Assembly: GCF_003994335.1 (NCBI RefSeq)
Contig: NZ_PNQZ01000013.1
Span: 310,001-374,000 of the forward strand
Direction of reading: 5' to 3'
From: Asaia sp. W19
GTDB lineage: Bacteria > Pseudomonadota > Alphaproteobacteria > Acetobacterales > Acetobacteraceae
Length of the DNA stretch: 64,000 nucleotides
Shown here piece by piece: positions 1 to 64,000 of the stretch. The position numbers and the translations under genes were made by a program. The notes below the pieces were generated by a model. It did not search any database. It was not told the DNA's origin and was given only the letters and a program-made list of their open reading frames with translations. Each line of letters starts with the position of its first letter. Position 1 is the stretch's first letter.

Positions 1-456
1 CGTGAAGCTGGCCAGATGCGCGCAGCCCAGCGCAATCTCCTGCCACGCCGTCTCGAAATCAATATCCTTGCCGTAGAAGGGATCGGAAATCTCCTCACCC
101 ACGCGCTCAGGCACGTAATCGAGCAGAAGACGTATGCGCTCCTGTTCCGCCTTAGGTGCGAGGCGGCGCAAGGCTCTCATATGGCCGGAATCGAGGGCGA
201 TGATATGGTCAAAGCGGCTGAAATCATCTTCCTGCACCTGACGGGCCACGTAGGAATCAATGTCCAGACCATGACGTTTGGCCACGCGGCGCGCCCTCAG
301 ATCCGGTGCCTCGCCCACATGCCAGACACCGGTCGCGGCGGAATCGATATCGAGCGTCAGGCCGCGCTTGGCCGCCTCAGCCCGCATGGCGGCCTCTGCC
401 AGGGGAGAACGGCAGATATTGCCTGTGCAGACGAAAAGGAATGAAGGCAAAGGCAT
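1..456 (-). CDS. Low-molecular-weight protein tyrosine phosphatase (partial)
   Basis: This gene runs off the left edge, so only the first 152 codons are visible. The start is the ATG at 456. The protein opens MPLPSFLFVCTGNICRSP, the phosphate-binding loop C-X5-R of low-molecular-weight tyrosine phosphatases, with nucleophile Cys10 and Arg16. A SDPFYG motif near residue 130 carries the general-acid Asp expected in the family. Family members are about 150-165 residues, so only the last few residues should be missing. The enzyme is cytoplasmic and removes phosphate from tyrosine; in bacteria it often works with exopolysaccharide tyrosine kinases, but no such kinase is in the window. The neighbour pstS is on the same strand upstream, 213 bases away, so co-transcription is not assured. 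Confidence 0.93.
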   Translation of the reverse strand, partial: MPLPSFLFVCTGNICRSPLAEAAMRAEAAKRGLTLDIDSAATGVWHVGEAPDLRARRVAKRHGLDIDSYVARQVQEDDFSRFDHIIALDSGHMRALRRLAPKAEQERIRLLLDYVPERVGEEISDPFYGKDIDFETAWQEIALGCAHLASFT

Positions 457-620
457 AGGCTCTATCCCGCGCGGTCTTTGTTTTGCCCAAGACCAGAATT
501 GGCGTATCGGCCTCGGGAGGAAAAGCCAGAATAGACAGCCCGACGCGGTTGAAAATGCCACACCCTATCAAGACTTTGCTACCGGAGCGGTCGGGAACTA
601 TTCGCAATTATCGACGCTAC

Positions 621-638
621 GCGCCCTCAAAGAGGCGC
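621..638. terminator. Possible hairpin after pstS
   Basis: GCGCC and CTC arms face GAGGCGC across an AAA loop with one bulge. It lies just downstream of the pstS stop, which is read leftward. There is no clear T run, so this is a weak terminator candidate. The rest of 457-669 shows nothing else convincing. Confidence 0.3.
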
Positions 639-669
639 AGGCGTGACGCCCCCCTCAACTCGTTCTATC

Positions 670-1674
670 CTAATGGGCCCATCCAGCCAGGCAATCCTCG
701 CGCACCGCCTCCGGGACCGGAATATAGTCGAGACGTTTTGCCTCCTCATTCCCTTCTCTCAGCCCCAGTTCGAAAAAACGTTTGACCTTAGGACGGGTCT
801 GACTGGGGACGATGGCATAGGTTGCGCTCATGATCGGCCAGGCATTCGCGCCCGCGCTATCGAGCAAATCGACCACATGCCCCTGTGCGTGCTGCCAGTC
901 GGCCTGCGCAGCCGTGGCTGCAAAACTGGCCGGGGTCGCTGCCACATAGGCGCCGTCATGGCTCCTGAGCTGCGCCATGGGGATATGATTGTGGCTGGCA
1001 TAGGCATATTCGACATATCCTATGCCGCCGATCGTCTCATGCACGCTGGCCGCCACCCCGTCATTGCCTCGTGCGCCTGCCCCCTCTGTCCAGGCAACCG
1101 AAGTGCCCGCACCGATTTTCGCTCTCCATTCCGGCGAGACATGCGACAGGTAGGAGGTGAATACGAAACTCGTCCCTGACGCGTCGGCGCGGTGAATGGG
1201 GGCCACATCGGCGTCAGGCAGTTTGAGCCCCGGATTTTGCGCCTGAATGCGCGGATCGTTCCATTCAGTGATGCGTCCGTCATAAAGCGCTGCCAGCGTA
1301 GGACCGTCGAGATGAAGCACCCCCGGAGGCACATCGGGGACATTGACGATCACCACAATAGCTCCGAGCGCGGTCGGAAACTGCAGAAGCTTGTGCTCTT
1401 CCAGCAGCGCCTTGGACGCAGGCTTGTCAGAGGCTCCGAAATCGACAGTACCTGCCACGACCTGATTGAGCCCGGCCCCTGAGCCGACACTTTGGTAGTT
1501 GACGCTGATTCCGGCCTTGTCACGCGCGAGCGTGCCCCAGCTTTCGTAGAGCGGGGCTGCAAAGCTGGAACCGGCTCCCGTGACGCTCTGCGCCTGCGCG
1601 CAGGAGAGGGAGAGCGAGGCAGCGAGACCCAGAAACAGCACAGGGCGCGAAATCGAAATCATGGCACCGATCAT
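670..1674 (-). CDS. pstS: Phosphate ABC transporter substrate-binding protein PstS
   Basis: This is the periplasmic phosphate-binding protein of the Pst high-affinity importer. A Sec signal peptide (residues 1 to about 28, ending AQAQ) precedes the family motif TGAGSSFAAPLY, followed by SVGSGAG, FGASDKP and ASGTSFVFTSYLS, which line the phosphate site. GIGYVEYAYA is the usual C-terminal lobe motif. The length of 334 residues fits the family. Either ATG at 1674 or the in-frame ATG at 1662 could be the start; the second gives a more standard signal peptide. Unlike the usual pstSCAB order, pstS is not in front of pstC: it sits downstream of phoR, behind an opposing small membrane gene, so it needs its own promoter in 1675-1769. 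I did not find a clear Pho box there. Confidence 0.95.
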   Translation of the reverse strand: MIGAMISISRPVLFLGLAASLSLSCAQAQSVTGAGSSFAAPLYESWGTLARDKAGISVNYQSVGSGAGLNQVVAGTVDFGASDKPASKALLEEHKLLQFPTALGAIVVIVNVPDVPPGVLHLDGPTLAALYDGRITEWNDPRIQAQNPGLKLPDADVAPIHRADASGTSFVFTSYLSHVSPEWRAKIGAGTSVAWTEGAGARGNDGVAASVHETIGGIGYVEYAYASHNHIPMAQLRSHDGAYVAATPASFAATAAQADWQHAQGHVVDLLDSAGANAWPIMSATYAIVPSQTRPKVKRFFELGLREGNEEAKRLDYIPVPEAVREDCLAGWAH

Positions 1675-1769
1675 TTTTCTTTATCGACATGAACCTGCAT
1701 CGGGATATCCTGCCCGACGCGACCCGACCTGAATTCTAGCACAGCACAGTAAAAGGACTGAAATCGCCC

Positions 1770-2141
1770 ATGCAATCCGGTTTCACACAGGCCTGGCCGA
1801 CCTCTCCGCGCGCGGAGCGCTCACGACGCTGGGCATGGATCGTCCATATCCTGTTCATCGCCTCCTTCTTCTGCGGCATCACCAGTATTCCCGGTGTGAT
1901 CGTGGCCTATATGAAGCGTGGTGAGGCGCAGGGCACGATCTATGAGAGCCATTTCATCTATGCCATCCGCACGTTCTGGCTGGGTCTTCTCGGCGCGGCA
2001 ATCTCGGGCGTGCTCTGCTTCGTCATTGTCGGCTATGCCCTGTTCGGCCTGCTCTTTGTCTGGTGGCTCATCCGCGTGATTCGCCCCGTCATTGCCCTCG
2101 TCGATGAAGCACCCATGCGCAATCCGCGCGGCTGGTTCTGA
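1770..2141 (+). CDS. Small inner-membrane protein, DUF4870-like
   Basis: A 123-residue protein with an arginine-rich N-terminus (ERSRRW) followed by about three hydrophobic segments (roughly residues 24-46, 69-90 and 91-108). The layout and motif GxxSIPGVIVAYMKR resemble the small DUF4870/TM2-like membrane proteins, but I recognise no function. An AAAGGA ribosome-binding site lies in front of the ATG. It is transcribed against its neighbours, dividing pstS from phoR, and shares the 95-base divergent gap with pstS. A hairpin with a 7-bp stem follows the stop. Coding potential is supported by the absence of a better frame on the other strand and by clean start/stop placement. Confidence 0.75.
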   Translation: MQSGFTQAWPTSPRAERSRRWAWIVHILFIASFFCGITSIPGVIVAYMKRGEAQGTIYESHFIYAIRTFWLGLLGAAISGVLCFVIVGYALFGLLFVWWLIRVIRPVIALVDEAPMRNPRGWF

Positions 2142-2157
2142 GTACGCTTTTATCAGT

Positions 2158-2177
2158 CCGGGCGGAGTTTCGCCCGG
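2158..2177. terminator. Hairpin between the small membrane gene and phoR
   Basis: CCGGGCG and CGCCCGG are perfect inverted arms around GAGTTT. It sits 17 bases after the stop of the membrane gene and about 100 bases past the phoR stop on the other strand, and may end either transcript. The T run is short. Confidence 0.4.
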
Positions 2178-2281
2178 CTTCCCTGGCCTGACTCTCTGCC
2201 CCATCCCCGTGGACTGCTTGTTTGACGGAGAAGCAGGCCGTTCCTTCCCCCCAACAGATGCGCTTTCCGAGACCGCGGTCC

Positions 2282-3427
2282 CTAGCTGGTTTTGGGCAGC
2301 CAGATGCGGCAGGTCATCCCTTTGCCAGGGGCGCTCTCGATGCGCAGCCTACCGCCATGCCTGTCAACGATATGCTTGACGATGGCAAGCCCCAGCCCCG
2401 TGCCCGATTGGGCAGCGGTCGCGCGCCCCTCTACACGATAGAAGCGCTCGGTCAGTCGGGGAACGTGCTGACTGTCGACGCCGCGCCCATTATCCGACAC
2501 CGAAATCTCGACGCCCTTGCCATTCTCGGGCACGATTCCAACGCGGATTTCCACATCCGGTCCACCATATTTGAGAGCATTTTCGACCAGATTGAGCAGC
2601 ACCTGCACGATCTGGTCCTCATCGGCCGGAAAGAACAGATCCTCCTCGGTCGGCATGAGGATCAGCCGTGCTTCCGAGGCGCGTATCAGGATCTGACTAT
2701 CTTCCAGAAGACGGTCCATCAGGTCCTGTGCCGCGACCATGTCGTGCGGGCGCATGTGCTCAAGACGCTGAACACGCGACAGATAAAGCAGACGCTCGAT
2801 AAGGCGTTCCATACGCGCCGCCTGCGCTGCCATGATGGCCAGAAATTGCTGCTGGGCAGCAGGATCATCTGACGCTGGTCCCTGAAGGGTCTCAATGAAC
2901 CCGATGAGCGATGCCAGAGGCGTCCGTAATTCGTGACTCGCATAGGCCACGAAATCGGCGCGCATGCGGTCCACGACTTCGAATTCAGAGCAATCTTCCA
3001 GGACAGCCAGAACGCCCTCATGCCATCCGATGGCGCTCGCAAAGCGTTCAGGCCACTGGCGGAACGTCACCTGAACGATGCGGCGCACCGGCACATCCAG
3101 CTCCACACGGGTCACGACACCGGTTTCGGGCGTCAGTGTGGAGAGCACCGACTGCACAGCCGGGTGGCGAATGACAGCCCCTAGCGCATCGCCGAATATC
3201 GAATGCGCCACACGGTTGGCATGGAAGATACGCCCGCCACCATCGAGCAGGACCGCCGGTATCGGCAGCAACTCGCAAAAGGCAGGCGCGGCCGGCGATT
3301 CATGCGGTCTCGGAGCAGCGGGCAGAACCGAATGCCGATCGAGACGTGCCCTGCCGAGCCAGTATCGCCACGAGATGAACCACCCGACCAGGGAGAGACA
3401 AAGGAGGGTGGCGAGAAAAAGAGTCAG
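2282..3427 (-). CDS. phoR: Phosphate-regulon sensor histidine kinase PhoR
   Basis: PhoR phosphorylates PhoB when phosphate is scarce and is held in check by Pst/PhoU. Visible domains: one membrane segment at the very N-terminus (LTLFLATLLCLSLVGWF), a PAS-like region starting LLPIPAVLLDGGGRI, a HisKA box with YASHELRTPLASL (the phosphorylated His), an N box LVENALKYGG, DNGRG and GTGLGLAI. The start is uncertain: the frame is open right back to the TGA that ends phoB, and no ATG or GTG exists before the PAS region. A CTG at 3427 lies nine bases after AGGAA and would keep the membrane segment; a TTG at 3271 would remove it. I place the start at CTG and flag it. The gene is last in the pstCAB-phoU-phoB-phoR operon. 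Confidence 0.88.
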   Translation of the reverse strand: MTLFLATLLCLSLVGWFISWRYWLGRARLDRHSVLPAAPRPHESPAAPAFCELLPIPAVLLDGGGRIFHANRVAHSIFGDALGAVIRHPAVQSVLSTLTPETGVVTRVELDVPVRRIVQVTFRQWPERFASAIGWHEGVLAVLEDCSEFEVVDRMRADFVAYASHELRTPLASLIGFIETLQGPASDDPAAQQQFLAIMAAQAARMERLIERLLYLSRVQRLEHMRPHDMVAAQDLMDRLLEDSQILIRASEARLILMPTEEDLFFPADEDQIVQVLLNLVENALKYGGPDVEIRVGIVPENGKGVEISVSDNGRGVDSQHVPRLTERFYRVEGRATAAQSGTGLGLAIVKHIVDRHGGRLRIESAPGKGMTCRIWLPKTS

Positions 3428-3439
3428 AGGCGCGTTTCC

Positions 3440-4135
3440 TCAGGCCTGATCGTCAAGCGCATAACCGGCAGAACGGACAGTCCGCACATAATCCAGTTCG
3501 TCGTCCAGATTGAGTGCCCGACGCAAACGACGGATATGCACATCGATCGTACGCAGCTCGACATGGACATTCGAACCCCAGACCTTCTGAAGCAGATCCT
3601 CACGCGAAAAAACTCGTCTCGGATGACGCATCAGAAACTCGAGCAGCCGGAATTCGGTCGGACCGAGAGTCAGGGCCCGCCCATTGCGCTCGGCGCGGTG
3701 GGTCTGCAGGTCGAGTTGAAGATCAGCGAAGTTCAGCACGTTCTGCTTGACCGGCTGAGTGCGACGGAGCAAGGCGCGCAGCCGGGCATCGAGCGCCTCG
3801 ATACTGCAGGGCTTGGCGATATAGTCATCGGCTCCGCTATCGAGACCACGGATACTATCCTGCTCGTCGGCACGCGCCGTGAGCATCAGCACTGGCAGAT
3901 CGTGGAGAGTCGACGTTCCCCTGATGCGCCTGCACAGATCGATGCCCGACATGCCGGGCAGCATCCAGTCGAGCACGATCGCGTCGGGGCGGGCGCGGGA
4001 GATGAACTCCCAGGCCTGCTCGGCTTCGGGAAAGGCCGAGACGTCATAACCGAGCTTGTCGAGGTTATAACGGATCATCAGCTGCAGCGAGGGATCGTCC
4101 TCTACGACGACTATCTTCACCAGCGAACCACTCAT
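3440..4135 (-). CDS. phoB: Phosphate-regulon response regulator PhoB
   Basis: OmpR/PhoB-family transcription factor, 231 residues, the usual length. The receiver domain has the acidic pair VVEDD near residue 12, the phosphorylated Asp56 in VLDWMLPG, and the conserved Lys in AKPCS. The C-terminal winged helix carries VWGSNVHVELRTIDVHIRRLR, the typical PhoB recognition helix and wing. When phosphorylated by PhoR it binds Pho boxes and recruits RNA polymerase. The start ATG overlaps the phoU stop (ATGA), showing translational coupling. The likely target in this window is the Pho box upstream of pstC. Confidence 0.95.
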   Translation of the reverse strand: MSGSLVKIVVVEDDPSLQLMIRYNLDKLGYDVSAFPEAEQAWEFISRARPDAIVLDWMLPGMSGIDLCRRIRGTSTLHDLPVLMLTARADEQDSIRGLDSGADDYIAKPCSIEALDARLRALLRRTQPVKQNVLNFADLQLDLQTHRAERNGRALTLGPTEFRLLEFLMRHPRRVFSREDLLQKVWGSNVHVELRTIDVHIRRLRRALNLDDELDYVRTVRSAGYALDDQA

Positions 4136-4848
4136 CGTGAGACCACATCATCCCCTGCGGCCAGACCGCCACGCGGGCGTACCGCAGGCAGGTTCTCGCC
4201 CGTCACGGCGTAATAGACGCGCTCGGCGATGTTGGTCGTGTGATCGCCGATGCGTTCGAAGTTCTTTGCGATGAACAGCAGATGGGTGCACGGGCTTATG
4301 TTGCGCGGGTCTTCCATCATATAGGTCACGAGCTCACGGAACATGGCCGTGTAATACTCGTCGACCTCGCGATCTGCCTGCCAGACTTCGGTCGCGCGAT
4401 CGGAATCCTGCTGGGTCACGGCGTCGATCACGCGGCGCAGATTTTCCTGCACCAGGCGCCCCATGCTGCGCAGCCCGGAGAGCGAGATCTGACGATCAAC
4501 CAGATCGAAACGCTGGCTGCGCCGGGCGATAGACGCCGCATAATCGCCGATACGCTCCAGATCACCCGTGATCTTGAGTGCCGCCACGATCTCACGCAGA
4601 TCGCCCGCCATGGGGCTGCGCAAGGCAAGGAGACGAATGGCCAGCGCCTCGACATCGCGTTCCAGCAGATCGACCTGCGGGTCCTGTGCCGGTGCGGCCT
4701 GAGCGGCATCCTCGTCATGTTCGGTTACTGCGGCGACCGCCTGGGCTACCTGACTTTCAACGATCCCGCCCATACGCGCCATCATGGCGCGCATACGATC
4801 GAGTTCCTGCTCGTAGCTCTTGACGGTGTGAAGGCTGTCCGCTGGCAT
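4132..4848 (-). CDS. phoU: Phosphate signalling protein PhoU
   Basis: PhoU is a cytoplasmic all-helical protein that connects the PstB transporter to PhoR and shuts down the regulon when phosphate is plentiful. The 238 residues hold two PhoU repeats; the metal-binding pattern is visible in ALKITGDLERIGDYA and again in AKNFERIGDHTTNIAE. AAGG lies five bases before the ATG at 4848. It follows pstB by 31 bases and overlaps phoB by four bases, so the transporter and the signalling proteins are made from one transcript. Confidence 0.96.
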   Translation of the reverse strand: MPADSLHTVKSYEQELDRMRAMMARMGGIVESQVAQAVAAVTEHDEDAAQAAPAQDPQVDLLERDVEALAIRLLALRSPMAGDLREIVAALKITGDLERIGDYAASIARRSQRFDLVDRQISLSGLRSMGRLVQENLRRVIDAVTQQDSDRATEVWQADREVDEYYTAMFRELVTYMMEDPRNISPCTHLLFIAKNFERIGDHTTNIAERVYYAVTGENLPAVRPRGGLAAGDDVVSR

Positions 4849-4879
4849 GATACCTTGTCCCTACCCGCTTGGGGAAAAC

Positions 4880-5701
<822 letters not shown>

Positions 5702-5720
5702 GAGCGTGTCGTCCTCTTGC

Positions 5721-6590
5721 TTATGACTGTTTGCTGCGGAAGCCGAACCGCACGATGATATTGATACCGAGAACGCCAAGCGTGACCAGCAATGCACCGG
5801 TCCAGGCCAGACGCACCCAGTCATCATAGGAGGCGCCTGCATATTGATAGATGGCGATAGGCAGGCTTGCCATGGGTTTATCGAGACTGAAAGACCAGTT
5901 CTGGTTCCCGAGCGAGGTGAACAGCAAGGGTGCCGTCTCACCACTCACGCGCGCCAGGGCGAGCAGGATGCCAGTGAGTACGCCCGGCGCTGCCGAGCGC
6001 AGGCACAGGAACAGCACGACGCGCCAATGGGCGGCGCCGAGCGCCGAACCCGCCTCACGCATCGCGACAGGCACCAGACGCAGCATGTCCTCGGTGGTTC
6101 GAACGATAATGGGGACTGCCAGAATGGCGAGAGCCACAGAACCCGCAAAGCCGGAGAAGTGCCCGAAGGGCGCCACCAGAACCAGATAGACAAAAAGACC
6201 AATCAGAATGGAGGGTGCCGAAAGCAGCACGTCCGACACGAAACGCACGGCAGTGGCAAATTTCGATCCGGTACCAAATTCGGACAGATAGATACCGCAT
6301 CCCAATCCGACCGGGGTGGCGATCAGAAGGGCCACCGCGGTCTGAATAAGACTACCCAGAATGGCGTTGGCCAGACCACCATTGCTGCCGGGCGGTCCCA
6401 TGGGATGCAGCAACGCAGCGAGCGACAGCCCTGCAAGCCCGTTCCAGAGCAGTGTCCAGAGGATTGAGGCGAGCGCGAGGACCAGGATAGCCGTAGCCGT
6501 CAGGCTCATCCCGGTCGCAAGGCGGTCCATCAAGAGGCGCTGCGTAGCGCGCGGGTCCTTGCGCCAGCCCTGTCCCATCGACTTGCTCAT
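5721..6590 (-). CDS. pstA: Phosphate ABC transporter permease PstA
   Basis: One of the two inner-membrane channel subunits of the Pst importer, 289 residues with about six membrane helices. The first is [16 protein letters not shown]; the EAA-type loop contacting PstB is in [15 protein letters not shown]. The motif [13 protein letters not shown] is typical of PstA. The ATG at 6590 overlaps the pstC stop (ATGA), with GGGAG eight bases upstream inside pstC. Partner subunits are pstC upstream and pstB downstream. Confidence 0.95.
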
Positions 6591-7612
6591 GCGCGTTTCT
6601 CCCTCAGCAGCCAGCGCGCAATGGCCAGCGTTGTGAAGGACAGAAGCATGAGAATGAAGCCCAGAGCCAGCAGGGAGGACAGCTTGAGACTGCCAGCGGC
6701 ACTCTCGGGGAATTCCAGCGCCACGAGCGAGGCCACCGTGTTGCGCGGGGCGAAAAGCGACCAGCCGATGGTATTGGCATTACCGATCACGAAGGTAACA
6801 GCCATAGTCTCGCCCAGGGCACGGCCCATGCCCAGCACCACACCGCCAATCATGCCAGCGCGCGACCAGGGCACGATCACGCGACGCATGACCTCCCAGC
6901 GCGTCGCACCCAACCCATAGGCGCTCTCCTTGAGCATGGGCGGCATGACAGCAAACACATCACGCATGACTGCGGTGACGAACGGAGTGATCATGACAGC
7001 CAGAACGAGACCGCCCGTAAGCAGGCCGTATCCGAAGGGCGCGCCATGAACGAGCCAGCGCACACCGGGCACATGACCGAAATGATGCCGGAAAAAGGGC
7101 TGAACATGCTGCGCCATGAAAGGCACGACCACGAAGAAGCCCCACATACCAAAAATGATCGAGGGCACTGCGGCCAGAAGCTGCACCGCTGTCCCCACCA
7201 CCCCGGCCACCATGGGTGGCGCAATGTTGGTCAGCCAGAAGGCGGCCCCGAATGCAAGCGGCACACCGATGGCAATGGCAATCAGCGTCGAGCCAATCGT
7301 ACCGAACACCGGTGCCAGAGCGCCATATTCGTTGGTGACAGGATTCCAGACATTGCTGAACACGAACCCCGGGCCGAACGCACCGAAGGCCTTGCTGCCG
7401 CCGAACGCCATGGTCAGAACCAGACCGCCCAGCGACACCAGAACGAGCAGGGCGCACGCCCCCACGAGCAGACGAAACAGCCGGTCACCCTTCCAGAAGG
7501 GAGTTTTGCGGGCTTCCTGGATCGGTGCAGGCTGGGTCCGCGAAGCGGCAGCACTAGTCATACGGTCGTTGCGTCCTGGCTCAAACGAGGAGGGATCAGG
7601 GTGGTCAGGCAT
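6587..7612 (-). CDS. pstC: Phosphate ABC transporter permease PstC
   Basis: The second channel subunit of the Pst importer and first gene of the operon. It has six to seven membrane helices, beginning LFRLLVGACALLVLVSL, with the EAA-like loop KESAYGLGATRWEVMRRV and the family motif GRALGETMAVTFVIGN. The 341-residue form starts at the ATG at 7612; a second ATG at 7561 would give a 324-residue protein and also leaves all conserved parts. A Pho box is centred about 75 bases upstream of the first ATG, so this gene carries the phosphate-controlled promoter for the six-gene operon. Confidence 0.95.
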   Translation of the reverse strand: MPDHPDPSSFEPGRNDRMTSAAASRTQPAPIQEARKTPFWKGDRLFRLLVGACALLVLVSLGGLVLTMAFGGSKAFGAFGPGFVFSNVWNPVTNEYGALAPVFGTIGSTLIAIAIGVPLAFGAAFWLTNIAPPMVAGVVGTAVQLLAAVPSIIFGMWGFFVVVPFMAQHVQPFFRHHFGHVPGVRWLVHGAPFGYGLLTGGLVLAVMITPFVTAVMRDVFAVMPPMLKESAYGLGATRWEVMRRVIVPWSRAGMIGGVVLGMGRALGETMAVTFVIGNANTIGWSLFAPRNTVASLVALEFPESAAGSLKLSSLLALGFILMLLSFTTLAIARWLLREKRA

Positions 7613-7677
7613 CCTGTGCCAGTTTGTCGTGTAGCTTTCCAGCCCGTGCGAGACAACAAGCCTCGCCGCCGCCAGCC

Positions 7678-7695
7678 TGTGAATATTTCATGACA
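7678..7695 (-). promoter_or_regulatory. Pho box upstream of pstC
   Basis: Read on the minus strand the sequence is TGTCATGAAATATTCACA: two seven-base half-sites (TGTCATG and ATTCACA) separated by AAAT, an 11-base repeat step as in known PhoB sites (CTGTCAT-N4-CTGTCAT type). It lies in the 86-base gap between the upstream glycosyltransferase stop and pstC, in the right orientation for pstC. The match is by eye; the second half-site is imperfect. Confidence 0.65.
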
Positions 7696-7698
7696 CTC

Positions 7699-8643
7699 TC
7701 AGAATTGACGCCCTTCTGCCCAGCCATGAACCAGAAAATGCATGAGCGCCCCCGGTGGCCACCCCGCGACATCGCCATTCATCTCCAGGTATCGCTGCCC
7801 GGACCACTGCCTGGAAACCCGGCCATCCGCCAGAAGTGAAGGCCCGTTCTCGACGTGAACCGGGAGGGCGGAGGGCGAACCTGCCCAGGGCAGATAGAGA
7901 TGCAGCATGCCATTATAGCGGTCGCGATAATGCGCTTCGTCCTCGAGTAGAACACTCACGAGATGACGACCGGGCAGATTGGGCGTGATCGCGTAGCGCA
8001 TCAGCGCTGCCCGATCATCGGGGTCAACCAGAGAATTGCTCAGCTTCACCCGAGCACGCCCACGCATCTCTGCATAATCGTGATTATGCCAATGAAGATA
8101 GACAAAGCGTGTCAATACATAGCCGGGCGCCACGCGCGAGGCGGGATTATGCTGCCCGTTATCGACCACGCCTACGGTCCGCGCCGCCACGAAGCCCTTG
8201 ATGAATTCGGGCTCGAAGGCAAACCAGCCCGGCTTGCCCGGGACATTGAAGAAGGACCCGCCGATCCGGAACGCGCTTTTCTCCCCGTGCAACCGGGCAA
8301 ATTCGGCGTGTATCTTTGCCGAACTGGTCGAAATCCCCTCCTCATCCGCAACCACCAGAAACTCGTCGCAATCGACCGGCAACGCAAAGTCGTAATTGTG
8401 GAGGCGGTCCCATTGCCTGATCTCACGGGCAAAATGACGCCCCTTGCCGTGAAAGTCATCGGGCAGTTTGTGGTCGCGTCTGATCGTGGCGCCACAACGC
8501 GCGGCCTGATCGAGCAGATGCAGGGTCAGCGGATCAGTCGATCCGTTGTCGAAGATGACAAGATTTCCAAAACCGAAAATCTGGCCATAATAGGAGAGCC
8601 ATGCCATCAGCATGGCGCCCTCGTCACGCTGCATCATGACCAC
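7699..8643 (-). CDS. Glycosyltransferase family 2-like protein (Glyco_tranf_2_4 type)
   Basis: About 314 residues that start directly with the first Rossmann strand, VVMMQRDEGAML, then FDNGSTD and the metal-binding DCDEF (residues 91-95). This is the layout of the PF13704/GT92-like group of GT-A enzymes, which move a sugar from a nucleotide donor to an unknown acceptor. C-terminal motifs include YVLTRFVYLHWHNHDYAEMRGR. There is no membrane segment. The start is uncertain: the first in-frame candidates are GTG at 8643 and ATG at 8637, but a strong GGAGAAG sits further upstream, in front of in-frame ATT and CTG codons, so a rare start codon is possible. It is divergent from another glycosyltransferase gene, with which it shares a 144-base AT-rich gap. 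Confidence 0.85.
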   Translation of the reverse strand: MVMMQRDEGAMLMAWLSYYGQIFGFGNLVIFDNGSTDPLTLHLLDQAARCGATIRRDHKLPDDFHGKGRHFAREIRQWDRLHNYDFALPVDCDEFLVVADEEGISTSSAKIHAEFARLHGEKSAFRIGGSFFNVPGKPGWFAFEPEFIKGFVAARTVGVVDNGQHNPASRVAPGYVLTRFVYLHWHNHDYAEMRGRARVKLSNSLVDPDDRAALMRYAITPNLPGRHLVSVLLEDEAHYRDRYNGMLHLYLPWAGSPSALPVHVENGPSLLADGRVSRQWSGQRYLEMNGDVAGWPPGALMHFLVHGWAEGRQF

Positions 8644-8729
8644 ACGAATGCGGGGCGAGGTCAGAATGAGACTTCTCCGCGCGTACGGTTCTCACCGGCG
8701 ACGCATATCAGACCCTGCGTTTCGCTACT

Positions 8730-8750
8730 CCCAATCCAGTATAAATTGGG
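8730..8750. repeat. Inverted repeat in the divergent glycosyltransferase promoter region
   Basis: CCCAAT and ATTGGG form a perfect six-base dyad around a nine-base spacer in an AT-rich stretch between two divergent glycosyltransferase genes. It could be an operator or a small hairpin. Confidence 0.4.
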
Positions 8751-8787
8751 TTTTCGACATAGTTTTTCTTGTATCGGGATTTTTTTC

Positions 8788-11289
8788 ATGACGAGCTCCC
8801 AGGGAAACAGCCCGTTTTTGGGCTATTGCGACGGTATTCATAAAGAAATACTGATCGGCTGGGCAGTCAACCGTCTGGATCCCTATCAACCGGTGCGCCT
8901 GCACGTCCTGATAGACGGCCAGGAAATCGCCCAGATCCTCGCGGACCAGTCCCGATCAGACGTTCAGACCGCACTGAAGACCCCCCATGATCGCCTCGGA
9001 TTCAGCTTCACCATTCCGGTTCGCTTTATGGATGGCGTGGCGCATGAACTGTCGATACGCCTGCCGGACCGGACGATCCTGCCGATTGCCGAGCAGAACG
9101 GAGAAAACGCCCGCACGTCCCAAAGCTTCAAAATAGATGCGCGACCGGAATATACGAGCTGTGTCGACGGGGTCAAACAGGGCGCTCTGAAAGGCTGGGT
9201 TCTCCAGAAGATGCCGGGGGAGAGCGAATGGCGAGGCGATTGCATTGTCTCCGTGACCGCCAATGGCGTTCTGGTGGCACAGGTACGGGCCGATCGCTAT
9301 CGCGGCGATGTAGCAGCGGCTGTGGGCTGCAACCCCAATTGCGGTTTCGACATTCCCATCCCGCAGCGCTTCAGAGGGTCTTCTCCGCGCAGCTTCTCGG
9401 TCAAGATCCTGCCCGAGAGCGAGGAGTTGATGGGCAGCCCCTTCACCACCTCGATTGCTGATGACGCGCTTGAAACACGCCTGCTCGATATCGCCGAGAC
9501 CATCGACAAGCTGCATCGTGAACTGACAAAGCTGCGCACCGAAATACGCAATGCGATCCCGCGCGCCGGGTATAATCTCGGCAATTACGATCGCTGGGCC
9601 CTGCTCTATTACACGGCCCTGCGCGAACGCACCGCGCTACTGCGCGTGAAGGCCCCCCTGGGGACGGAGCCGCTCGTTAGTATCCTGTGCCCGACCTACA
9701 AGCCTCTCAAGGCTGATTACGTGACGGCCATCGAGTCCGTACTGCGTCAGACCTGGCACAACTGGGAGCTGATTCTGATCGATGACGGGTTGGTCTGCCC
9801 GCAGACCACTGCACTGATGCAGGAATATGCCGCCCGTGATGCACGCATCCGCGTTCTGCCTCTCGAGAAGAATCTGGGCATTTCAGGCGCTACCAATGCG
9901 GGTATGGACGCCGCCACAGGCCTGTACACGGTGTTTTTCGACCATGACGACATGCTCGTGGATGTCGCAATCGAGACGATGATGCGCAAGGCGCTGGAGA
10001 CAAACGCCCTCCTACTCTATTCGGACGAAGACAAGGTCGATCAGGCCAATAATTGGCAATCCCCCAACTTCAAGCCCGATTTCAACTATCGCTATCTGCT
10101 GGGCTGCAACTATGTCTGCCATCTCACCATGGTCGAAACCGAGACCATGCGAAAGATCGGCCCACTCCGGGCAGAGTATGATGGCGCTCAGGATCATGAT
10201 TTCATCCTGCGCGCCTGCGAGATCATTCCCCATGACCGGATCGGCCATGTTGCGGAACTGCTATACCACTGGCGCATGACTCCCAATTCGACGGCTGTGA
10301 CCGTCGGCAACAAGAACTATGCCATCGCGGCGGGGGTGAAAGCCGTTTCGGATCATCTGGATCGGTGTGGCTATGAGGCCGCTGTTTCCTCCATCAATGG
10401 GCTCACCCTGTATCGCGTGGATTGGCGCCTCAGCGCTTCCCCGAAAGTGTCGATCATCATTCCGTTCAAGGACCAGATCGATATCACACAGCGCTGCATC
10501 GAAACCCTTCTCGAACGCACCGCCTATGACAATTATGAGATCGTGCTGATCGATAACTGGTCGGTCACGCCGGAGGCCCATGCTTTCATGGAAAGGTTCG
10601 GCGCACACGAGAAACTGCGCTTTCTGACCATCGAGGAGCCGTTCAATTACTCGCGGCTCAACAATCTGGCCGCTCATGGCTGCTCCGCCGATTTCCTGCT
10701 TTTTCTCAACAATGATGTCTTCGTGGAAGAGAAAAACTGGCTGCGGCTGATGGTCAACGAGGCCCTCGCCGATCCGCAGGTCGGCGCGGTCGGCGCGCGG
10801 CTGCTCTACCCCAACCAGACCATTCAGCATGCGAGCGTGGTCGTGGGACCCGCCGGTGTCGGTGCCCACGCCCATCGCGGATGCGGTCCCGAGGATTACG
10901 GCTATATCGGGCGGATCCTGCTCAGCCATGAAGTGACCGCCGTCACCGCAGCCTGCATGCTCGTGCGTCGGGAGGTGTTCGAGTCAGTCGGTGGCTTCGA
11001 CGAGATCGAGCTCAAGATCGCCTATAACGATGTCGATCTCTGTCTCCGGATCAGGGATGCAGGGCACAGGATCATCTATTGCGCCGAGGCCGTGGCCTGG
11101 CATCACGAAAGCCTGACACGCGGCTCTGACGATGTGCCCGAACATGAGGCACGGTTCTTCCAGGAAGGCCAGATCATGCAAAAACGCTGGGCGGGCCATC
11201 CGCTTTTCGAGCGCGATCCGGCCTATCCTCGTTTTTTCACTGTCGATCTCCAGCCCTTCTTCGATCTTGTCGACCCCACCCGCAGCTGA
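8788..11289 (+). CDS. Bifunctional glycosyltransferase with two GT2 domains and a duplicated N-terminal domain
   Basis: An 833-residue protein from the ATG at 8788. The frame is open far upstream, but that part is antisense to the neighbouring gene. Residues about 10-110 and 120-225 are two copies of one domain: both carry a DG..K...L/I.GW core and end with AD-x-x-R-x-DV (LADQSRSDV, RADRYRGDV). A short coiled coil (about 228-256, KLHRELTKLRTEIR) leads into GT2 domain 1 (about 296-520, VSILCPTYK, metal-binding DHDD) and GT2 domain 2 (about 550-790, VSIIIPFKDQ, LNNDVF, NDVDLCLR). Proteins of this shape build or modify surface polysaccharide, adding two sugars in turn. No membrane helix is seen. 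The substrate is unknown. Confidence 0.9.
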   Translation: MTSSQGNSPFLGYCDGIHKEILIGWAVNRLDPYQPVRLHVLIDGQEIAQILADQSRSDVQTALKTPHDRLGFSFTIPVRFMDGVAHELSIRLPDRTILPIAEQNGENARTSQSFKIDARPEYTSCVDGVKQGALKGWVLQKMPGESEWRGDCIVSVTANGVLVAQVRADRYRGDVAAAVGCNPNCGFDIPIPQRFRGSSPRSFSVKILPESEELMGSPFTTSIADDALETRLLDIAETIDKLHRELTKLRTEIRNAIPRAGYNLGNYDRWALLYYTALRERTALLRVKAPLGTEPLVSILCPTYKPLKADYVTAIESVLRQTWHNWELILIDDGLVCPQTTALMQEYAARDARIRVLPLEKNLGISGATNAGMDAATGLYTVFFDHDDMLVDVAIETMMRKALETNALLLYSDEDKVDQANNWQSPNFKPDFNYRYLLGCNYVCHLTMVETETMRKIGPLRAEYDGAQDHDFILRACEIIPHDRIGHVAELLYHWRMTPNSTAVTVGNKNYAIAAGVKAVSDHLDRCGYEAAVSSINGLTLYRVDWRLSASPKVSIIIPFKDQIDITQRCIETLLERTAYDNYEIVLIDNWSVTPEAHAFMERFGAHEKLRFLTIEEPFNYSRLNNLAAHGCSADFLLFLNNDVFVEEKNWLRLMVNEALADPQVGAVGARLLYPNQTIQHASVVVGPAGVGAHAHRGCGPEDYGYIGRILLSHEVTAVTAACMLVRREVFESVGGFDEIELKIAYNDVDLCLRIRDAGHRIIYCAEAVAWHHESLTRGSDDVPEHEARFFQEGQIMQKRWAGHPLFERDPAYPRFFTVDLQPFFDLVDPTRS

Positions 11290-11537
11290 TTTGCAGGACA
11301 TGATGCGCCGATAAGAAGCGAGAGCGGCAGGGGGATGATTGGCAGGGGGCGATTGGCAGGGGCGAGACTAAAAGGCGACTGACCCCGGGGTGGGACTGAC
11401 AGACGCAGGATCGCTCCGGTGCGTCCGTTTCCCCGTCGCACTGCCGCTGAATTTTCCCTGCGGAATGGCCTGGCACGAGCTCGTCCTTCTTGCGCCCTCC
11501 CGCACCCGGAACCTGTCAGGCCGAGCACCATGATCAC
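11290..11537. other. Intergenic region, convergent genes
   Basis: A 250-base spacer between two convergent genes. It holds a short direct repeat, GATTGGCAGGGG, twice at about 11336-11362, and a shared terminator at its right end. No gene with believable coding features was seen. Confidence 0.5.
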
Positions 11538-11564
11538 AAAAAAGGGGGCCGAAGCCCCCTTTTT
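11538..11564. terminator. Bidirectional rho-independent terminator
   Basis: A-run, GGGGGC, loop CGAAG, GCCCCC, T-run: a short perfect hairpin with A and T tracts on both sides. It follows directly on the stop of the MFS gene and can also stop transcripts from the glycosyltransferase gene on the plus strand. Confidence 0.9.
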
Positions 11565-12775
11565 CAAACTCTGGGTATGTTGTTCTTCTTCGATTTGAAC
11601 TCATCGGCGATGCTCAGCACATAGATGCCAAAACCTCCCAGTGAGAGGGCAAGGCCGACCCACCCCACCGACGTCCAGCCGAGCCCTGCCGAGATCGCGA
11701 GCCCCCCAAGCCAGGGGCCGACGGCATTGGCGATGTTGAACGCACTCTGGTTCAGCGCCGCCGCCAGGCCTTCTGCTCCGACCGCAACGGTAAGCAGGCG
11801 CGCCTGAACCACTGTCGCCAAACCGCCACTCGCGCCGATCATGAAGACATTGATGGCCAGCGGGATGAATTTATGGGCCGCCTCGGGAAAGCCCGCCATG
11901 GACGCCGCTCCCATGAGCAGCACCCCTGCAAGCGTGGGCATCATCTTGTGATCAGCGAGCCAGGCACAAACCAGTGTGCCGATGGTCATGCCGATACCAA
12001 ACACAGCCAGCATGATCGGAACATAGGATTCGGGCACTTCGGTCACATGAATCATGATCGAGGCCAGATAGGTATAAACACAGAACACACTGCCAAATCC
12101 CACCGCGCCAATGGCGAGGGTCAGCCAGACCTGCTTGAGCTTGAGCGCTGTGAACTCATTGAGAATGCTGGCGTCCTTGCGCGGCGTATCGCGGGGGGCA
12201 AAAGCCATCAGGAGCAGCGCCGTGCACAGGGCCAGGAAGGAGATCAGCGCGAAGGCCCAGCGCCACCCGACAATCTGCCCGATCCCATTCGCCAGGGGCA
12301 CCCCCCCGATCGTGGCAATGGTCAAACCCAGAATCACACGCCCCACAGCCTGGGAGCGCTTGTTCGGGGGCACCAGCGAGGAAGCCAGAATACCGGCTAT
12401 GCCAAAATAGGCGCCATGCGGCAGGCCACTGATGAAACGGCACGCGAGGAAAAGGAGATAATTGGGCGCGATCGCGCTGATACCATTGCCCAGCATGTAG
12501 AGCAGCATCATGCTGATGAGCATGGTACGACGGCTGATCCCCGCGCTGAACAGCGCGATTGTGGGAGCGCCCACGCACACACCGGCTGCATAGAGCACGA
12601 TGGCATGGCCCGCCTCCGGATCGGTCACACCGAAACTATGGGCAATCATTGGTACAAGGCTCATCGCGGCGAATTCAGCCGTGCCAATTGCAAAGGCCCC
12701 AAGGCCGAGACTAAAAAATATGATGCGTATGTCGCGCATCGACCGTGCCAGATCGCCAGATCCCAAGCCGCTCAT
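11564..12775 (-). CDS. MFS transporter, AraJ/YdhP-like efflux protein
   Basis: A 403-residue inner-membrane protein from the ATG at 12775, preceded by GAGGG; a longer frame exists but adds an unlikely polar N-terminus. About 12 membrane helices can be read. The motif GTAEFAAMSLVPMIA in helix 1, AGVCVGAPTIALFS with SRRTMLISMM in the 2-3 loop, and CRFISGLPHGAYFGIAG in helix 4-5 match the arabinose-efflux AraJ/YdhP branch of drug:H+ antiporter-like MFS proteins. The substrate cannot be told. The C-terminus is short and lysine-rich (EFKSKKNNIPRV). It is divergent from the AtzH/HpxZ-like gene and convergent with the glycosyltransferase. Confidence 0.9.
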   Translation of the reverse strand: MSGLGSGDLARSMRDIRIIFFSLGLGAFAIGTAEFAAMSLVPMIAHSFGVTDPEAGHAIVLYAAGVCVGAPTIALFSAGISRRTMLISMMLLYMLGNGISAIAPNYLLFLACRFISGLPHGAYFGIAGILASSLVPPNKRSQAVGRVILGLTIATIGGVPLANGIGQIVGWRWAFALISFLALCTALLLMAFAPRDTPRKDASILNEFTALKLKQVWLTLAIGAVGFGSVFCVYTYLASIMIHVTEVPESYVPIMLAVFGIGMTIGTLVCAWLADHKMMPTLAGVLLMGAASMAGFPEAAHKFIPLAINVFMIGASGGLATVVQARLLTVAVGAEGLAAALNQSAFNIANAVGPWLGGLAISAGLGWTSVGWVGLALSLGGFGIYVLSIADEFKSKKNNIPRV

Positions 12776-12822
12776 GCCACCCTCAGCAAGTCTATGAATT
12801 ACTCTCGCAAATAAGGGCGCCC

Positions 12823-13200
12823 ATGACTTCTGCCGCATATCCCGAGACCGTCTCTGCCCTTACTCTGGCATCGGACGAATATGAAGAGGCACTGGCACAA
12901 AATGATGTCCCGCGCCTCGACGCCCTGTTCAGCGATGACCCGAATGTGATCCGCCTCGGCGCGACCGAGAATCTGTTCGGACCGGAGGCGATTGCTGCCT
13001 TCAGACGGGGGCGGACCGGGGGCGCACCGCCGCGTGAACGCCTCCGCCGGGACATCGTGGCCACCAGCCCCTTGTCAGGGTGCGTCACGATCCTCTTCAG
13101 GAACCTCAGCACAGGTCAGACTGGTAGGCAGAGCCAGACCTGGATCAAGGAGGGAAACCACTGGCGTATCCTGGTCGCTCATGTGTCTTTCCTTGTCTGA
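12823..13200 (+). CDS. AtzH-like / HpxZ-type (DUF3225) protein
   Basis: A 125-residue protein of the SnoaL/NTF2-like fold family PF11533. Conserved positions include ASDEYEEALAQNDVPRLDALF, the RLGATENLFGPEAIAAFR block, PPRERLRRDI and the ending GRQSQTWIKEGNHWRILVAHVS. HpxZ belongs to the oxalurate (uric acid) breakdown cluster of enterics and AtzH to cyanuric acid loci, but here it stands alone beside an exporter, so that role cannot be assumed. The start is the ATG at 12823; the region upstream to the divergent MFS start is only 47 bases. Confidence 0.85.
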   Translation: MTSAAYPETVSALTLASDEYEEALAQNDVPRLDALFSDDPNVIRLGATENLFGPEAIAAFRRGRTGGAPPRERLRRDIVATSPLSGCVTILFRNLSTGQTGRQSQTWIKEGNHWRILVAHVSFLV

Positions 13201-13284
13201 GTGGCGCAACCGACCCATATCATGAGCGTTCAGTTCTCATCGCTTTCTGCGAATGTCCGACAGCTAAAACGCAAGGGTATAACA

Positions 13285-13821
13285 ATGACCACCAAACACG
13301 CGATGCATACGACCCAGAATGCTCTCAAGTCGAACGCCAAGACGGTCTCGATCGAGACACTCAATGCACGCCTGGCCGACCTGATCGATCTCGCGTTGAT
13401 CACCAAGCAGGCCCACTGGAATCTGAAGGGGCCGCAGTTCATCGGTGTGCACGAAATGCTCGATGGCTTCCGCGACAGCGTCGACGATCTGGTCGACAAG
13501 GTTGCCGAGCGCGCCGTGCAGCTGGGAGGGACCGCCTACGGGACGGTTCAGGACGTGTCCAAGAACTCGGCCTGCACTCCCTATCCGACCGATGTCTACA
13601 AGATTGCCGATCATATCTCGGCCCTTATCGACCGTTATGCCACGGTCGCCAATAACGTGCGCGAATCCATTGACGTAACCGATGAGGCAGGTGACGCCGA
13701 TACGGCAGACCTGTTCACCGAAGCATCGCGCGCACTCGACAAGCATCTCTGGTTCCTCGAGGCGCACACCCAGGAGCCGACGGGGCAGATGCGTGACGGC
13801 GACCATACGGGCGCCCGCTAA
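13285..13821 (+). CDS. dps: Dps family DNA-binding ferritin-like protein
   Basis: A 178-residue member of the Dps family: a 12-subunit shell that oxidises iron with hydrogen peroxide, stores it, and coats DNA in starvation. The ferroxidase motif is intact: ALITKQAHWNLKGPQFIGVHEMLDGFRDSVDDLVDKVAER holds the His, Asp and Glu ligands shared between subunits. The N-terminus is lysine-containing (TTKHAMHTTQNALKSNAK), as needed for DNA binding. The ATG at 13285 fits the family length better than longer readings. A perfect terminator follows. Its closeness to ahpC/ahpF/oxyR fits a role in peroxide stress, but no OxyR site was identified. Confidence 0.95.
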   Translation: MTTKHAMHTTQNALKSNAKTVSIETLNARLADLIDLALITKQAHWNLKGPQFIGVHEMLDGFRDSVDDLVDKVAERAVQLGGTAYGTVQDVSKNSACTPYPTDVYKIADHISALIDRYATVANNVRESIDVTDEAGDADTADLFTEASRALDKHLWFLEAHTQEPTGQMRDGDHTGAR

Positions 13822-13843
13822 GCTCCCGCTCTAGCGGAAGCAG

Positions 13844-13888
13844 CATGAAAAAACCCCGTTCTCTTTATGAGAACGGGGTTTTTTCATG
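13844..13888. terminator. Strong terminator after dps
   Basis: A perfect 20-base inverted repeat with a five-base loop (TTTAT), containing A-run, CCCCGTTCTC and its complement with a T-run. It is symmetrical, so it would stop transcription in both directions. Confidence 0.92.
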
Positions 13889-14216
13889 CGTCGTACAGCG
13901 GCGTCTTATCAGGATAGTCCCCACATCGCCCGAGCGGCCCTTGTCGTGCCTTCAGATGCGGGTGCTCACCTTTCCCCTGAAAAAAAGATTTACGGCATGC
14001 GCTGCGCGGCAATGTAATCTTGCGGTGTACGCGACCTACGACGCTACAATGCGGTAAGCGTTAACAAAAAACGCAATAATAATGATTGTTGATGGTCGAG
14101 CCGTCGCGATTTGCGAGATTCCACTTAAATTAACGTAACTCGCGTTCCGGTTACAGTCTGTTTAACGGCATAACATTCATGGCTCCCCCGGGCTTTCCTC
14201 ATATGGGTGGAACAGG
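13889..14216. promoter_or_regulatory. AT-rich leader and promoter region of the RTX-like gene
   Basis: A gene-free stretch of about 330 bases, with the half before the RTX-like gene clearly more AT-rich than the surroundings (around 14058-14175: runs of A, TTAACG, TTAAATTAACG). TTAA-N7-TAAC at about 14125 is close to a CtrA half-site pair but imperfect. No RNA gene was recognised. Confidence 0.4.
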
Positions 14217-15647
14217 ATGAGTATTGTCACGATTGTCGGAACGTCTGGTACCGCGATTCACGTCACCGTTGACGGTGGACGTGCACAGGGCTTGGCTGAG
14301 CTCTACGCGCAGCAGATGGCCGATGCGTTTCAAAAGAACAAACTCGCCTCTGTGCGTCTTGCCCAGGGAGACAGCTCGGTGACTGGCACCGACAGTGTCA
14401 CTCTGCAGGGCATGATCGCGTCGACCGGCGATTATGCTCCGCATGGCGATTACACATTCATCGGGGTGGGCAACTGGGCCGACAGCACAGCCTATCGCGC
14501 GGGCGAGACAGCAGATGGACGCGTCACGATCGAGGGCGCTGGACTCACCTCCACGGGTATCGTGACGATCCTCGGCGGAAATACCGATGGAATCACGTTC
14601 AACGCCGGAAGTTCGAATGGAAGTTTTCTGGGTGTCAGTGGCGATAACTATTTCAACGGTGCAAGCCAGTCAGCAAACTGGACGATCGTAACCGCTGCGG
14701 GCAATGACACCATCCTGGCGACGAACGGCACAAATGACATCGATGCCGGCACGGGTGAAAACCTGATCATGCTGCAGCGCGGTGTGAACAGGGTTGTCTC
14801 TGAGGGAAGCGATACCATCCGCGGGATCAGCGGTGGCCAGGATTCAGTCACATTGCTGGGCGGGAACTCCTTTGTCACGCTCAAGGAAAACGCCTATGTC
14901 GCCGATCAGGGGAGTGTGGCCAGCACCATCACACTGGGCGACAATAGCAGCGTCGTCGGAGGATCGGGCTCGATTGTCTTCTTCACTGGTGCCAAGGGAA
15001 CCTTGACCGGTGCAAGCAATGATACGGTCTCGGCTCTGGGCGATCTGCGCGTCGATCAAGGGAGTGGGCAGACACTGAGTGTCACGGGCGCGCTCTCCTT
15101 CATCGCCGGGACGGGGAGCACCCAGGTCCAGGCCAGTCAGGCCACGCTATGGGGCGCGGATCATCTGTCATTGTCACTCGATGTCACCGGAACGGCATTG
15201 TGGACGGGCAATCAGAGCGCCTCGAGCACGAATGAACTCGTCGACGCCTCCTCATCGACCGGACGCCTCGAAGCCTGGAGCGGTGCTGGCAACCAGACCC
15301 TCATCGGGGGCCAGGGAGGTGATCATTTCGTATTCGGAACATCTTTCGGCGATAATAGAGGGGCGACCAACGTGACCGTCACCGGTGGCAGCGGCGCGGC
15401 AAACACATTTGGCGTGCTGTCCGGTCATACAGCGGGTGATGTGACCATCACCGATTTCTCGGCGGCCGCGGGCAATACGTTCTTCATGTATAACTATCAG
15501 CCTGGCAACGCCCAGAAGGAGATCAACGCCTTGCTCGGTACGGCGACGGTATCCGGAGGTAACACCTCCATCATGCTCGATAATGACATGAAAGTGACTT
15601 TCCTTGGTGTCACAGACCTCAAGGCATCTGACTTCTCGATCAGTTGA
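14217..15647 (+). CDS. Large RTX-like beta-repeat surface or secreted protein
   Basis: A 476-residue protein rich in Gly, Ser, Thr, Asn and Asp, and poor in Lys and Cys. Beta-helix-like repeats run through most of it (AGNDTILATNGTNDIDAG, GSDTIRGISGGQDSVTLLGG), and one clear RTX nonapeptide-like stretch is GGQGGDHFVF near residue 365. The C-terminus ITDFSAAAGN..., MKVTFLGVTDLKASDFSIS looks like the end of type I secretion substrates. There is no Sec signal peptide (MSIVTIVGTSGT). The family is not characterised; I infer an adhesin or matrix protein exported by a type I system, perhaps the one encoded at 58.5-62.2 kb. It has its own long promoter region and stands alone. Confidence 0.8.
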   Translation: MSIVTIVGTSGTAIHVTVDGGRAQGLAELYAQQMADAFQKNKLASVRLAQGDSSVTGTDSVTLQGMIASTGDYAPHGDYTFIGVGNWADSTAYRAGETADGRVTIEGAGLTSTGIVTILGGNTDGITFNAGSSNGSFLGVSGDNYFNGASQSANWTIVTAAGNDTILATNGTNDIDAGTGENLIMLQRGVNRVVSEGSDTIRGISGGQDSVTLLGGNSFVTLKENAYVADQGSVASTITLGDNSSVVGGSGSIVFFTGAKGTLTGASNDTVSALGDLRVDQGSGQTLSVTGALSFIAGTGSTQVQASQATLWGADHLSLSLDVTGTALWTGNQSASSTNELVDASSSTGRLEAWSGAGNQTLIGGQGGDHFVFGTSFGDNRGATNVTVTGGSGAANTFGVLSGHTAGDVTITDFSAAAGNTFFMYNYQPGNAQKEINALLGTATVSGGNTSIMLDNDMKVTFLGVTDLKASDFSIS

Positions 15648-15678
15648 GGCCCCCCTTCCGCTCCTGCAAAAACAGCCA

Positions 15679-15697
15679 GATGCCCAATCAGGGCATC
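15679..15697 (-). terminator. Terminator of the aldo/keto reductase gene
   Basis: GATGCCC and GGGCATC form a perfect seven-base stem with a five-base loop. Read on the minus strand a TGTTTTTG tract follows a few bases later. It lies about 30 bases past the reductase stop. Confidence 0.55.
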
Positions 15698-15728
15698 CGC
15701 ACGCAGTATTTCCGGCAACGGAACCGCC

Positions 15729-16814
<1,086 letters not shown>

Positions 16815-16831
16815 CTAAAGCCAGGAACGTG

Positions 16832-17944
16832 TCAGGGTTTCCTGCGCTTGCCCGGCGGTTTGGCCGGTTTTTCCAGAAGGCGGGTGAGATATCCTACCAT
16901 CATGGCCTCATCGGCACTCAGCGAGGTGCACCCGGTTTCCTGCTCCAGCAGGTCTTCGGCCTGTCGGGCGAAGGCCTTGCGCAAGCTTCCATCGAGATAA
17001 CCCGTCAGGATCTGGGGGTGAATGTAACATTTGCGACAGACGCTGGGCGTGTTGCCCAATCGCGCTGCCACCTGCTCGATGGTCCGCAGGATATTTTTCT
17101 TTGCGCGGGCCCGACTATCGCCCTCCTCGAGGCTGGCCAGAGTCAGCGCTGCCAAATGCGTGGCGGCCCAGGTGCGGAAATCCTTCGCCGTGATTTCCTC
17201 GCCGCTGATCTCCTGCAGATAGGCATTCACGTCATGAGAGTGGATCTCGTGGCGCTCTCCCTCATCATCGACGTACTGGAAGAGCTTTTGACCCGGCAGG
17301 TCCTGAAGCCGGGAAATCACGCGCACCAGCTTGGGATCACGCACGTCCAGATGCGCCTCGATACCGTGCTTGCCCCTGAAATCGAGGGCAAGCCTGCCGC
17401 CCTCGACGGTCGCATGACGATGGCGCAGCGTCGTCAGGCCGAAACTGCGGTTTTCCTTTGCGTAGGTTTCGTTGCCAATACGCGCCATGGTGCGCTCCAT
17501 CAGCCTGACCACAGCGGCGAGAACACGGGTTCGATTGAGATGCGGGTGGCGCAGATCCTCATCCACACGCTGCCTTATGAGAGGCAGCTTGTCGCCAAAG
17601 ACGAGCATGCGGGCGAATTTGTCTTCATCACGCACAAGACGCCAACGTGGATGGTAACGATATTGCAGCCTGCCGCGACTATCTTTGCCGACGGCCTGCA
17701 GGTGCCCTTTCGGGTTGGGGCAGATCCAAACATCCTGATAGGCAGGCGGGATGGCCAGACCCTTGATACGACTCAGGCTCTCGGGAGTGGTGATCCGCTC
17801 GCCGTCCGGCGTGCGATAGAAGAAACCACGACCGGCCCTATGCCGTGTGATGCCCGGGCGGGAACGATCCACATAGGTCAACCGGGCAGATCGGGCGTGA
17901 TCGCGTGCCTCCTGCTCGGCACTGCTCATCGTCTGATTGTCCAT
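16832..17944 (-). CDS. DNA topoisomerase IB, poxvirus-like bacterial type
   Basis: A 370-residue enzyme that relaxes supercoils through a 3'-phosphotyrosine intermediate. The N-terminal Topo IB domain (RLTYVDRSRPGITRHRAGRGF, IPPAYQDVWICPNPKGHLQAVG, GRLQYRYHPRWR) and the catalytic domain (KDFRTWAATHLAAL, KNILRTIEQVAARLGNTPSVCRKCYIHP with the Tyr nucleophile) are complete, and the tail is basic (KPAKPPGKRRKP). The ATG at 17944 is preceded by AGGGAG and is preferred to the ATG at 17971. Such genes are scattered in Alphaproteobacteria and are not essential. It follows ahpF on the same strand, separated by a strong hairpin. Confidence 0.92.
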   Translation of the reverse strand: MDNQTMSSAEQEARDHARSARLTYVDRSRPGITRHRAGRGFFYRTPDGERITTPESLSRIKGLAIPPAYQDVWICPNPKGHLQAVGKDSRGRLQYRYHPRWRLVRDEDKFARMLVFGDKLPLIRQRVDEDLRHPHLNRTRVLAAVVRLMERTMARIGNETYAKENRSFGLTTLRHRHATVEGGRLALDFRGKHGIEAHLDVRDPKLVRVISRLQDLPGQKLFQYVDDEGERHEIHSHDVNAYLQEISGEEITAKDFRTWAATHLAALTLASLEEGDSRARAKKNILRTIEQVAARLGNTPSVCRKCYIHPQILTGYLDGSLRKAFARQAEDLLEQETGCTSLSADEAMMVGYLTRLLEKPAKPPGKRRKP

Positions 17945-17989
17945 CGCGCTCCCTTCCCGATCCCCTCGCATGGGGAGGAAAAAGCGCGA

Positions 17990-18021
17990 CAGGGGCAGAA
18001 GGGTTCCCCCTCCTGCCCCTG
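17990..18021 (-). terminator. Terminator of ahpF
   Basis: CAGGGGCAG and CTGCCCCTG are perfect nine-base arms. On the minus strand a TTTTT tract follows about six bases later. It separates ahpF from the topoisomerase gene. Confidence 0.7.
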
Positions 18022-18046
18022 CCAGACGAGACGATCATATGGTGCC

Positions 18047-19606
18047 TTATTCTGCCGGCAAACGGATGAGATAGTCGAAGGCAGAAAGCGCGCTCTTCGC
18101 TCCCTCACCGACAGCAATGACGATCTGCTTATAGGGCGTCGTCGTGGCATCACCGGCGGCAAAGACGCCCGGCACGGAGGTCGCGCCATGATCATCGACC
18201 TTGATCTCGCCGAAATCGTTCAGCGCGAGCGTGTTTCGCAGCCATTCCGTGTTAGGCAGCAGACCGATCTGGACGAACACACCTTCAAGGTCGATCCTGT
18301 GATCCTTGCCATCGCCCCCGCGATAGGTCAGACCATTCACCTTGGTGCCATCGCCTTCAATCCGGCTCGTCAGCGCTTCGGTCAGTACCGTCACATTGGG
18401 CAGGCTGCGCAGCTTGTCCTGCAATACCTTGTCAGCCTTCAGCTTCGAACTGCGCTGCAACAGCGTGACATGACCAACGATACCAGCGAGATCGATAGCT
18501 GCCTCGACACCGCTATTGCCCCCACCGGCCACAGCAACGCGCTTGCCCTTGTAGAACGGGCCGTCACAATGCGGACAATAGGCGACACCCTTGGTGCGAT
18601 ACTCTTCCTCACCCGGCACACCGAGCTGACGCCAATGGGCACCGGTCGTCAGAATAACTGTGCGGCTATGCAGGATCGCCCCGCTTTCAAGCGCAATCCC
18701 ATGCAGCCCACCCACACGGGATGCCGGAAACAGCTCCTTGGCGCGCTGCCCCGAGATGATCTCCACGTCGTAGCTGCGCACATGGGCCTCGAGCTGGGCC
18801 GAGAGTTTGGGGCCCTCGGTTTCCTTGATCGAAATGAAGTTCTCGATCCCCGCCGTATCCATGACCTGACCGCCGAAACGATCGGCCACGAGTCCCGTGC
18901 GCAATCCCTTGCGCGCTGCATAGATGGCGGCGGAGGCACCGGCAGGGCCGCTGCCGATGATCAGCACATCGAAGGCCGGCATGTCCTTCAGGCGCTCGGC
19001 TGCACGGCGCGGTGCATCGTCATCCAGCTTGGCGAGGATCTGGTTCACATCCATGCGCCCGGAGCCGAAGGCCATGCCGTTCAGATAGATCTGGGGCACG
19101 GTCATGATGTTCTTGGAGGCCACTTCCTCCTGGAACAACGCGCCGTCGATCGTCGTCACATTGATCGCAGAATTGATCACGCTCATGGCGTTCAGAGCCT
19201 GGACCACATCCGGACAGTTCTGGCAGGACAGGGAGACGAAGATCTCGAACCGGAATTCACCCCCGAGCCCCTTGATCTGCGTGGCAATCTCCGGGTCGAT
19301 CTTGGGCGGATGACCGCCTGCCTGAAGCAACGCCAGCACGAAAGAGGTGAATTCATGCCCCATAGGAATGGCGGCGAAATTCACGCCATGACGGCTATCG
19401 CCGCGCCGGATCAGGAAGGAGGGACGACGCTCGCTCACACCGTCTGCCGAATAGGTCACTTTATCGGAGAGGGCAGCAACTTCCTGGAGGAGTTCACCCA
19501 TCTCCCGCGCTTTCGCGCTCCCGTCGAGGGACGCTTCAAGTACGACCGGATGGGCCAGATTGGCGAGATAGGTCGAAAGCTGTGACTTGATGGGGTCCTG
19601 CAACAT
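18047..19606 (-). CDS. ahpF: Alkyl hydroperoxide reductase subunit F
   Basis: The flavoprotein that passes electrons from NADH to AhpC. It is 519 residues, the standard length. The N-terminal tandem thioredoxin-like domain has the SCQNCPD dithiol (Cys128/Cys131). The TrxR-like part has the FAD motif [14 protein letters not shown], the redox dithiol CPHC in [12 protein letters not shown], the NADH motif [10 protein letters not shown], and the C-terminal [17 protein letters not shown]. It lies 83 bases behind ahpC on the same strand, with a hairpin between them that could reduce its expression relative to ahpC. Confidence 0.97.
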
Positions 19607-19659
19607 CAGGCTGATCCTGCTCTTTCCGATAAACTGCGCCGAAGCAATCCGGCGGGGTT

Positions 19660-19681
19660 GGCCCGGCGCGGAGGCCGGGCC
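19660..19681 (-). terminator. Hairpin between ahpC and ahpF
   Basis: GGCCCGGC and GCCGGGCC form a perfect eight-base stem with a GCGGAG loop right after the ahpC stop. There is no T tract, so it more likely stabilises the ahpC message or partly attenuates ahpF. Confidence 0.5.
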
Positions 19682-19689
19682 AGACGACC

Positions 19690-20253
19690 TCAGATCTTGC
19701 CGATCAGGTCGAGCGACGGGGACAGGGTGGCTTCACCCTCTTTCCACTTCGCGGGGCAGACTTCACCCGGATGCGAGGCAACATACTGCGCTGCGCGGAT
19801 CTTTTCGATCAGTTCGGCAGCGGAGCGGCCAACGCCACCCGAAGTAACCTCGATGTACTGAATCTTGCCTTCGGGATCGATCAGGAACGTGCCGCGATCG
19901 GCCATGCCTGCTTCCTCGATCATGACGTCGAAGTTGCGGCTGATCGTGCCCGTCGGATCGGCCAGCATGACATACTGGATCTTGCCAATAGCTGGCGACG
20001 TGTCGTGCCAAGCCTTGTGAGTGAAGTGCTTGTCGGTGGAGACCGAGTAGATCTCGACGCCAAGCTGCTTGAAGGTAGCGTAATTCTCGGCCAGATCTTC
20101 AAGTTCGGTCGGGCAGACGAAAGTGAAGTCAGCAGGATAGAAGAAGAAGACGGACCACTTTCCCTTCACATCCGCTTCCGACACCTTGATGAACTTGCCA
20201 TCGTGGTAGGCATCGGTCTCGAAAGGCTTCACGGTCGAATTGATGCGTGGCAT
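19690..20253 (-). CDS. ahpC: Alkyl hydroperoxide reductase subunit C (peroxiredoxin)
   Basis: A typical two-cysteine peroxiredoxin of 187 residues that reduces hydrogen peroxide and organic peroxides. The peroxidatic Cys47 is in [10 protein letters not shown] and the resolving Cys is in [10 protein letters not shown] near the C-terminus. The ATG at 20253 ([12 protein letters not shown]) is the family start; the frame is open further upstream but that segment lies in the oxyR-ahpC promoter region. Its electron donor is AhpF, encoded next. The divergent neighbour is oxyR, the expected regulator. Confidence 0.97.
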
Positions 20254-20391
20254 GTCATATGCTCCCTGGTTCACATCGCTGTTTGATGACGGGCTCGTTG
20301 TCCCACGAACACGAACGCCTCGGAAATCGTTTCTGTCAATGGTAGATATAGGCAGAACCGTTTTTACCGGCATCACGGATTGGTCCTATCT
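20254..20391. promoter_or_regulatory. Divergent ahpC-oxyR control region
   Basis: A 138-base gap between divergent peroxide-defence genes. ATAG-type and CTAT-type half-sites are seen at about 20347-20351 and 20387-20391, the arrangement expected for OxyR, though their spacing is larger than the classical ATAG-N7-CTAT unit. Operator position is therefore only suggested. Confidence 0.45.
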
Positions 20392-21339
20392 ATGTCCATG
20401 ACCTATATTCCTCTTTCCGGCCTCTCCCTTCGCGATATCGAATATGTGGTGGCGGTCGATGATCTGCGCAATTTCTCGCGGGCCGCCGAGCGATGTGGCG
20501 TGAGCCAGGCGGGATTATCAGAACAGGTTCGCAAGCTCGAGTTACTACTCGATGTCACCCTTTTCGAGCGCTCGCGCCGCCATGTCGCGCCGACTCCGGA
20601 TGGTATTCGCCTGATTGCCATGGGCCGGGAGGTTCTGGCCTCAGCACGCGCCATGATAGAGGCCGCACGCGCACGCACGGGCCCCCTGGAGGGGCTGCTA
20701 CGTATCGGAGTGATCGCAACCCTCGGCCCTTACTACGTACCGAGCCTCCTGCCATTGCTGCGCCGCGCCTATCCCGAACTGAAACTGCAGCTGACGGAAA
20801 GCCTGACCCAGAGCATGCTGTCACGCTTGCGCCAGAACGAGCTGGATCTCGTTTTCGCAGCCCTCCCCGTTCCGGGCGAGAGCTTCGAAACCTTTCCGCT
20901 CTTCGAGGAACCTTTCCTGGCCGTTTTTCCGCGCAACCATCCGCTCGCCACGCGGGACGCACTGACGATGCAGGATCTGGCCGCCGATCACGATGAAAAT
21001 GGATTGCTGTTGCTGGAAGACGGGCATTGCCTGCGCGATCAGGCACTTGCCGTGTGTGGCATGATGCCGGCACGGGATCAGCAGCGTCTGGCGACCAGCC
21101 TGGAAATGCTATGGCACATGATCGGCGCGGGAGAAGGCTATTCCCTCATACCTCAGCTGGCTCTGAGGAACCGCGCTGAGTGGGACGAACTCGTGGTCAC
21201 ACGCCCCATGGCCCCTGCCAGTCGGCAGATCGGCCTGGTCTGGCGCAGTTCGGACCCTCGTGGTCCCGCATTCAGGGACTTCGCGGCTTTTCTGGCAGAT
21301 AATATCCCCGAGGGTTGCCTGCCACCGAGCGCAGGCTGA
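20392..21339 (+). CDS. oxyR: Hydrogen-peroxide sensor and LysR-type regulator OxyR
   Basis: A 315-residue LysR-type activator. The winged helix (LSLRDIEYVVAVDDLRNFSRAAERCGVSQAGLSEQVRKLE) is followed by a substrate domain with the OxyR hallmark LEDGHCLRDQAL: Cys213 and Cys222 are nine residues apart, as are Cys199 and Cys208 in E. coli OxyR. Oxidation to a disulfide turns on peroxide genes. The ATG at 20392 is chosen over an upstream TTG; a second ATG lies two codons later. It is divergent from ahpC, the standard target. An AAGGCG/CGCCTT hairpin at 21370-21393 follows the stop. Confidence 0.96.
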   Translation: MSMTYIPLSGLSLRDIEYVVAVDDLRNFSRAAERCGVSQAGLSEQVRKLELLLDVTLFERSRRHVAPTPDGIRLIAMGREVLASARAMIEAARARTGPLEGLLRIGVIATLGPYYVPSLLPLLRRAYPELKLQLTESLTQSMLSRLRQNELDLVFAALPVPGESFETFPLFEEPFLAVFPRNHPLATRDALTMQDLAADHDENGLLLLEDGHCLRDQALAVCGMMPARDQQRLATSLEMLWHMIGAGEGYSLIPQLALRNRAEWDELVVTRPMAPASRQIGLVWRSSDPRGPAFRDFAAFLADNIPEGCLPPSAG

Positions 21340-21369
21340 GCAACATGACCAATGCTGTAAGGTTCTCAC

Positions 21370-21393
21370 AAGGCGGTGTTGGGCACACGCCTT
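21370..21393 (+). terminator. Hairpin after oxyR
   Basis: AAGGCG and CGCCTT arms with extra inner pairing (TGT/ACA) about 30 bases past the oxyR stop. There is no strong T tract. The rest of 21340-21461 shows nothing else convincing. Confidence 0.4.
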
Positions 21394-21461
21394 GAAGTCC
21401 GATCAGGCAGATGGCGCGTTAGCGCGCAGGTCGCCCTGCGCTCACAGCGCTCTCTCGTTGA

Positions 21462-22097
21462 TCAGAACAGCCAGCTCCAGAAGCCCTTGTCCTTCAGGTC
21501 ATTTTCGCAACTCGCATATTGCGCGGCATAGACATTCGACCGCGCTCCCACCTTGCGTGCGACCGTTATGAGCCAGCCCTTGCTGGCGTAGGAGCGTTTG
21601 CGATATCCGCCCCAGCCCTCATGATAAGCCAGATACTGCCTCATCCCGTCTGTCACGGGCACATGGGCCTGTCTCTTCGTGCTGGTGACATACCAGTTGA
21701 TGAAGTCGAGCGAATCCGCGAAATCTTCACGACTGGCGCTCGTATCGGTCGCTCGCTGGTAATCCTGCCAGATCTCATCCTTGGCTTGAGGATACCCATA
21801 GGCGGTCGTGATATATCCCCATGGAATGAACCATAGAATATAGGTGCGCTTGGTGTGCAGATTACTGTGGAACCCCGATTCCTGATACATGATCGCCATG
21901 GGCACGGAGAACGGGACGTTCCACTTCTTCTCCTGCCGAAGCGCCGCATGATACCAGCCCCGTTTCTCGTGAAAGATGGAACAGATATCGTCCGGATGCG
22001 CAGGGGGCGTGGGCGTACAGCCCCCCAGCAACAAGGCCGCAGGGGCAATCGACGAAATCAGCTTTCTGACAGACACTCTCGCCCCAGTTCCTGACAC
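21462..22097 (-). CDS. Lytic-transglycosylase-like lipoprotein
   Basis: A 211-residue outer-envelope lipoprotein: the N-terminus has a basic stretch (VRKLISS), a hydrophobic core and the lipobox LLLGGC with Cys27. The rest resembles SLT-type goose-lysozyme folds: YQESGFHSNL contains the catalytic-type Glu, followed by GYPQAKDEIWQDYQ and YLAYHEGWGGYRKRSY. Such enzymes cut the glycan chains of peptidoglycan. The motif spacing is typical of an SLT-related family in Acetobacteraceae and Rhizobiales that I know only as putative. A small protein gene lies just upstream on the same strand. Confidence 0.85.
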   Translation of the reverse strand: MSGTGARVSVRKLISSIAPAALLLGGCTPTPPAHPDDICSIFHEKRGWYHAALRQEKKWNVPFSVPMAIMYQESGFHSNLHTKRTYILWFIPWGYITTAYGYPQAKDEIWQDYQRATDTSASREDFADSLDFINWYVTSTKRQAHVPVTDGMRQYLAYHEGWGGYRKRSYASKGWLITVARKVGARSNVYAAQYASCENDLKDKGFWSWLF

Positions 22098-22148
22098 CCG
22101 AATGACCCAGCCAGGCCATTCCGGTCCAGTCAGGGACGATACGACCTG

Positions 22149-22364
22149 TCAGCCTTCGAGCTTGACGTCCCCGGCCCATTCATCGCGCGGGATCAGGGAC
22201 AAATCGGCTGCGCAGGTCCCGACCATATAGCGATCAACGTCCCAGGACCAGATTTCAGGTGCATTGACCGGCTCGGCTCCACCATAGGTCGGCAGGGAAA
22301 ACGAGAGGCCGACCGATCCGGTCTTGATGGCTTCATAAAGGCTGTCGAGCGTCGGATACATCAT
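22149..22364 (-). CDS. Hypothetical small protein
   Basis: A 71-residue acidic protein (MMYPTLDSLYEAIKTGSVGL..., ending IPRDEWAGDVKLEG), without membrane segment or signal. I do not recognise it. AAAGG lies about ten bases before the double ATG. It is 50 bases upstream of the lipoprotein gene on the same strand, and divergent from the membrane protein at 22505. Confidence 0.6.
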   Translation of the reverse strand: MMYPTLDSLYEAIKTGSVGLSFSLPTYGGAEPVNAPEIWSWDVDRYMVGTCAADLSLIPRDEWAGDVKLEG

Positions 22365-22504
22365 GAGCAGAGTGACCTTTTCCAGGTGAACCGGTTATTG
22401 AATTCCGGGTTGCAGGCAAAACCGGCGAGCCCTGTCGCGGTTTCTGTCTCTGGGGGCGCCGTAGCCGTCACTTTTCCGACAGATTTTCGGGGGCTTATCG
22501 CATC

Positions 22505-22840
22505 ATGATGTCAACCAGACCGGGCCTCCTCCCTGCCCCGATCTCGGCGGAGGAGGAGAGGCAACGCCGACTTACCCTCTTGCTTGCACGCCTGCCCGAA
22601 AAGCTTCAGCGATTGACGCGCTGGCTCCTTACGCCCTCACGCTGGTGGGTGAGGATTCCGGCAGGCGTCCTGTTCATGATCGGGGGGTGTCTGGCTTTCC
22701 TACCGATATTAGGGCTCTGGATGCTTCCCTTGGGCTTCTTCCTCCTTGCGGAGGATATCCCCTTCCTTCGCCGTTTGAGCGGAAGACTTCTGGCTTGGAT
22801 CGAGCATCGTCACCCGCGCTGGATGGGCCTTGCGCCCTGA
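22505..22840 (+). CDS. Small inner-membrane protein
   Basis: A 111-residue protein with two hydrophobic segments, IPAGVLFMIGGCLAFLPIL and LGLWMLPLGFFLLAEDIPFL, flanked by arginine-rich stretches. Its organisation (W-R-I-P-x-G, then G-FFLLAEDIP) recurs in short membrane proteins of Alphaproteobacteria of unknown role. It stands alone, divergent from the preceding small gene. Confidence 0.75.
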   Translation: MMSTRPGLLPAPISAEEERQRRLTLLLARLPEKLQRLTRWLLTPSRWWVRIPAGVLFMIGGCLAFLPILGLWMLPLGFFLLAEDIPFLRRLSGRLLAWIEHRHPRWMGLAP

Positions 22841-22907
22841 GAGACCCGATATCTGCGCGACGCGGACCATGTCCCGGCAAGGATGAGGCGGGGCCCTTCA
22901 AAGGCGT

Positions 22908-23159
22908 CTAGTGCGCGCCGCGTGTTCCCTGAGCGCCGCTTGGCGCCGACTCGCTACGGACACAGGCACTCTGTGTCCCGGGAGTCGCGCCACATTCTGG
23001 CAGGGGGGCGGGCGCCGTCACCGGCCAGAACAAGCGTATGCCCAGCGAGATCACGACAAGAACACCTGCAAGAGCGGCCCAAGGCAGGATCGAGGGCAGC
23101 TTTCTCGGAGGCTCGGGGTCGGGGACCCCCTCCTCCATCATGCGGCGAAGATCGGTCAC
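22908..23159 (-). CDS. Small membrane protein downstream of thyX
   Basis: An 83-residue protein with an acidic/proline-rich N-terminus (MTDLRRMMEEGVPDPEPPRKLP), one membrane segment (LPWAALAGVLVVISLGIRLFWP) and a periplasmic-type tail with two Cys. Its start is four bases past the thyX stop, which suggests translational coupling. I recognise no family. Confidence 0.65.
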   Translation of the reverse strand: MTDLRRMMEEGVPDPEPPRKLPSILPWAALAGVLVVISLGIRLFWPVTAPAPLPECGATPGTQSACVRSESAPSGAQGTRGAH

Positions 23160-23163
23160 CGCA

Positions 23164-24072
23164 TCACGCCTTTTGCAGGACGGCCTGCATCTCTTCCCAT
23201 TCGCGCTTGCTGAGCCCCGATTCCGGCTGTGTCACCGCCTCACCGGCCAACTGGCGACGCAGGACGGCCAGCATGCCTGATGAAAAGGTGAAGGCCCCCA
23301 GACGATACTCCTCGAAAGCGGAAGCCGTGATGGGCACCCAGGCGCGCAGCACATCGAGCATGGCCTCGGCATAGACGCGGATTTCATACTGGGCGTGGCT
23401 GTCGGCGCGCAGGCTCAGGAAATGCAGCAGGTTGTGAAGATCGATCTTCCAGTACCACTGCGTGTAGGTGTTGAGCGTCAGATTCATGCGCGCCAGTTCG
23501 CGCGCCAGACCATACCCCTCAGGGTCGAGCATCGTCTCGTAGTTGTCATAGCAGCGCGCCGCATCCTGACGCAGCAGGTCGAGCACCTCAGCCGCCTTTT
23601 CGGGAGAAAGGGCCTCGGCGCGGCCCTGGCGGTTCGACACGCTCTGTGCCGACACCTGCTCGGGATCGGGCAGATAGAATTCGCGATCCAGAATCGAATA
23701 GCGTGCCGAGTATTCGTTCACATTTGCCATGCGATGACGGATCCACTGACGCGCCACAAAAACGGGCAGCTTCACATGGAACTTGATCTCGCACATCTCG
23801 AACGGGGTCGAATGGCGATGCCGCATCAGATAGCGTATCAGCCCCGTATCCTCGGAGACCTTCTTGGTGCCGCGCCCGTAGGAAACACGTGCAGCCTGCA
23901 CGATGGCCCCGTCATCGCCCATGTAATCGACGACACGGACGAAGCCATGGTCGAGCAGTTCGATGGGGGTGAAGAGAATCGCCTCCAGGGCAGGCACGGT
24001 CGGCCGGCTCGTCTGAGAGGGCGTGAGGCGGGAAGCGTCGATCTCGGCGCGTTGTTCTGGTGTCAGCGGCAT
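23164..24072 (-). CDS. thyX: FAD-dependent thymidylate synthase
   Basis: ThyX makes dTMP from dUMP using methylene-tetrahydrofolate and FAD. It is 302 residues from the ATG at 24072; the frame is open 39 codons further but that part has no family similarity. The ThyX motif [15 protein letters not shown] (RHR-X7-S type) binds FAD and dUMP, and the surrounding blocks are present: [29 protein letters not shown] and [29 protein letters not shown]. It replaces ThyA, so the organism may lack thyA. A small membrane protein gene follows; the tmRNA gene lies divergently upstream. Confidence 0.96.
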
Positions 24073-24327
24073 GGGCCGACGCTTATCACAGGACGGCTTG
24101 GGAAAACACCAGCACTTCATGTCACGGGATGATTCGGTCCGCACGCATCCATCCTCCACCCAAGCGCCCGCAAGGCCGATCGCCATCATGGTCCATTGCG
24201 ATTGCCCGGACTTGGACCGCCTTGCGCGCTCAATCCGCTCCGAGGCCGGGCAGCCCCTTGCCGTGAAAGCGGTGCGCGTCTATATGCATCGGTGCCGGAG
24301 GGCTTGCCCTTGGCTATGGCGATAAAC

Positions 24328-24595
24328 GGTAAGTGGAATAATCGTTACGGACCCGGGGGCAGTGCCCGGCGTCTCCACCATTCCTTCCCGAGGGCCCTGC
24401 CCAACGGAAAGTCAGGGGACGAAACAGGCTCGACGTGCGTGGTAAAGACTTGCCTTTTGCCCGGCATTGTACCGCCGTTATCGGGCTAAATCACAAGTGC
24501 CAATGATAACACAAAGGTGCTCGCTGTCGCTGCATAAGCGATAAGCGCGGTTCGGGAGGGCACCGGGCAACAGAAGCCCTCCCACTTCATTCATC
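24328..24595 (+). ncRNA. ssrA: tmRNA, circularly permuted two-piece form
   Basis: The acceptor piece ends CGTCTCCACCA at 24380, following the conserved block ACGGACCCGGGGGCAGTGCC. A roughly 34-base spacer is removed on maturation, and the coding piece starts GGGGACG at 24415, which pairs with CGTCTCC as the acceptor stem (one G-U pair). The tag reading frame starts at GCC 24499 and reads A-N-D-N-T-K-V-L-A-V-A-A then TAA at 24535-24537. CCACTT (24582-24587) pairs with AAGTGG (24331-24336) to join the two pieces. The order, 3' half before 5' half, is the alphaproteobacterial arrangement. The RNA rescues stalled ribosomes and tags products for ClpXP. The outer ends are estimates; SmpB, its partner, is not in the window. 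Confidence 0.93.
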
Positions 24596-24747
24596 CCCCA
24601 TCCTCTGGAACGCGGCCGCAGGCGTTCAGGCATTTCCCGCCCATACGCCGAGGGTTCGGGATATAGTCTACCGACACGAGCCCTTGCCATGGGCCCTGAA
24701 TCGTCGCATCCCTGAGTGATCAGTGTCTCGAAAATGGATCGATTAGA

Positions 24748-25272
24748 ATGAGCGATGATCAGGGTGACGGCATGGATCACGAATTGCCAGAAAGCCTGCT
24801 GCCCTATGATGAATGGGTGGAAGACGCTTATCGTGAAGTCATGCTGCGCGCACTCGATTACGCCAGCACAGAGGGTCTCCCGGGCGAGCATCATTTCTAT
24901 CTCACCTTTCTGACCGATTATCCTGGCATCATCATTCCCGACCGTCTGCGCGCGCAATACCCGCATGACATGACGATCGTGCTGCAGCATCAGTTCTGGG
25001 ATCTGAGGGTCGATCGCGAGGCCATGACGGTGTCGGTCGGTCTCTCTTTCGGGGGAATCGGCAGCGTGCTTGTCATTCCCTTCGCCGCGATCACTGCCTT
25101 CGCTGATCCCCATATCCGTATGGCTCTGCGCTTCACGGTCGAGCCGGGCGAGATGGCCGCCGAGATCGATGAGGCGGAGCCCACGGCTGAGGACGAGAGC
25201 GCGTCGACGCAGACCGGCAGCGAGGATGGTCAGGTTGTCAGCCTGGACGCCTTCCGCAAGCGTCCGCACTGA
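24748..25272 (+). CDS. sspB: ClpXP adaptor SspB, alphaproteobacterial type
   Basis: A 174-residue protein with the SspB fold: the body (EVMLRALDYASTEGLPGEHHFYLTFLTDYPGIIIPDRLRAQYPHDMTIVLQHQFWDLRV, then VGLSFGGIGSVLVIPFAAITAFADP) and an acidic linker ending in the ClpX-binding tail VVSLDAFRKRPH. It binds ssrA-tagged proteins and hands them to ClpXP. It lies about 150 bases downstream of the tmRNA gene on the same strand, a direct functional link. The start is the ATG at 24748. Confidence 0.93.
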   Translation: MSDDQGDGMDHELPESLLPYDEWVEDAYREVMLRALDYASTEGLPGEHHFYLTFLTDYPGIIIPDRLRAQYPHDMTIVLQHQFWDLRVDREAMTVSVGLSFGGIGSVLVIPFAAITAFADPHIRMALRFTVEPGEMAAEIDEAEPTAEDESASTQTGSEDGQVVSLDAFRKRPH

Positions 25273-25343
25273 TCTCACCCCTTTTCCCGCCCCGAACTCC
25301 ATCCCATCCCGGCGTCAGGTTCCATGACCGCGAGCAAAGGGCA

Positions 25344-25408
25344 GAGAGGCCCATCAAGGCCAAGCGGCCTGGAAGCCTCTCCGCAGCCGAGTATCAACCC
25401 GGCTGCGG
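25344..25408. terminator. Two hairpins after sspB
   Basis: Two stems in a row: GAGAGGC/GCCTCTC (25344-25381) with inner GGCC/GGCC pairing, and CCGCAGCCG/CGGCTGCGG (25381-25408), nine perfect pairs with a ten-base loop. They lie between two convergent genes. No T tract follows, so termination is inferred from stem strength. Confidence 0.55.
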
Positions 25409-25441
25409 TCTGCGGTCTGTGCGCCCATGCGGGTCGCGAGC

Positions 25442-26059
25442 TCAGGCACCCCTGACCAGCCCCAGGACTACCTGACGCAACTCCTTCTCGATCTCCCCAC
25501 CCAGCGAGCCTGTCACAAGTTGCGGGGCAAGCTTCAGGACGTGAAGCACCACGACGCCTCGCGCCGGAGCCGTTTCAGCTTTGTCAGGTGTTACGCGCTC
25601 GAGGATACGCACCACGCGCTCCAGAAACTGGCTACGCCATTGCGCTGTGTAATGCCCGGCATCGGAGCGTGTTGCCATGAGCATGGTCGTCACATCGCGC
25701 TCTTCACGCTTTTCCAGCCAGGCGTTCATCAGGAGTTCGGCGGCGGCGTCGAGAGCCCCAGGCCCGAGTTCCTCATGCATGCGATCGAGCAGATCGAGAC
25801 GATCCTCGATGAACCGCTCCAGCAGCGTGATGGCAATACTCTCCCTTGTCGGGAAGAAACGGTAGAGCGACCCTATGGCCGTTCCCGAGCGCGCGGCGAT
25901 TTCCGTCATGGTCGCGCCCTCGACGCCTTTCTCGGCAAAAAGCGAGGACGCTGCATCGAGGATCAGGGCCACGCGCTCCCGGCCACGCTGCCTCTTAGGG
26001 GCGATGGCATTTGACTTATGCGAGGATTTCCTCGCATAACTGGGCGGTGACGTTTCCAT
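25442..26059 (-). CDS. TetR-family regulator
   Basis: A 205-residue repressor-type protein. The N-terminal helix-turn-helix reads MTEIAARSGTAIGSLYRFFPTRESI, standard for TetR; the ligand-binding C-terminal domain is variable and its ligand unknown. The first 25 residues (SPPSYARKSSHKSNAIAPKRQRGR) are basic. Its start is only 17 bases from the divergent isochorismatase-like gene, so any shared operator must overlap both ends. It probably controls that gene. Confidence 0.9.
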   Translation of the reverse strand: METSPPSYARKSSHKSNAIAPKRQRGRERVALILDAASSLFAEKGVEGATMTEIAARSGTAIGSLYRFFPTRESIAITLLERFIEDRLDLLDRMHEELGPGALDAAAELLMNAWLEKREERDVTTMLMATRSDAGHYTAQWRSQFLERVVRILERVTPDKAETAPARGVVVLHVLKLAPQLVTGSLGGEIEKELRQVVLGLVRGA

Positions 26060-26076
26060 CGATGAAAGGCTCTCCC

Positions 26077-26643
26077 ATGCTCACTCTCGATCCCAAAACG
26101 ACGGCGCTCGTCCTGATCGATCTCCAGAGCGGCATATTGTCCCTGCCTGTAACGCCTCATTCAAGCCAGGAAGTGCTCGCCAAGGGCAGGAAACTTGCGG
26201 AAACCGCTCGCGCCGCAGGAGTCTGCGTTGCGCTCGTTCATGTCGGCTTCGCGCCCGATTTCGCGGATGCCCCGCCCCATAATGTCGATTCCCCCCTGTC
26301 CACCGCCACTGCCCTGCCTGCCAATTGGAGCGATCTGGCGCCGGGCTTGCAGCAGGAGGGCGATCTCGTGATCCTCAAGCGCCAATGGGGCGCCTTCACG
26401 GGAACGGATCTCGACCTGCAACTGCGTCGCCGCGGTATCAGGACCATCGTTCTGGCCGGTATTGCCACGAATTTTGGCGTGGAATCGACGCTGCGCCACG
26501 CCTGGGAGCTTGGCTATGATGTGGTGGTCCCTGAAGATGCCTGCTCCTCGCTGAACAAGGAGATGCATGAGATGACGATCACCCATGTATTCCCCCGGCT
26601 GTGCCGCGTGACGACCACGCAGGATATCGGGTTCTCGGCTTGA
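26077..26643 (+). CDS. Isochorismatase-like hydrolase without catalytic cysteine
   Basis: A 188-residue protein of the isochorismatase fold. AAAGG lies eight bases before the ATG at 26077. The Asp in VLIDLQSGIL and the Lys in ILKRQWGAF are present, but the usual catalytic Cys position is Phe in GIATNFGVEST, as in the isochorismatase/GIATN subgroup rather than in nicotinamidases. The reaction is therefore uncertain: probably hydrolysis of a vinyl ether-like or small amide-like substrate. It is divergent from a TetR gene and followed by an AbrB-type transporter. Confidence 0.85.
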   Translation: MLTLDPKTTALVLIDLQSGILSLPVTPHSSQEVLAKGRKLAETARAAGVCVALVHVGFAPDFADAPPHNVDSPLSTATALPANWSDLAPGLQQEGDLVILKRQWGAFTGTDLDLQLRRRGIRTIVLAGIATNFGVESTLRHAWELGYDVVVPEDACSSLNKEMHEMTITHVFPRLCRVTTTQDIGFSA

Positions 26644-26682
26644 GTTGAGGCGAGATCGGCGCAGGTGGAAAAGACAGAGCCC

Positions 26683-27765
26683 ATGAAGAACGCGACAGGC
26701 ATCCTCGTCATTCTCATGCTGTTCTCGGCCATGCTCGCCGGGGGGCTGCTGATCGCCGGTCTTCCCGCCGCTCTCCTGATCGGCCCAATGATTGCGGCCA
26801 TCATCGTTGCGGTCTCGGGAGGCAGCATACCGCTCGACAGGCGGCTGCCTCCCCTCGCCCAGTCGATCATCGGCCAGTTGATGGCCCATTCCCTGACACT
26901 TCGCGTCCTGCACGAGGTAGTCAGCCATTGGGCCATTTTCCTCGGAGGGGTGTTTTCGGTCATTCTGATCAGCTTCTCGCTGGGCTGGGTCCTCGCCCGG
27001 CTGCGCGTCATGCCCGGCAGCGTCGCGCTCTGGGGCTCGTCCCCCGGTGCCGCAACCGCCATGACCCTGCTCTGCGAGTCCTATGGCGCCGATCAGCGCC
27101 TCGTGGCTTTCATGGTCTATCTGCGCGTCTTTCTTGTCACGATCGCCACCTCGATCGTCTCGCATATCGTGGTGTCCTCGCATGGGGCGCATCCACTTTT
27201 CCCTAGCGACCCACATTTGCCAATCTGGCCCTGTTTCATCATCGTGGCGCTTACGGCAGTCGTCACCCCATTCCTGCGCCTGGGTGCCGCGCCGCTTCTG
27301 GTCAGTCTGGCGCTGGGCGTGCTGTGCCAGAGCTTTCTGGGGCTCCGCTATACCTTGCCCGAATGGCTGCTGGCCCCGAGCTATGTGATCATCGGCTGGA
27401 TGATCGGCCGACGCTTCACCCGCGACGTACTTGGCCACGTCTGGCGCGCCCTGCCCGCTGTCACGCTCTCGACCTGTGTGCTCATTGCAGGATGTGCGCT
27501 CCTGTCCTGGCCGCTGGCCCGGATCGCGCATGTGGATCTGCTCAGCGCCTATCTGGCCACCAGCCCCGGTGGCGCGGACTCAATCGCCATCATCGCCGCC
27601 TCGACACCGATCGATGTGCCTTTTGTCATGGCCATGCAGATTGCGCGCTTCATGGTGCTGATCGCAGTGGCCCCCATGATCGCCACGTCGCTCATGCGCT
27701 TCCTGCCGGGTGAGACAGCGGAGATCTCTAGTCAGGCGGGGCGGAACACTGATACTGAACACTGA
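26683..27765 (+). CDS. AbrB-type membrane transporter
   Basis: A 360-residue inner-membrane protein of PF05145 (AbrB, earlier mislabelled ammonia monooxygenase). About ten hydrophobic helices form two repeated halves, each with a Pro/Gly-rich hinge (PAALLIGPMIAAI and YLATSPGGADSIAIIAAS). The motif WGSSPGAATAMTLLCESYGAD marks the first half. The ATG at 26683 is used; a GTG 18 bases upstream is possible. It may form an operon with the preceding hydrolase (39 bases away). Substrate unknown. Confidence 0.85.
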   Translation: MKNATGILVILMLFSAMLAGGLLIAGLPAALLIGPMIAAIIVAVSGGSIPLDRRLPPLAQSIIGQLMAHSLTLRVLHEVVSHWAIFLGGVFSVILISFSLGWVLARLRVMPGSVALWGSSPGAATAMTLLCESYGADQRLVAFMVYLRVFLVTIATSIVSHIVVSSHGAHPLFPSDPHLPIWPCFIIVALTAVVTPFLRLGAAPLLVSLALGVLCQSFLGLRYTLPEWLLAPSYVIIGWMIGRRFTRDVLGHVWRALPAVTLSTCVLIAGCALLSWPLARIAHVDLLSAYLATSPGGADSIAIIAASTPIDVPFVMAMQIARFMVLIAVAPMIATSLMRFLPGETAEISSQAGRNTDTEH

Positions 27766-27793
27766 GGCCCCTGTCAGCGAAAGTCCGGACCTC

Positions 27794-28186
27794 ATGCGTT
27801 TTACCGTCGATCGCCTCGACCATATCGTTCTCACGGTTCGTGACCGCGCCCTTTCCGCCAACTGGTATCAGCGCGTTCTGGGGATGGAAATCGAGGAATA
27901 TGGCCGCAACAATCGCGTCTCGCTCTCTTTTGGCGGCCAGAAGATCAATCTGCGGCCGCTGGATTCAGAAGGCTGGACCACAGCCGGGAAAGCGGCTCCG
28001 GGGGTGAGCGATCTGTGCTTCACCACGGCAATCGATTCGGAAAATATCATACGCCATCTGGAAAAATGCGGCGTGGCCATCATCGAGGGACCGGTGAACC
28101 GTATCGGGGCGCTCGGGCCGATCACTTCGGTCTATATTCATGACCCGGATCAGAACCTTATCGAGATCGCCTCTTATCAGGGCTGA
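27794..28186 (+). CDS. VOC-family (glyoxalase-like) protein
   Basis: A 130-residue protein with two beta-alpha-beta-beta-beta units: LDHIVLTVRDRALSANWYQRVLGMEIEEYG (first) and GVSDLCFTTAIDSENIIRHLEKCGVAIIEGP (second), ending ITSVYIHDPDQNLIEIASY with the metal-ligand Glu. It resembles glyoxalase/bleomycin-resistance proteins and dioxygenase domains; the substrate is unknown. The ATG at 27794 overlaps no upstream gene and lies about 30 bases after the transporter. Confidence 0.88.
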   Translation: MRFTVDRLDHIVLTVRDRALSANWYQRVLGMEIEEYGRNNRVSLSFGGQKINLRPLDSEGWTTAGKAAPGVSDLCFTTAIDSENIIRHLEKCGVAIIEGPVNRIGALGPITSVYIHDPDQNLIEIASYQG

Positions 28187-28261
28187 ACGTGCTGCCCGGA
28201 TCGCCGCGGCCTTTCGAAAGGATGTTTCCAGTTCCTTTTCACGACACGCAGAGAGATGCAG

Positions 28262-28288
28262 GCGCCACCGGGACAACCCGGATGGCGC
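28262..28288. terminator. Hairpin between convergent genes
   Basis: GCGCCA-CCGGG faces CCCGG-TGGCGC across a four-base loop with one mismatch. It sits between the VOC gene and the small protein gene on the other strand. Confidence 0.5.
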
Positions 28289-28300
28289 AACACTGCGATG

Positions 28301-28525
28301 TTACCAGTTCTTGCTGATCAGCCAGAATTCTTCCGATGTCAGCGTGACCAGACCACCACCCGGCAGACTCGTCTCGGCGGCCGCACCGGCGAGTGCCTCG
28401 ATACGCTCGATCATGATCGTCTTGCGCTGATGGGTTTCGGATTGTTCCTTGACCTGCCCTAGAGCAGTCAGAGCGGATTTTGAGGCCTTTGCGACGCGGG
28501 CAGCGTCAAGGGCGGCGTAAGACAT
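28301..28525 (-). CDS. Hypothetical small protein
   Basis: A 74-residue protein: MSYAALDAARVAKASKSALTALG, then a central MIERIEALAG and C-terminus LTSEEFWLISKNW. GGAGAA precedes the ATG at 28525 by six bases. The first half is helical, Ala-rich and basic. No family is recognised. Confidence 0.65.
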   Translation of the reverse strand: MSYAALDAARVAKASKSALTALGQVKEQSETHQRKTIMIERIEALAGAAAETSLPGGGLVTLTSEEFWLISKNW

Positions 28526-28678
28526 CGAATTTCTCCAGTGATGATCTGCTCCCTTTCTAGTCGATTTGAGGGCGCAGTTCATCCCCCTCCCGGTTTTGCC
28601 CTGTCGAAAGACGTCGCCCAGGGAACTAGTCGGAGATCTTATGGAGGGAATTTTTGAGGCGAGGTCAGTTGGAGATGA

Positions 28679-29278
28679 TCACTTCTTGCCATGGGCCACG
28701 AGGTCGAAGGTTACGCCAACCTCGAGTGCCACCCATTGCCCTGAGGCCCAGGGCCCCTGCCCGACGCCGAATGCCGTTCTGACGAGATCTGCCTGACCTT
28801 GCGCATGGGCATTGCCATCTTTCGCCTCGAGAGTGAAGCGCAGGGTGACGGGCCTGGTGACATTACGCAGCGAAAGCGTTCCCAGTGCCTCATAATGCTT
28901 CTCGCCCACTGAGCGGATGGCAGTTGAGACGAAACGCGCTTTCGGGAACTGGGCCACATCGAACCAGTCTGCGCCCGGAAGGGCCGTGTCACGCTGCGTG
29001 TCCCCGGTATGGGCGCTCGCAAGATCGATCGTCACCTCGATATGCCCGCTCTCGGGATGCGCGGGGTCCAGCGCGATCTCGCCATCATATCGCCCGAACT
29101 CCCCGGCGAAACGTGTCCCGGTCTGGGTTCCAGTGAAGCCGATATGACTTTGTGCCTTGTCGAGCACCCAGTCCTGCGCCCGCACGGGGGCGGAGGCGAG
29201 GAGCACGAGAACCGGCAAGGCCAGAGCGTGTAAAACGAGTACTGGCTGGGCGCGACGCGCCATCCTGAGCGTGATCAT
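28679..29278 (-). CDS. YceI-family periplasmic protein
   Basis: A 199-residue secreted YceI protein with a Sec signal (to ASAPVRAQ). The family barrel binds isoprenoid-type lipids. Motifs visible: LDKAQSHIGFTGTQ, FGRYDGEIALDP, DTALPGADWFDVAQFPKARFVSTAIR, TLSLRNVTRPVTLRF and RTAFGVGQGPW. The gene overlaps the upstream cytochrome b561 gene by four bases (ATGA), so both are made together. A second YceI gene stands further upstream. The likely role is in electron transfer or quinone carriage in the envelope, inferred from the cytochrome partner. Confidence 0.92.
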   Translation of the reverse strand: MITLRMARRAQPVLVLHALALPVLVLLASAPVRAQDWVLDKAQSHIGFTGTQTGTRFAGEFGRYDGEIALDPAHPESGHIEVTIDLASAHTGDTQRDTALPGADWFDVAQFPKARFVSTAIRSVGEKHYEALGTLSLRNVTRPVTLRFTLEAKDGNAHAQGQADLVRTAFGVGQGPWASGQWVALEVGVTFDLVAHGKK

Positions 29279-29871
29279 CGATCTTTCTTTCCCAACTGGG
29301 GCAGCATGCGCTCAAGCACGCCATCCTTGAGGATGAGCTGATGCCGCAACGCCGCGAGCACATGGAGCGTGATCAGGGCAATGAAACCATAAGCGCCATA
29401 GCTGTGCAGGGCGGAGAATGCGTCCTCGACCGGCTGCTTGTTCGCCAGATGCGGCAGGTAGGGCAAATCCGGCCAGGGTATGAGGCCATAGAGGACGGTC
29501 GGAATGGCGTAGACGGAACTCGACACCACGGCCCATCCGCTCAGAGGCAGCAGGATCATGGCCGCATACAAAACGGCATGGGCGAGCGCCGCGAGATGAC
29601 GCTCCATGCGCGGCATCGTTCCGACAAAAACGGGAGGGCGGTGTGCAAGGCGCCACGCCAGACGACACAGCGCCGCGAGCAGGATCGTGATCCCGATCGA
29701 TTTATGCAGCTGAAATAGCCGGAACATCGTACCGGGGGGTAACCCGCCATGCACCATGGCCAACCCGATCGCGATCAGCGCCAGTATCCCCAGGGCCATG
29801 AGCCAGTGAAGGCCCATGGCCACGAGGTCATAACGCGACTTCATGCCAGATCGATCGCGCATACCGCCCAT
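29275..29871 (-). CDS. Cytochrome b561-type diheme membrane protein
   Basis: A roughly 198-residue inner-membrane protein with four helices that bind two hemes b through His ligands (AMGLHWLMALG, QLHKSIGITIL, LAHAVLYAAM, LITLHVLAALRHQL). The family moves electrons between quinol and periplasmic acceptors and is common beside YceI. GTG/ATG codons at 29874, 29871, 29862 and 29844 are all possible starts; I use 29871 because GGAAG lies just upstream. It overlaps the following yceI gene and lies 20 bases after the preceding one. Confidence 0.9.
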   Translation of the reverse strand: MGGMRDRSGMKSRYDLVAMGLHWLMALGILALIAIGLAMVHGGLPPGTMFRLFQLHKSIGITILLAALCRLAWRLAHRPPVFVGTMPRMERHLAALAHAVLYAAMILLPLSGWAVVSSSVYAIPTVLYGLIPWPDLPYLPHLANKQPVEDAFSALHSYGAYGFIALITLHVLAALRHQLILKDGVLERMLPQLGKKDR

Positions 29872-29890
29872 CACTTCCGATCGCCCCTGT

Positions 29891-30508
29891 TCAGAAGGCT
29901 TTTTCGAAAGCGCCGGCGATATGCAGTGTCACCTGATCACCCACCAACGGCACATAGCGCGAAACGCCGAACGCGCTGCGCGAAATCACCGCGGTGCCTT
30001 CGAACCCAACCGTTTCCTTCTTGTCGAGCGGGTTGACGCCGCTTCCGATCAGACGCGCCTTGAAGGTGACGGGCTTGGTCACGCCATGAAGCGTCAGATC
30101 GCCCGTGATCGTCGCCATGCTGCTTCCGGCGCGCGTGACGCGTGTGGAGACGAAATGGGCCGTGGGGAATTTCTCGGCGTCGAACCAGTCAGCGGATTTC
30201 AGCTCGCCATCGAGCTTGCCCACAGTAGTCTGGACCGAGGCGATGGGCAGGGTGACATCCAGCTTCGTCGCGTCGATATGCGCCGGGTCGAGGGTCAACG
30301 TGCCTGAGGCCTGCGAGAAAAAGCCTGAGAAATTGGTGAAGCCCATATGCAGGAGCGTGAACGCGACCTGGGTATGATAGGGCTCGATGCTGTAACTGCC
30401 AGCCTGAACCGCCTTGGGGTCAGGCGTGCCGCCCTTTTGGGCGTGCGCGTGCGGGACAGAGACGAGAGCCGCGAAAAGGGCGGCGCTAACGAGAATGGTC
30501 TTGTTCAT
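29891..30508 (-). CDS. YceI-family periplasmic protein (second copy)
   Basis: A 205-residue YceI protein with a Sec signal (MNKTILVSAALFAALVSVPHAHAQ). Motifs: SIEPYHTQVAFTLLHMGFTNFSGFF, LKSADWFDAEKFPTAHFVSTRVTR, GDLTLHGVTKPVTF and SRSAFGVSRYVPLVGD. It is closer to the E. coli-type YceI than the downstream copy. It is first in the YceI-cytochrome b561-YceI unit. Confidence 0.93.
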   Translation of the reverse strand: MNKTILVSAALFAALVSVPHAHAQKGGTPDPKAVQAGSYSIEPYHTQVAFTLLHMGFTNFSGFFSQASGTLTLDPAHIDATKLDVTLPIASVQTTVGKLDGELKSADWFDAEKFPTAHFVSTRVTRAGSSMATITGDLTLHGVTKPVTFKARLIGSGVNPLDKKETVGFEGTAVISRSAFGVSRYVPLVGDQVTLHIAGAFEKAF

Positions 30509-30537
30509 GGAAAAGAGCTCCTTCGTTTCGAATTGAA

Positions 30538-31149
30538 TCAGAGTGTCAACGCGGCAATATCGGCCTTGGCGGCGCTCATGGCCGCGTCACGGGCCTCTGC
30601 CCCGCGGCTCAGCCCTTCAGCGCGGATCCAGGTTATGTCGCGCAGTCCGATGAAGCTGAACACAGCCGTCATGTAGGGCTCCTGATGGTCCATCGGCGCC
30701 GCCGGAGTACCCGGCGTATAATTGCCGCCGCGGGTCGAGATCAGAACCGCCTTCTTGCCCCCGGGCACCAACCCCTCGGGACCGTTCTCACCATAGCGGA
30801 AGGTCTTGCCCGCTACCGCAATACGGTCGATCCAGTTCTTGAGCTGGACAGGAACGGTGAAATTGTACATCGGCGCGCCGATCACCACGATATCGGCGGC
30901 GAGCAGTTCCTCCACATGGGCGTTGCCTCGCGCCAGATCGGCCTGGATTGCCTCATCGGTCACCTCCGCGCCGAAACGCGCCGCCACATGACCGGCCGAA
31001 AGATCCGGGATCGGATGGGCGGCCAGGTCATGATAGGTGATCTCGGCTTCGGGATGGGCTGCCTTGAGATGGGCGATGGTCTCGGCCGTCAGGGCGCGAC
31101 TGGCAGAATTGTCACCGAGAATGCTGGAATCGATGTGAAGGATCTTCAT
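30538..31149 (-). CDS. azoR: FMN-dependent NADH-azoreductase
   Basis: A 203-residue flavodoxin-like enzyme that reduces quinones and azo compounds using NADH. It opens MKILHIDSSILGDNSASRAL, with the FMN-phosphate Ser residues; GAPMYNFTVPVQLKNWIDRI and STRGGNYTPGTP are AzoR signatures. The ATG at 31149 is the family start; the frame is open upstream but antisense to the divergent regulator. That regulator, a LysR protein, is divergent and probably controls it. Confidence 0.93.
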   Translation of the reverse strand: MKILHIDSSILGDNSASRALTAETIAHLKAAHPEAEITYHDLAAHPIPDLSAGHVAARFGAEVTDEAIQADLARGNAHVEELLAADIVVIGAPMYNFTVPVQLKNWIDRIAVAGKTFRYGENGPEGLVPGGKKAVLISTRGGNYTPGTPAAPMDHQEPYMTAVFSFIGLRDITWIRAEGLSRGAEARDAAMSAAKADIAALTL

Positions 31150-31308
31150 GATGGGCGCTCTCTGCTTCAGGGCCTGATGAGGAAGCAGGAAAACCCCGTG
31201 ATGGGGCGTCAACCTGCTGTTCCCGCATACCGTCCCATACGTTAACCCATCTCGACACTCGATATCTTCCGATGGATAGTATCGCTCTGGACTATGGATG
31301 GGGGGATC

Positions 31309-32298
31309 ATGCTGGACCGGATTTCGCTCGATCAGCTCCGTGTCTTCATCGCGGCAGCCGATGATGGCAGCTTTTCGGCAGCGGCGAGGCGCTTTCGACG
31401 CTCGCAGCCTGCGATCAGCGAAATGATCGCGACACTGGAATCCCAGATGGGCGTGGCCCTGTTCGACCGTATGGGGCGCTATCCACAACTGACAAAGGCG
31501 GGCCAGACCCTGCTCGCCGATGCGCGCGGTATCGTCATGGGCGTCGATCACATGAAGGCGCGTGCCTATGGCATGGCGTCGGGCATCGAGCCCGAGCTTT
31601 CCGTGGTAGTGGATGTCTTCTTTCCCATGGACCGAATGACCCGCGTGGCGCGCGGCTTTCGCGAGACTTTCCCCCAGACGCCGCTGCGTCTCTATGTCGA
31701 GGCGCTGGGCGGGGTCTTTCAGCCTATTCTCGAGTCACGCGCCCAGATCGGCATTGCAGGCCCCCTGCCCGATCTGCCCGATGCCCTTTCCTCGGAGGCG
31801 CTGGGTGACATCCGATTCATGATGGTGGCATCGGCGGAGCATCCTCTCGCCCGCCATGACGGCCCGATCCCCAAGGAAGAACTGGCGCGCCATGTGCAAC
31901 TGGTCCTGACCGATCGGACCGATCTTTCCGCTGGTCGCGAGCGCGGTATCTTCTCGCCCGCTACGTGGCGTCTGGCCGACCTGTATGCGAAGCATCATTT
32001 TCTCCTCGGCGGGCTTGGCTGGGGCGGCATGCCGGTGCACAGCATCAGCGCCGATCTCGAAGCGGGTCGTCTGGTGGAACTGCAGATGGATGGGTTCACG
32101 CCCGGTGGTTCGGCCATGCCCATGACGGTTGTCTACCCAACTGCCGAGCCCCCCGGCCCGGCAGGACGCTGGCTGATCGATCACCTCAAGCTCTGCCCGG
32201 GGCGACACGGCGTGACCGGACCCGATACGGGCCAGGCGCCCCCAGAGCCGCAAATCGCGCAAACGATCTGCCGTACCAGGCAGCCGGCCCTATCCTGA
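31309..32298 (+). CDS. LysR-family regulator
   Basis: A 329-residue LysR-type protein, with a winged helix LSLDQLRVFIAAADDGSFSAAARRFRRSQPAISEMIATLESQMGVALFDR-like start (positions 1-60, in shorter pieces), followed by a substrate-binding domain. GGGGG precedes the ATG at 31309. It is divergent from azoR across 159 bases, the classic arrangement for a regulator and its target. A CGATATC...GTATCG imperfect dyad lies in that gap. The C-terminus is longer than usual (about 30 extra residues, GQAPPEPQIAQTICRTRQ). Confidence 0.92.
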   Translation: MLDRISLDQLRVFIAAADDGSFSAAARRFRRSQPAISEMIATLESQMGVALFDRMGRYPQLTKAGQTLLADARGIVMGVDHMKARAYGMASGIEPELSVVVDVFFPMDRMTRVARGFRETFPQTPLRLYVEALGGVFQPILESRAQIGIAGPLPDLPDALSSEALGDIRFMMVASAEHPLARHDGPIPKEELARHVQLVLTDRTDLSAGRERGIFSPATWRLADLYAKHHFLLGGLGWGGMPVHSISADLEAGRLVELQMDGFTPGGSAMPMTVVYPTAEPPGPAGRWLIDHLKLCPGRHGVTGPDTGQAPPEPQIAQTICRTRQPALS

Positions 32299-32451
32299 AA
32301 AAGCCGACAGGCGTGATACGGGCGCGGCACGCGCCGTTTCCACTGCGGATCGCCTCCTCATCAGAGCCGTATCGTCTGAAGATATCCGAGCCGCCCACCG
32401 CCTGATTTGCACTGGCATTGACGGGCGGTTCTGGCCTAAACCGAGCCGCCC

Positions 32452-33485
32452 ATGCAGATATCCGATTTTGATTTCGATCTTCCGCGCGAGAATATCGCCC
32501 TGGAACCCGCCCGACCGCGCGATTCAGCGCGCCTGCTGCGCGTGGCTGCCAGCCAGCCCCTGAGCGAGGCGCGTATCAGCGATCTCCCCTCTCTGCTGGA
32601 GCCGGGCGATCTGCTGGTGGCCAATGACACAGCCGTCATACGCGCTCAGCTCGCGGCACGACGCGGCGAGGCAAAGATCGGCATCACCCTCGACCGTATC
32701 CTGAGCGATGGCAGCTGGCACGCGCTGGCGAAGAATGCCCGCAAGCTCAGGCCCGGCGACACGCTGCATTTCGGCAGCGATCCTGTCACGGCTGAGGTGG
32801 TGGAGAATGAAGGAGATGGGGCCATCTCCATGCGGTTCTCGGCCGAAGGGAAGGCCTTCGACGACTTCCTCAAACGGGCCGGTGTGCTGGCCCTGCCCCC
32901 CTATATCGACCGCCCTACCGGCCCGACCGCGCAGGATGACAGCGACTACGCCACAATTTTCGAGCGCCATAAGGGCGCCGTCGCCGCCCCGACAGCGGGA
33001 CTGCATTTCACCCCCGACCTGCTGGCCGCGCTCGACGCACGTGGTGTGAAGCGTCACACCCTCACCCTGCATGTAGGAGCGGGCACCTTCCTGCCCGTCC
33101 GTGATGAGATTGCCAGCCATAAGATGCATGCCGAATGGGGCCGCATCGACGCCCAGACAGCGCAGCGCATCAACGACACCCGCGCTAGTGGCAAGAAAAT
33201 CGTGGCCGTGGGTACGACAAGCCTACGTTTATTAGAAAGCGCCGCGGACGAGCACGGCATCGTCCACCCCTGGGAAGGTGAGACTTCGATTTTCATCAAG
33301 CCGGGCTATCGTTTCCGTGCGGTCGATCGGCTGATGACCAATTTCCACCTGCCACGCTCGACCCTGTTCATGCTCGTCTGTGCGCTGGCCGGAACCGAGA
33401 CGATGCGCGACGCCTATCGCCATGCGATTGCCGAGGGCTTTCGCTTTTATTCCTATGGAGATGCCTGCTTGCTGGATCGCGCCCC

Positions 33486-33489
<4 letters not shown>
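32452..33489 (+). CDS. queA: tRNA preQ1 S-adenosylmethionine ribosyltransferase-isomerase QueA
   Basis: QueA transfers the ribose of S-adenosylmethionine to preQ1 in tRNA, giving epoxyqueuosine. It is 345 residues, the usual length, with family motifs [60 protein letters not shown] and the C-terminal [19 protein letters not shown]. First gene of a queuosine operon; its end overlaps tgt by four bases. Confidence 0.97.
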
Positions 33490-34658
<1,169 letters not shown>

Positions 34659-34671
34659 CGCCTCTCTCCCC

Positions 34672-35733
34672 ATGAGCAAGAGCATCGAAGACCGCATTGC
34701 CGACCATGCGCGGCATCTCGGTTTCGATGCGATCGGCTTCTGCGACGCCTCCCTGCCCGAAGAAGCCCGCACGCGGCTGCGCCAGTTCGTGGAAGACGGG
34801 CGGCACGGCACGATGAGCTGGATGGAGCAGCGCATCGAACAGCGCGGCGACCCCAAGGCGCTCTGGCCTGAAGTCCGCAGCGTGATTTCACTCGGGCTTT
34901 CCTACGCGCCTGAGGCCGATCCTGCCGAAACGCTCGACCAGCCCGATACGGGCACGATCTCGGTCTATGCCCGCCATCGCGATTATCATGACGTGCTCAA
35001 AGGCATGCTCAAGCATCTGGCGCAATTCGTGGTGCGTCAGGATGTTGGCGGCGACGGCACGCAGGTGAAGGTGTTTGTCGACACCGCGCCGGTCATGGAA
35101 AAGCCCCTGGCCGAACAGGCCCAGCTTGGTTGGCAGGGCAAGCACACCAATGTCGTCTCACGCATTCATGGCTCCTGGCTGCTTCTGGGCGAAATCTACA
35201 CCACGCTTGAACTCACCCCCTCGCCGCCTCGCGCCGGGTCATGCGGCAGTTGCACGCGCTGCCTGACAGCCTGCCCTACCGATGCCTTTCCGCGCCCCTA
35301 TGCGCTCGATGCGCGGCGCTGCATTGCCTATCTCACGATCGAGCATGACGGGCCGATACCGGTCGAATTTCGCAAGGCCATGGGTAATCGCATCTATGGC
35401 TGCGATGACTGCCTCAATGCCTGTCCGTGGAACCGGTTTGCGGCCACCTCGCGCCACATGAAGCTCCAGCCCCGTGCCGATCTGATGGCCCCCAGACTGG
35501 ATGATCTGGCCCGGCTGGACGATGCCGGATTCCGCAGCTTCTTTTCCGGCTCGCCCATCAAGCGCATCGGTCGCAACCGCTTTGTACGCAATGTGCTGAT
35601 TGCACTCGGCAATTCCGGCAATCGCGCGCATCTGCCTCTGGTCACGCATCTGACACAGGACGAAAGCCCGATTGTCGCTGACGCTGCCGCATGGGCACAA
35701 ACCGAATTGCAGGAAGCCGCATCGAATGAGTGA
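34672..35733 (+). CDS. queG: Epoxyqueuosine reductase QueG
   Basis: QueG reduces epoxyqueuosine to queuosine using cobalamin and two [4Fe-4S] clusters. The 353 residues include the ferredoxin motifs CGSCTRCLTACPTDAF and CDDCLNACPWNRF, the N-terminal cobalamin-binding region (LGFDAIGFCDAS, SWMEQRIEQRGDP) and the HEAT-like C-terminus (VRNVLIALGNSGN). The ATG at 34672 is chosen: an upstream ATG overlapping the tgt stop is out of frame. It ends the queA-tgt-queG set, and its last codons overlap the RHH gene. Confidence 0.97.
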   Translation: MSKSIEDRIADHARHLGFDAIGFCDASLPEEARTRLRQFVEDGRHGTMSWMEQRIEQRGDPKALWPEVRSVISLGLSYAPEADPAETLDQPDTGTISVYARHRDYHDVLKGMLKHLAQFVVRQDVGGDGTQVKVFVDTAPVMEKPLAEQAQLGWQGKHTNVVSRIHGSWLLLGEIYTTLELTPSPPRAGSCGSCTRCLTACPTDAFPRPYALDARRCIAYLTIEHDGPIPVEFRKAMGNRIYGCDDCLNACPWNRFAATSRHMKLQPRADLMAPRLDDLARLDDAGFRSFFSGSPIKRIGRNRFVRNVLIALGNSGNRAHLPLVTHLTQDESPIVADAAAWAQTELQEAASNE

Positions 35734-35941
35734 TCTCGTCAAACGCAGCTTCACCTTGTCACGCCATCGCACAAGCATCGCCCTCGAGCCTGAATTCTGG
35801 GCCGTGCTGGAAGAGATGAGTGCGGAGAATTCCCTCGCCTCTCTGATCGCCAGCATCGATGCGACGCGCCCACCGGAACGTCCGCTCGCCTCGGCGCTGC
35901 GCGTGGCTTGTCTGGTTTTCCTGCGCAGCAAAGGACCATGA
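35726..35941 (+). CDS. Ribbon-helix-helix protein
   Basis: A 71-residue RHH_4-like (PF13467) DNA-binding protein: VKRSFTLSRHRTSIALEPEFW, then a helix pair. The beta-strand residues KRSFTLSRHRTSI give the DNA contacts and LEPEFWAVLEEMSAENS the first helix. The ATG overlaps the queG stop by eight bases, so it is translated with the queuosine operon. It resembles the alphaproteobacterial RHH family found next to aryl-sulfate or queuosine genes; its target is unknown. Confidence 0.85.
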   Translation: MSDLVKRSFTLSRHRTSIALEPEFWAVLEEMSAENSLASLIASIDATRPPERPLASALRVACLVFLRSKGP

Positions 35942-36008
35942 TTCGACAAGACATCTGCGGCCTCGATCCGTCGAGGTCCGTCCCACCTCCTCATGCTGCC
36001 GATGTCAT

Positions 36009-36260
36009 CTAGCCGCGGCGGCGGCCTATCAGCGCGCCTAGCCCCGTCACGATGCCAGAGGCCAGCATGAGGCTGACGAGCATCATGGTCGCCATGATGA
36101 TGCTGGCCTGACCCAGATCCAGACCGAGAGCGTCATTGACATAAAAGACGGGCGATAAAACCTTCCAGCTTCGGCCCGACCAGGCAAAATAGTGATGGGT
36201 CGCATTACCCAGGGCAAGATAGACAACGACGGCGACTGGCAGGGTGATGAGCGCTTTCAT
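36009..36260 (-). CDS. Small two-helix membrane protein, overlaps the Tlde1-like gene
   Basis: An 83-residue protein with two hydrophobic segments (ALITLPVAVVVYLALGNA and ASIIMATMMLVSLMLASGIVTGLGAL), ending IGRRRG. Its start overlaps the stop of the Tlde1-like gene by four bases (ATGA). No family is recognised. Because Tlde1-type toxins need an immunity partner, this could be one, but the known Tldi1 is a periplasmic lipoprotein and this is not. Confidence 0.7.
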   Translation of the reverse strand: MKALITLPVAVVVYLALGNATHHYFAWSGRSWKVLSPVFYVNDALGLDLGQASIIMATMMLVSLMLASGIVTGLGALIGRRRG

Positions 36261-36733
36261 TTGACTTCCAGCGTCCCGTAAGACCGCATTTCATTCAGGT
36301 AGGCAGGAGGCTGCGCGAGCAGGATCTCGCGCAGGCGATAGAAATCATGGGCATCGGGCAGCGTGATGCATCCCTTGCTGATCCCCCAGAAGCCGACTGG
36401 ATGCAGCCGGAATGCCCCACGCCTGATGCCGTCTATTGATGTCTGATCGTCTATGACGCCATCATCGCGGTAGAGGGCGAACCAGTCCTGACGATGGGTG
36501 CCCGCGAAGAAATCACCGACATGGTCCCTGACGACACCCAGCCGCCCCCCACATTGTCGATCGAGAATATGGTACAGCCCCAGCGGAAGAGGACCATTAT
36601 TCCTGTTATTGGTCGCGGCAGGGCGATTGGTTAAGACGCCGGACCCGGAATAGGCGGGAAACGAACCAAATCCCGCGCAGGTAAGCACCGACACATCTTT
36701 CTCGTTGAGGTAGAATACGCAATGCGCGGGCAA
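36257..36733 (-). CDS. Tlde1-like (DUF2778) L,D-transpeptidase-type protein
   Basis: A 158-residue protein of the DUF2778/Tlde1 family. It starts at TTG 36733, with GGAGAG seven bases upstream; no ATG is near. Family motifs: CVFYLNEKDVSVLTCAG, GSFPAYSGSG, the GPLPLGLYHIL block, and HPVGFWGISKGCITLPD, where Cys in KGCITLP is the catalytic residue of Tlde1. The Salmonella T6SS effector Tlde1 cuts and rearranges peptidoglycan stem peptides. No T6SS genes are in the window, and no signal peptide is visible. The role here, toxin or housekeeping enzyme, is open. Confidence 0.83.
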   Translation of the reverse strand: MPAHCVFYLNEKDVSVLTCAGFGSFPAYSGSGVLTNRPAATNNRNNGPLPLGLYHILDRQCGGRLGVVRDHVGDFFAGTHRQDWFALYRDDGVIDDQTSIDGIRRGAFRLHPVGFWGISKGCITLPDAHDFYRLREILLAQPPAYLNEMRSYGTLEVK

Positions 36734-36948
36734 TCGAGTTCTCTCCGATCTTGATGGAAAACCTGTTTCTTATACTGGTCTTGTCTTTTGCATTTTCCTG
36801 ATCGAAAAGCCATTGCGGGAGGACGTTAGACGCCTTTGTGCCAATCGTGATGCGGTTGAGTTCCGAGCCACTGAGCCGCCACTCACCCGATCGTGAGCGA
36901 ACCCCTAGCCAATGACGATTGTTGTCGATATTTAACGACAACATCATC

Positions 36949-39900
36949 ATGCTCACCTTTGTGACGCTGGGGCTTCATCGATCCATGACGTCTTGCCCAT
37001 CTGGCGCTGCCACTTCTTCTGACAGCCTCGAAGCCTTCATTGAGGCCGAGATCACGCGTGGCAGCTTTGCAAACGAGCGCGCCATGATCGAAGCCGGGCT
37101 CACCCTGCTGCGTGAGAAAATGGCCAACGCGGCGAAGAAGGAGGGGATCGCTTTTCCGCCTGCTGGCGGCCAATGCGGTGCGCTCATACGCGGACTTGAC
37201 TGGACACAGCATGACGTCGGCCCGACGCGCACATGGTCCGACCCGCTGAGAGCGACGATTACCAATATCGTCAACTCTCCCGTGGCCAAGATGCTTCTCT
37301 GGGGGCCGGAACAGATCCTGTTCTATAACGACGCCTTTAGTATCATCGCAGGGGACCGCCACCCCTGTGCACTCGGAAGCTCGTTCGCACGGGCTTTCCC
37401 TGAACTCGATGACTGGGCAAGACCTTTTCTCGAAGCGGGGTTGCGCGGGGAGGCCGACAGTTTTCTCAATCGGAAGATCGGACTGAACCGGAAGGATCAG
37501 ATCGAGACGCTGATCCTCGATTTCTATTTCACCCCCGTCTACGAAACGAGCGAAACCGCCGGGGGGGTGCTTTGCACCATCGTCAACAACACTGAACGTG
37601 CTCTTGCCGAGAAGCGTCTTGCCTCGAGCGAGGCCGAATTGCGGCGCGTGACCGATGCGACGCCCATGCTTGTCGCCTATGTCGACCGGCAACACGTCTA
37701 TCGTTTTGCCAATGCGCATTATGAAACCTGGCTCGGCCTGCCGCTCGATCGCATCGTCAACCGGCCAGTCACCGAGGTTCTGGGCGAGCGCGTCTATCAG
37801 GACCGCCGCCCGGATCTGGAGCGCGCCTTGTCCGGCGATCATGTGGTGGCCGAAACACGACTGCCGCAACAGGACGGCACCTGCCGCCACACGGAATTCC
37901 GCTATGTGCCGCATCTGGCCGAGGATGGCTCGATACCCGGCGTGCATATTCTGGGCATCGATATCGAGGAGCGCACGAGACGAATCGTCGAGGTAGCCGC
38001 CAGCGACCGGCGCTTTCGTACCGCCATGCAGGCCGTCCACGGCGTACTCTGGACCAACAGCGCTGATGGCCGCATGACGGGAGAACAGCCGGGATGGGCA
38101 GCCCTGACGGGTCAGACCTATGAGGAGTATCAGGGATTTGGCTGGGCCAATGCCGTGCATCCCGATGATTCTGCCGCGACGGTAATGGCCTGGAACGCCT
38201 CGGTCTCGGCACGCACCATGTTCGTCCATGAGCATCGTGTGCGCAGTTGCGACGGTCAGTGGCGGAACTTCGCCATACGCGCCCTGCCCATTCTCGACTC
38301 GCGTGGCATCATTACCGAATGGGTGGGCGTTCATACCGACATCACCCATCAGCGCGCAGCCGAGGCTGCCTTGCGCGAGCACGCGGAAGATCTTGCCCGT
38401 CAGGTAAGGCATCGCCAGAGGGCCGAGGAACAACTGCGCAAATTCAACGAGACGCTCGAAAACCGGGTAATCGAGGAAATTGCGGAGCGCCGCCAGGCCG
38501 AGGCCCGTCTGGCGCAGGCCCAGAAGATGGAATCGATCGGCAAGCTCACCGGGGGCGTGGCCCATGATTTCAACAATCTGCTGCAGGTCATCAGCGGCAA
38601 TCTGCAGTTACTTGGGCGCGATGTAGCCGGTAACGCACGTGCCGAGCGCCATATTGCCAGCGCCATGGGCGGGGTGCAGCGCGGATCGCGCCTGGCCAGC
38701 CAGTTGCTCGCTTTCGGGCGGCGGCAGGCGCTGGAGCCCAAGATCGTCAATGTGACGCGCTTCGTGCGCGGCATGGATGACATGCTGCGCCGCGCCATCG
38801 GCGAGGGGATCGAGATCGAGACTGTGGTGTCTGCCGGATTGTGGAATACGTTCATCGACCCCGCTCAGATCGAGAACGCGCTGCTCAACCTCGCCATCAA
38901 CGCACGTGATGCCATGGAGGGTCAGGGCAAGCTCACCATAGAACTGGGCAATACCCATCTCGATGATGCCTATGTACGCCAGCATGACGACGTGAAGGCC
39001 GGTCAGTACGTGCTGCTCGCTGTCAGTGATACGGGTTCGGGCATGACGCCCGAGATCCTGGCGAAGGTGTTCGAGCCCTTCTTTTCCACCAAGGCCGAGG
39101 GCAAGGGCTCGGGGCTTGGTCTGTCCATGGTCTATGGCTTCGTCAAGCAATCGGGCGGTCACATCAATATCTACTCCGAGCCCGGCGAAGGCACGACGAT
39201 CAAGCTCTATCTGCCGCGCGCCATGGATGCTGAGGATGTCGAGATTGAGCACCATATGGGGCCGGTCACCGGCGGGACCGAAACCGTGCTCGTGGTCGAA
39301 GACGATGACGAGGTACGCGCGACGGTAGTCGAAATGCTGTCGGACCTCGGCTATCGCGTGTTGAAAGCGACCGATGCGGCCAATGCGCTCGTGGTGATCG
39401 AGAGCGGCATGCCCATCGACATCCTGTTCACTGATGTCGTCATGCCCGGTACGCTCAAGAGCCCGGAACTGGCGCGTCGTGCCAAGGAACGCCTGCCCGA
39501 TATCGGGGTGCTGTTCACTTCTGGCTATACCGAGAACTCCATCGTCCATGGCGGACGTCTGGATGCCGGGGTCGAACTGCTTTCCAAACCCTACACGCGC
39601 GACGCCCTCGCCCGGAAGTTCCGCCACGTGCTCGGCAATCGCGCCCAGCGCAGTGCTGCCGAGACACGTGGCATTCAGACGTCAACGGGTAACGCGATGC
39701 CACCGGAGGCGACGCAGGAGGCGCGCGCGCCGTCACAGGCCCTCTGTGTCACGGTGCTGTTCGTCGAGGATGACCGGCTTATTCGTCAGACGACGACCGA
39801 GATGCTCAGGGACTCAGGGTATCTGACCGTTGAGGCCGCCGATTATGACGAGGCCCTGATCGTCCTGCAGACCATGCCTGTCGATGTGCTGCTGTCCGAC

Positions 39901-40164
39901 GTGAATCTCCCCGGCAAATCGGGCAAGGAACTGGCCGAGCAGGCCAGATCCCTGCGTCCCGATATCGGGATTGTGTTCGCCACTGGGGACAGCCACGCGG
40001 TGCAGGGCGATCCTTCCGTGACGATCCTTCCCAAACCCTATGACCTGCCAGCGCTGATCAGCGCGCTGGGTAACTGCCTGCCGCGTCTCGCACCCGGTCG
40101 GGCAGCCAATGAGGAGAGGGATACCGCAGCGGGCAGTGCTGCGGATCGTCCGGCCAGCGTTTGA
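36949..40164 (+). CDS. Hybrid histidine kinase with ParD-like N-terminus, three PAS and two receiver domains
   Basis: About 1071 residues from the ATG at 36949 (alternatives: TTG 36919, ATG 36985). Residues 24-60 (SLEAFIEAEITRGSFANERAMIEAGLTLLREKM, in shorter pieces) resemble ParD ribbon-helix-helix antitoxins. Then PAS-like domains: GLDWTQHDVGPTRTWSDPLR onward (80-220), ATPMLVAYVDRQHVYRFAN (230-345), and a PAS_3 type (355-475). The HisKA box is GKLTGGVAHDFNNLL (His near 537), followed by NARDAM and GKGSGLGLSMVYG. Two receivers follow, with phosphorylatable Asp near 828 (ILFTDVVMPG) and 983 (LLSDVNLPG). No membrane segment: a cytoplasmic sensor. The ParD-like part would let it dimerise or bind DNA, unusual for a kinase. 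Confidence 0.9.
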   Translation: MLTFVTLGLHRSMTSCPSGAATSSDSLEAFIEAEITRGSFANERAMIEAGLTLLREKMANAAKKEGIAFPPAGGQCGALIRGLDWTQHDVGPTRTWSDPLRATITNIVNSPVAKMLLWGPEQILFYNDAFSIIAGDRHPCALGSSFARAFPELDDWARPFLEAGLRGEADSFLNRKIGLNRKDQIETLILDFYFTPVYETSETAGGVLCTIVNNTERALAEKRLASSEAELRRVTDATPMLVAYVDRQHVYRFANAHYETWLGLPLDRIVNRPVTEVLGERVYQDRRPDLERALSGDHVVAETRLPQQDGTCRHTEFRYVPHLAEDGSIPGVHILGIDIEERTRRIVEVAASDRRFRTAMQAVHGVLWTNSADGRMTGEQPGWAALTGQTYEEYQGFGWANAVHPDDSAATVMAWNASVSARTMFVHEHRVRSCDGQWRNFAIRALPILDSRGIITEWVGVHTDITHQRAAEAALREHAEDLARQVRHRQRAEEQLRKFNETLENRVIEEIAERRQAEARLAQAQKMESIGKLTGGVAHDFNNLLQVISGNLQLLGRDVAGNARAERHIASAMGGVQRGSRLASQLLAFGRRQALEPKIVNVTRFVRGMDDMLRRAIGEGIEIETVVSAGLWNTFIDPAQIENALLNLAINARDAMEGQGKLTIELGNTHLDDAYVRQHDDVKAGQYVLLAVSDTGSGMTPEILAKVFEPFFSTKAEGKGSGLGLSMVYGFVKQSGGHINIYSEPGEGTTIKLYLPRAMDAEDVEIEHHMGPVTGGTETVLVVEDDDEVRATVVEMLSDLGYRVLKATDAANALVVIESGMPIDILFTDVVMPGTLKSPELARRAKERLPDIGVLFTSGYTENSIVHGGRLDAGVELLSKPYTRDALARKFRHVLGNRAQRSAAETRGIQTSTGNAMPPEATQEARAPSQALCVTVLFVEDDRLIRQTTTEMLRDSGYLTVEAADYDEALIVLQTMPVDVLLSDVNLPGKSGKELAEQARSLRPDIGIVFATGDSHAVQGDPSVTILPKPYDLPALISALGNCLPRLAPGRAANEERDTAAGSAADRPASV

Positions 40165-40196
40165 ACTCCGCCCTGCCCTCATGCTACCGGTAGGTC

Positions 40197-41024
40197 ATGG
40201 CGTTCTGGGGTAAAATGTTCGGCGGTGTGGCCGGCTTCGCGGTAGGTGGGCCGATGGGCGCGCTCATGGGGGCAGCTCTGGGGCATGCGGCCGACCGGGG
40301 GGCGCTGCTCGAGACGCCTGCAGGCGGCTGGCACGAGCACTGGCGTACCAGGGGCGCACCTGACCCCAATGGCGCTGCCTTCATGGCCGCTGCCAAGATG
40401 TCCACCCTGCTGGGCAAGACCGACCAACTCTACGCTATCGGTCTCGTCGCACTCTGCGCGAAGATGGCCAAGATCGATGGTCCCGTGAACAAGGCCGAGA
40501 TCTCTACCTTTCGCTCTCTTTTCCAGTTCCCGGCCGATAACATGCGTGAGGTCGGCATGCTGTTCGATCGGGCACGCGACCGGACCGATGACTACGAGAT
40601 GTATGCCCGCGAGCTCGGTAAGGGCTTTGCCAAGGATCGCGCGCCACTCGAGCAACTCCTGATGGCGCTGTTTGTCATTGCCCGTGCCGATCTTCCTCCG
40701 GGCGCGCCGCTCCATCCGGCGGAGACCACATTCCTGCAAAAGGTGCATGCAGCATTCGGCCTGCCTCCCGGCGCGTGGGACAGGGCGGAGAGTGGGCGCT
40801 CAGGCTCGGCAAGCAACGAGAACGACGCCTATATCGAACTCGGACTCACGCGCTCGGCTACGGATCAGGAAGTGCGCACCCGCTGGCGCGTGCTGATACG
40901 CGAACATCATCCCGATGTGCTAAGCCAGAAAAACCTGACCCCCGACGCCATGGCCAAAGCCGCCGATCGCGTGGCGCGCATCAATGCGGCCTGGGACAGG
41001 ATCAAGCGCGATCGCAAGCTTTGA
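40197..41024 (+). CDS. DjlA-like co-chaperone (TerB plus J domain)
   Basis: A 275-residue protein with a Gly-rich N-terminal membrane-like segment (GKMFGGVAGFAVGGPMGALMGAALGHAAD), a TerB-like central domain (LVALCAKMAKIDGPVNKAEISTFRSLF) and a C-terminal J domain whose HPD motif is EHHPDVLS. It follows the hybrid kinase by 32 bases with the same orientation. DjlA-type proteins recruit DnaK to the inner face of the inner membrane. Confidence 0.92.
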   Translation: MAFWGKMFGGVAGFAVGGPMGALMGAALGHAADRGALLETPAGGWHEHWRTRGAPDPNGAAFMAAAKMSTLLGKTDQLYAIGLVALCAKMAKIDGPVNKAEISTFRSLFQFPADNMREVGMLFDRARDRTDDYEMYARELGKGFAKDRAPLEQLLMALFVIARADLPPGAPLHPAETTFLQKVHAAFGLPPGAWDRAESGRSGSASNENDAYIELGLTRSATDQEVRTRWRVLIREHHPDVLSQKNLTPDAMAKAADRVARINAAWDRIKRDRKL

Positions 41025-41096
41025 GCTTGCGCTCTGCCATCAGCACAGCACCTCGCACCCTCCCCCGCCGCAGGCAGACATGATTTGTCAGATAGC

Positions 41097-41111
41097 TGCG
41101 AATAATTCTCA
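41097..41111. promoter_or_regulatory. Fur-like box upstream of the TauE/SafE gene
   Basis: TGCGAATAATTCTCA, with outer pairing extending to AGC/GCT at 41094-41114, matches the 7-1-7 Fur pattern (TGATAAT-N-ATTATCA) at most positions. It lies 67-90 bases before the transporter start. Seen by eye only. Confidence 0.45.
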
Positions 41112-41180
41112 GCTAACCTCCCGGACCGAAACTCCCGATGCCGCGAGACATAGGGGACCACGGAAACGGAAAGCCCTGCG

Positions 41181-42218
41181 ATGCTGCTCGTCCTGCTCCT
41201 TTTCATCCTGTCCTGTGCCGCCTTCACCATCTCCTCCGTAGCGGGCGGTGGGGCCGGGCTCGTCATCATGCCCGTGCTGGGGTTGATGCTGACGGCGTCG
41301 CGCATCCCGGCGGCCCTCTCCATCGGCACGATGATCAGTACGACAGGCAGAATCGCGACATTCCGGCGCGCCATCATGTGGCGCGTGGTGCTTCTGTTCC
41401 TGCCCGCAGCGCTGCCAGCCGCCGCTTTGGGGGTGTACTGCCTGCGCCTCATGCCACCAGTCTATCTCGAACTGCTTCTGGGACTGTTTCTGAGCGGCAA
41501 TGTCGTACTTCTCCTGCGCCCGCAGGCAACGATCAAGACCGATCCCGCCTGCTGGCGCAGGCTGCCCGTCATCGGTTTTGCAGCCGGCTTCATCTCGGGA
41601 TTCACCGGCGCAACGGGCCTCCTGTTCAACCGGTTCTACCAGAAGCTCGGCCTGCAGAAAGAAGCCATCATCGCCACGCGCGCCGCCAATGAGGTGCTGC
41701 TTCACGCAATCAAGCTGGTGCTCTATGCGCGTTTTGGCCTGTTCGATCATTCCGTGCTCGTGGCCGGGCTGGTTGTCGGGGCCTCGGCCATCGTCGCGCT
41801 TCAGGTAACCCGTCTGGTTCTGCCCCTTCTGACCCACGCCCAGTTCTGCCGCATCGGTCACGCAGCCGCCGCCGTGGCCGGAATGTTCATGCTCGGCAGC
41901 GCCGCTCATCAGATCGCGTTGAAAGATGCCATGTCCCTCAGCTATGGCCGCGCCCATGGCGAAACCGAACTGGCGATGACCTGGCGCAGCCACAGAGTAG
42001 CGCTCGAACTCGAACGCCCTCTCGAACTGGAGGTAAAGCATCGCGTCGCTCTGGCCTCAGATCCAGGATCGGGACGGCATGGCGCCACATTGACCGTGCT
42101 GCATCTGGCAGCGGATCGCGGCGTGTTCGTGACGCGGCGCGTTCTGGGAGGTCATGACGGGAAAAGATGGGGGGGCGATGGGGCGTTCGGTCACCCTCAC
42201 CACCGCCATGATGCGTGA
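41181..42218 (+). CDS. TauE/SafE-family membrane transporter with C-terminal extension
   Basis: A 345-residue protein with about eight membrane helices of the TSUP family (sulfite/organosulfonate exporter-like). Helix 1 reads LLLFILSCAAFTISSVAGGGAGLVIMPVLG, with the repeat helix IGFAAGFISGFTGATGLLFNRFYQ. About 95 hydrophilic residues follow the last helix and end His-rich (GHPHHRHDA). That tail is not usual and its function is unknown. A Fur-like box lies upstream, so iron or another metal may control it; substrate unknown. Confidence 0.85.
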   Translation: MLLVLLLFILSCAAFTISSVAGGGAGLVIMPVLGLMLTASRIPAALSIGTMISTTGRIATFRRAIMWRVVLLFLPAALPAAALGVYCLRLMPPVYLELLLGLFLSGNVVLLLRPQATIKTDPACWRRLPVIGFAAGFISGFTGATGLLFNRFYQKLGLQKEAIIATRAANEVLLHAIKLVLYARFGLFDHSVLVAGLVVGASAIVALQVTRLVLPLLTHAQFCRIGHAAAAVAGMFMLGSAAHQIALKDAMSLSYGRAHGETELAMTWRSHRVALELERPLELEVKHRVALASDPGSGRHGATLTVLHLAADRGVFVTRRVLGGHDGKRWGGDGAFGHPHHRHDA

Positions 42219-42256
42219 TCTGTGCCCCGAAAACGGGGCACAGGCATAAGACCGGC

Positions 42257-43408
42257 TCAGCGTGTCCCGAGCTTGAAGATTGTCGTATAGTCGAAGTACT
42301 GACCCGGGCGGAGTTCCGTAGTCGGGAACGCGGGGTGGTTGGGGCTGTCCGGATAATGCTCGGCCTCGAGCGCGACAGCGTCAGTCTGACGATAGGCGCG
42401 ATGCGAAATGCCCGCGTATTTCCCGGTCAGTGAGTTCGAGGTGTAGACCTGCAGACCGGGCTGGTTGGTCGATACCTCAAGCGTACGCCCCGAAGCCGGG
42501 TCGAAGATCACCGCAGCCGGGCGGGGTGCCTTGCCATAAGCGCCATCCACCACCCAGTTATGGTCATAGCCACGGGCGATGAGCATCTGCGGGAAATCGC
42601 TGCGCAGGCGGTCGCCGATGCGCATGGGCTTGCGGAAATCGAGCGGCGTATTCTCGACTGGAGCAAGTTCGCCCGTCGGAATCGAGGTGCCGTCAGTCGG
42701 GGTATAGCGCGCGGCATTCACCTGCAGCACTTCATTCTCGATCGAGCCCGAGCCTTCGCCATTCAGGTTCCAATAGGAATGATTGGTCAGGTTCAGGACG
42801 GTCGGCGCGTCGGTGGTCGCCTGGTAATGCAGGCTGAGCGCGTTGTTCTCATCAAGCGTGTAGGTCACATTAGTGGTCAGTGTGCCGGGAAAGCCCTGAT
42901 CGCCACTGGGACTGACGAGACGCAGTGTAACCGACGCACCCTTGGCATTCTTCTTTGTATCGACCAACGTCCAGACATGCTTATCAAAACCCACCTTGCC
43001 TCCATGGAGCGCGTTCGGCGGATCGGTCAGATCGGTATGGTAGCTCTTGCCATCGATGGTGAACGTGCCATGCGCCAGACGATTGGCGTAACGGCCGATC
43101 ATCGCGCCGAAGAACAGGCCGCCCTGTGCGGAGTCCTTGGTATAACCGTCGAGCGTGCCGAAGCCGAGAACGAGATCCTGCACATGACCGGAACGATCCG
43201 GCGCCTCGACAGACTGGATGATTCCGCCGTAGGTGATGACCCGGACGGTCATGCCATGATCGTTGGTCAGGGTGACGATCTTCACCTCCTGACCTGCAGG
43301 GGTCTGGCCCCAGGATTGTACCGTCACAGCGGGCGCTGCCTGCGCCGCACCGTCCATTAACCCGGCAAGCGCCGCCACACATACGGCGCTCTTAACTAAT
43401 GCTCTCAT
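42257..43408 (-). CDS. galM: Periplasmic aldose 1-epimerase (galactose mutarotase)
   Basis: A 383-residue mutarotase with a Sec signal (MRALVKSAVCVAALAGLMDGAAQA). The catalytic pair is present: His in LNLTNHSYWNL and Glu in VALEAEHYPDSPN. Other family parts are GGKVGFDKHVW, GYDHNWVVD and TNQPGLQVYTSNSL. It interconverts alpha and beta anomers of glucose or galactose in the periplasm, which suits a bacterium that oxidises sugars outside the cytoplasm. The ATG at 43408 is chosen since the longer form has no signal peptide. Confidence 0.93.
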   Translation of the reverse strand: MRALVKSAVCVAALAGLMDGAAQAAPAVTVQSWGQTPAGQEVKIVTLTNDHGMTVRVITYGGIIQSVEAPDRSGHVQDLVLGFGTLDGYTKDSAQGGLFFGAMIGRYANRLAHGTFTIDGKSYHTDLTDPPNALHGGKVGFDKHVWTLVDTKKNAKGASVTLRLVSPSGDQGFPGTLTTNVTYTLDENNALSLHYQATTDAPTVLNLTNHSYWNLNGEGSGSIENEVLQVNAARYTPTDGTSIPTGELAPVENTPLDFRKPMRIGDRLRSDFPQMLIARGYDHNWVVDGAYGKAPRPAAVIFDPASGRTLEVSTNQPGLQVYTSNSLTGKYAGISHRAYRQTDAVALEAEHYPDSPNHPAFPTTELRPGQYFDYTTIFKLGTR

Positions 43409-43768
43409 GGACGAGGTGCTTCCATCTGTTGATTCGGGGCCACACTGATCGGAGAAATGCTCTGTGTCAAAGTATATAAAGCCTCTCTTCGCCAACCGCG
43501 GGCCTCTTCAAACGCTAGAGAGACAGCATGAGTTGGCATCTACGGTCTGGCGTCTGGCAGACATCGTGCTAGAAAACCACGATGCTGCGTCTCTTAAGGG
43601 ACAGCACGCGCCTCTTCTCCCCTCGGGTGGTTGGTGTCATGCTGCGCTTTCGGGTGACGCGATAAAGTAACGAGACCGGGGCTGGATGCCAGCTTCGTAC
43701 AAAACGATCGTGGGCAGGTGCGCAGTTTCTGGCGCGACCGAGCGCGCTGACACGACTTGGGGATTGCG
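43409..43768. promoter_or_regulatory. Divergent promoter region galM-mlaA
   Basis: A gene-free stretch of 360 bases. Minus-strand TTTATATA and TTTGACA elements at about 43470-43485 look promoter-like for galM. The mlaA side has GGGG in front of its ATG. No RNA gene recognised. Confidence 0.4.
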
Positions 43769-44614
43769 ATGACCGCACCGCTAGGTGATTCCGATAACCG
43801 GCAAGACGCCGGATCTGCCGTCGAGAGCCGAACGACACGGCAGGAGAAGCGCAAGGGCGGCCGTCTTCTTGTCGGGCTGACAGCCCTTCTTTCCCTGAGC
43901 GCCTGCGCGAGCTGGCGTAACCCGCCCCCGAAAGATCCGGAAGCCCTGGCGGATTACAAGGAAGCCAACGACCCTTACGAGCCGGTCAATCGCAAGATGT
44001 ACGGCATCCAGATGTGGGCCTATCATCATGCCCTGCGCCCGGTGGGCAAGGCTTGGGCCTGGGCAGTGCCCAAGCCGATCCGCAACTCGATCGATAACCT
44101 GAACCAGACCTGGTACATGCCCACCGTCTTCTTCAGCGATGTCGGTGCAGGCAAGCCGCGTCGCGCCGGTGACGATTTCATGCGTTACGTCATCAACATG
44201 ACGCTGGGTGCCGCCGGTTTCATCGATGTCGCAACCTCGCTCGGTTATCCGCACCATGACAGCGATCCCGGGCTGACGCTGGCCACCTGGGGCGTTCCGA
44301 GCGGTCCGTATCTCTTCCTCCCCGGCCTTGGCCCGAACACCCTGCGCGACGCAGGCGGTTACGCCATTGCTCAGGGCCTGTCCCCGATCAACTATGTGCC
44401 TCGTGGCTACGGTCTCCTGACCTTCAACTGGGCGTATAATATCGCTGGCGTTCTGGGGGGCTTTTCGAGCCATATTGACGAGATCGATCAGGTCGAACAG
44501 GATTCGCTCGATCCCTACGCCTTCATCCGTAGCGCCTGGCAGCAGAACCGTGCCAGCCAGGTCGAGACCATGCGCAACGACCACCGGGCGACCGTGCCGG
44601 ACTGGTACAATTAA
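43769..44614 (+). CDS. mlaA: Outer-membrane lipid-asymmetry lipoprotein MlaA (VacJ)
   Basis: MlaA takes misplaced phospholipids out of the outer leaflet and passes them to MlaC. It is 281 residues from the ATG at 43769, with a long basic N-terminus, a lipobox LSLSAC (Cys46), and the family block NDPYEPVNRKMYGIQMW, then MGLRPVGKAW-like, GDDFMRYVINMTLGAAGFIDVATSLGYP (in pieces), TLATWGVPSGPYLFLPGLGPNTLRDAGGY. mlaC follows after 12 bases. The ABC transporter part (mlaFED) is not in the window. Confidence 0.93.
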   Translation: MTAPLGDSDNRQDAGSAVESRTTRQEKRKGGRLLVGLTALLSLSACASWRNPPPKDPEALADYKEANDPYEPVNRKMYGIQMWAYHHALRPVGKAWAWAVPKPIRNSIDNLNQTWYMPTVFFSDVGAGKPRRAGDDFMRYVINMTLGAAGFIDVATSLGYPHHDSDPGLTLATWGVPSGPYLFLPGLGPNTLRDAGGYAIAQGLSPINYVPRGYGLLTFNWAYNIAGVLGGFSSHIDEIDQVEQDSLDPYAFIRSAWQQNRASQVETMRNDHRATVPDWYN

Positions 44615-44626
44615 GGACCTCCCGAC

Positions 44627-45244
44627 ATGCTCAAGACCTGCCTCTCCTTTTCCCGCCGCACGGCTCTGGGTGTCCTGACCACGGCACTCGTTTCGGTAGC
44701 GGCCCTGTCCAGCCCTGCTCATGCGGAAGATGCCCAGGGCTTTGTCACCTCTTTCGGCGGCAAGCTGGTCGGGATCATCAACAGCGACAAATCCCTGTCC
44801 GAGAAGCGCGCCGAAGTGCTGCCGCTGCTGCAGGATAACGTTGATATCGCCACCATCGGCAAATTCTGCCTGGGGCGCTACTGGCGCACCGCGACGCCTG
44901 AACAGCAGGCACAGTATCTCAAGCTGTTCCATCAGGTTCTGGTCAATGCGGTGACCGACAAGATCGGCGATTATCGTGGCGTCAGCTTCAAGGTCACCGG
45001 CACATCCAATACGCCCAACGGCGAACTGGTCAGCGCGCAGATCATGCGTCCGGGCCAGCCCGTCGCCGATATGGGCCTGCTGATTGCCCATGATGGCGGC
45101 ATGAAGATTGTCGACATGATCGGTGAAGGCACAAGCCTGCGCCTGACCCAGCGACAGGACTATAGCTCCTACCTCGCGCGCAATGGCGGCAATGTCGCCA
45201 CGCTGATCAGCGCTCTGGAGCGTCAGCTCTCCCACCGTCACTGA
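44627..45244 (+). CDS. mlaC: Periplasmic phospholipid carrier MlaC
   Basis: A 205-residue MlaC/Ttg2D protein with a Sec signal (to SSPAHA). Motifs: ALRTAT-like block FCLGRYWRTATPEQQAQYLKLFHQVLVNA, DYRGVSFKVTGTSNTPNGE, and IVDMIGEGTSLRLTQRQDYSSYLARNGGNVATLI. It carries phospholipid between MlaA and the inner-membrane MlaFED complex. Expressed with mlaA. Confidence 0.95.
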   Translation: MLKTCLSFSRRTALGVLTTALVSVAALSSPAHAEDAQGFVTSFGGKLVGIINSDKSLSEKRAEVLPLLQDNVDIATIGKFCLGRYWRTATPEQQAQYLKLFHQVLVNAVTDKIGDYRGVSFKVTGTSNTPNGELVSAQIMRPGQPVADMGLLIAHDGGMKIVDMIGEGTSLRLTQRQDYSSYLARNGGNVATLISALERQLSHRH

Positions 45245-45372
45245 CGGTAACGCCTTCTTCCGCCGGGTCGCGCACCCCGCGGGAGAAGGTTTGAACGCCC
45301 CTGAATCGCGAACTTGACGTGTCAGTACGACTATGTGGATGCCCTCGAGGCAATCCCGGAAGATTCTGCGTG
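45245..45372. other. Intergenic region after mlaC
   Basis: Contains a hairpin at 45253-45289 (CCTTCTTCCGCC/GGGAGAAGG type) that may end the mlaA-mlaC transcript. Nothing else recognised. Confidence 0.45.
45253..45289 (+). terminator. Hairpin after mlaC
   Basis: CCTTCT-x-CCGC-x-GGG pairs with CCCGCGGGAGAAGG-type sequence just past the mlaC stop. No long T tract follows. Confidence 0.5.
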
Positions 45373-45818
45373 TCACGACCCAGATCCTACTCCCCGTGCC
45401 GGATGATCATGCATCTGCCCCCTCCCCCTTAACCGCATAAGGGTGCCCGAGGGCTCTTGGCGCTCGATCCATTGGCGGTCAGGGATAACTGTCGGAGCCG
45501 TCGACAGATCCTGCGCCTCATGGACTATGGGGGTTGGTTCGCCTTGCTTACGGCACCTTCAATCGTGCGCGTCTCGCCGGAATAGAGGCTTCCCGTGCCT
45601 CGCCAATTTCCTGCCCATTCAAGGCATCCCATGATGCGATGCTGCTTACCGGCCCGCGATACAAAGCTTGTGCCATCGCGCAGGGAGTCGAAGCGCGAGC
45701 AGATCGCCAACCTTCCCCCTTCATCCTGCGCGCGCACCCATGCCCTACGCCTCACGCTAGGCTCGGGTCTAACCGGATCAAGACAGGATAGCTGCACCTG
45801 CGTATCACGCTTATGCAT
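45373..45818 (-). pseudogene. Possible frameshifted hypothetical gene
   Basis: On the minus strand one frame reads from the ATG at 45818 (MHKRDTQVQLSC...) to TAG at 45525. A +1-type shift near 45550 would continue in a second open frame (RKQGEPTPIVHEAQDL, then PDRQWIERQEPSGTLMRL) to TGA at 45373. Both halves have a normal amino-acid mix, including Trp and Cys, but I recognise no family and no ribosome-binding site. This may be a decayed gene or simply chance frames. The stretch 45245-45929 holds no other gene. Confidence 0.3.
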
Positions 45819-45929
45819 AACTGCGCCGAAGGACCGGCAGCGGATTGGAAAGCGTTATCAGTGGCTGAAGGAGTGCTGCGCAACGCGCAAAGGGGAACAT
45901 CGTCCGGACCGAGCAGCCCTCGTAACGGG

Positions 45930-46454
45930 TCATATCCGAGTGGTGGAATCCGGGATGTCCTGCCTGATCTCATAAACAAGCATCAGATAACCGTCGCGTT
46001 CGAAGCTTTCGACATGATGCATACCGATACTGCCCAGCACGATGCGCGAAGCCATATTGTCCTCGCGGGTCACGCCGACGATGCGTTTCACCCCGGCATC
46101 GAGAGCGAAACGCATGGCAGCGGCAGCGGCTTCACGCGCAATACCGCGCCCCGCCGCTTCCGGCACAAGTGCGAAACGCAGCCCGAGACCGCGCCCATCC
46201 GGACGCTCATGCAGCCCCGTAATTCCTACGAAGCGATCATTCTCGCGAATGGTGAAAATACCGATGCCACGCTTTGCCCAGAAAGCGAGGTCATCGGCCA
46301 TTTCGTCCTCGACCTGCCTGAGCGAGCGAACCCCGCCCAGCATGCGCCCGAATGAAGCGCCATTGGTCTTGAGGCGAATCATGTCCTGCATGTCGTGCCA
46401 GGAGACCGGCTGCAGCACGAGCCGTTGGGTCCGTATCTGGCGCCCAAGGGTCAT
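45930..46454 (-). CDS. GNAT acetyltransferase, RimJ/RimL-like
   Basis: A 174-residue N-acetyltransferase: IRTQRLVLQPVSWHDMQDMIRL at the start, GLGLRFALVPEAAGRGIAREAAAAAMRFALDAG with the acetyl-CoA binding loop, and RIVLGSIGMHHVESFERDGYLMLVYEI at the end. RimJ/RimL-like proteins acetylate protein N-termini, but many modify other substrates; here unknown. It follows ettA with the same orientation, after 68 bases. Confidence 0.9.
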   Translation of the reverse strand: MTLGRQIRTQRLVLQPVSWHDMQDMIRLKTNGASFGRMLGGVRSLRQVEDEMADDLAFWAKRGIGIFTIRENDRFVGITGLHERPDGRGLGLRFALVPEAAGRGIAREAAAAAMRFALDAGVKRIVGVTREDNMASRIVLGSIGMHHVESFERDGYLMLVYEIRQDIPDSTTRI

Positions 46455-46522
46455 GGCACTGACCCCTTTCCGACACCGACAGGAGAGATGTCAGAGAAAC
46501 GCCACTCCGACATCCTCATCCC

Positions 46523-48202
46523 TTAGCGTGCGATGGGGCGGTACTTGATGCGGCTCGGCTCGGTCGAATCCGGGCCAAGGCGGCGACGCTTGTCTTCTTC
46601 ATAGTCCTGGAAGTTACCCTCGAACCATTCGACATGGCTATCACCCTCGAAGGCGAGGATATGCGTGGCCAGACGGTCGAGGAACCAGCGATCATGCGAG
46701 ATGACCACGGCGCAACCGGCGAACTCGGCCAGAGCATCTTCGAGCGCACGCAGCGTGTCGACATCGAGATCGTTTGTCGGTTCGTCGAGCAGAATGACAT
46801 TGCTGTCCTTCTTGAGCATCTTGGCCAGATGCACGCGGTTACGTTCACCACCCGAGAGCACACCGACGCGCTTCTGCTGATCGGCGCCCTTGAAGTTAAA
46901 GGCCCCGACATAGGCGCGTGACGGCACCGTGCGCTTGCCCAACTGGATGACATCCGTGCCGCCCGAGATTTCTTCCCACACCGTCTTGCTGTCATCGAGC
47001 GAGTCGCGTGACTGATCGACATAGCCGAGCTTGACCGTGTCACCGATCTTGAGCGCACCGCCATCCGGCTGATCCTGGCCCGTAATCATCTTGAACAGCG
47101 TGGATTTACCCGCACCGTTCGGCCCGATCACACCCACGATGCCACCCGGCGGCAGCTTGAAATTCAGACCGTCGATGAGCAGACGATCGCCAAAACCCTT
47201 GGAGAGGTTTTCGGCCTCGATCACAGTGCCGCCCAGACGGGGGCCAGGGGTGATGACGATATCGGCCGTGCCACCGGCACGCTCCTGACTGGCGGCCAGC
47301 ATTTCCTCGTATTTGGTGATACGGGCCTTGCTCTTGGCCTGACGGGCCTTGGGTGAGGCGCTGATCCACTCCTGCTCGGCGGCAAGAGCGCGCTGGCGCG
47401 AGCTTTCTTCCTTCTCTTCCTGGGCGAGGCGCTTGCGCTTCTGGGTCAGCCAGGAGGAGTAATTGCCTTCGAACGGATAGCCACGGCCACGCTCGATTTC
47501 GAGAATCCAGTTCGTGACGTTGTCGAGGAAGTAGCGGTCATGGGTGATGACCATGACGGTGCCCTGATAATCGCGCAGGGTCTTTTCGAGCCAGGCCACA
47601 CTCTCGGCATCGAGATGGTTGGTCGGTTCGTCAAGCAGCAGCAGATCGGGCTTTTCGAGCAGCAGGCGGCACAGCGCCACGCGACGACGCTCACCACCGG
47701 AAAGCATGGTGACAGGGCTGTCGGCAGGCGGGCAGCGCAGGGCCTCAAGCGCAATCTCGAGCTTGCGATCGAGCTCCCAGCCGTCGCCAGCGTCGATCTT
47801 TTCCTGCAATTCGGCCTGTTCGGCCAGAAGGGCGGTCATCTCGTCATCGGTCATCGGCTCGGCGAACGCCATCGAGATCTCGTTGAAGCGATCCACTGCG
47901 TGCTTCAGGTCACCGAAACCGAGCGCTACGTTCTCGCCAACGGTCAGGGACTCGTCGAGCTTGGGCTCCTGCTCCAGATAACCGATGCGTGCGCCTTCCG
48001 CGCCCCAGGCCTCACCGCCATATTCCTTTTCAATGCCCGCCATGATCTTGAGCAGCGTCGATTTACCGGCACCGTTCACACCGAGCACACCAATCTTGAC
48101 GCCGGGAAGGAAGGATAGGGTGATGCCCTTGAAGACTTCGCGCCCCCCGGGATAGGCCTTCGTCAGGTCCTTCATGACATAGACATACTGATAGGCGGCC
48201 AT
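46523..48202 (-). CDS. ettA: ABC-F translational throttle protein EttA
   Basis: A 559-residue ABC-F protein with two ATPase domains and no membrane part; it acts at the ribosomal E site. The N-terminus [24 protein letters not shown] is typical. Domain 1 has [18 protein letters not shown] and [12 protein letters not shown]; domain 2 has [19 protein letters not shown] and [12 protein letters not shown] 'PtIM' linker lies between them ([25 protein letters not shown]). The longer open frame upstream runs into the tRNA gene and is not translated. The ATG at 48202 is used. Confidence 0.96.
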
Positions 48203-48282
48203 GACGGATCTCCTGATGAAATGGTCGGTCGGAAAAGACGAGAACGCGGCTCGAGTGCGCTCCGTTCTGGAGCGAAAACCCC

Positions 48283-48356
48283 TGCGCCCGGCAGGACTCG
48301 AACCCGCAACCAAGCCGTTATGAGCGGCCTGCTCTAACCAATTGAGCTACAGGCGC
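48283..48356 (-). tRNA. tRNA-Ile(CAU), lysidine type
   Basis: 74 nt fold as a full cloverleaf: acceptor GCGCCTG/CGGGCGC, D-stem GCTC/GAGC, anticodon stem GGCCG/CGGCT with loop CTCATAA, T-stem GCGGG/CCTGC with loop TTCGAGT. The anticodon is CAT. The surrounding sequence CTCATAACGG...TGGTTGC follows tRNA-Ile2, whose C34 is turned to lysidine by TilS, rather than Met tRNAs; an elongator Met identity cannot be excluded. CCA is not encoded. It lies 80 bases upstream of ettA on the same strand. Confidence 0.85.
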
Positions 48357-48385
48357 ACAGGTTAGGCTCGAAATCGCGCAATTCC

Positions 48386-48405
48386 CGCCGTTTTGCAAGA
48401 CGGCG
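48386..48405. repeat. Inverted repeat upstream of tRNA-Ile
   Basis: CGCCGT/ACGGCG-type arms flank TTTGCAAG with one mismatch. It lies 30 bases upstream of the tRNA 5' end, close to where its promoter should be. Function unknown. Confidence 0.35.
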
Positions 48406-48522
48406 CGGCAAAGAAATCCGTATTCGCCCCAAATTTGCAATGTTAGGGAAATCCTGTGTCGGGTCGCCTGGGACAGGCGACCCGATTATCCTTCACAGCC
48501 TGCTGCAGCGGGAATACGCCCC

Positions 48523-48828
48523 ATGTCGACACAGCCCTCCCCTCCCGATCGCGATCCCAAACCACGCGTTGCGATCCGCTACTGCACGCAATGCAACTGG
48601 ATGCTGCGCTCCGCCTGGATTGCACAGGAATTACTCTCGAGTTTCGGCACCGATCTCGGTGAGGTCGCGCTGGTGCCGGATACGGGAGGGCATTTCAGTA
48701 TCACGGCGGGTGACGTGCTCATCTGGGAACGCAAACGCGATGGGGGCTTCCCTGGCCCGAAGGACATCAAGCAACGCTTGCGTGATGTCATCGCCCCGGA
48801 GCGCGATCTTGGTCATGTGGACCGATGA
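48523..48828 (+). CDS. SelT/SelW/SelH-type thioredoxin-like protein
   Basis: A 101-residue protein of the Rdx family. The redox motif CTQC in RYCTQCNWMLRSAWIAQELL takes the place of the Cys-x-x-Sec of selenoprotein W; then VALVPDTGGHFSITAGDVLIWERKRDGGFPGPKDIKQRLRD is the usual second half. It probably has a redox or chaperone-like role in the cytoplasm. Single gene. Confidence 0.9.
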   Translation: MSTQPSPPDRDPKPRVAIRYCTQCNWMLRSAWIAQELLSSFGTDLGEVALVPDTGGHFSITAGDVLIWERKRDGGFPGPKDIKQRLRDVIAPERDLGHVDR

Positions 48829-48886
48829 GAAACGCGGCATGATGACGCGTATAGAACACATCAAAACGGAAAAAAGTGGTGATGTT

Positions 48887-48911
48887 AACAATATGTCCGG
48901 TACATAACGTT
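48887..48911. promoter_or_regulatory. 25-nt dyad upstream of ppa
   Basis: AAC-N2-TATGT-N5-ACATA-N2-GTT is a perfect dyad at its 16 defined positions. It lies 73-98 bases upstream of the ppa start and about 60 bases after the SelW-type gene. It looks like an operator; the binding protein is not known to me. Confidence 0.5.
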
Positions 48912-48984
48912 ACCGCGTCTGTGCAGCGTCCTGTCAAACGGCTAGGATCGCACCATAAATGCAACCCTTCCAGGAAATGAAGTG

Positions 48985-49506
48985 ATGGACGTCACCAAAA
49001 TCTCCCCCGGCAAGTCTGTTCCCGACGACATCAATGTTGTCATTGAGATCCCGCAGGGCTCTTCGGTCAAGTATGAGGTCGATAAAGAGAGCGGCGCAGT
49101 TTTCGTCGACCGCTTCCTGTTCACCCCGATGAACTACCCGGCAGCCTACGGCTTCATCCCCAACACGCTGGCCGCAGACGGTGATCCGGCTGATGCTCTC
49201 GTGCTGGCTCCCGGCCCGATCGTTCCCGGTGCGGTCATCCGCGCGCGTCCGATCGGCATGTTGAAGATGGAAGACGAAAGCGGACAGGATGAAAAGATCA
49301 TCTGCGTGCCGCATGACAAGATCCATACACAGTACACTGATGTAAAGACCATCAATGATCTGCCGGAAATCACGCTGAAGGCCATCGGACACTTCTTCGA
49401 ACGCTATAAGGACCTTGAACCCAACAAGTGGGTGAAAGTCTCGGGCTGGGAAGGCCCGGAAGAAGCCAAGAAAGCCATCATCGCAGCTCTTGAAGCCGCC
49501 AAGTAA
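48985..49506 (+). CDS. ppa: Inorganic pyrophosphatase
   Basis: A 173-residue soluble class I pyrophosphatase that removes pyrophosphate made by biosynthesis. Motifs: SVKYEVDKESGAVFVDRFL, the signature ADGDPADALVLAP with three metal-binding Asp, and KVSGWEGPEEAKKAI near the C-terminus. AGGA precedes the ATG at 48985; a GTG just before it is not preferred. A terminator follows. Confidence 0.97.
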   Translation: MDVTKISPGKSVPDDINVVIEIPQGSSVKYEVDKESGAVFVDRFLFTPMNYPAAYGFIPNTLAADGDPADALVLAPGPIVPGAVIRARPIGMLKMEDESGQDEKIICVPHDKIHTQYTDVKTINDLPEITLKAIGHFFERYKDLEPNKWVKVSGWEGPEEAKKAIIAALEAAK

Positions 49507-49531
49507 TCGGCCTGCGCTGTAATAAACAGTG

Positions 49532-49562
49532 ACCGGAAAGACACAGCGTCCTTCCGGTTTTC
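49532..49562 (+). terminator. Terminator of ppa
   Basis: ACCGGAA and TTCCGGT arms (with AG/CT partly paired inside) followed by TTTTCT. Position 26 bases past the ppa stop. Confidence 0.8.
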
Positions 49563-49716
49563 TGTATCACAGGGCTGTGAGGCGTTATCCTGCCTTGGTC
49601 ATGTTGCCAAATCTAAATCATATGTAATAAAAGGGTCATGTTGGGAACAGGAAGCACTCCTCTTCCCTCAAAGCACCGGAACCCTGCGTTATCCATCCGA
49701 CTGGCGGACTGCCCTC

Positions 49717-51186
49717 ATGTCTCTTCCCCGTACTTCCCTAAAGGCGCTGGGTGTCGTCACCTCAGCTCTCGCTACGTTCTCTGCCATCCCGTCGGCCCAG
49801 GCGCAGTCGCCTCTGGCGGGTGGTGCTCCAAACGGAACGGGCCTTGCTCCTGCCGTGCGCGTATCGAGCCCGATCGGCAGCGTCAATCTTCAGAATTCTT
49901 CCGTGCCGCCCCTACCCCATCCTGAGGCGATCTTTGATGATCCCTGGGGCTGGAACACCTGGCTGCGTCAGCATGGTGTGGCCATCCTTCTCGACACGAC
50001 CAATGAATTCGCCGGTGCCATCACGAGCCCAACAAAGGGTCTCGGTCTCCGCCAGGGCAGCAGCAATGCCGGTCAATACGGCTTCGAGAACGATATCGAC
50101 TGGGAAAAGCTTGCCGGTATCCGCGGCTTCTCCACCCATGCCGTTTTCGTTGGCCGTTACGGCATTCCCGCCAGCCGCATGTTCGGCGATAATCTGAATC
50201 CCAGCCAGGAAATCTACGGCGGTGGCGGCAACGTGGTCGTCCATCTCGTTTATATCTATGGCGAGGAGACACTGTTCAACGGCCATCTCGATATCGCGGC
50301 CGGTCGTATTCCGCTTCTGACCGACTTCTCGTCGAACCCGCTGTATTGCAACTTCATGAATAATGCTTTCTGCGGTAATCCGAAAGCATCTTCCGACAAT
50401 ACCAGCCATTCGTCCTATCCGGACTCGAACTGGGCAGCCCGAGTCCGTGTTCGTCCCTCACAATACACCTATATTCAGGCCGGCGTTTACTTCAACACGA
50501 TGGGCATCTACGGCGTGAAGCAGATGCGTACGGGCTTCAAGTGGAACGGCGCGGACATCAATGGCGAGGCCGCACCGGTCGAAGCCGGATGGGAACCCAT
50601 CTTCGGCAAGGACAAGCTGCCCGGTCACTACAAGATCGGTGGGATCGTCGATACCGCACCGCATCCCGATGTACTGTATGATCTGAACGATAATTACTGG
50701 GCCGTGACGGGTCAGGCCCGCAAGGTGCATAACAATTCGTGGTCGGCCTATGCACTTGCTGACCAGATGATCATGCGCCACAAGGGCAATGGCCCTGATG
50801 CCGGCATTACTCTGCTTGGCGTGTTCTACAACAACTCACCCGTTACCCAGACCCGTGAGCGTCAGTTCTCTCTCGGTGTGCTTGACCGTGGTTTCTGGAA
50901 ATCCCGCCCGCTCGATGCCTGGGGCGTGAACTTCAGCTATATCCAGGTCTCCAAGAAGGTGAAGACGGCCCAGCAGATTCAGCAGAGCCTTGGCTATCAG
51001 ACCCTTCTGAACGGATCTTTCTTCCCGCAGACCAACGGGATGGTGATCGAAGCCATGTATCAGATCCGTGTCTGGCGCGGCATCACCTTCGCTCCTGACT
51101 TCCAGTATTTCATCCGTCCCGGTGCGCAGCAGGGCCTGAAAGACGCGGCAGTTCTGGGCTTCAAATCCCATATCGAAATCTTCTGA
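49717..51186 (+). CDS. OprB-family carbohydrate-selective porin
   Basis: A 489-residue outer-membrane porin with a Sec signal (to SAQAQ). The block DDPWGWNTWLRQHGVAILLDTTNEFAGAI and the alternating-residue strands through to the final ...LGFKSHIEIF fit the OprB family, which lets glucose and other sugars in. Many acetic acid bacteria have several. The C-terminal Phe is the usual last residue for BAM assembly. Upstream, 49590-49640 is AT-rich and likely promoter; a strong terminator follows. Confidence 0.93.
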   Translation: MSLPRTSLKALGVVTSALATFSAIPSAQAQSPLAGGAPNGTGLAPAVRVSSPIGSVNLQNSSVPPLPHPEAIFDDPWGWNTWLRQHGVAILLDTTNEFAGAITSPTKGLGLRQGSSNAGQYGFENDIDWEKLAGIRGFSTHAVFVGRYGIPASRMFGDNLNPSQEIYGGGGNVVVHLVYIYGEETLFNGHLDIAAGRIPLLTDFSSNPLYCNFMNNAFCGNPKASSDNTSHSSYPDSNWAARVRVRPSQYTYIQAGVYFNTMGIYGVKQMRTGFKWNGADINGEAAPVEAGWEPIFGKDKLPGHYKIGGIVDTAPHPDVLYDLNDNYWAVTGQARKVHNNSWSAYALADQMIMRHKGNGPDAGITLLGVFYNNSPVTQTRERQFSLGVLDRGFWKSRPLDAWGVNFSYIQVSKKVKTAQQIQQSLGYQTLLNGSFFPQTNGMVIEAMYQIRVWRGITFAPDFQYFIRPGAQQGLKDAAVLGFKSHIEIF

Positions 51187-51261
51187 TTACTTGCTGGCCC
51201 GAGAGGGCCGGTATCCCGAGCGCGATCGGGCCTAGTCATCTCGGGCCTGATCATCGACGGC

Positions 51262-51297
51262 AAAAAGGCCGGGTCGCTGAAGCGATCCGGCTTTTTT
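51262..51297 (+). terminator. Terminator after the porin gene
   Basis: AAAAAGGCCGGGTCGC and GCGATCCGGCTTTTTT form a long, nearly perfect hairpin with a TGAA loop and T tract. It is usable in both directions. Confidence 0.9.
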
Positions 51298-51333
51298 CAC
51301 ATCTGGATTCCCGGTCGCTGGCGACCCTCAGGC

Positions 51334-52557
51334 CTAGCCTACAATCGACGCGATCAATCTGTCATAATTGGCGAGATAATGATCGAGGGACAGGGCATTC
51401 TCCGCGAATTGACGCGCGTTTTTGCGAAGCCTGCGCGCAAGCCTGCGGTCCTCAAGTATCTCAAGAATGGCGCGCGCAATGGCGTCAGGCTCCAGGAAAG
51501 GGGCCAGAAGCCCGGTCTGCCGATCACTGATGAATTCCTCGACCGAGGCTGTCTCGCTACCGATCAGCGCACAGCCTGTCGCCATGGCCTCACGCAACGA
51601 CCAGGAAGCGACGAACGGGTAGGTCAGATAGACATGCGCGTCGGATCGCTTGAGGGCGGTACGGAAGGTATCGTAATCGACTTTCCCGAGGAAATGCACG
51701 CGATCCAGATCGATCTGGGACGCCACTTCCTTGAGGAACAGATCGCGCCAGCTCCCCACCTCGGCCGGAGGGGGAGCGCCATAGCTCGTGCCATCGCCCC
51801 CGATCAGAACGATACGCGCATCCGGTCTTTCCTTCAGGACGGCAGGGAGGGCGCGCAAGAAGCTGTGGATGCCGCGATAAGGCTCCAGATTACGTGCCAC
51901 GAAGGTGATCAGCTTGTCCTTCGGGCTGATCACGTGCGGACCGATCACCACCTCTCCTTTGAAGATGGCAGGATCTGGCGCACAAAGATCGAGATTGACC
52001 CCTTCACGGAGCAGGGTGATCCGCTCCTGTGCCCAGTCGGGGTAGGTACTGCGCTGGAACAGTGTCGGGGTCTGGCCATACTGATTCAGATTCAGCGCCA
52101 GAAGATTGATGGCATTCTTGACCCGAACGGTGGGGAACAGATCGGTTCTCGGCGGGAATTCCGGATCGAAATCGACGTCATTTCTGTCGGTATGATAGAA
52201 GAACTCAAAGTATCCCAGGATAGGTGTCGAGGGATAAACATCGACGATATTGAGCAGTTCACCCCATCCGTGGTGGCCAATGATGATATCGGGGGTATAG
52301 CCAAGACTTTTAAGCGTTGCCGCCGCGCGGGCCACCGCCTCTGCGCGGATGAGACCGAGTTCCAATTCACGGAGCGAAGGATGGGTGTGCGCGGAAACCT
52401 GCCGATCCTGACGATAGAGGACACGGCGCACACCTGGAAGATGGCCTTCATTGGCCTCCGAGATGAAAACGATCTCATGGCCGCCCTGTTCATGCAAATG
52501 TCGGACCAGATGGAGGAACTGACCCGGGAAATTCTGATGCACGAACAGGAAACGCAC
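51334..52557 (-). CDS. Glycosyltransferase family 4 protein
   Basis: A 407-residue GT-B enzyme starting with the first strand MRFLFVHQNFPGQFLHLVRHL. The C-terminal domain has the donor-binding blocks ARNLEPYRGIHSFLRAL, VHFLGKVDYDTF, TYPFVASWSLREAMATGCALIGSETASVEEF, typical of GT4. The start is GTG at 52557; no ATG lies in frame before a stop. Last gene of the long minus-strand cluster that starts with the type I secretion genes. Sugar donor unknown. Confidence 0.88.
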   Translation of the reverse strand: MRFLFVHQNFPGQFLHLVRHLHEQGGHEIVFISEANEGHLPGVRRVLYRQDRQVSAHTHPSLRELELGLIRAEAVARAAATLKSLGYTPDIIIGHHGWGELLNIVDVYPSTPILGYFEFFYHTDRNDVDFDPEFPPRTDLFPTVRVKNAINLLALNLNQYGQTPTLFQRSTYPDWAQERITLLREGVNLDLCAPDPAIFKGEVVIGPHVISPKDKLITFVARNLEPYRGIHSFLRALPAVLKERPDARIVLIGGDGTSYGAPPPAEVGSWRDLFLKEVASQIDLDRVHFLGKVDYDTFRTALKRSDAHVYLTYPFVASWSLREAMATGCALIGSETASVEEFISDRQTGLLAPFLEPDAIARAILEILEDRRLARRLRKNARQFAENALSLDHYLANYDRLIASIVG

Positions 52558-52662
52558 GATCGGGAGACTTTCAGATAGTCGTTCATCATGAAGCTGGGGT
52601 CACCGGATTCGGTCATCCGATGCTCCTGCGTCGAAACGATCCTACCCGATTTCGGGTGACCC

Positions 52663-52719
52663 TTCACAGGGACGGACCGCCACGGCCTCAACATGAGAGG
52701 AGAGGCCAGCCCCTGTGAA
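52663..52719 (-). ncRNA. Long two-stem RNA structure inside the glycan cluster
   Basis: Outer arms TTCACAGGG and CCCTGTGAA pair perfectly, and within them GGCCTC pairs with GAGGCC. It lies in the 225-base gap between the ChW-like gene and the GT4 gene, next to the terminator hairpin at 52724-52750. It may set the ratio of the two genes or stabilise the message. This is inference from pairing only. Confidence 0.4.
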
Positions 52720-52723
52720 GGAT

Positions 52724-52750
52724 CCCGGCCCTTTCAGCCCTTGGGCCGGG
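52724..52750 (-). terminator. Hairpin after the ChW-like gene
   Basis: CCCGGCCC and GGGCCGGG form a perfect eight-base stem with an 11-base loop, 32 bases past the stop. No T tract. Confidence 0.5.
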
Positions 52751-52782
52751 GCGCGTTGCGTCCCTTGCCCGATCGGCTTGGA

Positions 52783-53685
52783 TCAGCCCGCCTGTCCCTT
52801 GCGACGGCTCGGGCTCTTCTTGCCCGCCTTGGCAACGGCTGATGCGCTATTCTTGGGGACAATCGCGATATGGAAGGCTTCCAGCGGCGCAAGAGACTCT
52901 GCCTCAAGCGCCTCACCCCCGGCCACCGGACCGAGACGGGTGCCGTCGGTAAAGCTCGCACTGACGGCGAGATCGAATTTGTCCTCTGCCCCGTTCTTCA
53001 GACGAACGCAAAGCCCGAGAATAGGCAGGGCCATGCCGCGCGATCCGCAATACTGACCGGCCTCCGCCCAGGGAGAGAGCCAGCCCTTGCCCAGCACGGC
53101 CTGATACTCGATGTCTTCCGGCGCGATCAGGCTCTGCGGAGCGATCCCGAATCCCTCGATCCAGTTATGGCTGCCGGGTTCACCCATCCACTCGCCGATC
53201 TGGGCAAGCACGTCACCGCGACGCTGTATATGGGCTGCGAGCTCCGGTTTGGCATCGCTCTGCGGGGCTGCAGCAGCTTCTTCCTGAGCGCCCGAGGGAG
53301 CGGCCGCCGCGGTGGAAGCCGAGGGCTCATTAGAAAGTCGCGCGACCTGAATGCCCGGTGCGGGCATCGTACTGTCAGGTGCCTGATAGGTCGTGACAAG
53401 AATCTGGGCCGGACCACGCGCGATGCGAACAAGAGCCGCACCAGCGCCAGCGCCGCGCGTGCTGCTGATCAGCCCGTCATCCTCGAAAGTCTTGATCGTG
53501 ACTACACCTGCCGGCATGTTCGGTGCCTGCGTCACACTGACAGCAGGATAACCGTTAACGCAATGCGCCGCCTGGTCGGGGGGCAGGAACACGCAGAATA
53601 ATCCTGCGTCGAAAGTCATCAAGGATGCATGAACCTTGAGTTGGACAACCTGTTCCTTTCCGGAGGAAGTCACTGCATTAGACAT
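52783..53685 (-). CDS. Hypothetical protein with ChW-like C-terminal domain
   Basis: A 300-residue protein. The first part (QVVQLKVHASLMTFDAGLFCVFLPPDQ) resembles no family I know; a flexible Ala/Ser/Pro linker follows (about 115-150); the last part has DIEYQAVLGKGW...PWAEAGQYCGSRGMALPILG, close to one copy of the clostridial hydrophobic W (ChW) repeat, which binds surface glycan. The C-terminus is basic (SPSRRKGQAG). No signal peptide is seen, so export, if any, would be by another route, such as the adjacent type I system. It lies between glycosyltransferase genes. Confidence 0.72.
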   Translation of the reverse strand: MSNAVTSSGKEQVVQLKVHASLMTFDAGLFCVFLPPDQAAHCVNGYPAVSVTQAPNMPAGVVTIKTFEDDGLISSTRGAGAGAALVRIARGPAQILVTTYQAPDSTMPAPGIQVARLSNEPSASTAAAAPSGAQEEAAAAPQSDAKPELAAHIQRRGDVLAQIGEWMGEPGSHNWIEGFGIAPQSLIAPEDIEYQAVLGKGWLSPWAEAGQYCGSRGMALPILGLCVRLKNGAEDKFDLAVSASFTDGTRLGPVAGGEALEAESLAPLEAFHIAIVPKNSASAVAKAGKKSPSRRKGQAG

Positions 53686-53808
53686 CTGTATTTGTCCATC
53701 ATTGATATAGGCTTGCTCAAGAGATGCTGGCCGGAATAAGCTTTTTACATCTCATACGATCGTTAAACTTGTATAACAGCTGTGGCCTTACGGTAAAAGT
53801 GCCGAGGC
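53686..53808. promoter_or_regulatory. AT-rich gap upstream of the ChW-like gene
   Basis: A 123-base stretch much richer in A and T than its neighbours, with TATACA and TATATC elements readable on the minus strand. It may hold an internal promoter of the cluster. Confidence 0.4.
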
Positions 53809-56733
53809 TCAATGTGATAAGTGTAGCAGCAGATTACTAAGTAACGGCACGGGCATTCCAAGCGGCACGACGGCGCCCTGTCCGGACTTCTGAATACGTT
53901 CGGATTGCGCGCCAATATCGAAGCTCACGGCACGCAGCCCCGCATTCCAGATGTTCGACAGGGCAAAACACCATGTCTCGGGCCAGAGAGAGGGGATCAG
54001 ACCCAGACTGCAATCGAATTCGCGGATCAGATCCGTCGCCTCATCCTCCTTGTATTCCCCTGTGATCAGCACGTGCCCCGTTGCCATCAGACGATCATCG
54101 TCAATTGTGTAGCCGACGATGACATAATCCAGGGGCAGGTCGCGTTTGGCCGCCTCTTCCGCCAGTTGAAGCACGATTTCGTATCCTTTCTCACGACCGA
54201 TTGCGCCGGGAATACAGATACGTTTGCGCGCCCGGGCCGTGCCCGCTGAAACACGCGGATCAAGCGGGGCCAAAGGCGCCTCGAAGGGTTGCAGACTGAT
54301 TTCGAGCCCGGGGAAATGGCGGGCCATCCGCCTTTTGAGATCATTGGACCCTGCGATGACCTGACGTGCCTCACGCAGGGCGCGATCGGACTGGGCCACG
54401 AGTTCCGCCACGGACAGATGCTCCTCCACAAGAGCCCCCTGCTGCGCCACGCAGGAGACACAGCCTGCAAGGGCAGGCTCACCGCAATAATGTCCATTAG
54501 GGCCAATCAGACAGATACGCGGACAAAACCAGACATAATCATGCAGAATGATGTCCCACTTCATGCCCAGAGCGGAAGCGAGATCATGCATGGCCGGCGC
54601 ATGGCCGATCAGGTGATGCCACTCGAGACGCTCGGCCTTCATGCGCTTCAGCACTGCGACGAAATTGAGCCATTCATGCGGAAGGTCGAAAATGAGATTG
54701 GCCGTGTCTCCCCCACAATCCTCGATCCGGCATCCTCTTTCATGGGGGCGCAGGATCAGAACCTGACTTCCCTCCGCCTGAGCCTTGCGTAGACGATGCT
54801 GGACCACACGCTCCACACCGCCCCCCGAATCATGCGTGACCATGATAAGACACGAGCGCGCCTTGGCGCGGCGGATGATCATGCGGACAAGCCCCGCATT
54901 ACGGCGAACGGCCCCCAGGGGATCGGATTTGACGAATGCGGCGATCGTATCCTCATAGCCTGGGTGGCGGCAATTCAGTAGGCGCAGATTACGCTCCAGC
55001 AGCAGGCTGCGCGTCCGGCCAAATGAGACAGATCCTATATGGAGGACGAAGAGATCACTCGCCGCGATATGGCGCCACCCCAGCGCACTGGCACGACAGC
55101 AGAAATCATTCTCCTCTCCGTAGCCTTGCGCAAAGAGCGCGACATCGAGCAGACCCGTCTGCACGAGGCAATCCCCTCTTATCCCCATGCAAAATCCGAT
55201 ACCTGTAGGCAGATCGACCGGTTTCTGCCGGGGCAACGAGGCAAAGATCCTGTCGAGCGCCCTCGCCTGGGCCAGATCCGGCGTCGGATTCGGTTTTTCG
55301 ACCGAGGGGTAGGACAAAATAGTCGCATCATTCGAGAAGGGCGTGACGGTTCCGATCTTTTCTCCCACATCGAACCAGGCGCGCAGGCGCGCCAATCCCC
55401 CCTTCGGGAGGAGCGCATCACTGTTGAGGAGAACAACGTCACGCCCGCGCGCCTGCTCCAGACCGGCATTGGCGCTCGCCGTGAAGCCCAGATTTTCCTC
55501 ATGCCTGACGAGAGTAATCCGCCCGCCCTGTTCGAATTGGTCGAGCATGGCGCTAAGCGCCTCTTCGGGTGAGGCGTCATCTATGACGAGGCATTCCACA
55601 TCGTCGCCCGCCTCCCTGAGCATCGCCTCGATGCAGCGTCGCGTGAGCGCAGCATCCCGGTAGGCGGGTATGATGACAAGACATCCTGACGCGCGGTCCG
55701 GCAGTGGCCGTGCGCCCTCTGGCCTGCGCGCTAAAGGCTCTGCAGTACAGGACGATTTACCCGGCGGAGGATCGAGCATCGCAATCACGGCGGGGCCGAG
55801 CGGGCTACCCGTCAGCGCCGTGCCATATCGGTCCCTGAGGGTGATGATCCCCTCCGGCAGGGCGTCAAGCGGCAGCCCGAAATGACGGGGGCGTGCCAGA
55901 GGCTTGTCGAGATTGACCCCCTGCTCGATCTGGGACGCCGTCAGATCGATCATCTCCCCGGCGACCTCGATCACGGCATGAGGCGTGAAATCCGGATCTG
56001 CCGGATACCAGATCCATCCTTCGAGATGGTGATTCCTGACGGTGACAAATCCCTGAACCTGACGAATGGCGGGCAAGGCGATCGGGCTGCCATAGAGCGG
56101 CCTTCCGTCACTTTCGACCACCAATCGGCGCGCCTTGCGCCATGTTTCCGGCAGGGAAAAAGGCAGGGCGACATCCTGGGCAACCAGCCCATCATCAAGC
56201 CGGATTGTTACCGGGCCCGGACAGACGCCGAATACCTCCCCGGCATTGCTGGTCGCGCACCAGCCGTCAAACCCGGCATGGCGGGCGAAGACGTCAGCCC
56301 AGCTGAATACCTCGGGCGAGGGCGCGTAGTGCCCCAGCATCCTGCCAAACAACGCGACGGCTTCATCCCATTGACCGAGATGAGACAAGGCGATCGCCCG
56401 CCCGACCAGTGCCTTGCGCATGATGAATCGCTCAGCGATCCATGCCATCCGTTTCGCGGCGTCCTGCCAACGGCCCGCCGCAAGAAGCGCCATCGCATAG
56501 GCAAAGATGACATTGGGCTCGTGACGCGCCATGCGCGCGGCCCGGCCGAGCCAGTAGACGGCCTCGTCCTTCCTGCCCTTTTGACCAGCCTCGGTCCCGC
56601 GGCGATAGGAATCCTGTGCCTTGGCGTCATGCCATCTTTGCCAGTTCTCCCGATCTTTGGCCGTGACGACATGTCCATAACCGGAGGCTACGGGGCGCGG
56701 ACGCCGCGAGGGGGTATTGCGCCTCTCAGGCAC
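53809..56733 (-). CDS. TPR/GT2/GT4-like fusion glycosyltransferase
   Basis: A roughly 974-residue protein. The frame is open to 56802, but the first part overlaps the Sel1-repeat gene; I use GTG at 56733, which overlaps its stop. Residues about 25-150 are TPR-like helices (YRRGTEAGQKGRKDEAVYWLG). About 230-330 has a HLEGWIWYPADPDFTP domain related to the duplicated domain of the protein at 8788. About 350-600 is GT2 (CLVIIPAYRDAALTRRC, LVIDDASPEE, LLNSDALLP). From about 625 a GT-B/GT4-like region starts (VTHDSGGGVERVV, then RICIPGAIGREKGYEIVLQL). It should add two kinds of sugar. No membrane segment. Confidence 0.88.
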   Translation of the reverse strand: MPERRNTPSRRPRPVASGYGHVVTAKDRENWQRWHDAKAQDSYRRGTEAGQKGRKDEAVYWLGRAARMARHEPNVIFAYAMALLAAGRWQDAAKRMAWIAERFIMRKALVGRAIALSHLGQWDEAVALFGRMLGHYAPSPEVFSWADVFARHAGFDGWCATSNAGEVFGVCPGPVTIRLDDGLVAQDVALPFSLPETWRKARRLVVESDGRPLYGSPIALPAIRQVQGFVTVRNHHLEGWIWYPADPDFTPHAVIEVAGEMIDLTASQIEQGVNLDKPLARPRHFGLPLDALPEGIITLRDRYGTALTGSPLGPAVIAMLDPPPGKSSCTAEPLARRPEGARPLPDRASGCLVIIPAYRDAALTRRCIEAMLREAGDDVECLVIDDASPEEALSAMLDQFEQGGRITLVRHEENLGFTASANAGLEQARGRDVVLLNSDALLPKGGLARLRAWFDVGEKIGTVTPFSNDATILSYPSVEKPNPTPDLAQARALDRIFASLPRQKPVDLPTGIGFCMGIRGDCLVQTGLLDVALFAQGYGEENDFCCRASALGWRHIAASDLFVLHIGSVSFGRTRSLLLERNLRLLNCRHPGYEDTIAAFVKSDPLGAVRRNAGLVRMIIRRAKARSCLIMVTHDSGGGVERVVQHRLRKAQAEGSQVLILRPHERGCRIEDCGGDTANLIFDLPHEWLNFVAVLKRMKAERLEWHHLIGHAPAMHDLASALGMKWDIILHDYVWFCPRICLIGPNGHYCGEPALAGCVSCVAQQGALVEEHLSVAELVAQSDRALREARQVIAGSNDLKRRMARHFPGLEISLQPFEAPLAPLDPRVSAGTARARKRICIPGAIGREKGYEIVLQLAEEAAKRDLPLDYVIVGYTIDDDRLMATGHVLITGEYKEDEATDLIREFDCSLGLIPSLWPETWCFALSNIWNAGLRAVSFDIGAQSERIQKSGQGAVVPLGMPVPLLSNLLLHLSH

Positions 56734-58492
56734 GCGAACCCATGCGTCGATCGAGCTTGGCAAGCTCCTCCTGGGCTTCGGCCACGCCTTGAGAATGGGC
56801 ACGCTCCAGCCACAAGCGCGCCTCGATCGGATTGACCTCTCCGGCCAGGCCGCGTTTCAGATACCGCCCGAGCATGAGTTGTCCAAGGCCATGACCGCAT
56901 TCGGCTGCGCGCCTGAACCAGAGCTGCGCCTCGCGCCGATCGGCCGGCACTTCATGCCCGCCTCCCAGCATGGCCCCCACAGAGAACATGGCCTCGCTGC
57001 TGCCAAGCGACGCGGCGTCCTTGTAAAGACCGAGCGCATAGGTGTGATTGCGCGCCCCTACCGCATGGCCAGAGACATGCAACTGGGCCAGAAGCGTCAT
57101 GGCCTCGACCATCCGCGCCTGCGCCGCCTTTTCGAGCCATTGATGAGCCTGCGCCATATCAGGCGGAACACCGCGCCCCTCAAGATACATGCGGCCCAGC
57201 CAGTACTGCGCATTGATCACGCCATCGGCGGCGCGCTGCATCCAGAACAGCGCACGCGTGTCATCGCGCATGGTCCCCACGCCTTCGGCATAGCAGACCC
57301 CCAGATTGAAGGCGCCGACGAGATCGCCCTCCTCAGCCGCCTTCAGGAAGCGCGCCTGCATGGCCTGCCTGTCTTCTTCCGTGCCGATGCCGGTCAGAGC
57401 CAGATTACCCAGATCCGCGTCGGCCACGCGATCCCCGCACTCTGCCGAGATACGGAACCACCTGGCTGCTTCGTCGGGATTACGTGCGACCCCTGTTCCT
57501 GTAAGGTGCAAAAGTGCCAAGCCACGGGCGGCGGCCCCATGCCCCAGCTCCGCCGCGATCTGGTACCAGGTCGCCGCCTCGAGATAATTCGGCGCCATAT
57601 CATCGCCGCGGATATGCAGGTCGCCCAGCAAGGCTGCTGCTTCGGCATCGCCCGACATGGCTGCGCGGCGCAGCCAGGTTTCAGCCCGGTCGAGGCGACG
57701 CTTGACGCCCTTGCCCTGCAATAGATAGAGCGCAATACGGGTCTGCGCAGCGGTAACACCACGCTCGGCAGCTTTCTCGAAGTAATGGGCGGCCCTGGCG
57801 AAATCCTGATCCTGGCCGACACCCTGCTCATTGATCCAGGCAAGATAATAGTAAGCCGTCGCGAGCCCCGCCTCGGCAGCGTGGCTCAGCTCGATCGTAC
57901 CCTGCTGGCGATCCGCCTCGGAACGGGGCCAGGTATGCATGGCAATACCCAGGCCCAGATGCCCCTGGGCAGAGCCCGCCGCAGCGGATTTCTCGTACCA
58001 GCCTCGCGCCTGATCCAGATCGCGCAGATCATCCGGGCCGTTCGTCAGCACATAACCGAAAAGCGCCTGAGCGTCGGGGCTTCCTGCCTCCGCTGCAAGA
58101 CGGCCCCATCGGGCTGCATTTTGCAGATCGGGAATGCGCCTCGCTTCGGTCGCATCCGTTTTCTCGGTCAGGATTGCCCCGCGATTCTCATCGAAACCTT
58201 CAGGGAAACCCATGAGATAGAGCGTGGCCAGAATGAGCTGAGCCTGAACATGCCCGGCCTCGGCGGCCTTTCTCGTCCAGCGCGTGCCCTCCTCCAGGCT
58301 TGGGGGCGTGCCCCATCCCTCGAGATAGGCCTTGCCCGTGCGATACTGAGCCTCGACGCTCCCTTGCTGGGCCAATTGTCCCAGCTGGGCAAAGCCGCGA
58401 ACCGCATCCTCGCCGGACTCGATCTGACTGATCGCGTTCTTGAGTCTGGCCTCACGCGAAACGATGCCTGCCAGACGTGTCTTCAGTGCCAA
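56726..58492 (-). CDS. Sel1-repeat (SLR) scaffold protein
   Basis: A 588-residue protein of about 13-14 Sel1-like repeats of some 36 residues, each with an A-A-x-x-G...A..LG..Y..G pattern (AAEAGHVQAQLILATLYLMG, AAERGVTAAQTRIALYLLQG, AAELGHGAAARGLALLHLTG). Such solenoids hold other proteins together. The short N-terminus (MALKTRLAGIVSREARLKN) has no signal peptide, so it is probably cytoplasmic, perhaps docking the glycosyltransferase or the secretion substrate. It lies between the HlyD gene and the fusion glycosyltransferase. Confidence 0.92.
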   Translation of the reverse strand: MALKTRLAGIVSREARLKNAISQIESGEDAVRGFAQLGQLAQQGSVEAQYRTGKAYLEGWGTPPSLEEGTRWTRKAAEAGHVQAQLILATLYLMGFPEGFDENRGAILTEKTDATEARRIPDLQNAARWGRLAAEAGSPDAQALFGYVLTNGPDDLRDLDQARGWYEKSAAAGSAQGHLGLGIAMHTWPRSEADRQQGTIELSHAAEAGLATAYYYLAWINEQGVGQDQDFARAAHYFEKAAERGVTAAQTRIALYLLQGKGVKRRLDRAETWLRRAAMSGDAEAAALLGDLHIRGDDMAPNYLEAATWYQIAAELGHGAAARGLALLHLTGTGVARNPDEAARWFRISAECGDRVADADLGNLALTGIGTEEDRQAMQARFLKAAEEGDLVGAFNLGVCYAEGVGTMRDDTRALFWMQRAADGVINAQYWLGRMYLEGRGVPPDMAQAHQWLEKAAQARMVEAMTLLAQLHVSGHAVGARNHTYALGLYKDAASLGSSEAMFSVGAMLGGGHEVPADRREAQLWFRRAAECGHGLGQLMLGRYLKRGLAGEVNPIEARLWLERAHSQGVAEAQEELAKLDRRMGSRA

Positions 58493-58523
58493 ACCGCTCT
58501 CCCTCCCGCTCGTCCTTACGGGG

Positions 58524-59978
58524 TCATGACGGCTCCCGCAGGCCAGTAGTTGCCGCCGGTATCGCCTTGCTGAAGAAATACTGCATCATGGTGCGCTTGC
58601 CGACCTGGATATCAGCCGTGACGGGCATGCCCGGCGTCGGATGGAAGAAGCTCGGGACACCATGCAGCGTATAGCGATCGATCCGCAGACGCACGCGATA
58701 GAAGCCCGATTGCGACGGATCCTGATCCCCTGCCGGGGGCTCACCCGAAGCTGCACTTTTCATATCGCCTGCCGTGAAGGCATCGGCGCTGATCAGACGC
58801 ACCGTGCCATCCGCCCCGCCATATTGCGTGTAGGGGAAGGTCTGAAACTTCAACAGCGCATGATCGCCCAGCTTGACAAAGCCTGCATCATTGCCGCGAA
58901 GCACCGCCTCCATCTCAAGCGCAGCTCCCGTTGGCACGATAGCCATCAACATCTGACCCGGAGATATGACCGAACCTACCGAAAGCTTGGCAATATTCAG
59001 GACCACGCCATCATCCGGAGATCTTAGTTCGACAAGCTTGTTACGCAACTCGGCTTTCTTGTATTCGCCAATCGCTTCATCGGCGTGATGCTGTACCTCG
59101 GCGAGCTGGGTATAGATCTGCCCTTTCCAGTTCTGCACATAGGCATCGCGTTCCGCCTGGGTCGCTGCCAGTTTGGCCTTTGTGGCCGAAGCCGTCTGCT
59201 GGGCTTCGATCTGCGCGCGTTCGGCATCCATGAGTTCGCTCTGAGCCGCGAGCGTGGAAAGTTTGCTCCCCACCTGATCTGCCTGAAGGCGCCGGCGCAT
59301 CTGAAGCACTTCATTCGCCACGCGTCCACGGCTCTGATGCATCGCAGCGCTGGCGAGTGAACCCGTCATCTGGCTCTGAAGAGCCGCTATTTCCTGATCG
59401 TATTGATTGATCTTTGCTGTGTACTCGGCGCGACGGCGCTCGAATGACGCAGCCTCACGCACCGAATAGCTGTTGTTCAGATCAGGCGTGTAAGCCTTGC
59501 CCTCGGCCTCGGCATGCAGACGATCGATTGTTGCGACATAGGAATCACGCTGTGCCTTGAGGTTGACGATATCCGCCTTCGAGAGTGTGGGGTCGAGATG
59601 AGCAAGAACCTGACCCTTCTTCACATATTGCCCCAGCTCAACATCGATCGAACGAATGATCGAGATTTCCAGCGGCTGGATGACCAGATCGCGATCGACA
59701 GCAACCAGACGTCCGGGCGTGCTCACCACCTTATTGAGCGGGAACACGGAGGCTGCGGTCAGACTTGCAACCATCAGCGCGCCGACGATCCAGATGATAT
59801 AGCGCGCCGTAGCCGTGGGGGGCAGGTTGACCAGCGCCGCACTGGGTGAGTGAAATTCCAGGAGTGCTAGGGGCATGCCCTGCTGCGCAAAGGGATCATC
59901 GGCCGGGCGCGGGATATGCTGCTCGACTTCCTTGTGATCTTCGGTTCCGTTTTCCGGAACGATATCCTTGTTGCTCAT
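58524..59978 (-). CDS. HlyD-family type I secretion adaptor
   Basis: A 484-residue inner-membrane periplasmic adaptor. After an acidic cytoplasmic tail (1-57) comes one membrane helix (IIWIVGALMVASLTAASVFPL), then the lipoyl-like region (SIIRSIDVELGQYVKKGQVLAHLDPTL), a long coiled coil (about 125-320) and the beta-barrel (LRSPDDGVVLNIAKLSVGSVISPGQMLMAIVP). It links the ABC transporter encoded just upstream to an outer-membrane TolC-type channel, which is not in the window. It follows the ABC gene by three bases. Confidence 0.94.
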   Translation of the reverse strand: MSNKDIVPENGTEDHKEVEQHIPRPADDPFAQQGMPLALLEFHSPSAALVNLPPTATARYIIWIVGALMVASLTAASVFPLNKVVSTPGRLVAVDRDLVIQPLEISIIRSIDVELGQYVKKGQVLAHLDPTLSKADIVNLKAQRDSYVATIDRLHAEAEGKAYTPDLNNSYSVREAASFERRRAEYTAKINQYDQEIAALQSQMTGSLASAAMHQSRGRVANEVLQMRRRLQADQVGSKLSTLAAQSELMDAERAQIEAQQTASATKAKLAATQAERDAYVQNWKGQIYTQLAEVQHHADEAIGEYKKAELRNKLVELRSPDDGVVLNIAKLSVGSVISPGQMLMAIVPTGAALEMEAVLRGNDAGFVKLGDHALLKFQTFPYTQYGGADGTVRLISADAFTAGDMKSAASGEPPAGDQDPSQSGFYRVRLRIDRYTLHGVPSFFHPTPGMPVTADIQVGKRTMMQYFFSKAIPAATTGLREPS

Positions 59979-59981
59979 GGC

Positions 59982-62216
59982 TTATTCCTCATCCATCAGC
60001 ATGGGATCATCTTGGGGACCGGCATTGGCGCTGCGCGCACTGTGTTCATGCCGGTTCTGTTGCATCCAGAGCATGCGATAGATCTCACAGCGTTCCAGGA
60101 GCACCGCATGGGGGGCCACATCCACCACCTTGCCCTTGTCCATGACGCAAATCTGATGGCAGTCCACCAGCGAGGAGAGACGGTGCGAGACGATCACCAT
60201 CGTGCGACCCTTGCCGATACGCTGCAGGTTGGCATTGACCAGAGCCTCGCTCTCGGGATCGAGTGCCGAGGTCGCTTCGTCGAGGATCATGAGCTTGGGA
60301 TCGCTGATCACCGCACGGGCAATCGCGAGGCGCTGTCTCTGACCGCCCGAGATATTCGTCGAGCCTTCTTCGATCGCGGTATCATAACCCGCAGGCATGC
60401 GATCGATGAACTCCTCGGCACCCGCCAGACGCGCTGCGCGGATCACGTCATCCATCGTATAGCCAGGCCGCCCGGCCGTGATGTTGTCACGCACGGTACC
60501 GCGGAAGAGGAAGTTGTCCTGAAGCACGACACCGAAGGAGCGACGCAGATGGCTCAGATTGATCTCGCGCAGTTCGACGCCATCGAGGCGCAGATAACCG
60601 GTATAATTCCGGCTAACCCCCTGCAACAGGCGCGTCACGGTAGATTTGCCAGAGCCTGAGCGTCCGACGAGGCCCAGCATCGTGCCAGCCGGAATTTCGA
60701 AATTGACGTCGTTAAGCGCCTTGATGGTGGACCCGGGATAACAGAAATCTACTTGCGTGAAGGAGAGCGCCCCCTTGATCGGGGGGCGTAGCCCCGAAGT
60801 CAGGGCCTTGGTCTCGGTGGGCTGGTTCAGCACCAGCCCTGCCTCACCCAGCGAGGTCATGACTTCGTTCACGTCTTCCAGAATCTTGGCCAAGCCAACC
60901 AGAGGCGCCGCGACGCGACCCCCGAGCATCATGAAGGCCATGAGAGCGCCGGGTTGGATGGAGCTCGATCCTGTCAGGATCAGATAAGCCCCAACCAGAA
61001 TGATACCGCGATTGATGAACATCTCGAGCGGCATGACAAGGGTGGAGGGCCAGCTCTGCATACGACCGGCAGCGAGCTTCCAGCGGATTACATCGGCCGT
61101 TGTCTCGTCCCATTTCTCCCGTCGGGTGGGTTCCAGCGCCAGCGTCTTGACGGTGCGGATACCGGCCACTGTCTCATACAGCACCGAACTGCGCTCCATC
61201 TCGGCGCGGATGAGGCGGTTATACACGCGCGTCATGGGCGGCAGGAAGATCACGATGATCAGCCCGATCAACCCGGCACAGGCCACAGTCAGCCAGGCGA
61301 GCGTGGCGCTCATATAGAAGAGCAGCGGCAGGATCACGAAAAGCGTGAACATATCCAGGAAGGTCGACATGAGCTTGCCGGTCAGGAAGTCACGTACCTT
61401 GTAGATCGCCATATAGCGACCGAGAATGCGCCCGGTCTGCTCACGCTCGTAGAATTCGAGGGGTAGAGCCAGAAGTCTGCTGAAGGCGTGCAGCGAGATA
61501 CGCGTATCGACGCGGGTGGTCAGCACAAGCATGAGCTCGCGCCGCCCATAGGTCAGCAGGACCTCGTAGAAACTCAGGATCAGTACGATGGCGGTGATCG
61601 AGACCAGCGTCGACATCGAATGGTAATTCACCACGCGATCGATAACCTGCATGACGATCAGCGCTGGGAAAATCTGCAGGATAGCCAGAACCATCGAGGC
61701 GAAGAGCACATCGCGCAGCGAGTTCTTCTCGCGCATGACGATGCGTACGAACCACATCAAATCGAAAGGCGCATCGGCCTCGGAAAGGTCACGACGGCGT
61801 TTGATGAGCAGGATATCGCCTGTCCAGACCTGAGAGAGACGCAGCTCATCCACGGCCACAGGTACGCTGCCATCATCCCCAAGGGGGTCACGCAGCCAGA
61901 CGATGTTGCGCTCCGGATCGGCACGCACCATCAAGGCCGCCGAGCCATCGCGGAACATCAGCACGATCGGCGGCGTATTCTGCATACGCACAAGAAAGCG
62001 CCATTTAATGCGCATTCCCTTCGCCACAGCCCCATTTTCATTGAGCCAGCGTGCGAGAGAAGCAGGGGAAGGCGACGATTCACCAGGTTCCGCAGCGAAG
62101 TCACGGATATCCAGATCGAGCCCGTGATATTTGGCGGCCGCCATGGCGGCGCGCAGCCGGATATAGACTGGATCCTGGGTCTCGCTGTCCGCAGCGACGC
62201 CATCACGATGCTTCAC
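59982..62216 (-). CDS. Type I secretion ABC transporter with degenerate C39-like domain
   Basis: A 744-residue exporter. Residues about 1-140 look like a C39 peptidase-like domain (LARWLNENG, MRIKWRFLVRMQNTPPIVLMFRDGSAALMV) but lack the catalytic Cys, so it should bind substrate without cutting, as in HlyB. Membrane helices span about 155-440 (VLFASMVLAILQIFPALIVMQVIDRVV). The ATPase has GRSGSGKST near 515, the signature ISGGQRQR and LMILDEATSALDPESEALV. First gene of the cluster that continues with HlyD, Sel1, glycosyltransferases and a ChW-like gene. The substrate is not encoded next to it. Confidence 0.93.
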   Translation of the reverse strand: MKHRDGVAADSETQDPVYIRLRAAMAAAKYHGLDLDIRDFAAEPGESSPSPASLARWLNENGAVAKGMRIKWRFLVRMQNTPPIVLMFRDGSAALMVRADPERNIVWLRDPLGDDGSVPVAVDELRLSQVWTGDILLIKRRRDLSEADAPFDLMWFVRIVMREKNSLRDVLFASMVLAILQIFPALIVMQVIDRVVNYHSMSTLVSITAIVLILSFYEVLLTYGRRELMLVLTTRVDTRISLHAFSRLLALPLEFYEREQTGRILGRYMAIYKVRDFLTGKLMSTFLDMFTLFVILPLLFYMSATLAWLTVACAGLIGLIIVIFLPPMTRVYNRLIRAEMERSSVLYETVAGIRTVKTLALEPTRREKWDETTADVIRWKLAAGRMQSWPSTLVMPLEMFINRGIILVGAYLILTGSSSIQPGALMAFMMLGGRVAAPLVGLAKILEDVNEVMTSLGEAGLVLNQPTETKALTSGLRPPIKGALSFTQVDFCYPGSTIKALNDVNFEIPAGTMLGLVGRSGSGKSTVTRLLQGVSRNYTGYLRLDGVELREINLSHLRRSFGVVLQDNFLFRGTVRDNITAGRPGYTMDDVIRAARLAGAEEFIDRMPAGYDTAIEEGSTNISGGQRQRLAIARAVISDPKLMILDEATSALDPESEALVNANLQRIGKGRTMVIVSHRLSSLVDCHQICVMDKGKVVDVAPHAVLLERCEIYRMLWMQQNRHEHSARSANAGPQDDPMLMDEE

Positions 62217-62416
62217 GAAGCTTCCTCTTGCTTACCTCTGAGCCGCCCGGATTCCAGGACGCCAGAATGAGATGGGATCACCGCCCCAGATCGGGCGCAC
62301 CCTTTCATCCTCGACCTGAACTTGTAGAAATCACGGAACCGCGCCCCGAAACCCCTCTTATTCCCTTAACGATACTGTGTAAATTCCTAAGAGGATGATG
62401 AAAAAATACATAGAAT

Positions 62417-62809
62417 TTAAAATTCGTATCGCGCCATGATCATTCCATCACTCTTGAGCTTGGCTCTGACTTCATTTTCCGCGCCTCCGTTACAGAGACA
62501 GATTACAAAGCTGAAGTCGGGACAGGCACCGCGCACATGATCAAGGAAGAGTTGATGCAGAGCCTTGATCAGTGGATCCCGCCCGCCGCAGCATCCGCAA
62601 AAACGTCCATGAGCCCCATACCCGGGCATCATCGGGGCGACTGACCTCCTCAGAGCCCAGTCCGGCTCGTCCGGCGGGAAGATGCCCTCAGCCGTCATGC
62701 CTCCCCCATAAGAGAGAAGGGCCCCCTCGCGACGACGCGCCTGCCACGGCATAGCGAGCGCCAGAGCGTCAGTGATCAGAATGAGCGGGATACGACCGCC
62801 TGAAGACAT
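62417..62809 (-). CDS. CobW-like protein without a P-loop
   Basis: A 130-residue protein beginning IPLILITDALALAMPWQ, with FCGCCGGRDPLIKALHQLFLDHV in the middle, which resembles the C-x-C-C metal-binding segment of CobW/P47K GTPases, but with no Walker A (GxxGxGKT) motif. It may be a metal-binding remnant or a specialised stub. It is divergent from metH across about 155 bases, which is notable as MetH needs cobalamin. The ATG-type start is at 62809. An AT-rich segment that includes a GAATTTAAAATTC palindrome lies at its stop. Confidence 0.65.
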   Translation of the reverse strand: MSSGGRIPLILITDALALAMPWQARRREGALLSYGGGMTAEGIFPPDEPDWALRRSVAPMMPGYGAHGRFCGCCGGRDPLIKALHQLFLDHVRGACPDFSFVICLCNGGAENEVRAKLKSDGMIMARYEF

Positions 62810-62964
62810 GGCTGAAGACCCTCCCTGTTCGCCATGGACATTTATACGTATCGATCCCTACTCTGGACAGAATCCATTGCCTCTGAAAAAAGCGGGCTGC
62901 CGCGACCTCTCTGGCGGCGCAATCCCGATCGTGCCCGATCCGAACGACGAGACCCATTGCCATC
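62810..62964 (+). promoter_or_regulatory. metH leader region
   Basis: A 155-base gap between divergent genes. GCCGC pairs with GCGGC across a short loop at about 62898-62918, 46 bases before the metH start. It does not fit the SAH, SAM-II or cobalamin riboswitch patterns I can recall. Confidence 0.35.
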
Positions 62965-64000
62965 ATGACACGTCCCCATCTTCTCGACGCCCTGCGTGAC
63001 CATGTCCTGCTTTGCGACGGCGGCATGGGATCGCGCATCCAGATGCTGGATCTGGAGGTCGAGCGCGATTACTGGGGGCAGGAAAACTGCACGGAAATCC
63101 TGACCCTCTCCCGGCCCGAGCTCATCCGCGAGATTCATCGCGGCTATTTCGGGGTCGGCGCCGATATGGTCGAGACCAACACATTCGGTGGCTCGATCGT
63201 CACCCTTGCCGAATTCGGGTTGCAGGACCGCGCTCGCGAGATCAACCGCAGATCTGCCGAGCTGGCGCGCGAGGCTGCCGAGACCTTCAGCGACGGGCGT
63301 CATCGTTATGTTGTGGGCTCCATCGGCCCAGGCACCAAGCTGCCCAGCCTCGCCAATATCGACTACGACACTCTCGAGGCCGGGATCATCGAGCAATGCC
63401 GTGGCCTGATCGATGGGGGGGTCGATGCCTTTCTGATCGAGACCTGCCAGGACACGCTTCAGATCAAGGCAGCCGTCAACGCCGCCAAGGCTGCACGGCG
63501 CGAGCTGGGCTCTGACGCCCCCATTTTCGTGCAGGTAACGGTCGAGACCACCGGCACGCTTCTGGTCGGCCCCGATATCGCCGCAGCGGCCACCACAATT
63601 CATGCGCTGGACGTGCCTCTCATCGGCATGAACTGCGCCACAGGCCCGCAGGAAATGGCGGAGCATGTGAAATGGCTGTCAGAGAACTGGCCGGGGCTGA
63701 TTTCCATCCAGCCCAATGCGGGGCTTCCCGAGCTGGTGAATGGCACCACGCATTACCCTCTCACCCCCGGTGAGATGGCGAGCTGGGTGGAGCGCTTCAT
63801 CGTGGAGGACGGGCTCAATCTGGTAGGCGGATGCTGCGGCACCTCCACCCCGCATATCCAGGCGCTGGACGGGATGCTTCGCAAGCGCGGCGGGACCAGT
63901 CACCGCCCTGCCCCGGTCAAGCGCATCCACCATTGGGTGCCCTCCGTTGCCAGCCTCTATACCCAGACGCCGCTGCGTCAGGAGAACGCCTATTTCTCCA
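62965..64000 (+). CDS. metH: Cobalamin-dependent methionine synthase MetH (partial)
   Basis: The start and about 345 residues are present; the right edge cuts the gene. The visible part is the homocysteine-binding TIM barrel: LLCDGGMGSRIQML, VETNTFGGS, GPGTKLPS, the zinc ligand Cys in IGMNCATGPQEM, and the pair GGCCGTST. MetH then needs methyltetrahydrofolate, cobalamin and reactivation domains, which lie beyond the window (full length about 1,200 residues; in some Alphaproteobacteria the homocysteine module is a separate gene, and the visible part cannot exclude that). The ATG at 62965 gives the usual start MTRPHLLDALRDHVLLCDGG. Confidence 0.95.
   Translation, partial: MTRPHLLDALRDHVLLCDGGMGSRIQMLDLEVERDYWGQENCTEILTLSRPELIREIHRGYFGVGADMVETNTFGGSIVTLAEFGLQDRAREINRRSAELAREAAETFSDGRHRYVVGSIGPGTKLPSLANIDYDTLEAGIIEQCRGLIDGGVDAFLIETCQDTLQIKAAVNAAKAARRELGSDAPIFVQVTVETTGTLLVGPDIAAAATTIHALDVPLIGMNCATGPQEMAEHVKWLSENWPGLISIQPNAGLPELVNGTTHYPLTPGEMASWVERFIVEDGLNLVGGCCGTSTPHIQALDGMLRKRGGTSHRPAPVKRIHHWVPSVASLYTQTPLRQENAYFS

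What the first reader, a model, noticed from the sequence alone, without database searches (positions are those of the whole stretch)
51334..62216. Type I secretion genes joined to Sel1, fusion glycosyltransferase, ChW-like and GT4 genes
Six genes on one strand link an exporter with protein-glycan machinery: T1SS ABC, HlyD, Sel1 scaffold, TPR-GT2-GT4 fusion, ChW-like protein, GT4. This suggests a system that glycosylates a substrate before or during type I export, or builds a matrix held by exported proteins. I know of no named system with exactly this gene set. The substrate is not encoded next to it.
Basis: inference. Interest (0 to 1): 0.65.

Follow-up and report, generated by a model that had tools for sequence, protein, structure and literature searches.

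The report
RTX protein glycosylation-and-export gene cluster
Acetic acid bacteria share a conserved six-gene cluster that most likely adds sugars to small repeat-rich surface proteins inside the cell and then exports them in one step, a pairing of machinery for which I found no description.

Summary
Six genes lie on the minus strand, 62216 to 51334: type I ABC exporter, HlyD adaptor, Sel1-repeat protein, TPR-GT2-GT4 fusion (FGT), ChW-like protein, PF12000 GT4. All six keep this order in 26 of 36 scored loci, and the Sel1 orthologue is in 168 of 249 Acetobacteraceae genomes. Of 73 family genomes with that protein family, 71 have the Sel1 orthologue. In nine genomes of the genus the cluster holds the only type I adaptor over cut-off. 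RTX genes elsewhere often sit beside large glycosyltransferases (28 of 47 loci; held-out loci 17 of 30 against 1 of 20 control stretches). Outside the family, one genome has an RTX gene upstream of an FGT::ChW fusion and GT4, and two have a ChW homologue beside RTX genes. I infer that the cluster glycosylates RTX-type surface proteins in the cytosol and exports them. No sugar or acceptor is shown, and 97 of 168 cluster genomes gave no hit of the RTX family.

The parts
59982..62216 (-). Type I secretion ABC exporter, 744 aa: N-terminal region in the place of HlyB's C39-like domain, membrane domain, ATPase
   Evidence: PF00664 2.1e-33, PF00005 7.5e-32; residues 49-720 align with HlyB 38-705; no Cys in its first 150 residues
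58524..59978 (-). HlyD-type periplasmic adaptor, 484 aa
   Evidence: TIGR01843 328.4 bits, cut-off 208.65; only match over cut-off reported in this genome
56726..58492 (-). Sel1-repeat protein, 588 aa, no membrane segment by hydropathy; putative cytosolic scaffold
   Evidence: PF08238 2.8e-76; hydropathy; orthologue in 168 of 249 family genomes
53809..56802 (-). FGT: TPR - beta domains - GT-A (GT2) - GT-B (GT4) fusion, 997 aa; true start probably further downstream
   Evidence: PF00535 3.4e-20; AlphaFold pLDDT 86.2; residues 371-627 Z 19.7 to GalNAc-T2 6nqt, 646-997 Z 20.4 to BshA 6n1x
52783..53685 (-). ChW-like protein, 300 aa, two beta domains in the model; putative substrate adaptor
   Evidence: PF07538 24.7 bits, cut-off 22; AlphaFold pLDDT 81.3; fused to FGT in L198 and L199; next to RTX genes in L207 and L208
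51334..52557 (-). GT4 glycosyltransferase (PF12000 + Glycos_transf_1), 407 aa
   Evidence: PF12000 2e-56
14217..15647 (+). Candidate substrate: RTX-like repeat protein, 476 aa, no hydrophobic N-terminal segment, no Cys, conserved C-terminus
   Evidence: homologues in L106 and L090 match PF00353; family co-occurs with the cluster
8788..11289 (+). Tandem GT2-GT2 protein with an N-terminal extension, 833 aa; possible partner glycosyltransferase of the RTX protein
   Evidence: PF00535 1.4e-38, two stretches; homologues directly beside RTX genes in L106, L165, L176 and directly behind GT4 in L035
7699..8643 (-). GT2-like glycosyltransferase (PF13704), 314 aa, beside the tandem GT2 gene
   Evidence: PF13704 3.2e-12; same neighbours in L100

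Best explanation
A dedicated system that modifies and exports RTX-type surface proteins. The RTX protein stays unfolded in the cytosol. Soluble, nucleotide-sugar-dependent glycosyltransferases (FGT, GT4, and often a tandem glycosyltransferase encoded beside the RTX gene) add sugars to it. Sel1 and ChW proteins act as scaffold or adaptor that bring enzymes and substrate to the exporter. The ABC-HlyD pair, with a TolC-like channel encoded elsewhere, then moves the protein in one step to the outside, where it folds and coats the cell or binds surfaces. Shown: genes, families, conserved order, co-occurrence, neighbourhoods, fusion. Inferred: glycosylation of the RTX protein, order of steps, roles of Sel1 and ChW, final surface role.
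For: (1) Six-gene order kept in 26 of 36 scored loci (25 distinct places). (2) 71 of 73 family genomes with the RTX-like family have the Sel1 orthologue, against 97 of 176 without it; relatedness inflates the p-value of 9e-13. The two exceptions still hold remains of the cluster: G124 has exporter (read in two frames), adaptor and part of Sel1 on a 5 kb contig; in G157 exporter and RTX genes are all broken. (3) In each of the nine genomes of the genus the cluster has the only TIGR01843 adaptor over cut-off (24 of 27-42 first-look candidates per genome were scored), so a type I substrate there has one evident route. (4) The exporter aligns with HlyB nearly end to end; 29 of 32 aligned copies have no Cys in the first 150 residues. 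Non-cleaving C39-like domains go especially with RTX cargos (PMC8277102, passages). (5) RTX genes sit within 3 kb of a glycosyltransferase at 28 of 47 loci, 22 of 32 genera; at loci not used to train the models 17 of 30, against 1 of 20 control stretches (p = 2e-4); mostly 10-210 bp apart on the same strand; Pfam agrees for those checked. (6) An RTX gene is followed after about 20 bp by a second FGT in L132. (7) Outside the family: RTX upstream of an FGT::ChW fusion, methyltransferase and GT4 in L198; the same fusion and GT4 in L199; ChW directly before an RTX gene and then GT4 in L207; RTX-ChW-RTX with GT4 further on in L208. (8) FGT, GT4 and the window's two GT2-type enzymes show no membrane segment by hydropathy (FGT's best stretch is just under the threshold), and no flippase, polymerase or priming enzyme is among the six.
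Against: No sugar or acceptor site is shown. 97 of 168 cluster-bearing genomes gave no RTX-like hit at 1e-20, so other substrates exist or the family diverges beyond the profile. 19 of 47 RTX loci have no such glycosyltransferase within 3 kb (some are on short contigs, such as L105 and L168). L040 and L041 lack ChW and GT4 beside FGT. In G526, which holds L198, no full-length relative of the exporter was found, and its Sel1 gene is on the other strand. The window's RTX protein itself has no Pfam match. One exporter copy (L059) has a Cys near the place of the C39 catalytic Cys. Co-decay in G157 is weak evidence: 9 of 9 genes of the system are broken there, but so are 14 of 44 others (my count from the rows).
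Confidence: 0.67

Rival explanations
1. Matrix model: the glycosyltransferases build a surface polysaccharide, and the exporter sends out RTX proteins that bind and hold that glycan; the protein itself is not glycosylated.
For: GT2 and GT4 families are common in polysaccharide synthesis (recalled); the GT-A part of FGT also resembles chondroitin and heparosan synthases; an OprB carbohydrate-porin gene lies next door.
Against: None of the six proteins matches a polymerase, flippase or priming transferase; the enzymes tested look soluble; RTX genes pair with different large glycosyltransferases at different loci, which fits substrate-specific modification better than one shared polymer.
Confidence: 0.2
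2. Neighbourhood without function: a type I exporter and glycosyltransferases sit together by conserved chromosomal order only.
For: In many genera the cluster lies near the same neighbours, genes that look like methionine synthase and inorganic pyrophosphatase (these two names are recalled from the sequence, not scanned).
Against: FGT, ChW and GT4 relatives lie beside RTX genes outside the family, and FGT and ChW are fused in two genomes; a second FGT lies directly behind an RTX gene in L132.
Confidence: 0.05
3. The exporter serves mainly other substrates (for example Hint-domain repeat proteins, 27 matches in this genome), and the RTX link is secondary.
For: 97 of 168 cluster genomes gave no hit of the RTX-like family at 1e-20; Hint_2 proteins are numerous in Asaia; one RTX protein beside a ChW homologue carries a Hint domain (L208).
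Against: Hint_2 proteins also abound in family genomes without a Sel1 match, such as G035 with 22; RTX-like proteins track the cluster.
Confidence: 0.15

Closest known systems
HlyBD-TolC type I secretion of RTX proteins (with HlyC acylation of HlyA)
   Same: ABC exporter that aligns with HlyB nearly end to end, HlyD adaptor, RTX-like cargo without N-terminal signal; in the HlyA case too the cargo is modified in the cytosol before export (recalled).
   Different: Accessory genes are glycosyltransferases plus Sel1 and ChW proteins; cargo genes are scattered paralogues; the exporter scores below the HlyB and LssB cut-offs.
Accessory Sec (SecA2/SecY2) glycosylation and export of serine-rich repeat adhesins in Gram-positive bacteria (recalled)
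   Same: Works alike, if my reading is right: cytosolic glycosyltransferases modify a repeat-rich surface protein whose dedicated exporter is encoded with them.
   Different: Type I exporter instead of Sec; none of the six proteins matches SecA, SecY or Asp models; Gram-negative host.
Glycosylated RTX proteins of cyanobacteria, SwmA and oscillin (PMC3034196, passages)
   Same: RTX surface proteins described as glycosylated.
   Different: The passages that I saw name no glycosylation machinery; relation of those genes to this cluster not tested.
HMW1C and GT41 cytosolic protein glycosylation (recalled)
   Same: Cytosolic protein glycosylation; the GT41 enzyme OGT also carries TPRs.
   Different: No GT41 match in FGT; type I rather than two-partner secretion.

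Membership tests
Type I secretion system, HlyB/HlyD class | ABC exporter with membrane and nucleotide-binding domains | tested here: met
   PF00664 and PF00005 over cut-off; residues 49-720 align with HlyB 38-705
Type I secretion system, HlyB/HlyD class | HlyD-type adaptor | tested here: met
   TIGR01843 328.4 bits, cut-off 208.65
Type I secretion system, HlyB/HlyD class | C39-like domain without catalytic cysteine (RTX exporters of the HlyB type) | tested here: inconclusive
   no Cys in the first 150 residues in 29 of 32 rows, window included; one row has a Cys near the expected place; the region aligns with HlyB only within the whole protein, alone E 0.77
Type I secretion system, HlyB/HlyD class | TolC-type outer membrane channel | not tested
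   none of the six genes; no genome-wide search made
Type I secretion system, HlyB/HlyD class | RTX cargo with uncleaved C-terminal signal | tested here: inconclusive
   conserved C-terminus in A1 and PF00353 in several homologues; the window's copy has no PF00353 match; export not tested
TIGR01846 HlyB / TIGR03375 LssB subfamilies | score over curated cut-off | tested here: not met
   521.5 vs 725.55 and 459 vs 693.1 bits
Accessory Sec / serine-rich repeat adhesin glycosylation | SecA2, SecY2, Asp proteins in the locus | tested here: not met
   no such Pfam match among the six proteins; genome not searched for them
GT41 protein glycosyltransferases (OGT, HMW1C) | GT41 domain | tested here: not met
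   FGT matches GT2 and GT4 models, no GT41 model
Lipid-linked polysaccharide synthesis locus | flippase, polymerase or priming transferase in the locus | tested here: not met
   none among the six proteins
Protein glycosyltransferase activity of FGT | transfers sugar to protein | not testable with these tools
   fold of the GT-A part close to polypeptide GalNAc transferases, but also to polysaccharide synthases

The most novel reading that the evidence does not exclude
An undescribed, family-wide machine that couples cytosolic protein glycosylation to type I secretion: a shared core (ABC, HlyD, Sel1, FGT, ChW, GT4) plus, for many RTX surface proteins, a tandem glycosyltransferase of their own encoded beside them, so that one exporter delivers several differently glycosylated coat proteins.
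Probability: 0.5. Interest if true: 0.78.

Novelty: new variant of a known kind. Interest (0 to 1): 0.63.

Why it matters
Glycosylated RTX proteins have been described in cyanobacteria (passages of PMC3034196), but I found no described machinery that links glycosylation to type I secretion. A conserved gene set with candidate substrates and partner enzymes makes the question testable in culturable acetic acid bacteria, which adhere to insects, flowers and bottling plants (ecology recalled). It also bears on a proposal to use Asaia type I secretion for mosquito paratransgenesis (PMC12502724, abstract and passages).

Tried and rejected
Tried and of little use: NCBIfam gave no functional name over cut-off for FGT, Sel1, ChW or GT4. 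PHROGs gave one weak GtrB-like match for FGT; PADLOC gave weak matches for exporter and Sel1 only. Foldseek and VIA-align 2 gave no clear fold for the ChW protein (best E 0.017, best Z 6.2 over 94 residues, first domain only); its second, best conserved domain is barely tested. phmmer with the exporter's first 165 residues alone gave only weak matches, HlyB among them at E 0.77. Hint_2 proteins as the main substrate: not favoured. G157 co-decay: kept as weak evidence only (system 9 of 9 broken, others 14 of 44 by my count of the printed rows that do not touch an edge; ORF-based and rough; genome decay and sequencing error not separated).

Corrected on checking: an earlier count said that the exporter's N-terminal region lacks Cys in 32 of 32 copies; one search shows 29 of 32 (L044, L054 and L059 have one or two).

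Literature: ten searches showed no paper on this cluster; the library holds open-licence PMC papers only, and for only part of the matching papers was listed (20 of 47, 25 of 366, 15 of 25). Seen: PMC12502724 abstract, outline, passages and one section; PMC8277102 and PMC3034196 passages only; all others as search listings. The eight type I predictions in PMC12502724 are software predictions; I could not map them to the RTX family.

Rows dropped and choices: I left out L101-L104 (pieces of RTX genes in the window's own draft genome, at contig ends or broken). RTX neighbourhoods were fetched for part of the genomes with hits; several of the 30 held-out loci share a genus. The 20 control stretches were places that I picked in genomes that bear the cluster; any glycosyltransferase anywhere in them counted. 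At a looser threshold a second control stretch (L143) has a match. Models for one search were built from the window, cluster loci L029-L063 and RTX loci L088-L106. Alignment A2 used 22 and A3 24 rows; some rows at hand were left out (L031, L032 in both; L049 and L053 in A3). The loci for one search were those at hand, not a random sample. Genome searches score only part of their first-look candidates. Genes were called by a simple ORF script, so starts and gaps are approximate.
Full report
Pfam and NCBIfam support each label, with two cautions: the ChW label rests on one repeat just above cut-off, and the TPR and GT4 parts of the fusion protein are below cut-off by sequence but clear in the predicted structure.

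The gene order is conserved. Among 36 loci scored with models of the six proteins, 26 hold ABC-HlyD-Sel1-FGT-ChW-GT4 in this order on one strand. Named organisms among them are Asaia siamensis, lannensis, krungthepensis, bogorensis, astilbis and prunellae, Swaminathania salitolerans, Gluconobacter morbifer, Brytella acorum, Acetobacter orientalis and A. cibinongensis; others are unnamed family genomes. In L034 and L037 one or two genes of the set read in two pieces. L050 and L174 are one place, so 25 distinct places of 35. Six of the other loci end at a contig edge, two lack ChW and GT4 (L040, L041), and two are Sel1 relatives elsewhere. In a census of 249 Acetobacteraceae genomes the Sel1 orthologue was found in 168 (75 of 102 genera).

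The exporter has a membrane domain and an ATPase domain, and residues 49-720 align with HlyB 38-705 when the whole protein is compared. Its N-terminal region thus stands where HlyB has its C39-like domain, though alone it gives only a weak match. In 29 of 32 aligned copies this region has no cysteine; L044, L054 and L059 have one or two, and one in L059 is near the place where I expect the catalytic Cys of C39 peptidases (motif recalled). Non-cleaving C39-like domains are tied especially to export of RTX cargos (passages of PMC8277102). The adaptor is the only TIGR01843 match over cut-off in the window's genome and in each of the eight other genomes of the genus (24 of 27 to 42 first-look candidates per genome were scored; four of these genomes have a second match well below cut-off). 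So a type I cargo of these cells has one evident route.

A candidate cargo lies in the window at 14217-15647. It has no hydrophobic N-terminal segment, no cysteine, and is rich in Gly, Thr, Ser and Ala. Its family has a conserved N-terminus and a conserved C-terminus with the consensus KVTFLGVTDLKASxFxIS, which resembles type I cargo ends (recalled). The window's copy has no Pfam match, but homologues in L106 and L090 match the RTX calcium-binding repeat. The eight other genomes of the genus give three to five matches each, some of them pieces of one gene, and all nine have few RTX repeats in all (one to four PF00353 matches; I did not map these to the family). In the family census a profile of this protein (E 1e-20) finds 73 of 249 genomes; 71 of these have the Sel1 orthologue, against 97 of the 176 without it. 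The genomes are related, so the p-value of 9e-13 overstates the case. The two exceptions are informative: G124 (79% complete) has the exporter, read in two frames, the adaptor and part of Sel1 on a 5 kb contig; G157 has the exporter, adaptor, Sel1, FGT and GT4 all broken, no ChW match, and its RTX genes and one neighbouring glycosyltransferase broken too. By my count of the rows that is 9 of 9, against 14 of 44 other genes, so that genome is decaying generally and the point is weak.

The genes around RTX paralogues point to glycosylation. In 47 RTX loci, 28 have a glycosyltransferase of the families found here within 3 kb (22 of 32 genera). The commonest layout is RTX followed on the same strand, mostly after 10 to 210 bp, by a protein of about 900 aa that is GT4-GT4 where checked, often with a second large glycosyltransferase on the other side and an RgpF-like gene (Pfam check of L091 and of L117, L132 and L165; in L117 the second one is GT4-GT2). 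Models were built from the window, cluster loci L029-L063 and RTX loci L088-L106; at loci not used for training the count is 17 of 30, against 1 of 20 control stretches (Fisher p = 2e-4). At a looser threshold a second control stretch has a match. Several held-out loci share a genus. Other layouts are RTX followed by a GT2-GT2 protein (L106, L165, L176) or by a second FGT (L132, about 20 bp). The genome of L132 has three RTX loci, each with a different kind of tandem glycosyltransferase (L132, L164, L165), plus the six-gene cluster (L163). The window shows a looser version: the GT2-GT2 gene at 8788-11289 lies 2.9 kb from the RTX gene with another gene between, and a similar layout is seen in L100. 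19 of 47 loci have no such enzyme within 3 kb; some of these are on short contigs.

The strongest link comes from outside the family. The ChW profile matches 6 of 385 genomes of the class, two of them outside the family. In both of those ChW is fused to the end of FGT. In G526 (L198) an RTX gene with seven RTX-repeat stretches lies directly upstream, on the same strand, of the FGT::ChW fusion, which is followed by a methyltransferase and GT4; a cut Sel1 gene lies at the contig end on the other strand. In G496 the same fusion, a similar small ORF (not scanned) and GT4 are on one contig (L199) and ABC-HlyD-Sel1 on another (L206). In the phylum search ChW matches 7 of 398 genomes, two outside the family: in G877 (L207) ChW is followed within about 45 bp by an RTX gene with twelve repeat stretches and then GT4; in G900 (L208) ChW lies between two RTX genes, one with a Hint domain, with GT4 about 1.7 kb further on. 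So ChW and this GT4 keep company with RTX genes even where I saw no exporter beside them. Against this, in G526 no full-length relative of the exporter was found (150 of 190 candidates scored), so export there may use another system or the gene may lie in a gap.

Predicted structures: FGT (pLDDT 86.2) has a helical repeat (about 48-176), beta domains (about 180-345), a GT-A domain and a GT-B domain. The GT-A domain matches polypeptide GalNAc transferases best by Foldseek, with Z 19.7, rmsd 3.5 over 231 residues for 6nqt; polysaccharide synthases are within about one Z unit, so the acceptor type cannot be read from the fold. The GT-B domain matches BshA (Z 20.4, rmsd 4.0 over 280). Residues such as D409, D462, E563, E564, K872 and E942 are invariant in A3; that they are catalytic motifs is recalled. 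ChW is two beta domains with no clear relative.

Most likely mechanism, with the basis of each step. The RTX protein is kept unfolded in the cytosol (inferred from the exporter class). Soluble glycosyltransferases modify it there (inferred: no membrane segment by hydropathy in the window's enzymes, FGT being just under the threshold; one-step export leaves no later stage for cytosolic nucleotide-sugar enzymes). Sel1 and ChW bring substrate and enzymes to the exporter (inferred from conserved order, fusion and neighbourhood). ABC-HlyD with an unlocated TolC-like channel exports it (inferred and from the family). Outside, calcium folds it into a surface layer or adhesin (inferred from RTX biology). 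The main rival, a polysaccharide matrix bound by exported proteins, is not excluded.

Novelty. Type I secretion, RTX cargo and cytosolic protein glycosylation are each known. Glycosylated RTX proteins were described in cyanobacteria (SwmA, oscillin; passages of PMC3034196). I found no paper that describes this gene set or any glycosylation module coupled to type I secretion in ten searches of an open-licence library; subscription papers were not covered and three of the listings were partial. I rate it a new variant of a known kind.

Noticed in passing
own genome G000 and relatives: Hint_2-domain proteins are very numerous in Asaia and a close relative: 27 matches in G000, 9 to 22 in nine others (G001-G008, G016). 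They are not restricted to cluster-bearing genomes.
   Followed up: partly
L157-L160, L178-L180 (genome G157): A 1.97 Mb single-contig Acetobacteraceae genome in which many genes are broken compared with a sister genome, among them the exporter cluster and its RTX genes; genome decay or sequencing error was not separated.
   Followed up: partly
L166, L167 (genome G025): Two extra ABC-HlyD pairs of the same subfamily without the other four genes beside them.
   Followed up: no
window 62417-62809: A small ORF between the exporter and the methionine synthase-like gene has homologues (28-41% identity) at a similar place in many genera; no Pfam match.
   Followed up: no
L198 3780-4436, L199 3616-4221, L107 8292-9074: Methyltransferase genes (L198 and L107 by Pfam; L199 similar by eye) sit between FGT::ChW and GT4 or directly behind an RTX gene, which may point to methylated sugars.
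   Followed up: no
L206 5853-7613: A 586 aa protein with a CBM60 module and a beta-helix lies directly upstream of ABC-HlyD-Sel1; a possible further exported protein.
   Followed up: no
L208 7269-8330: An RTX protein with a Hint domain lies beside a ChW homologue, the only direct link that I saw between Hint proteins and this gene set.
   Followed up: no
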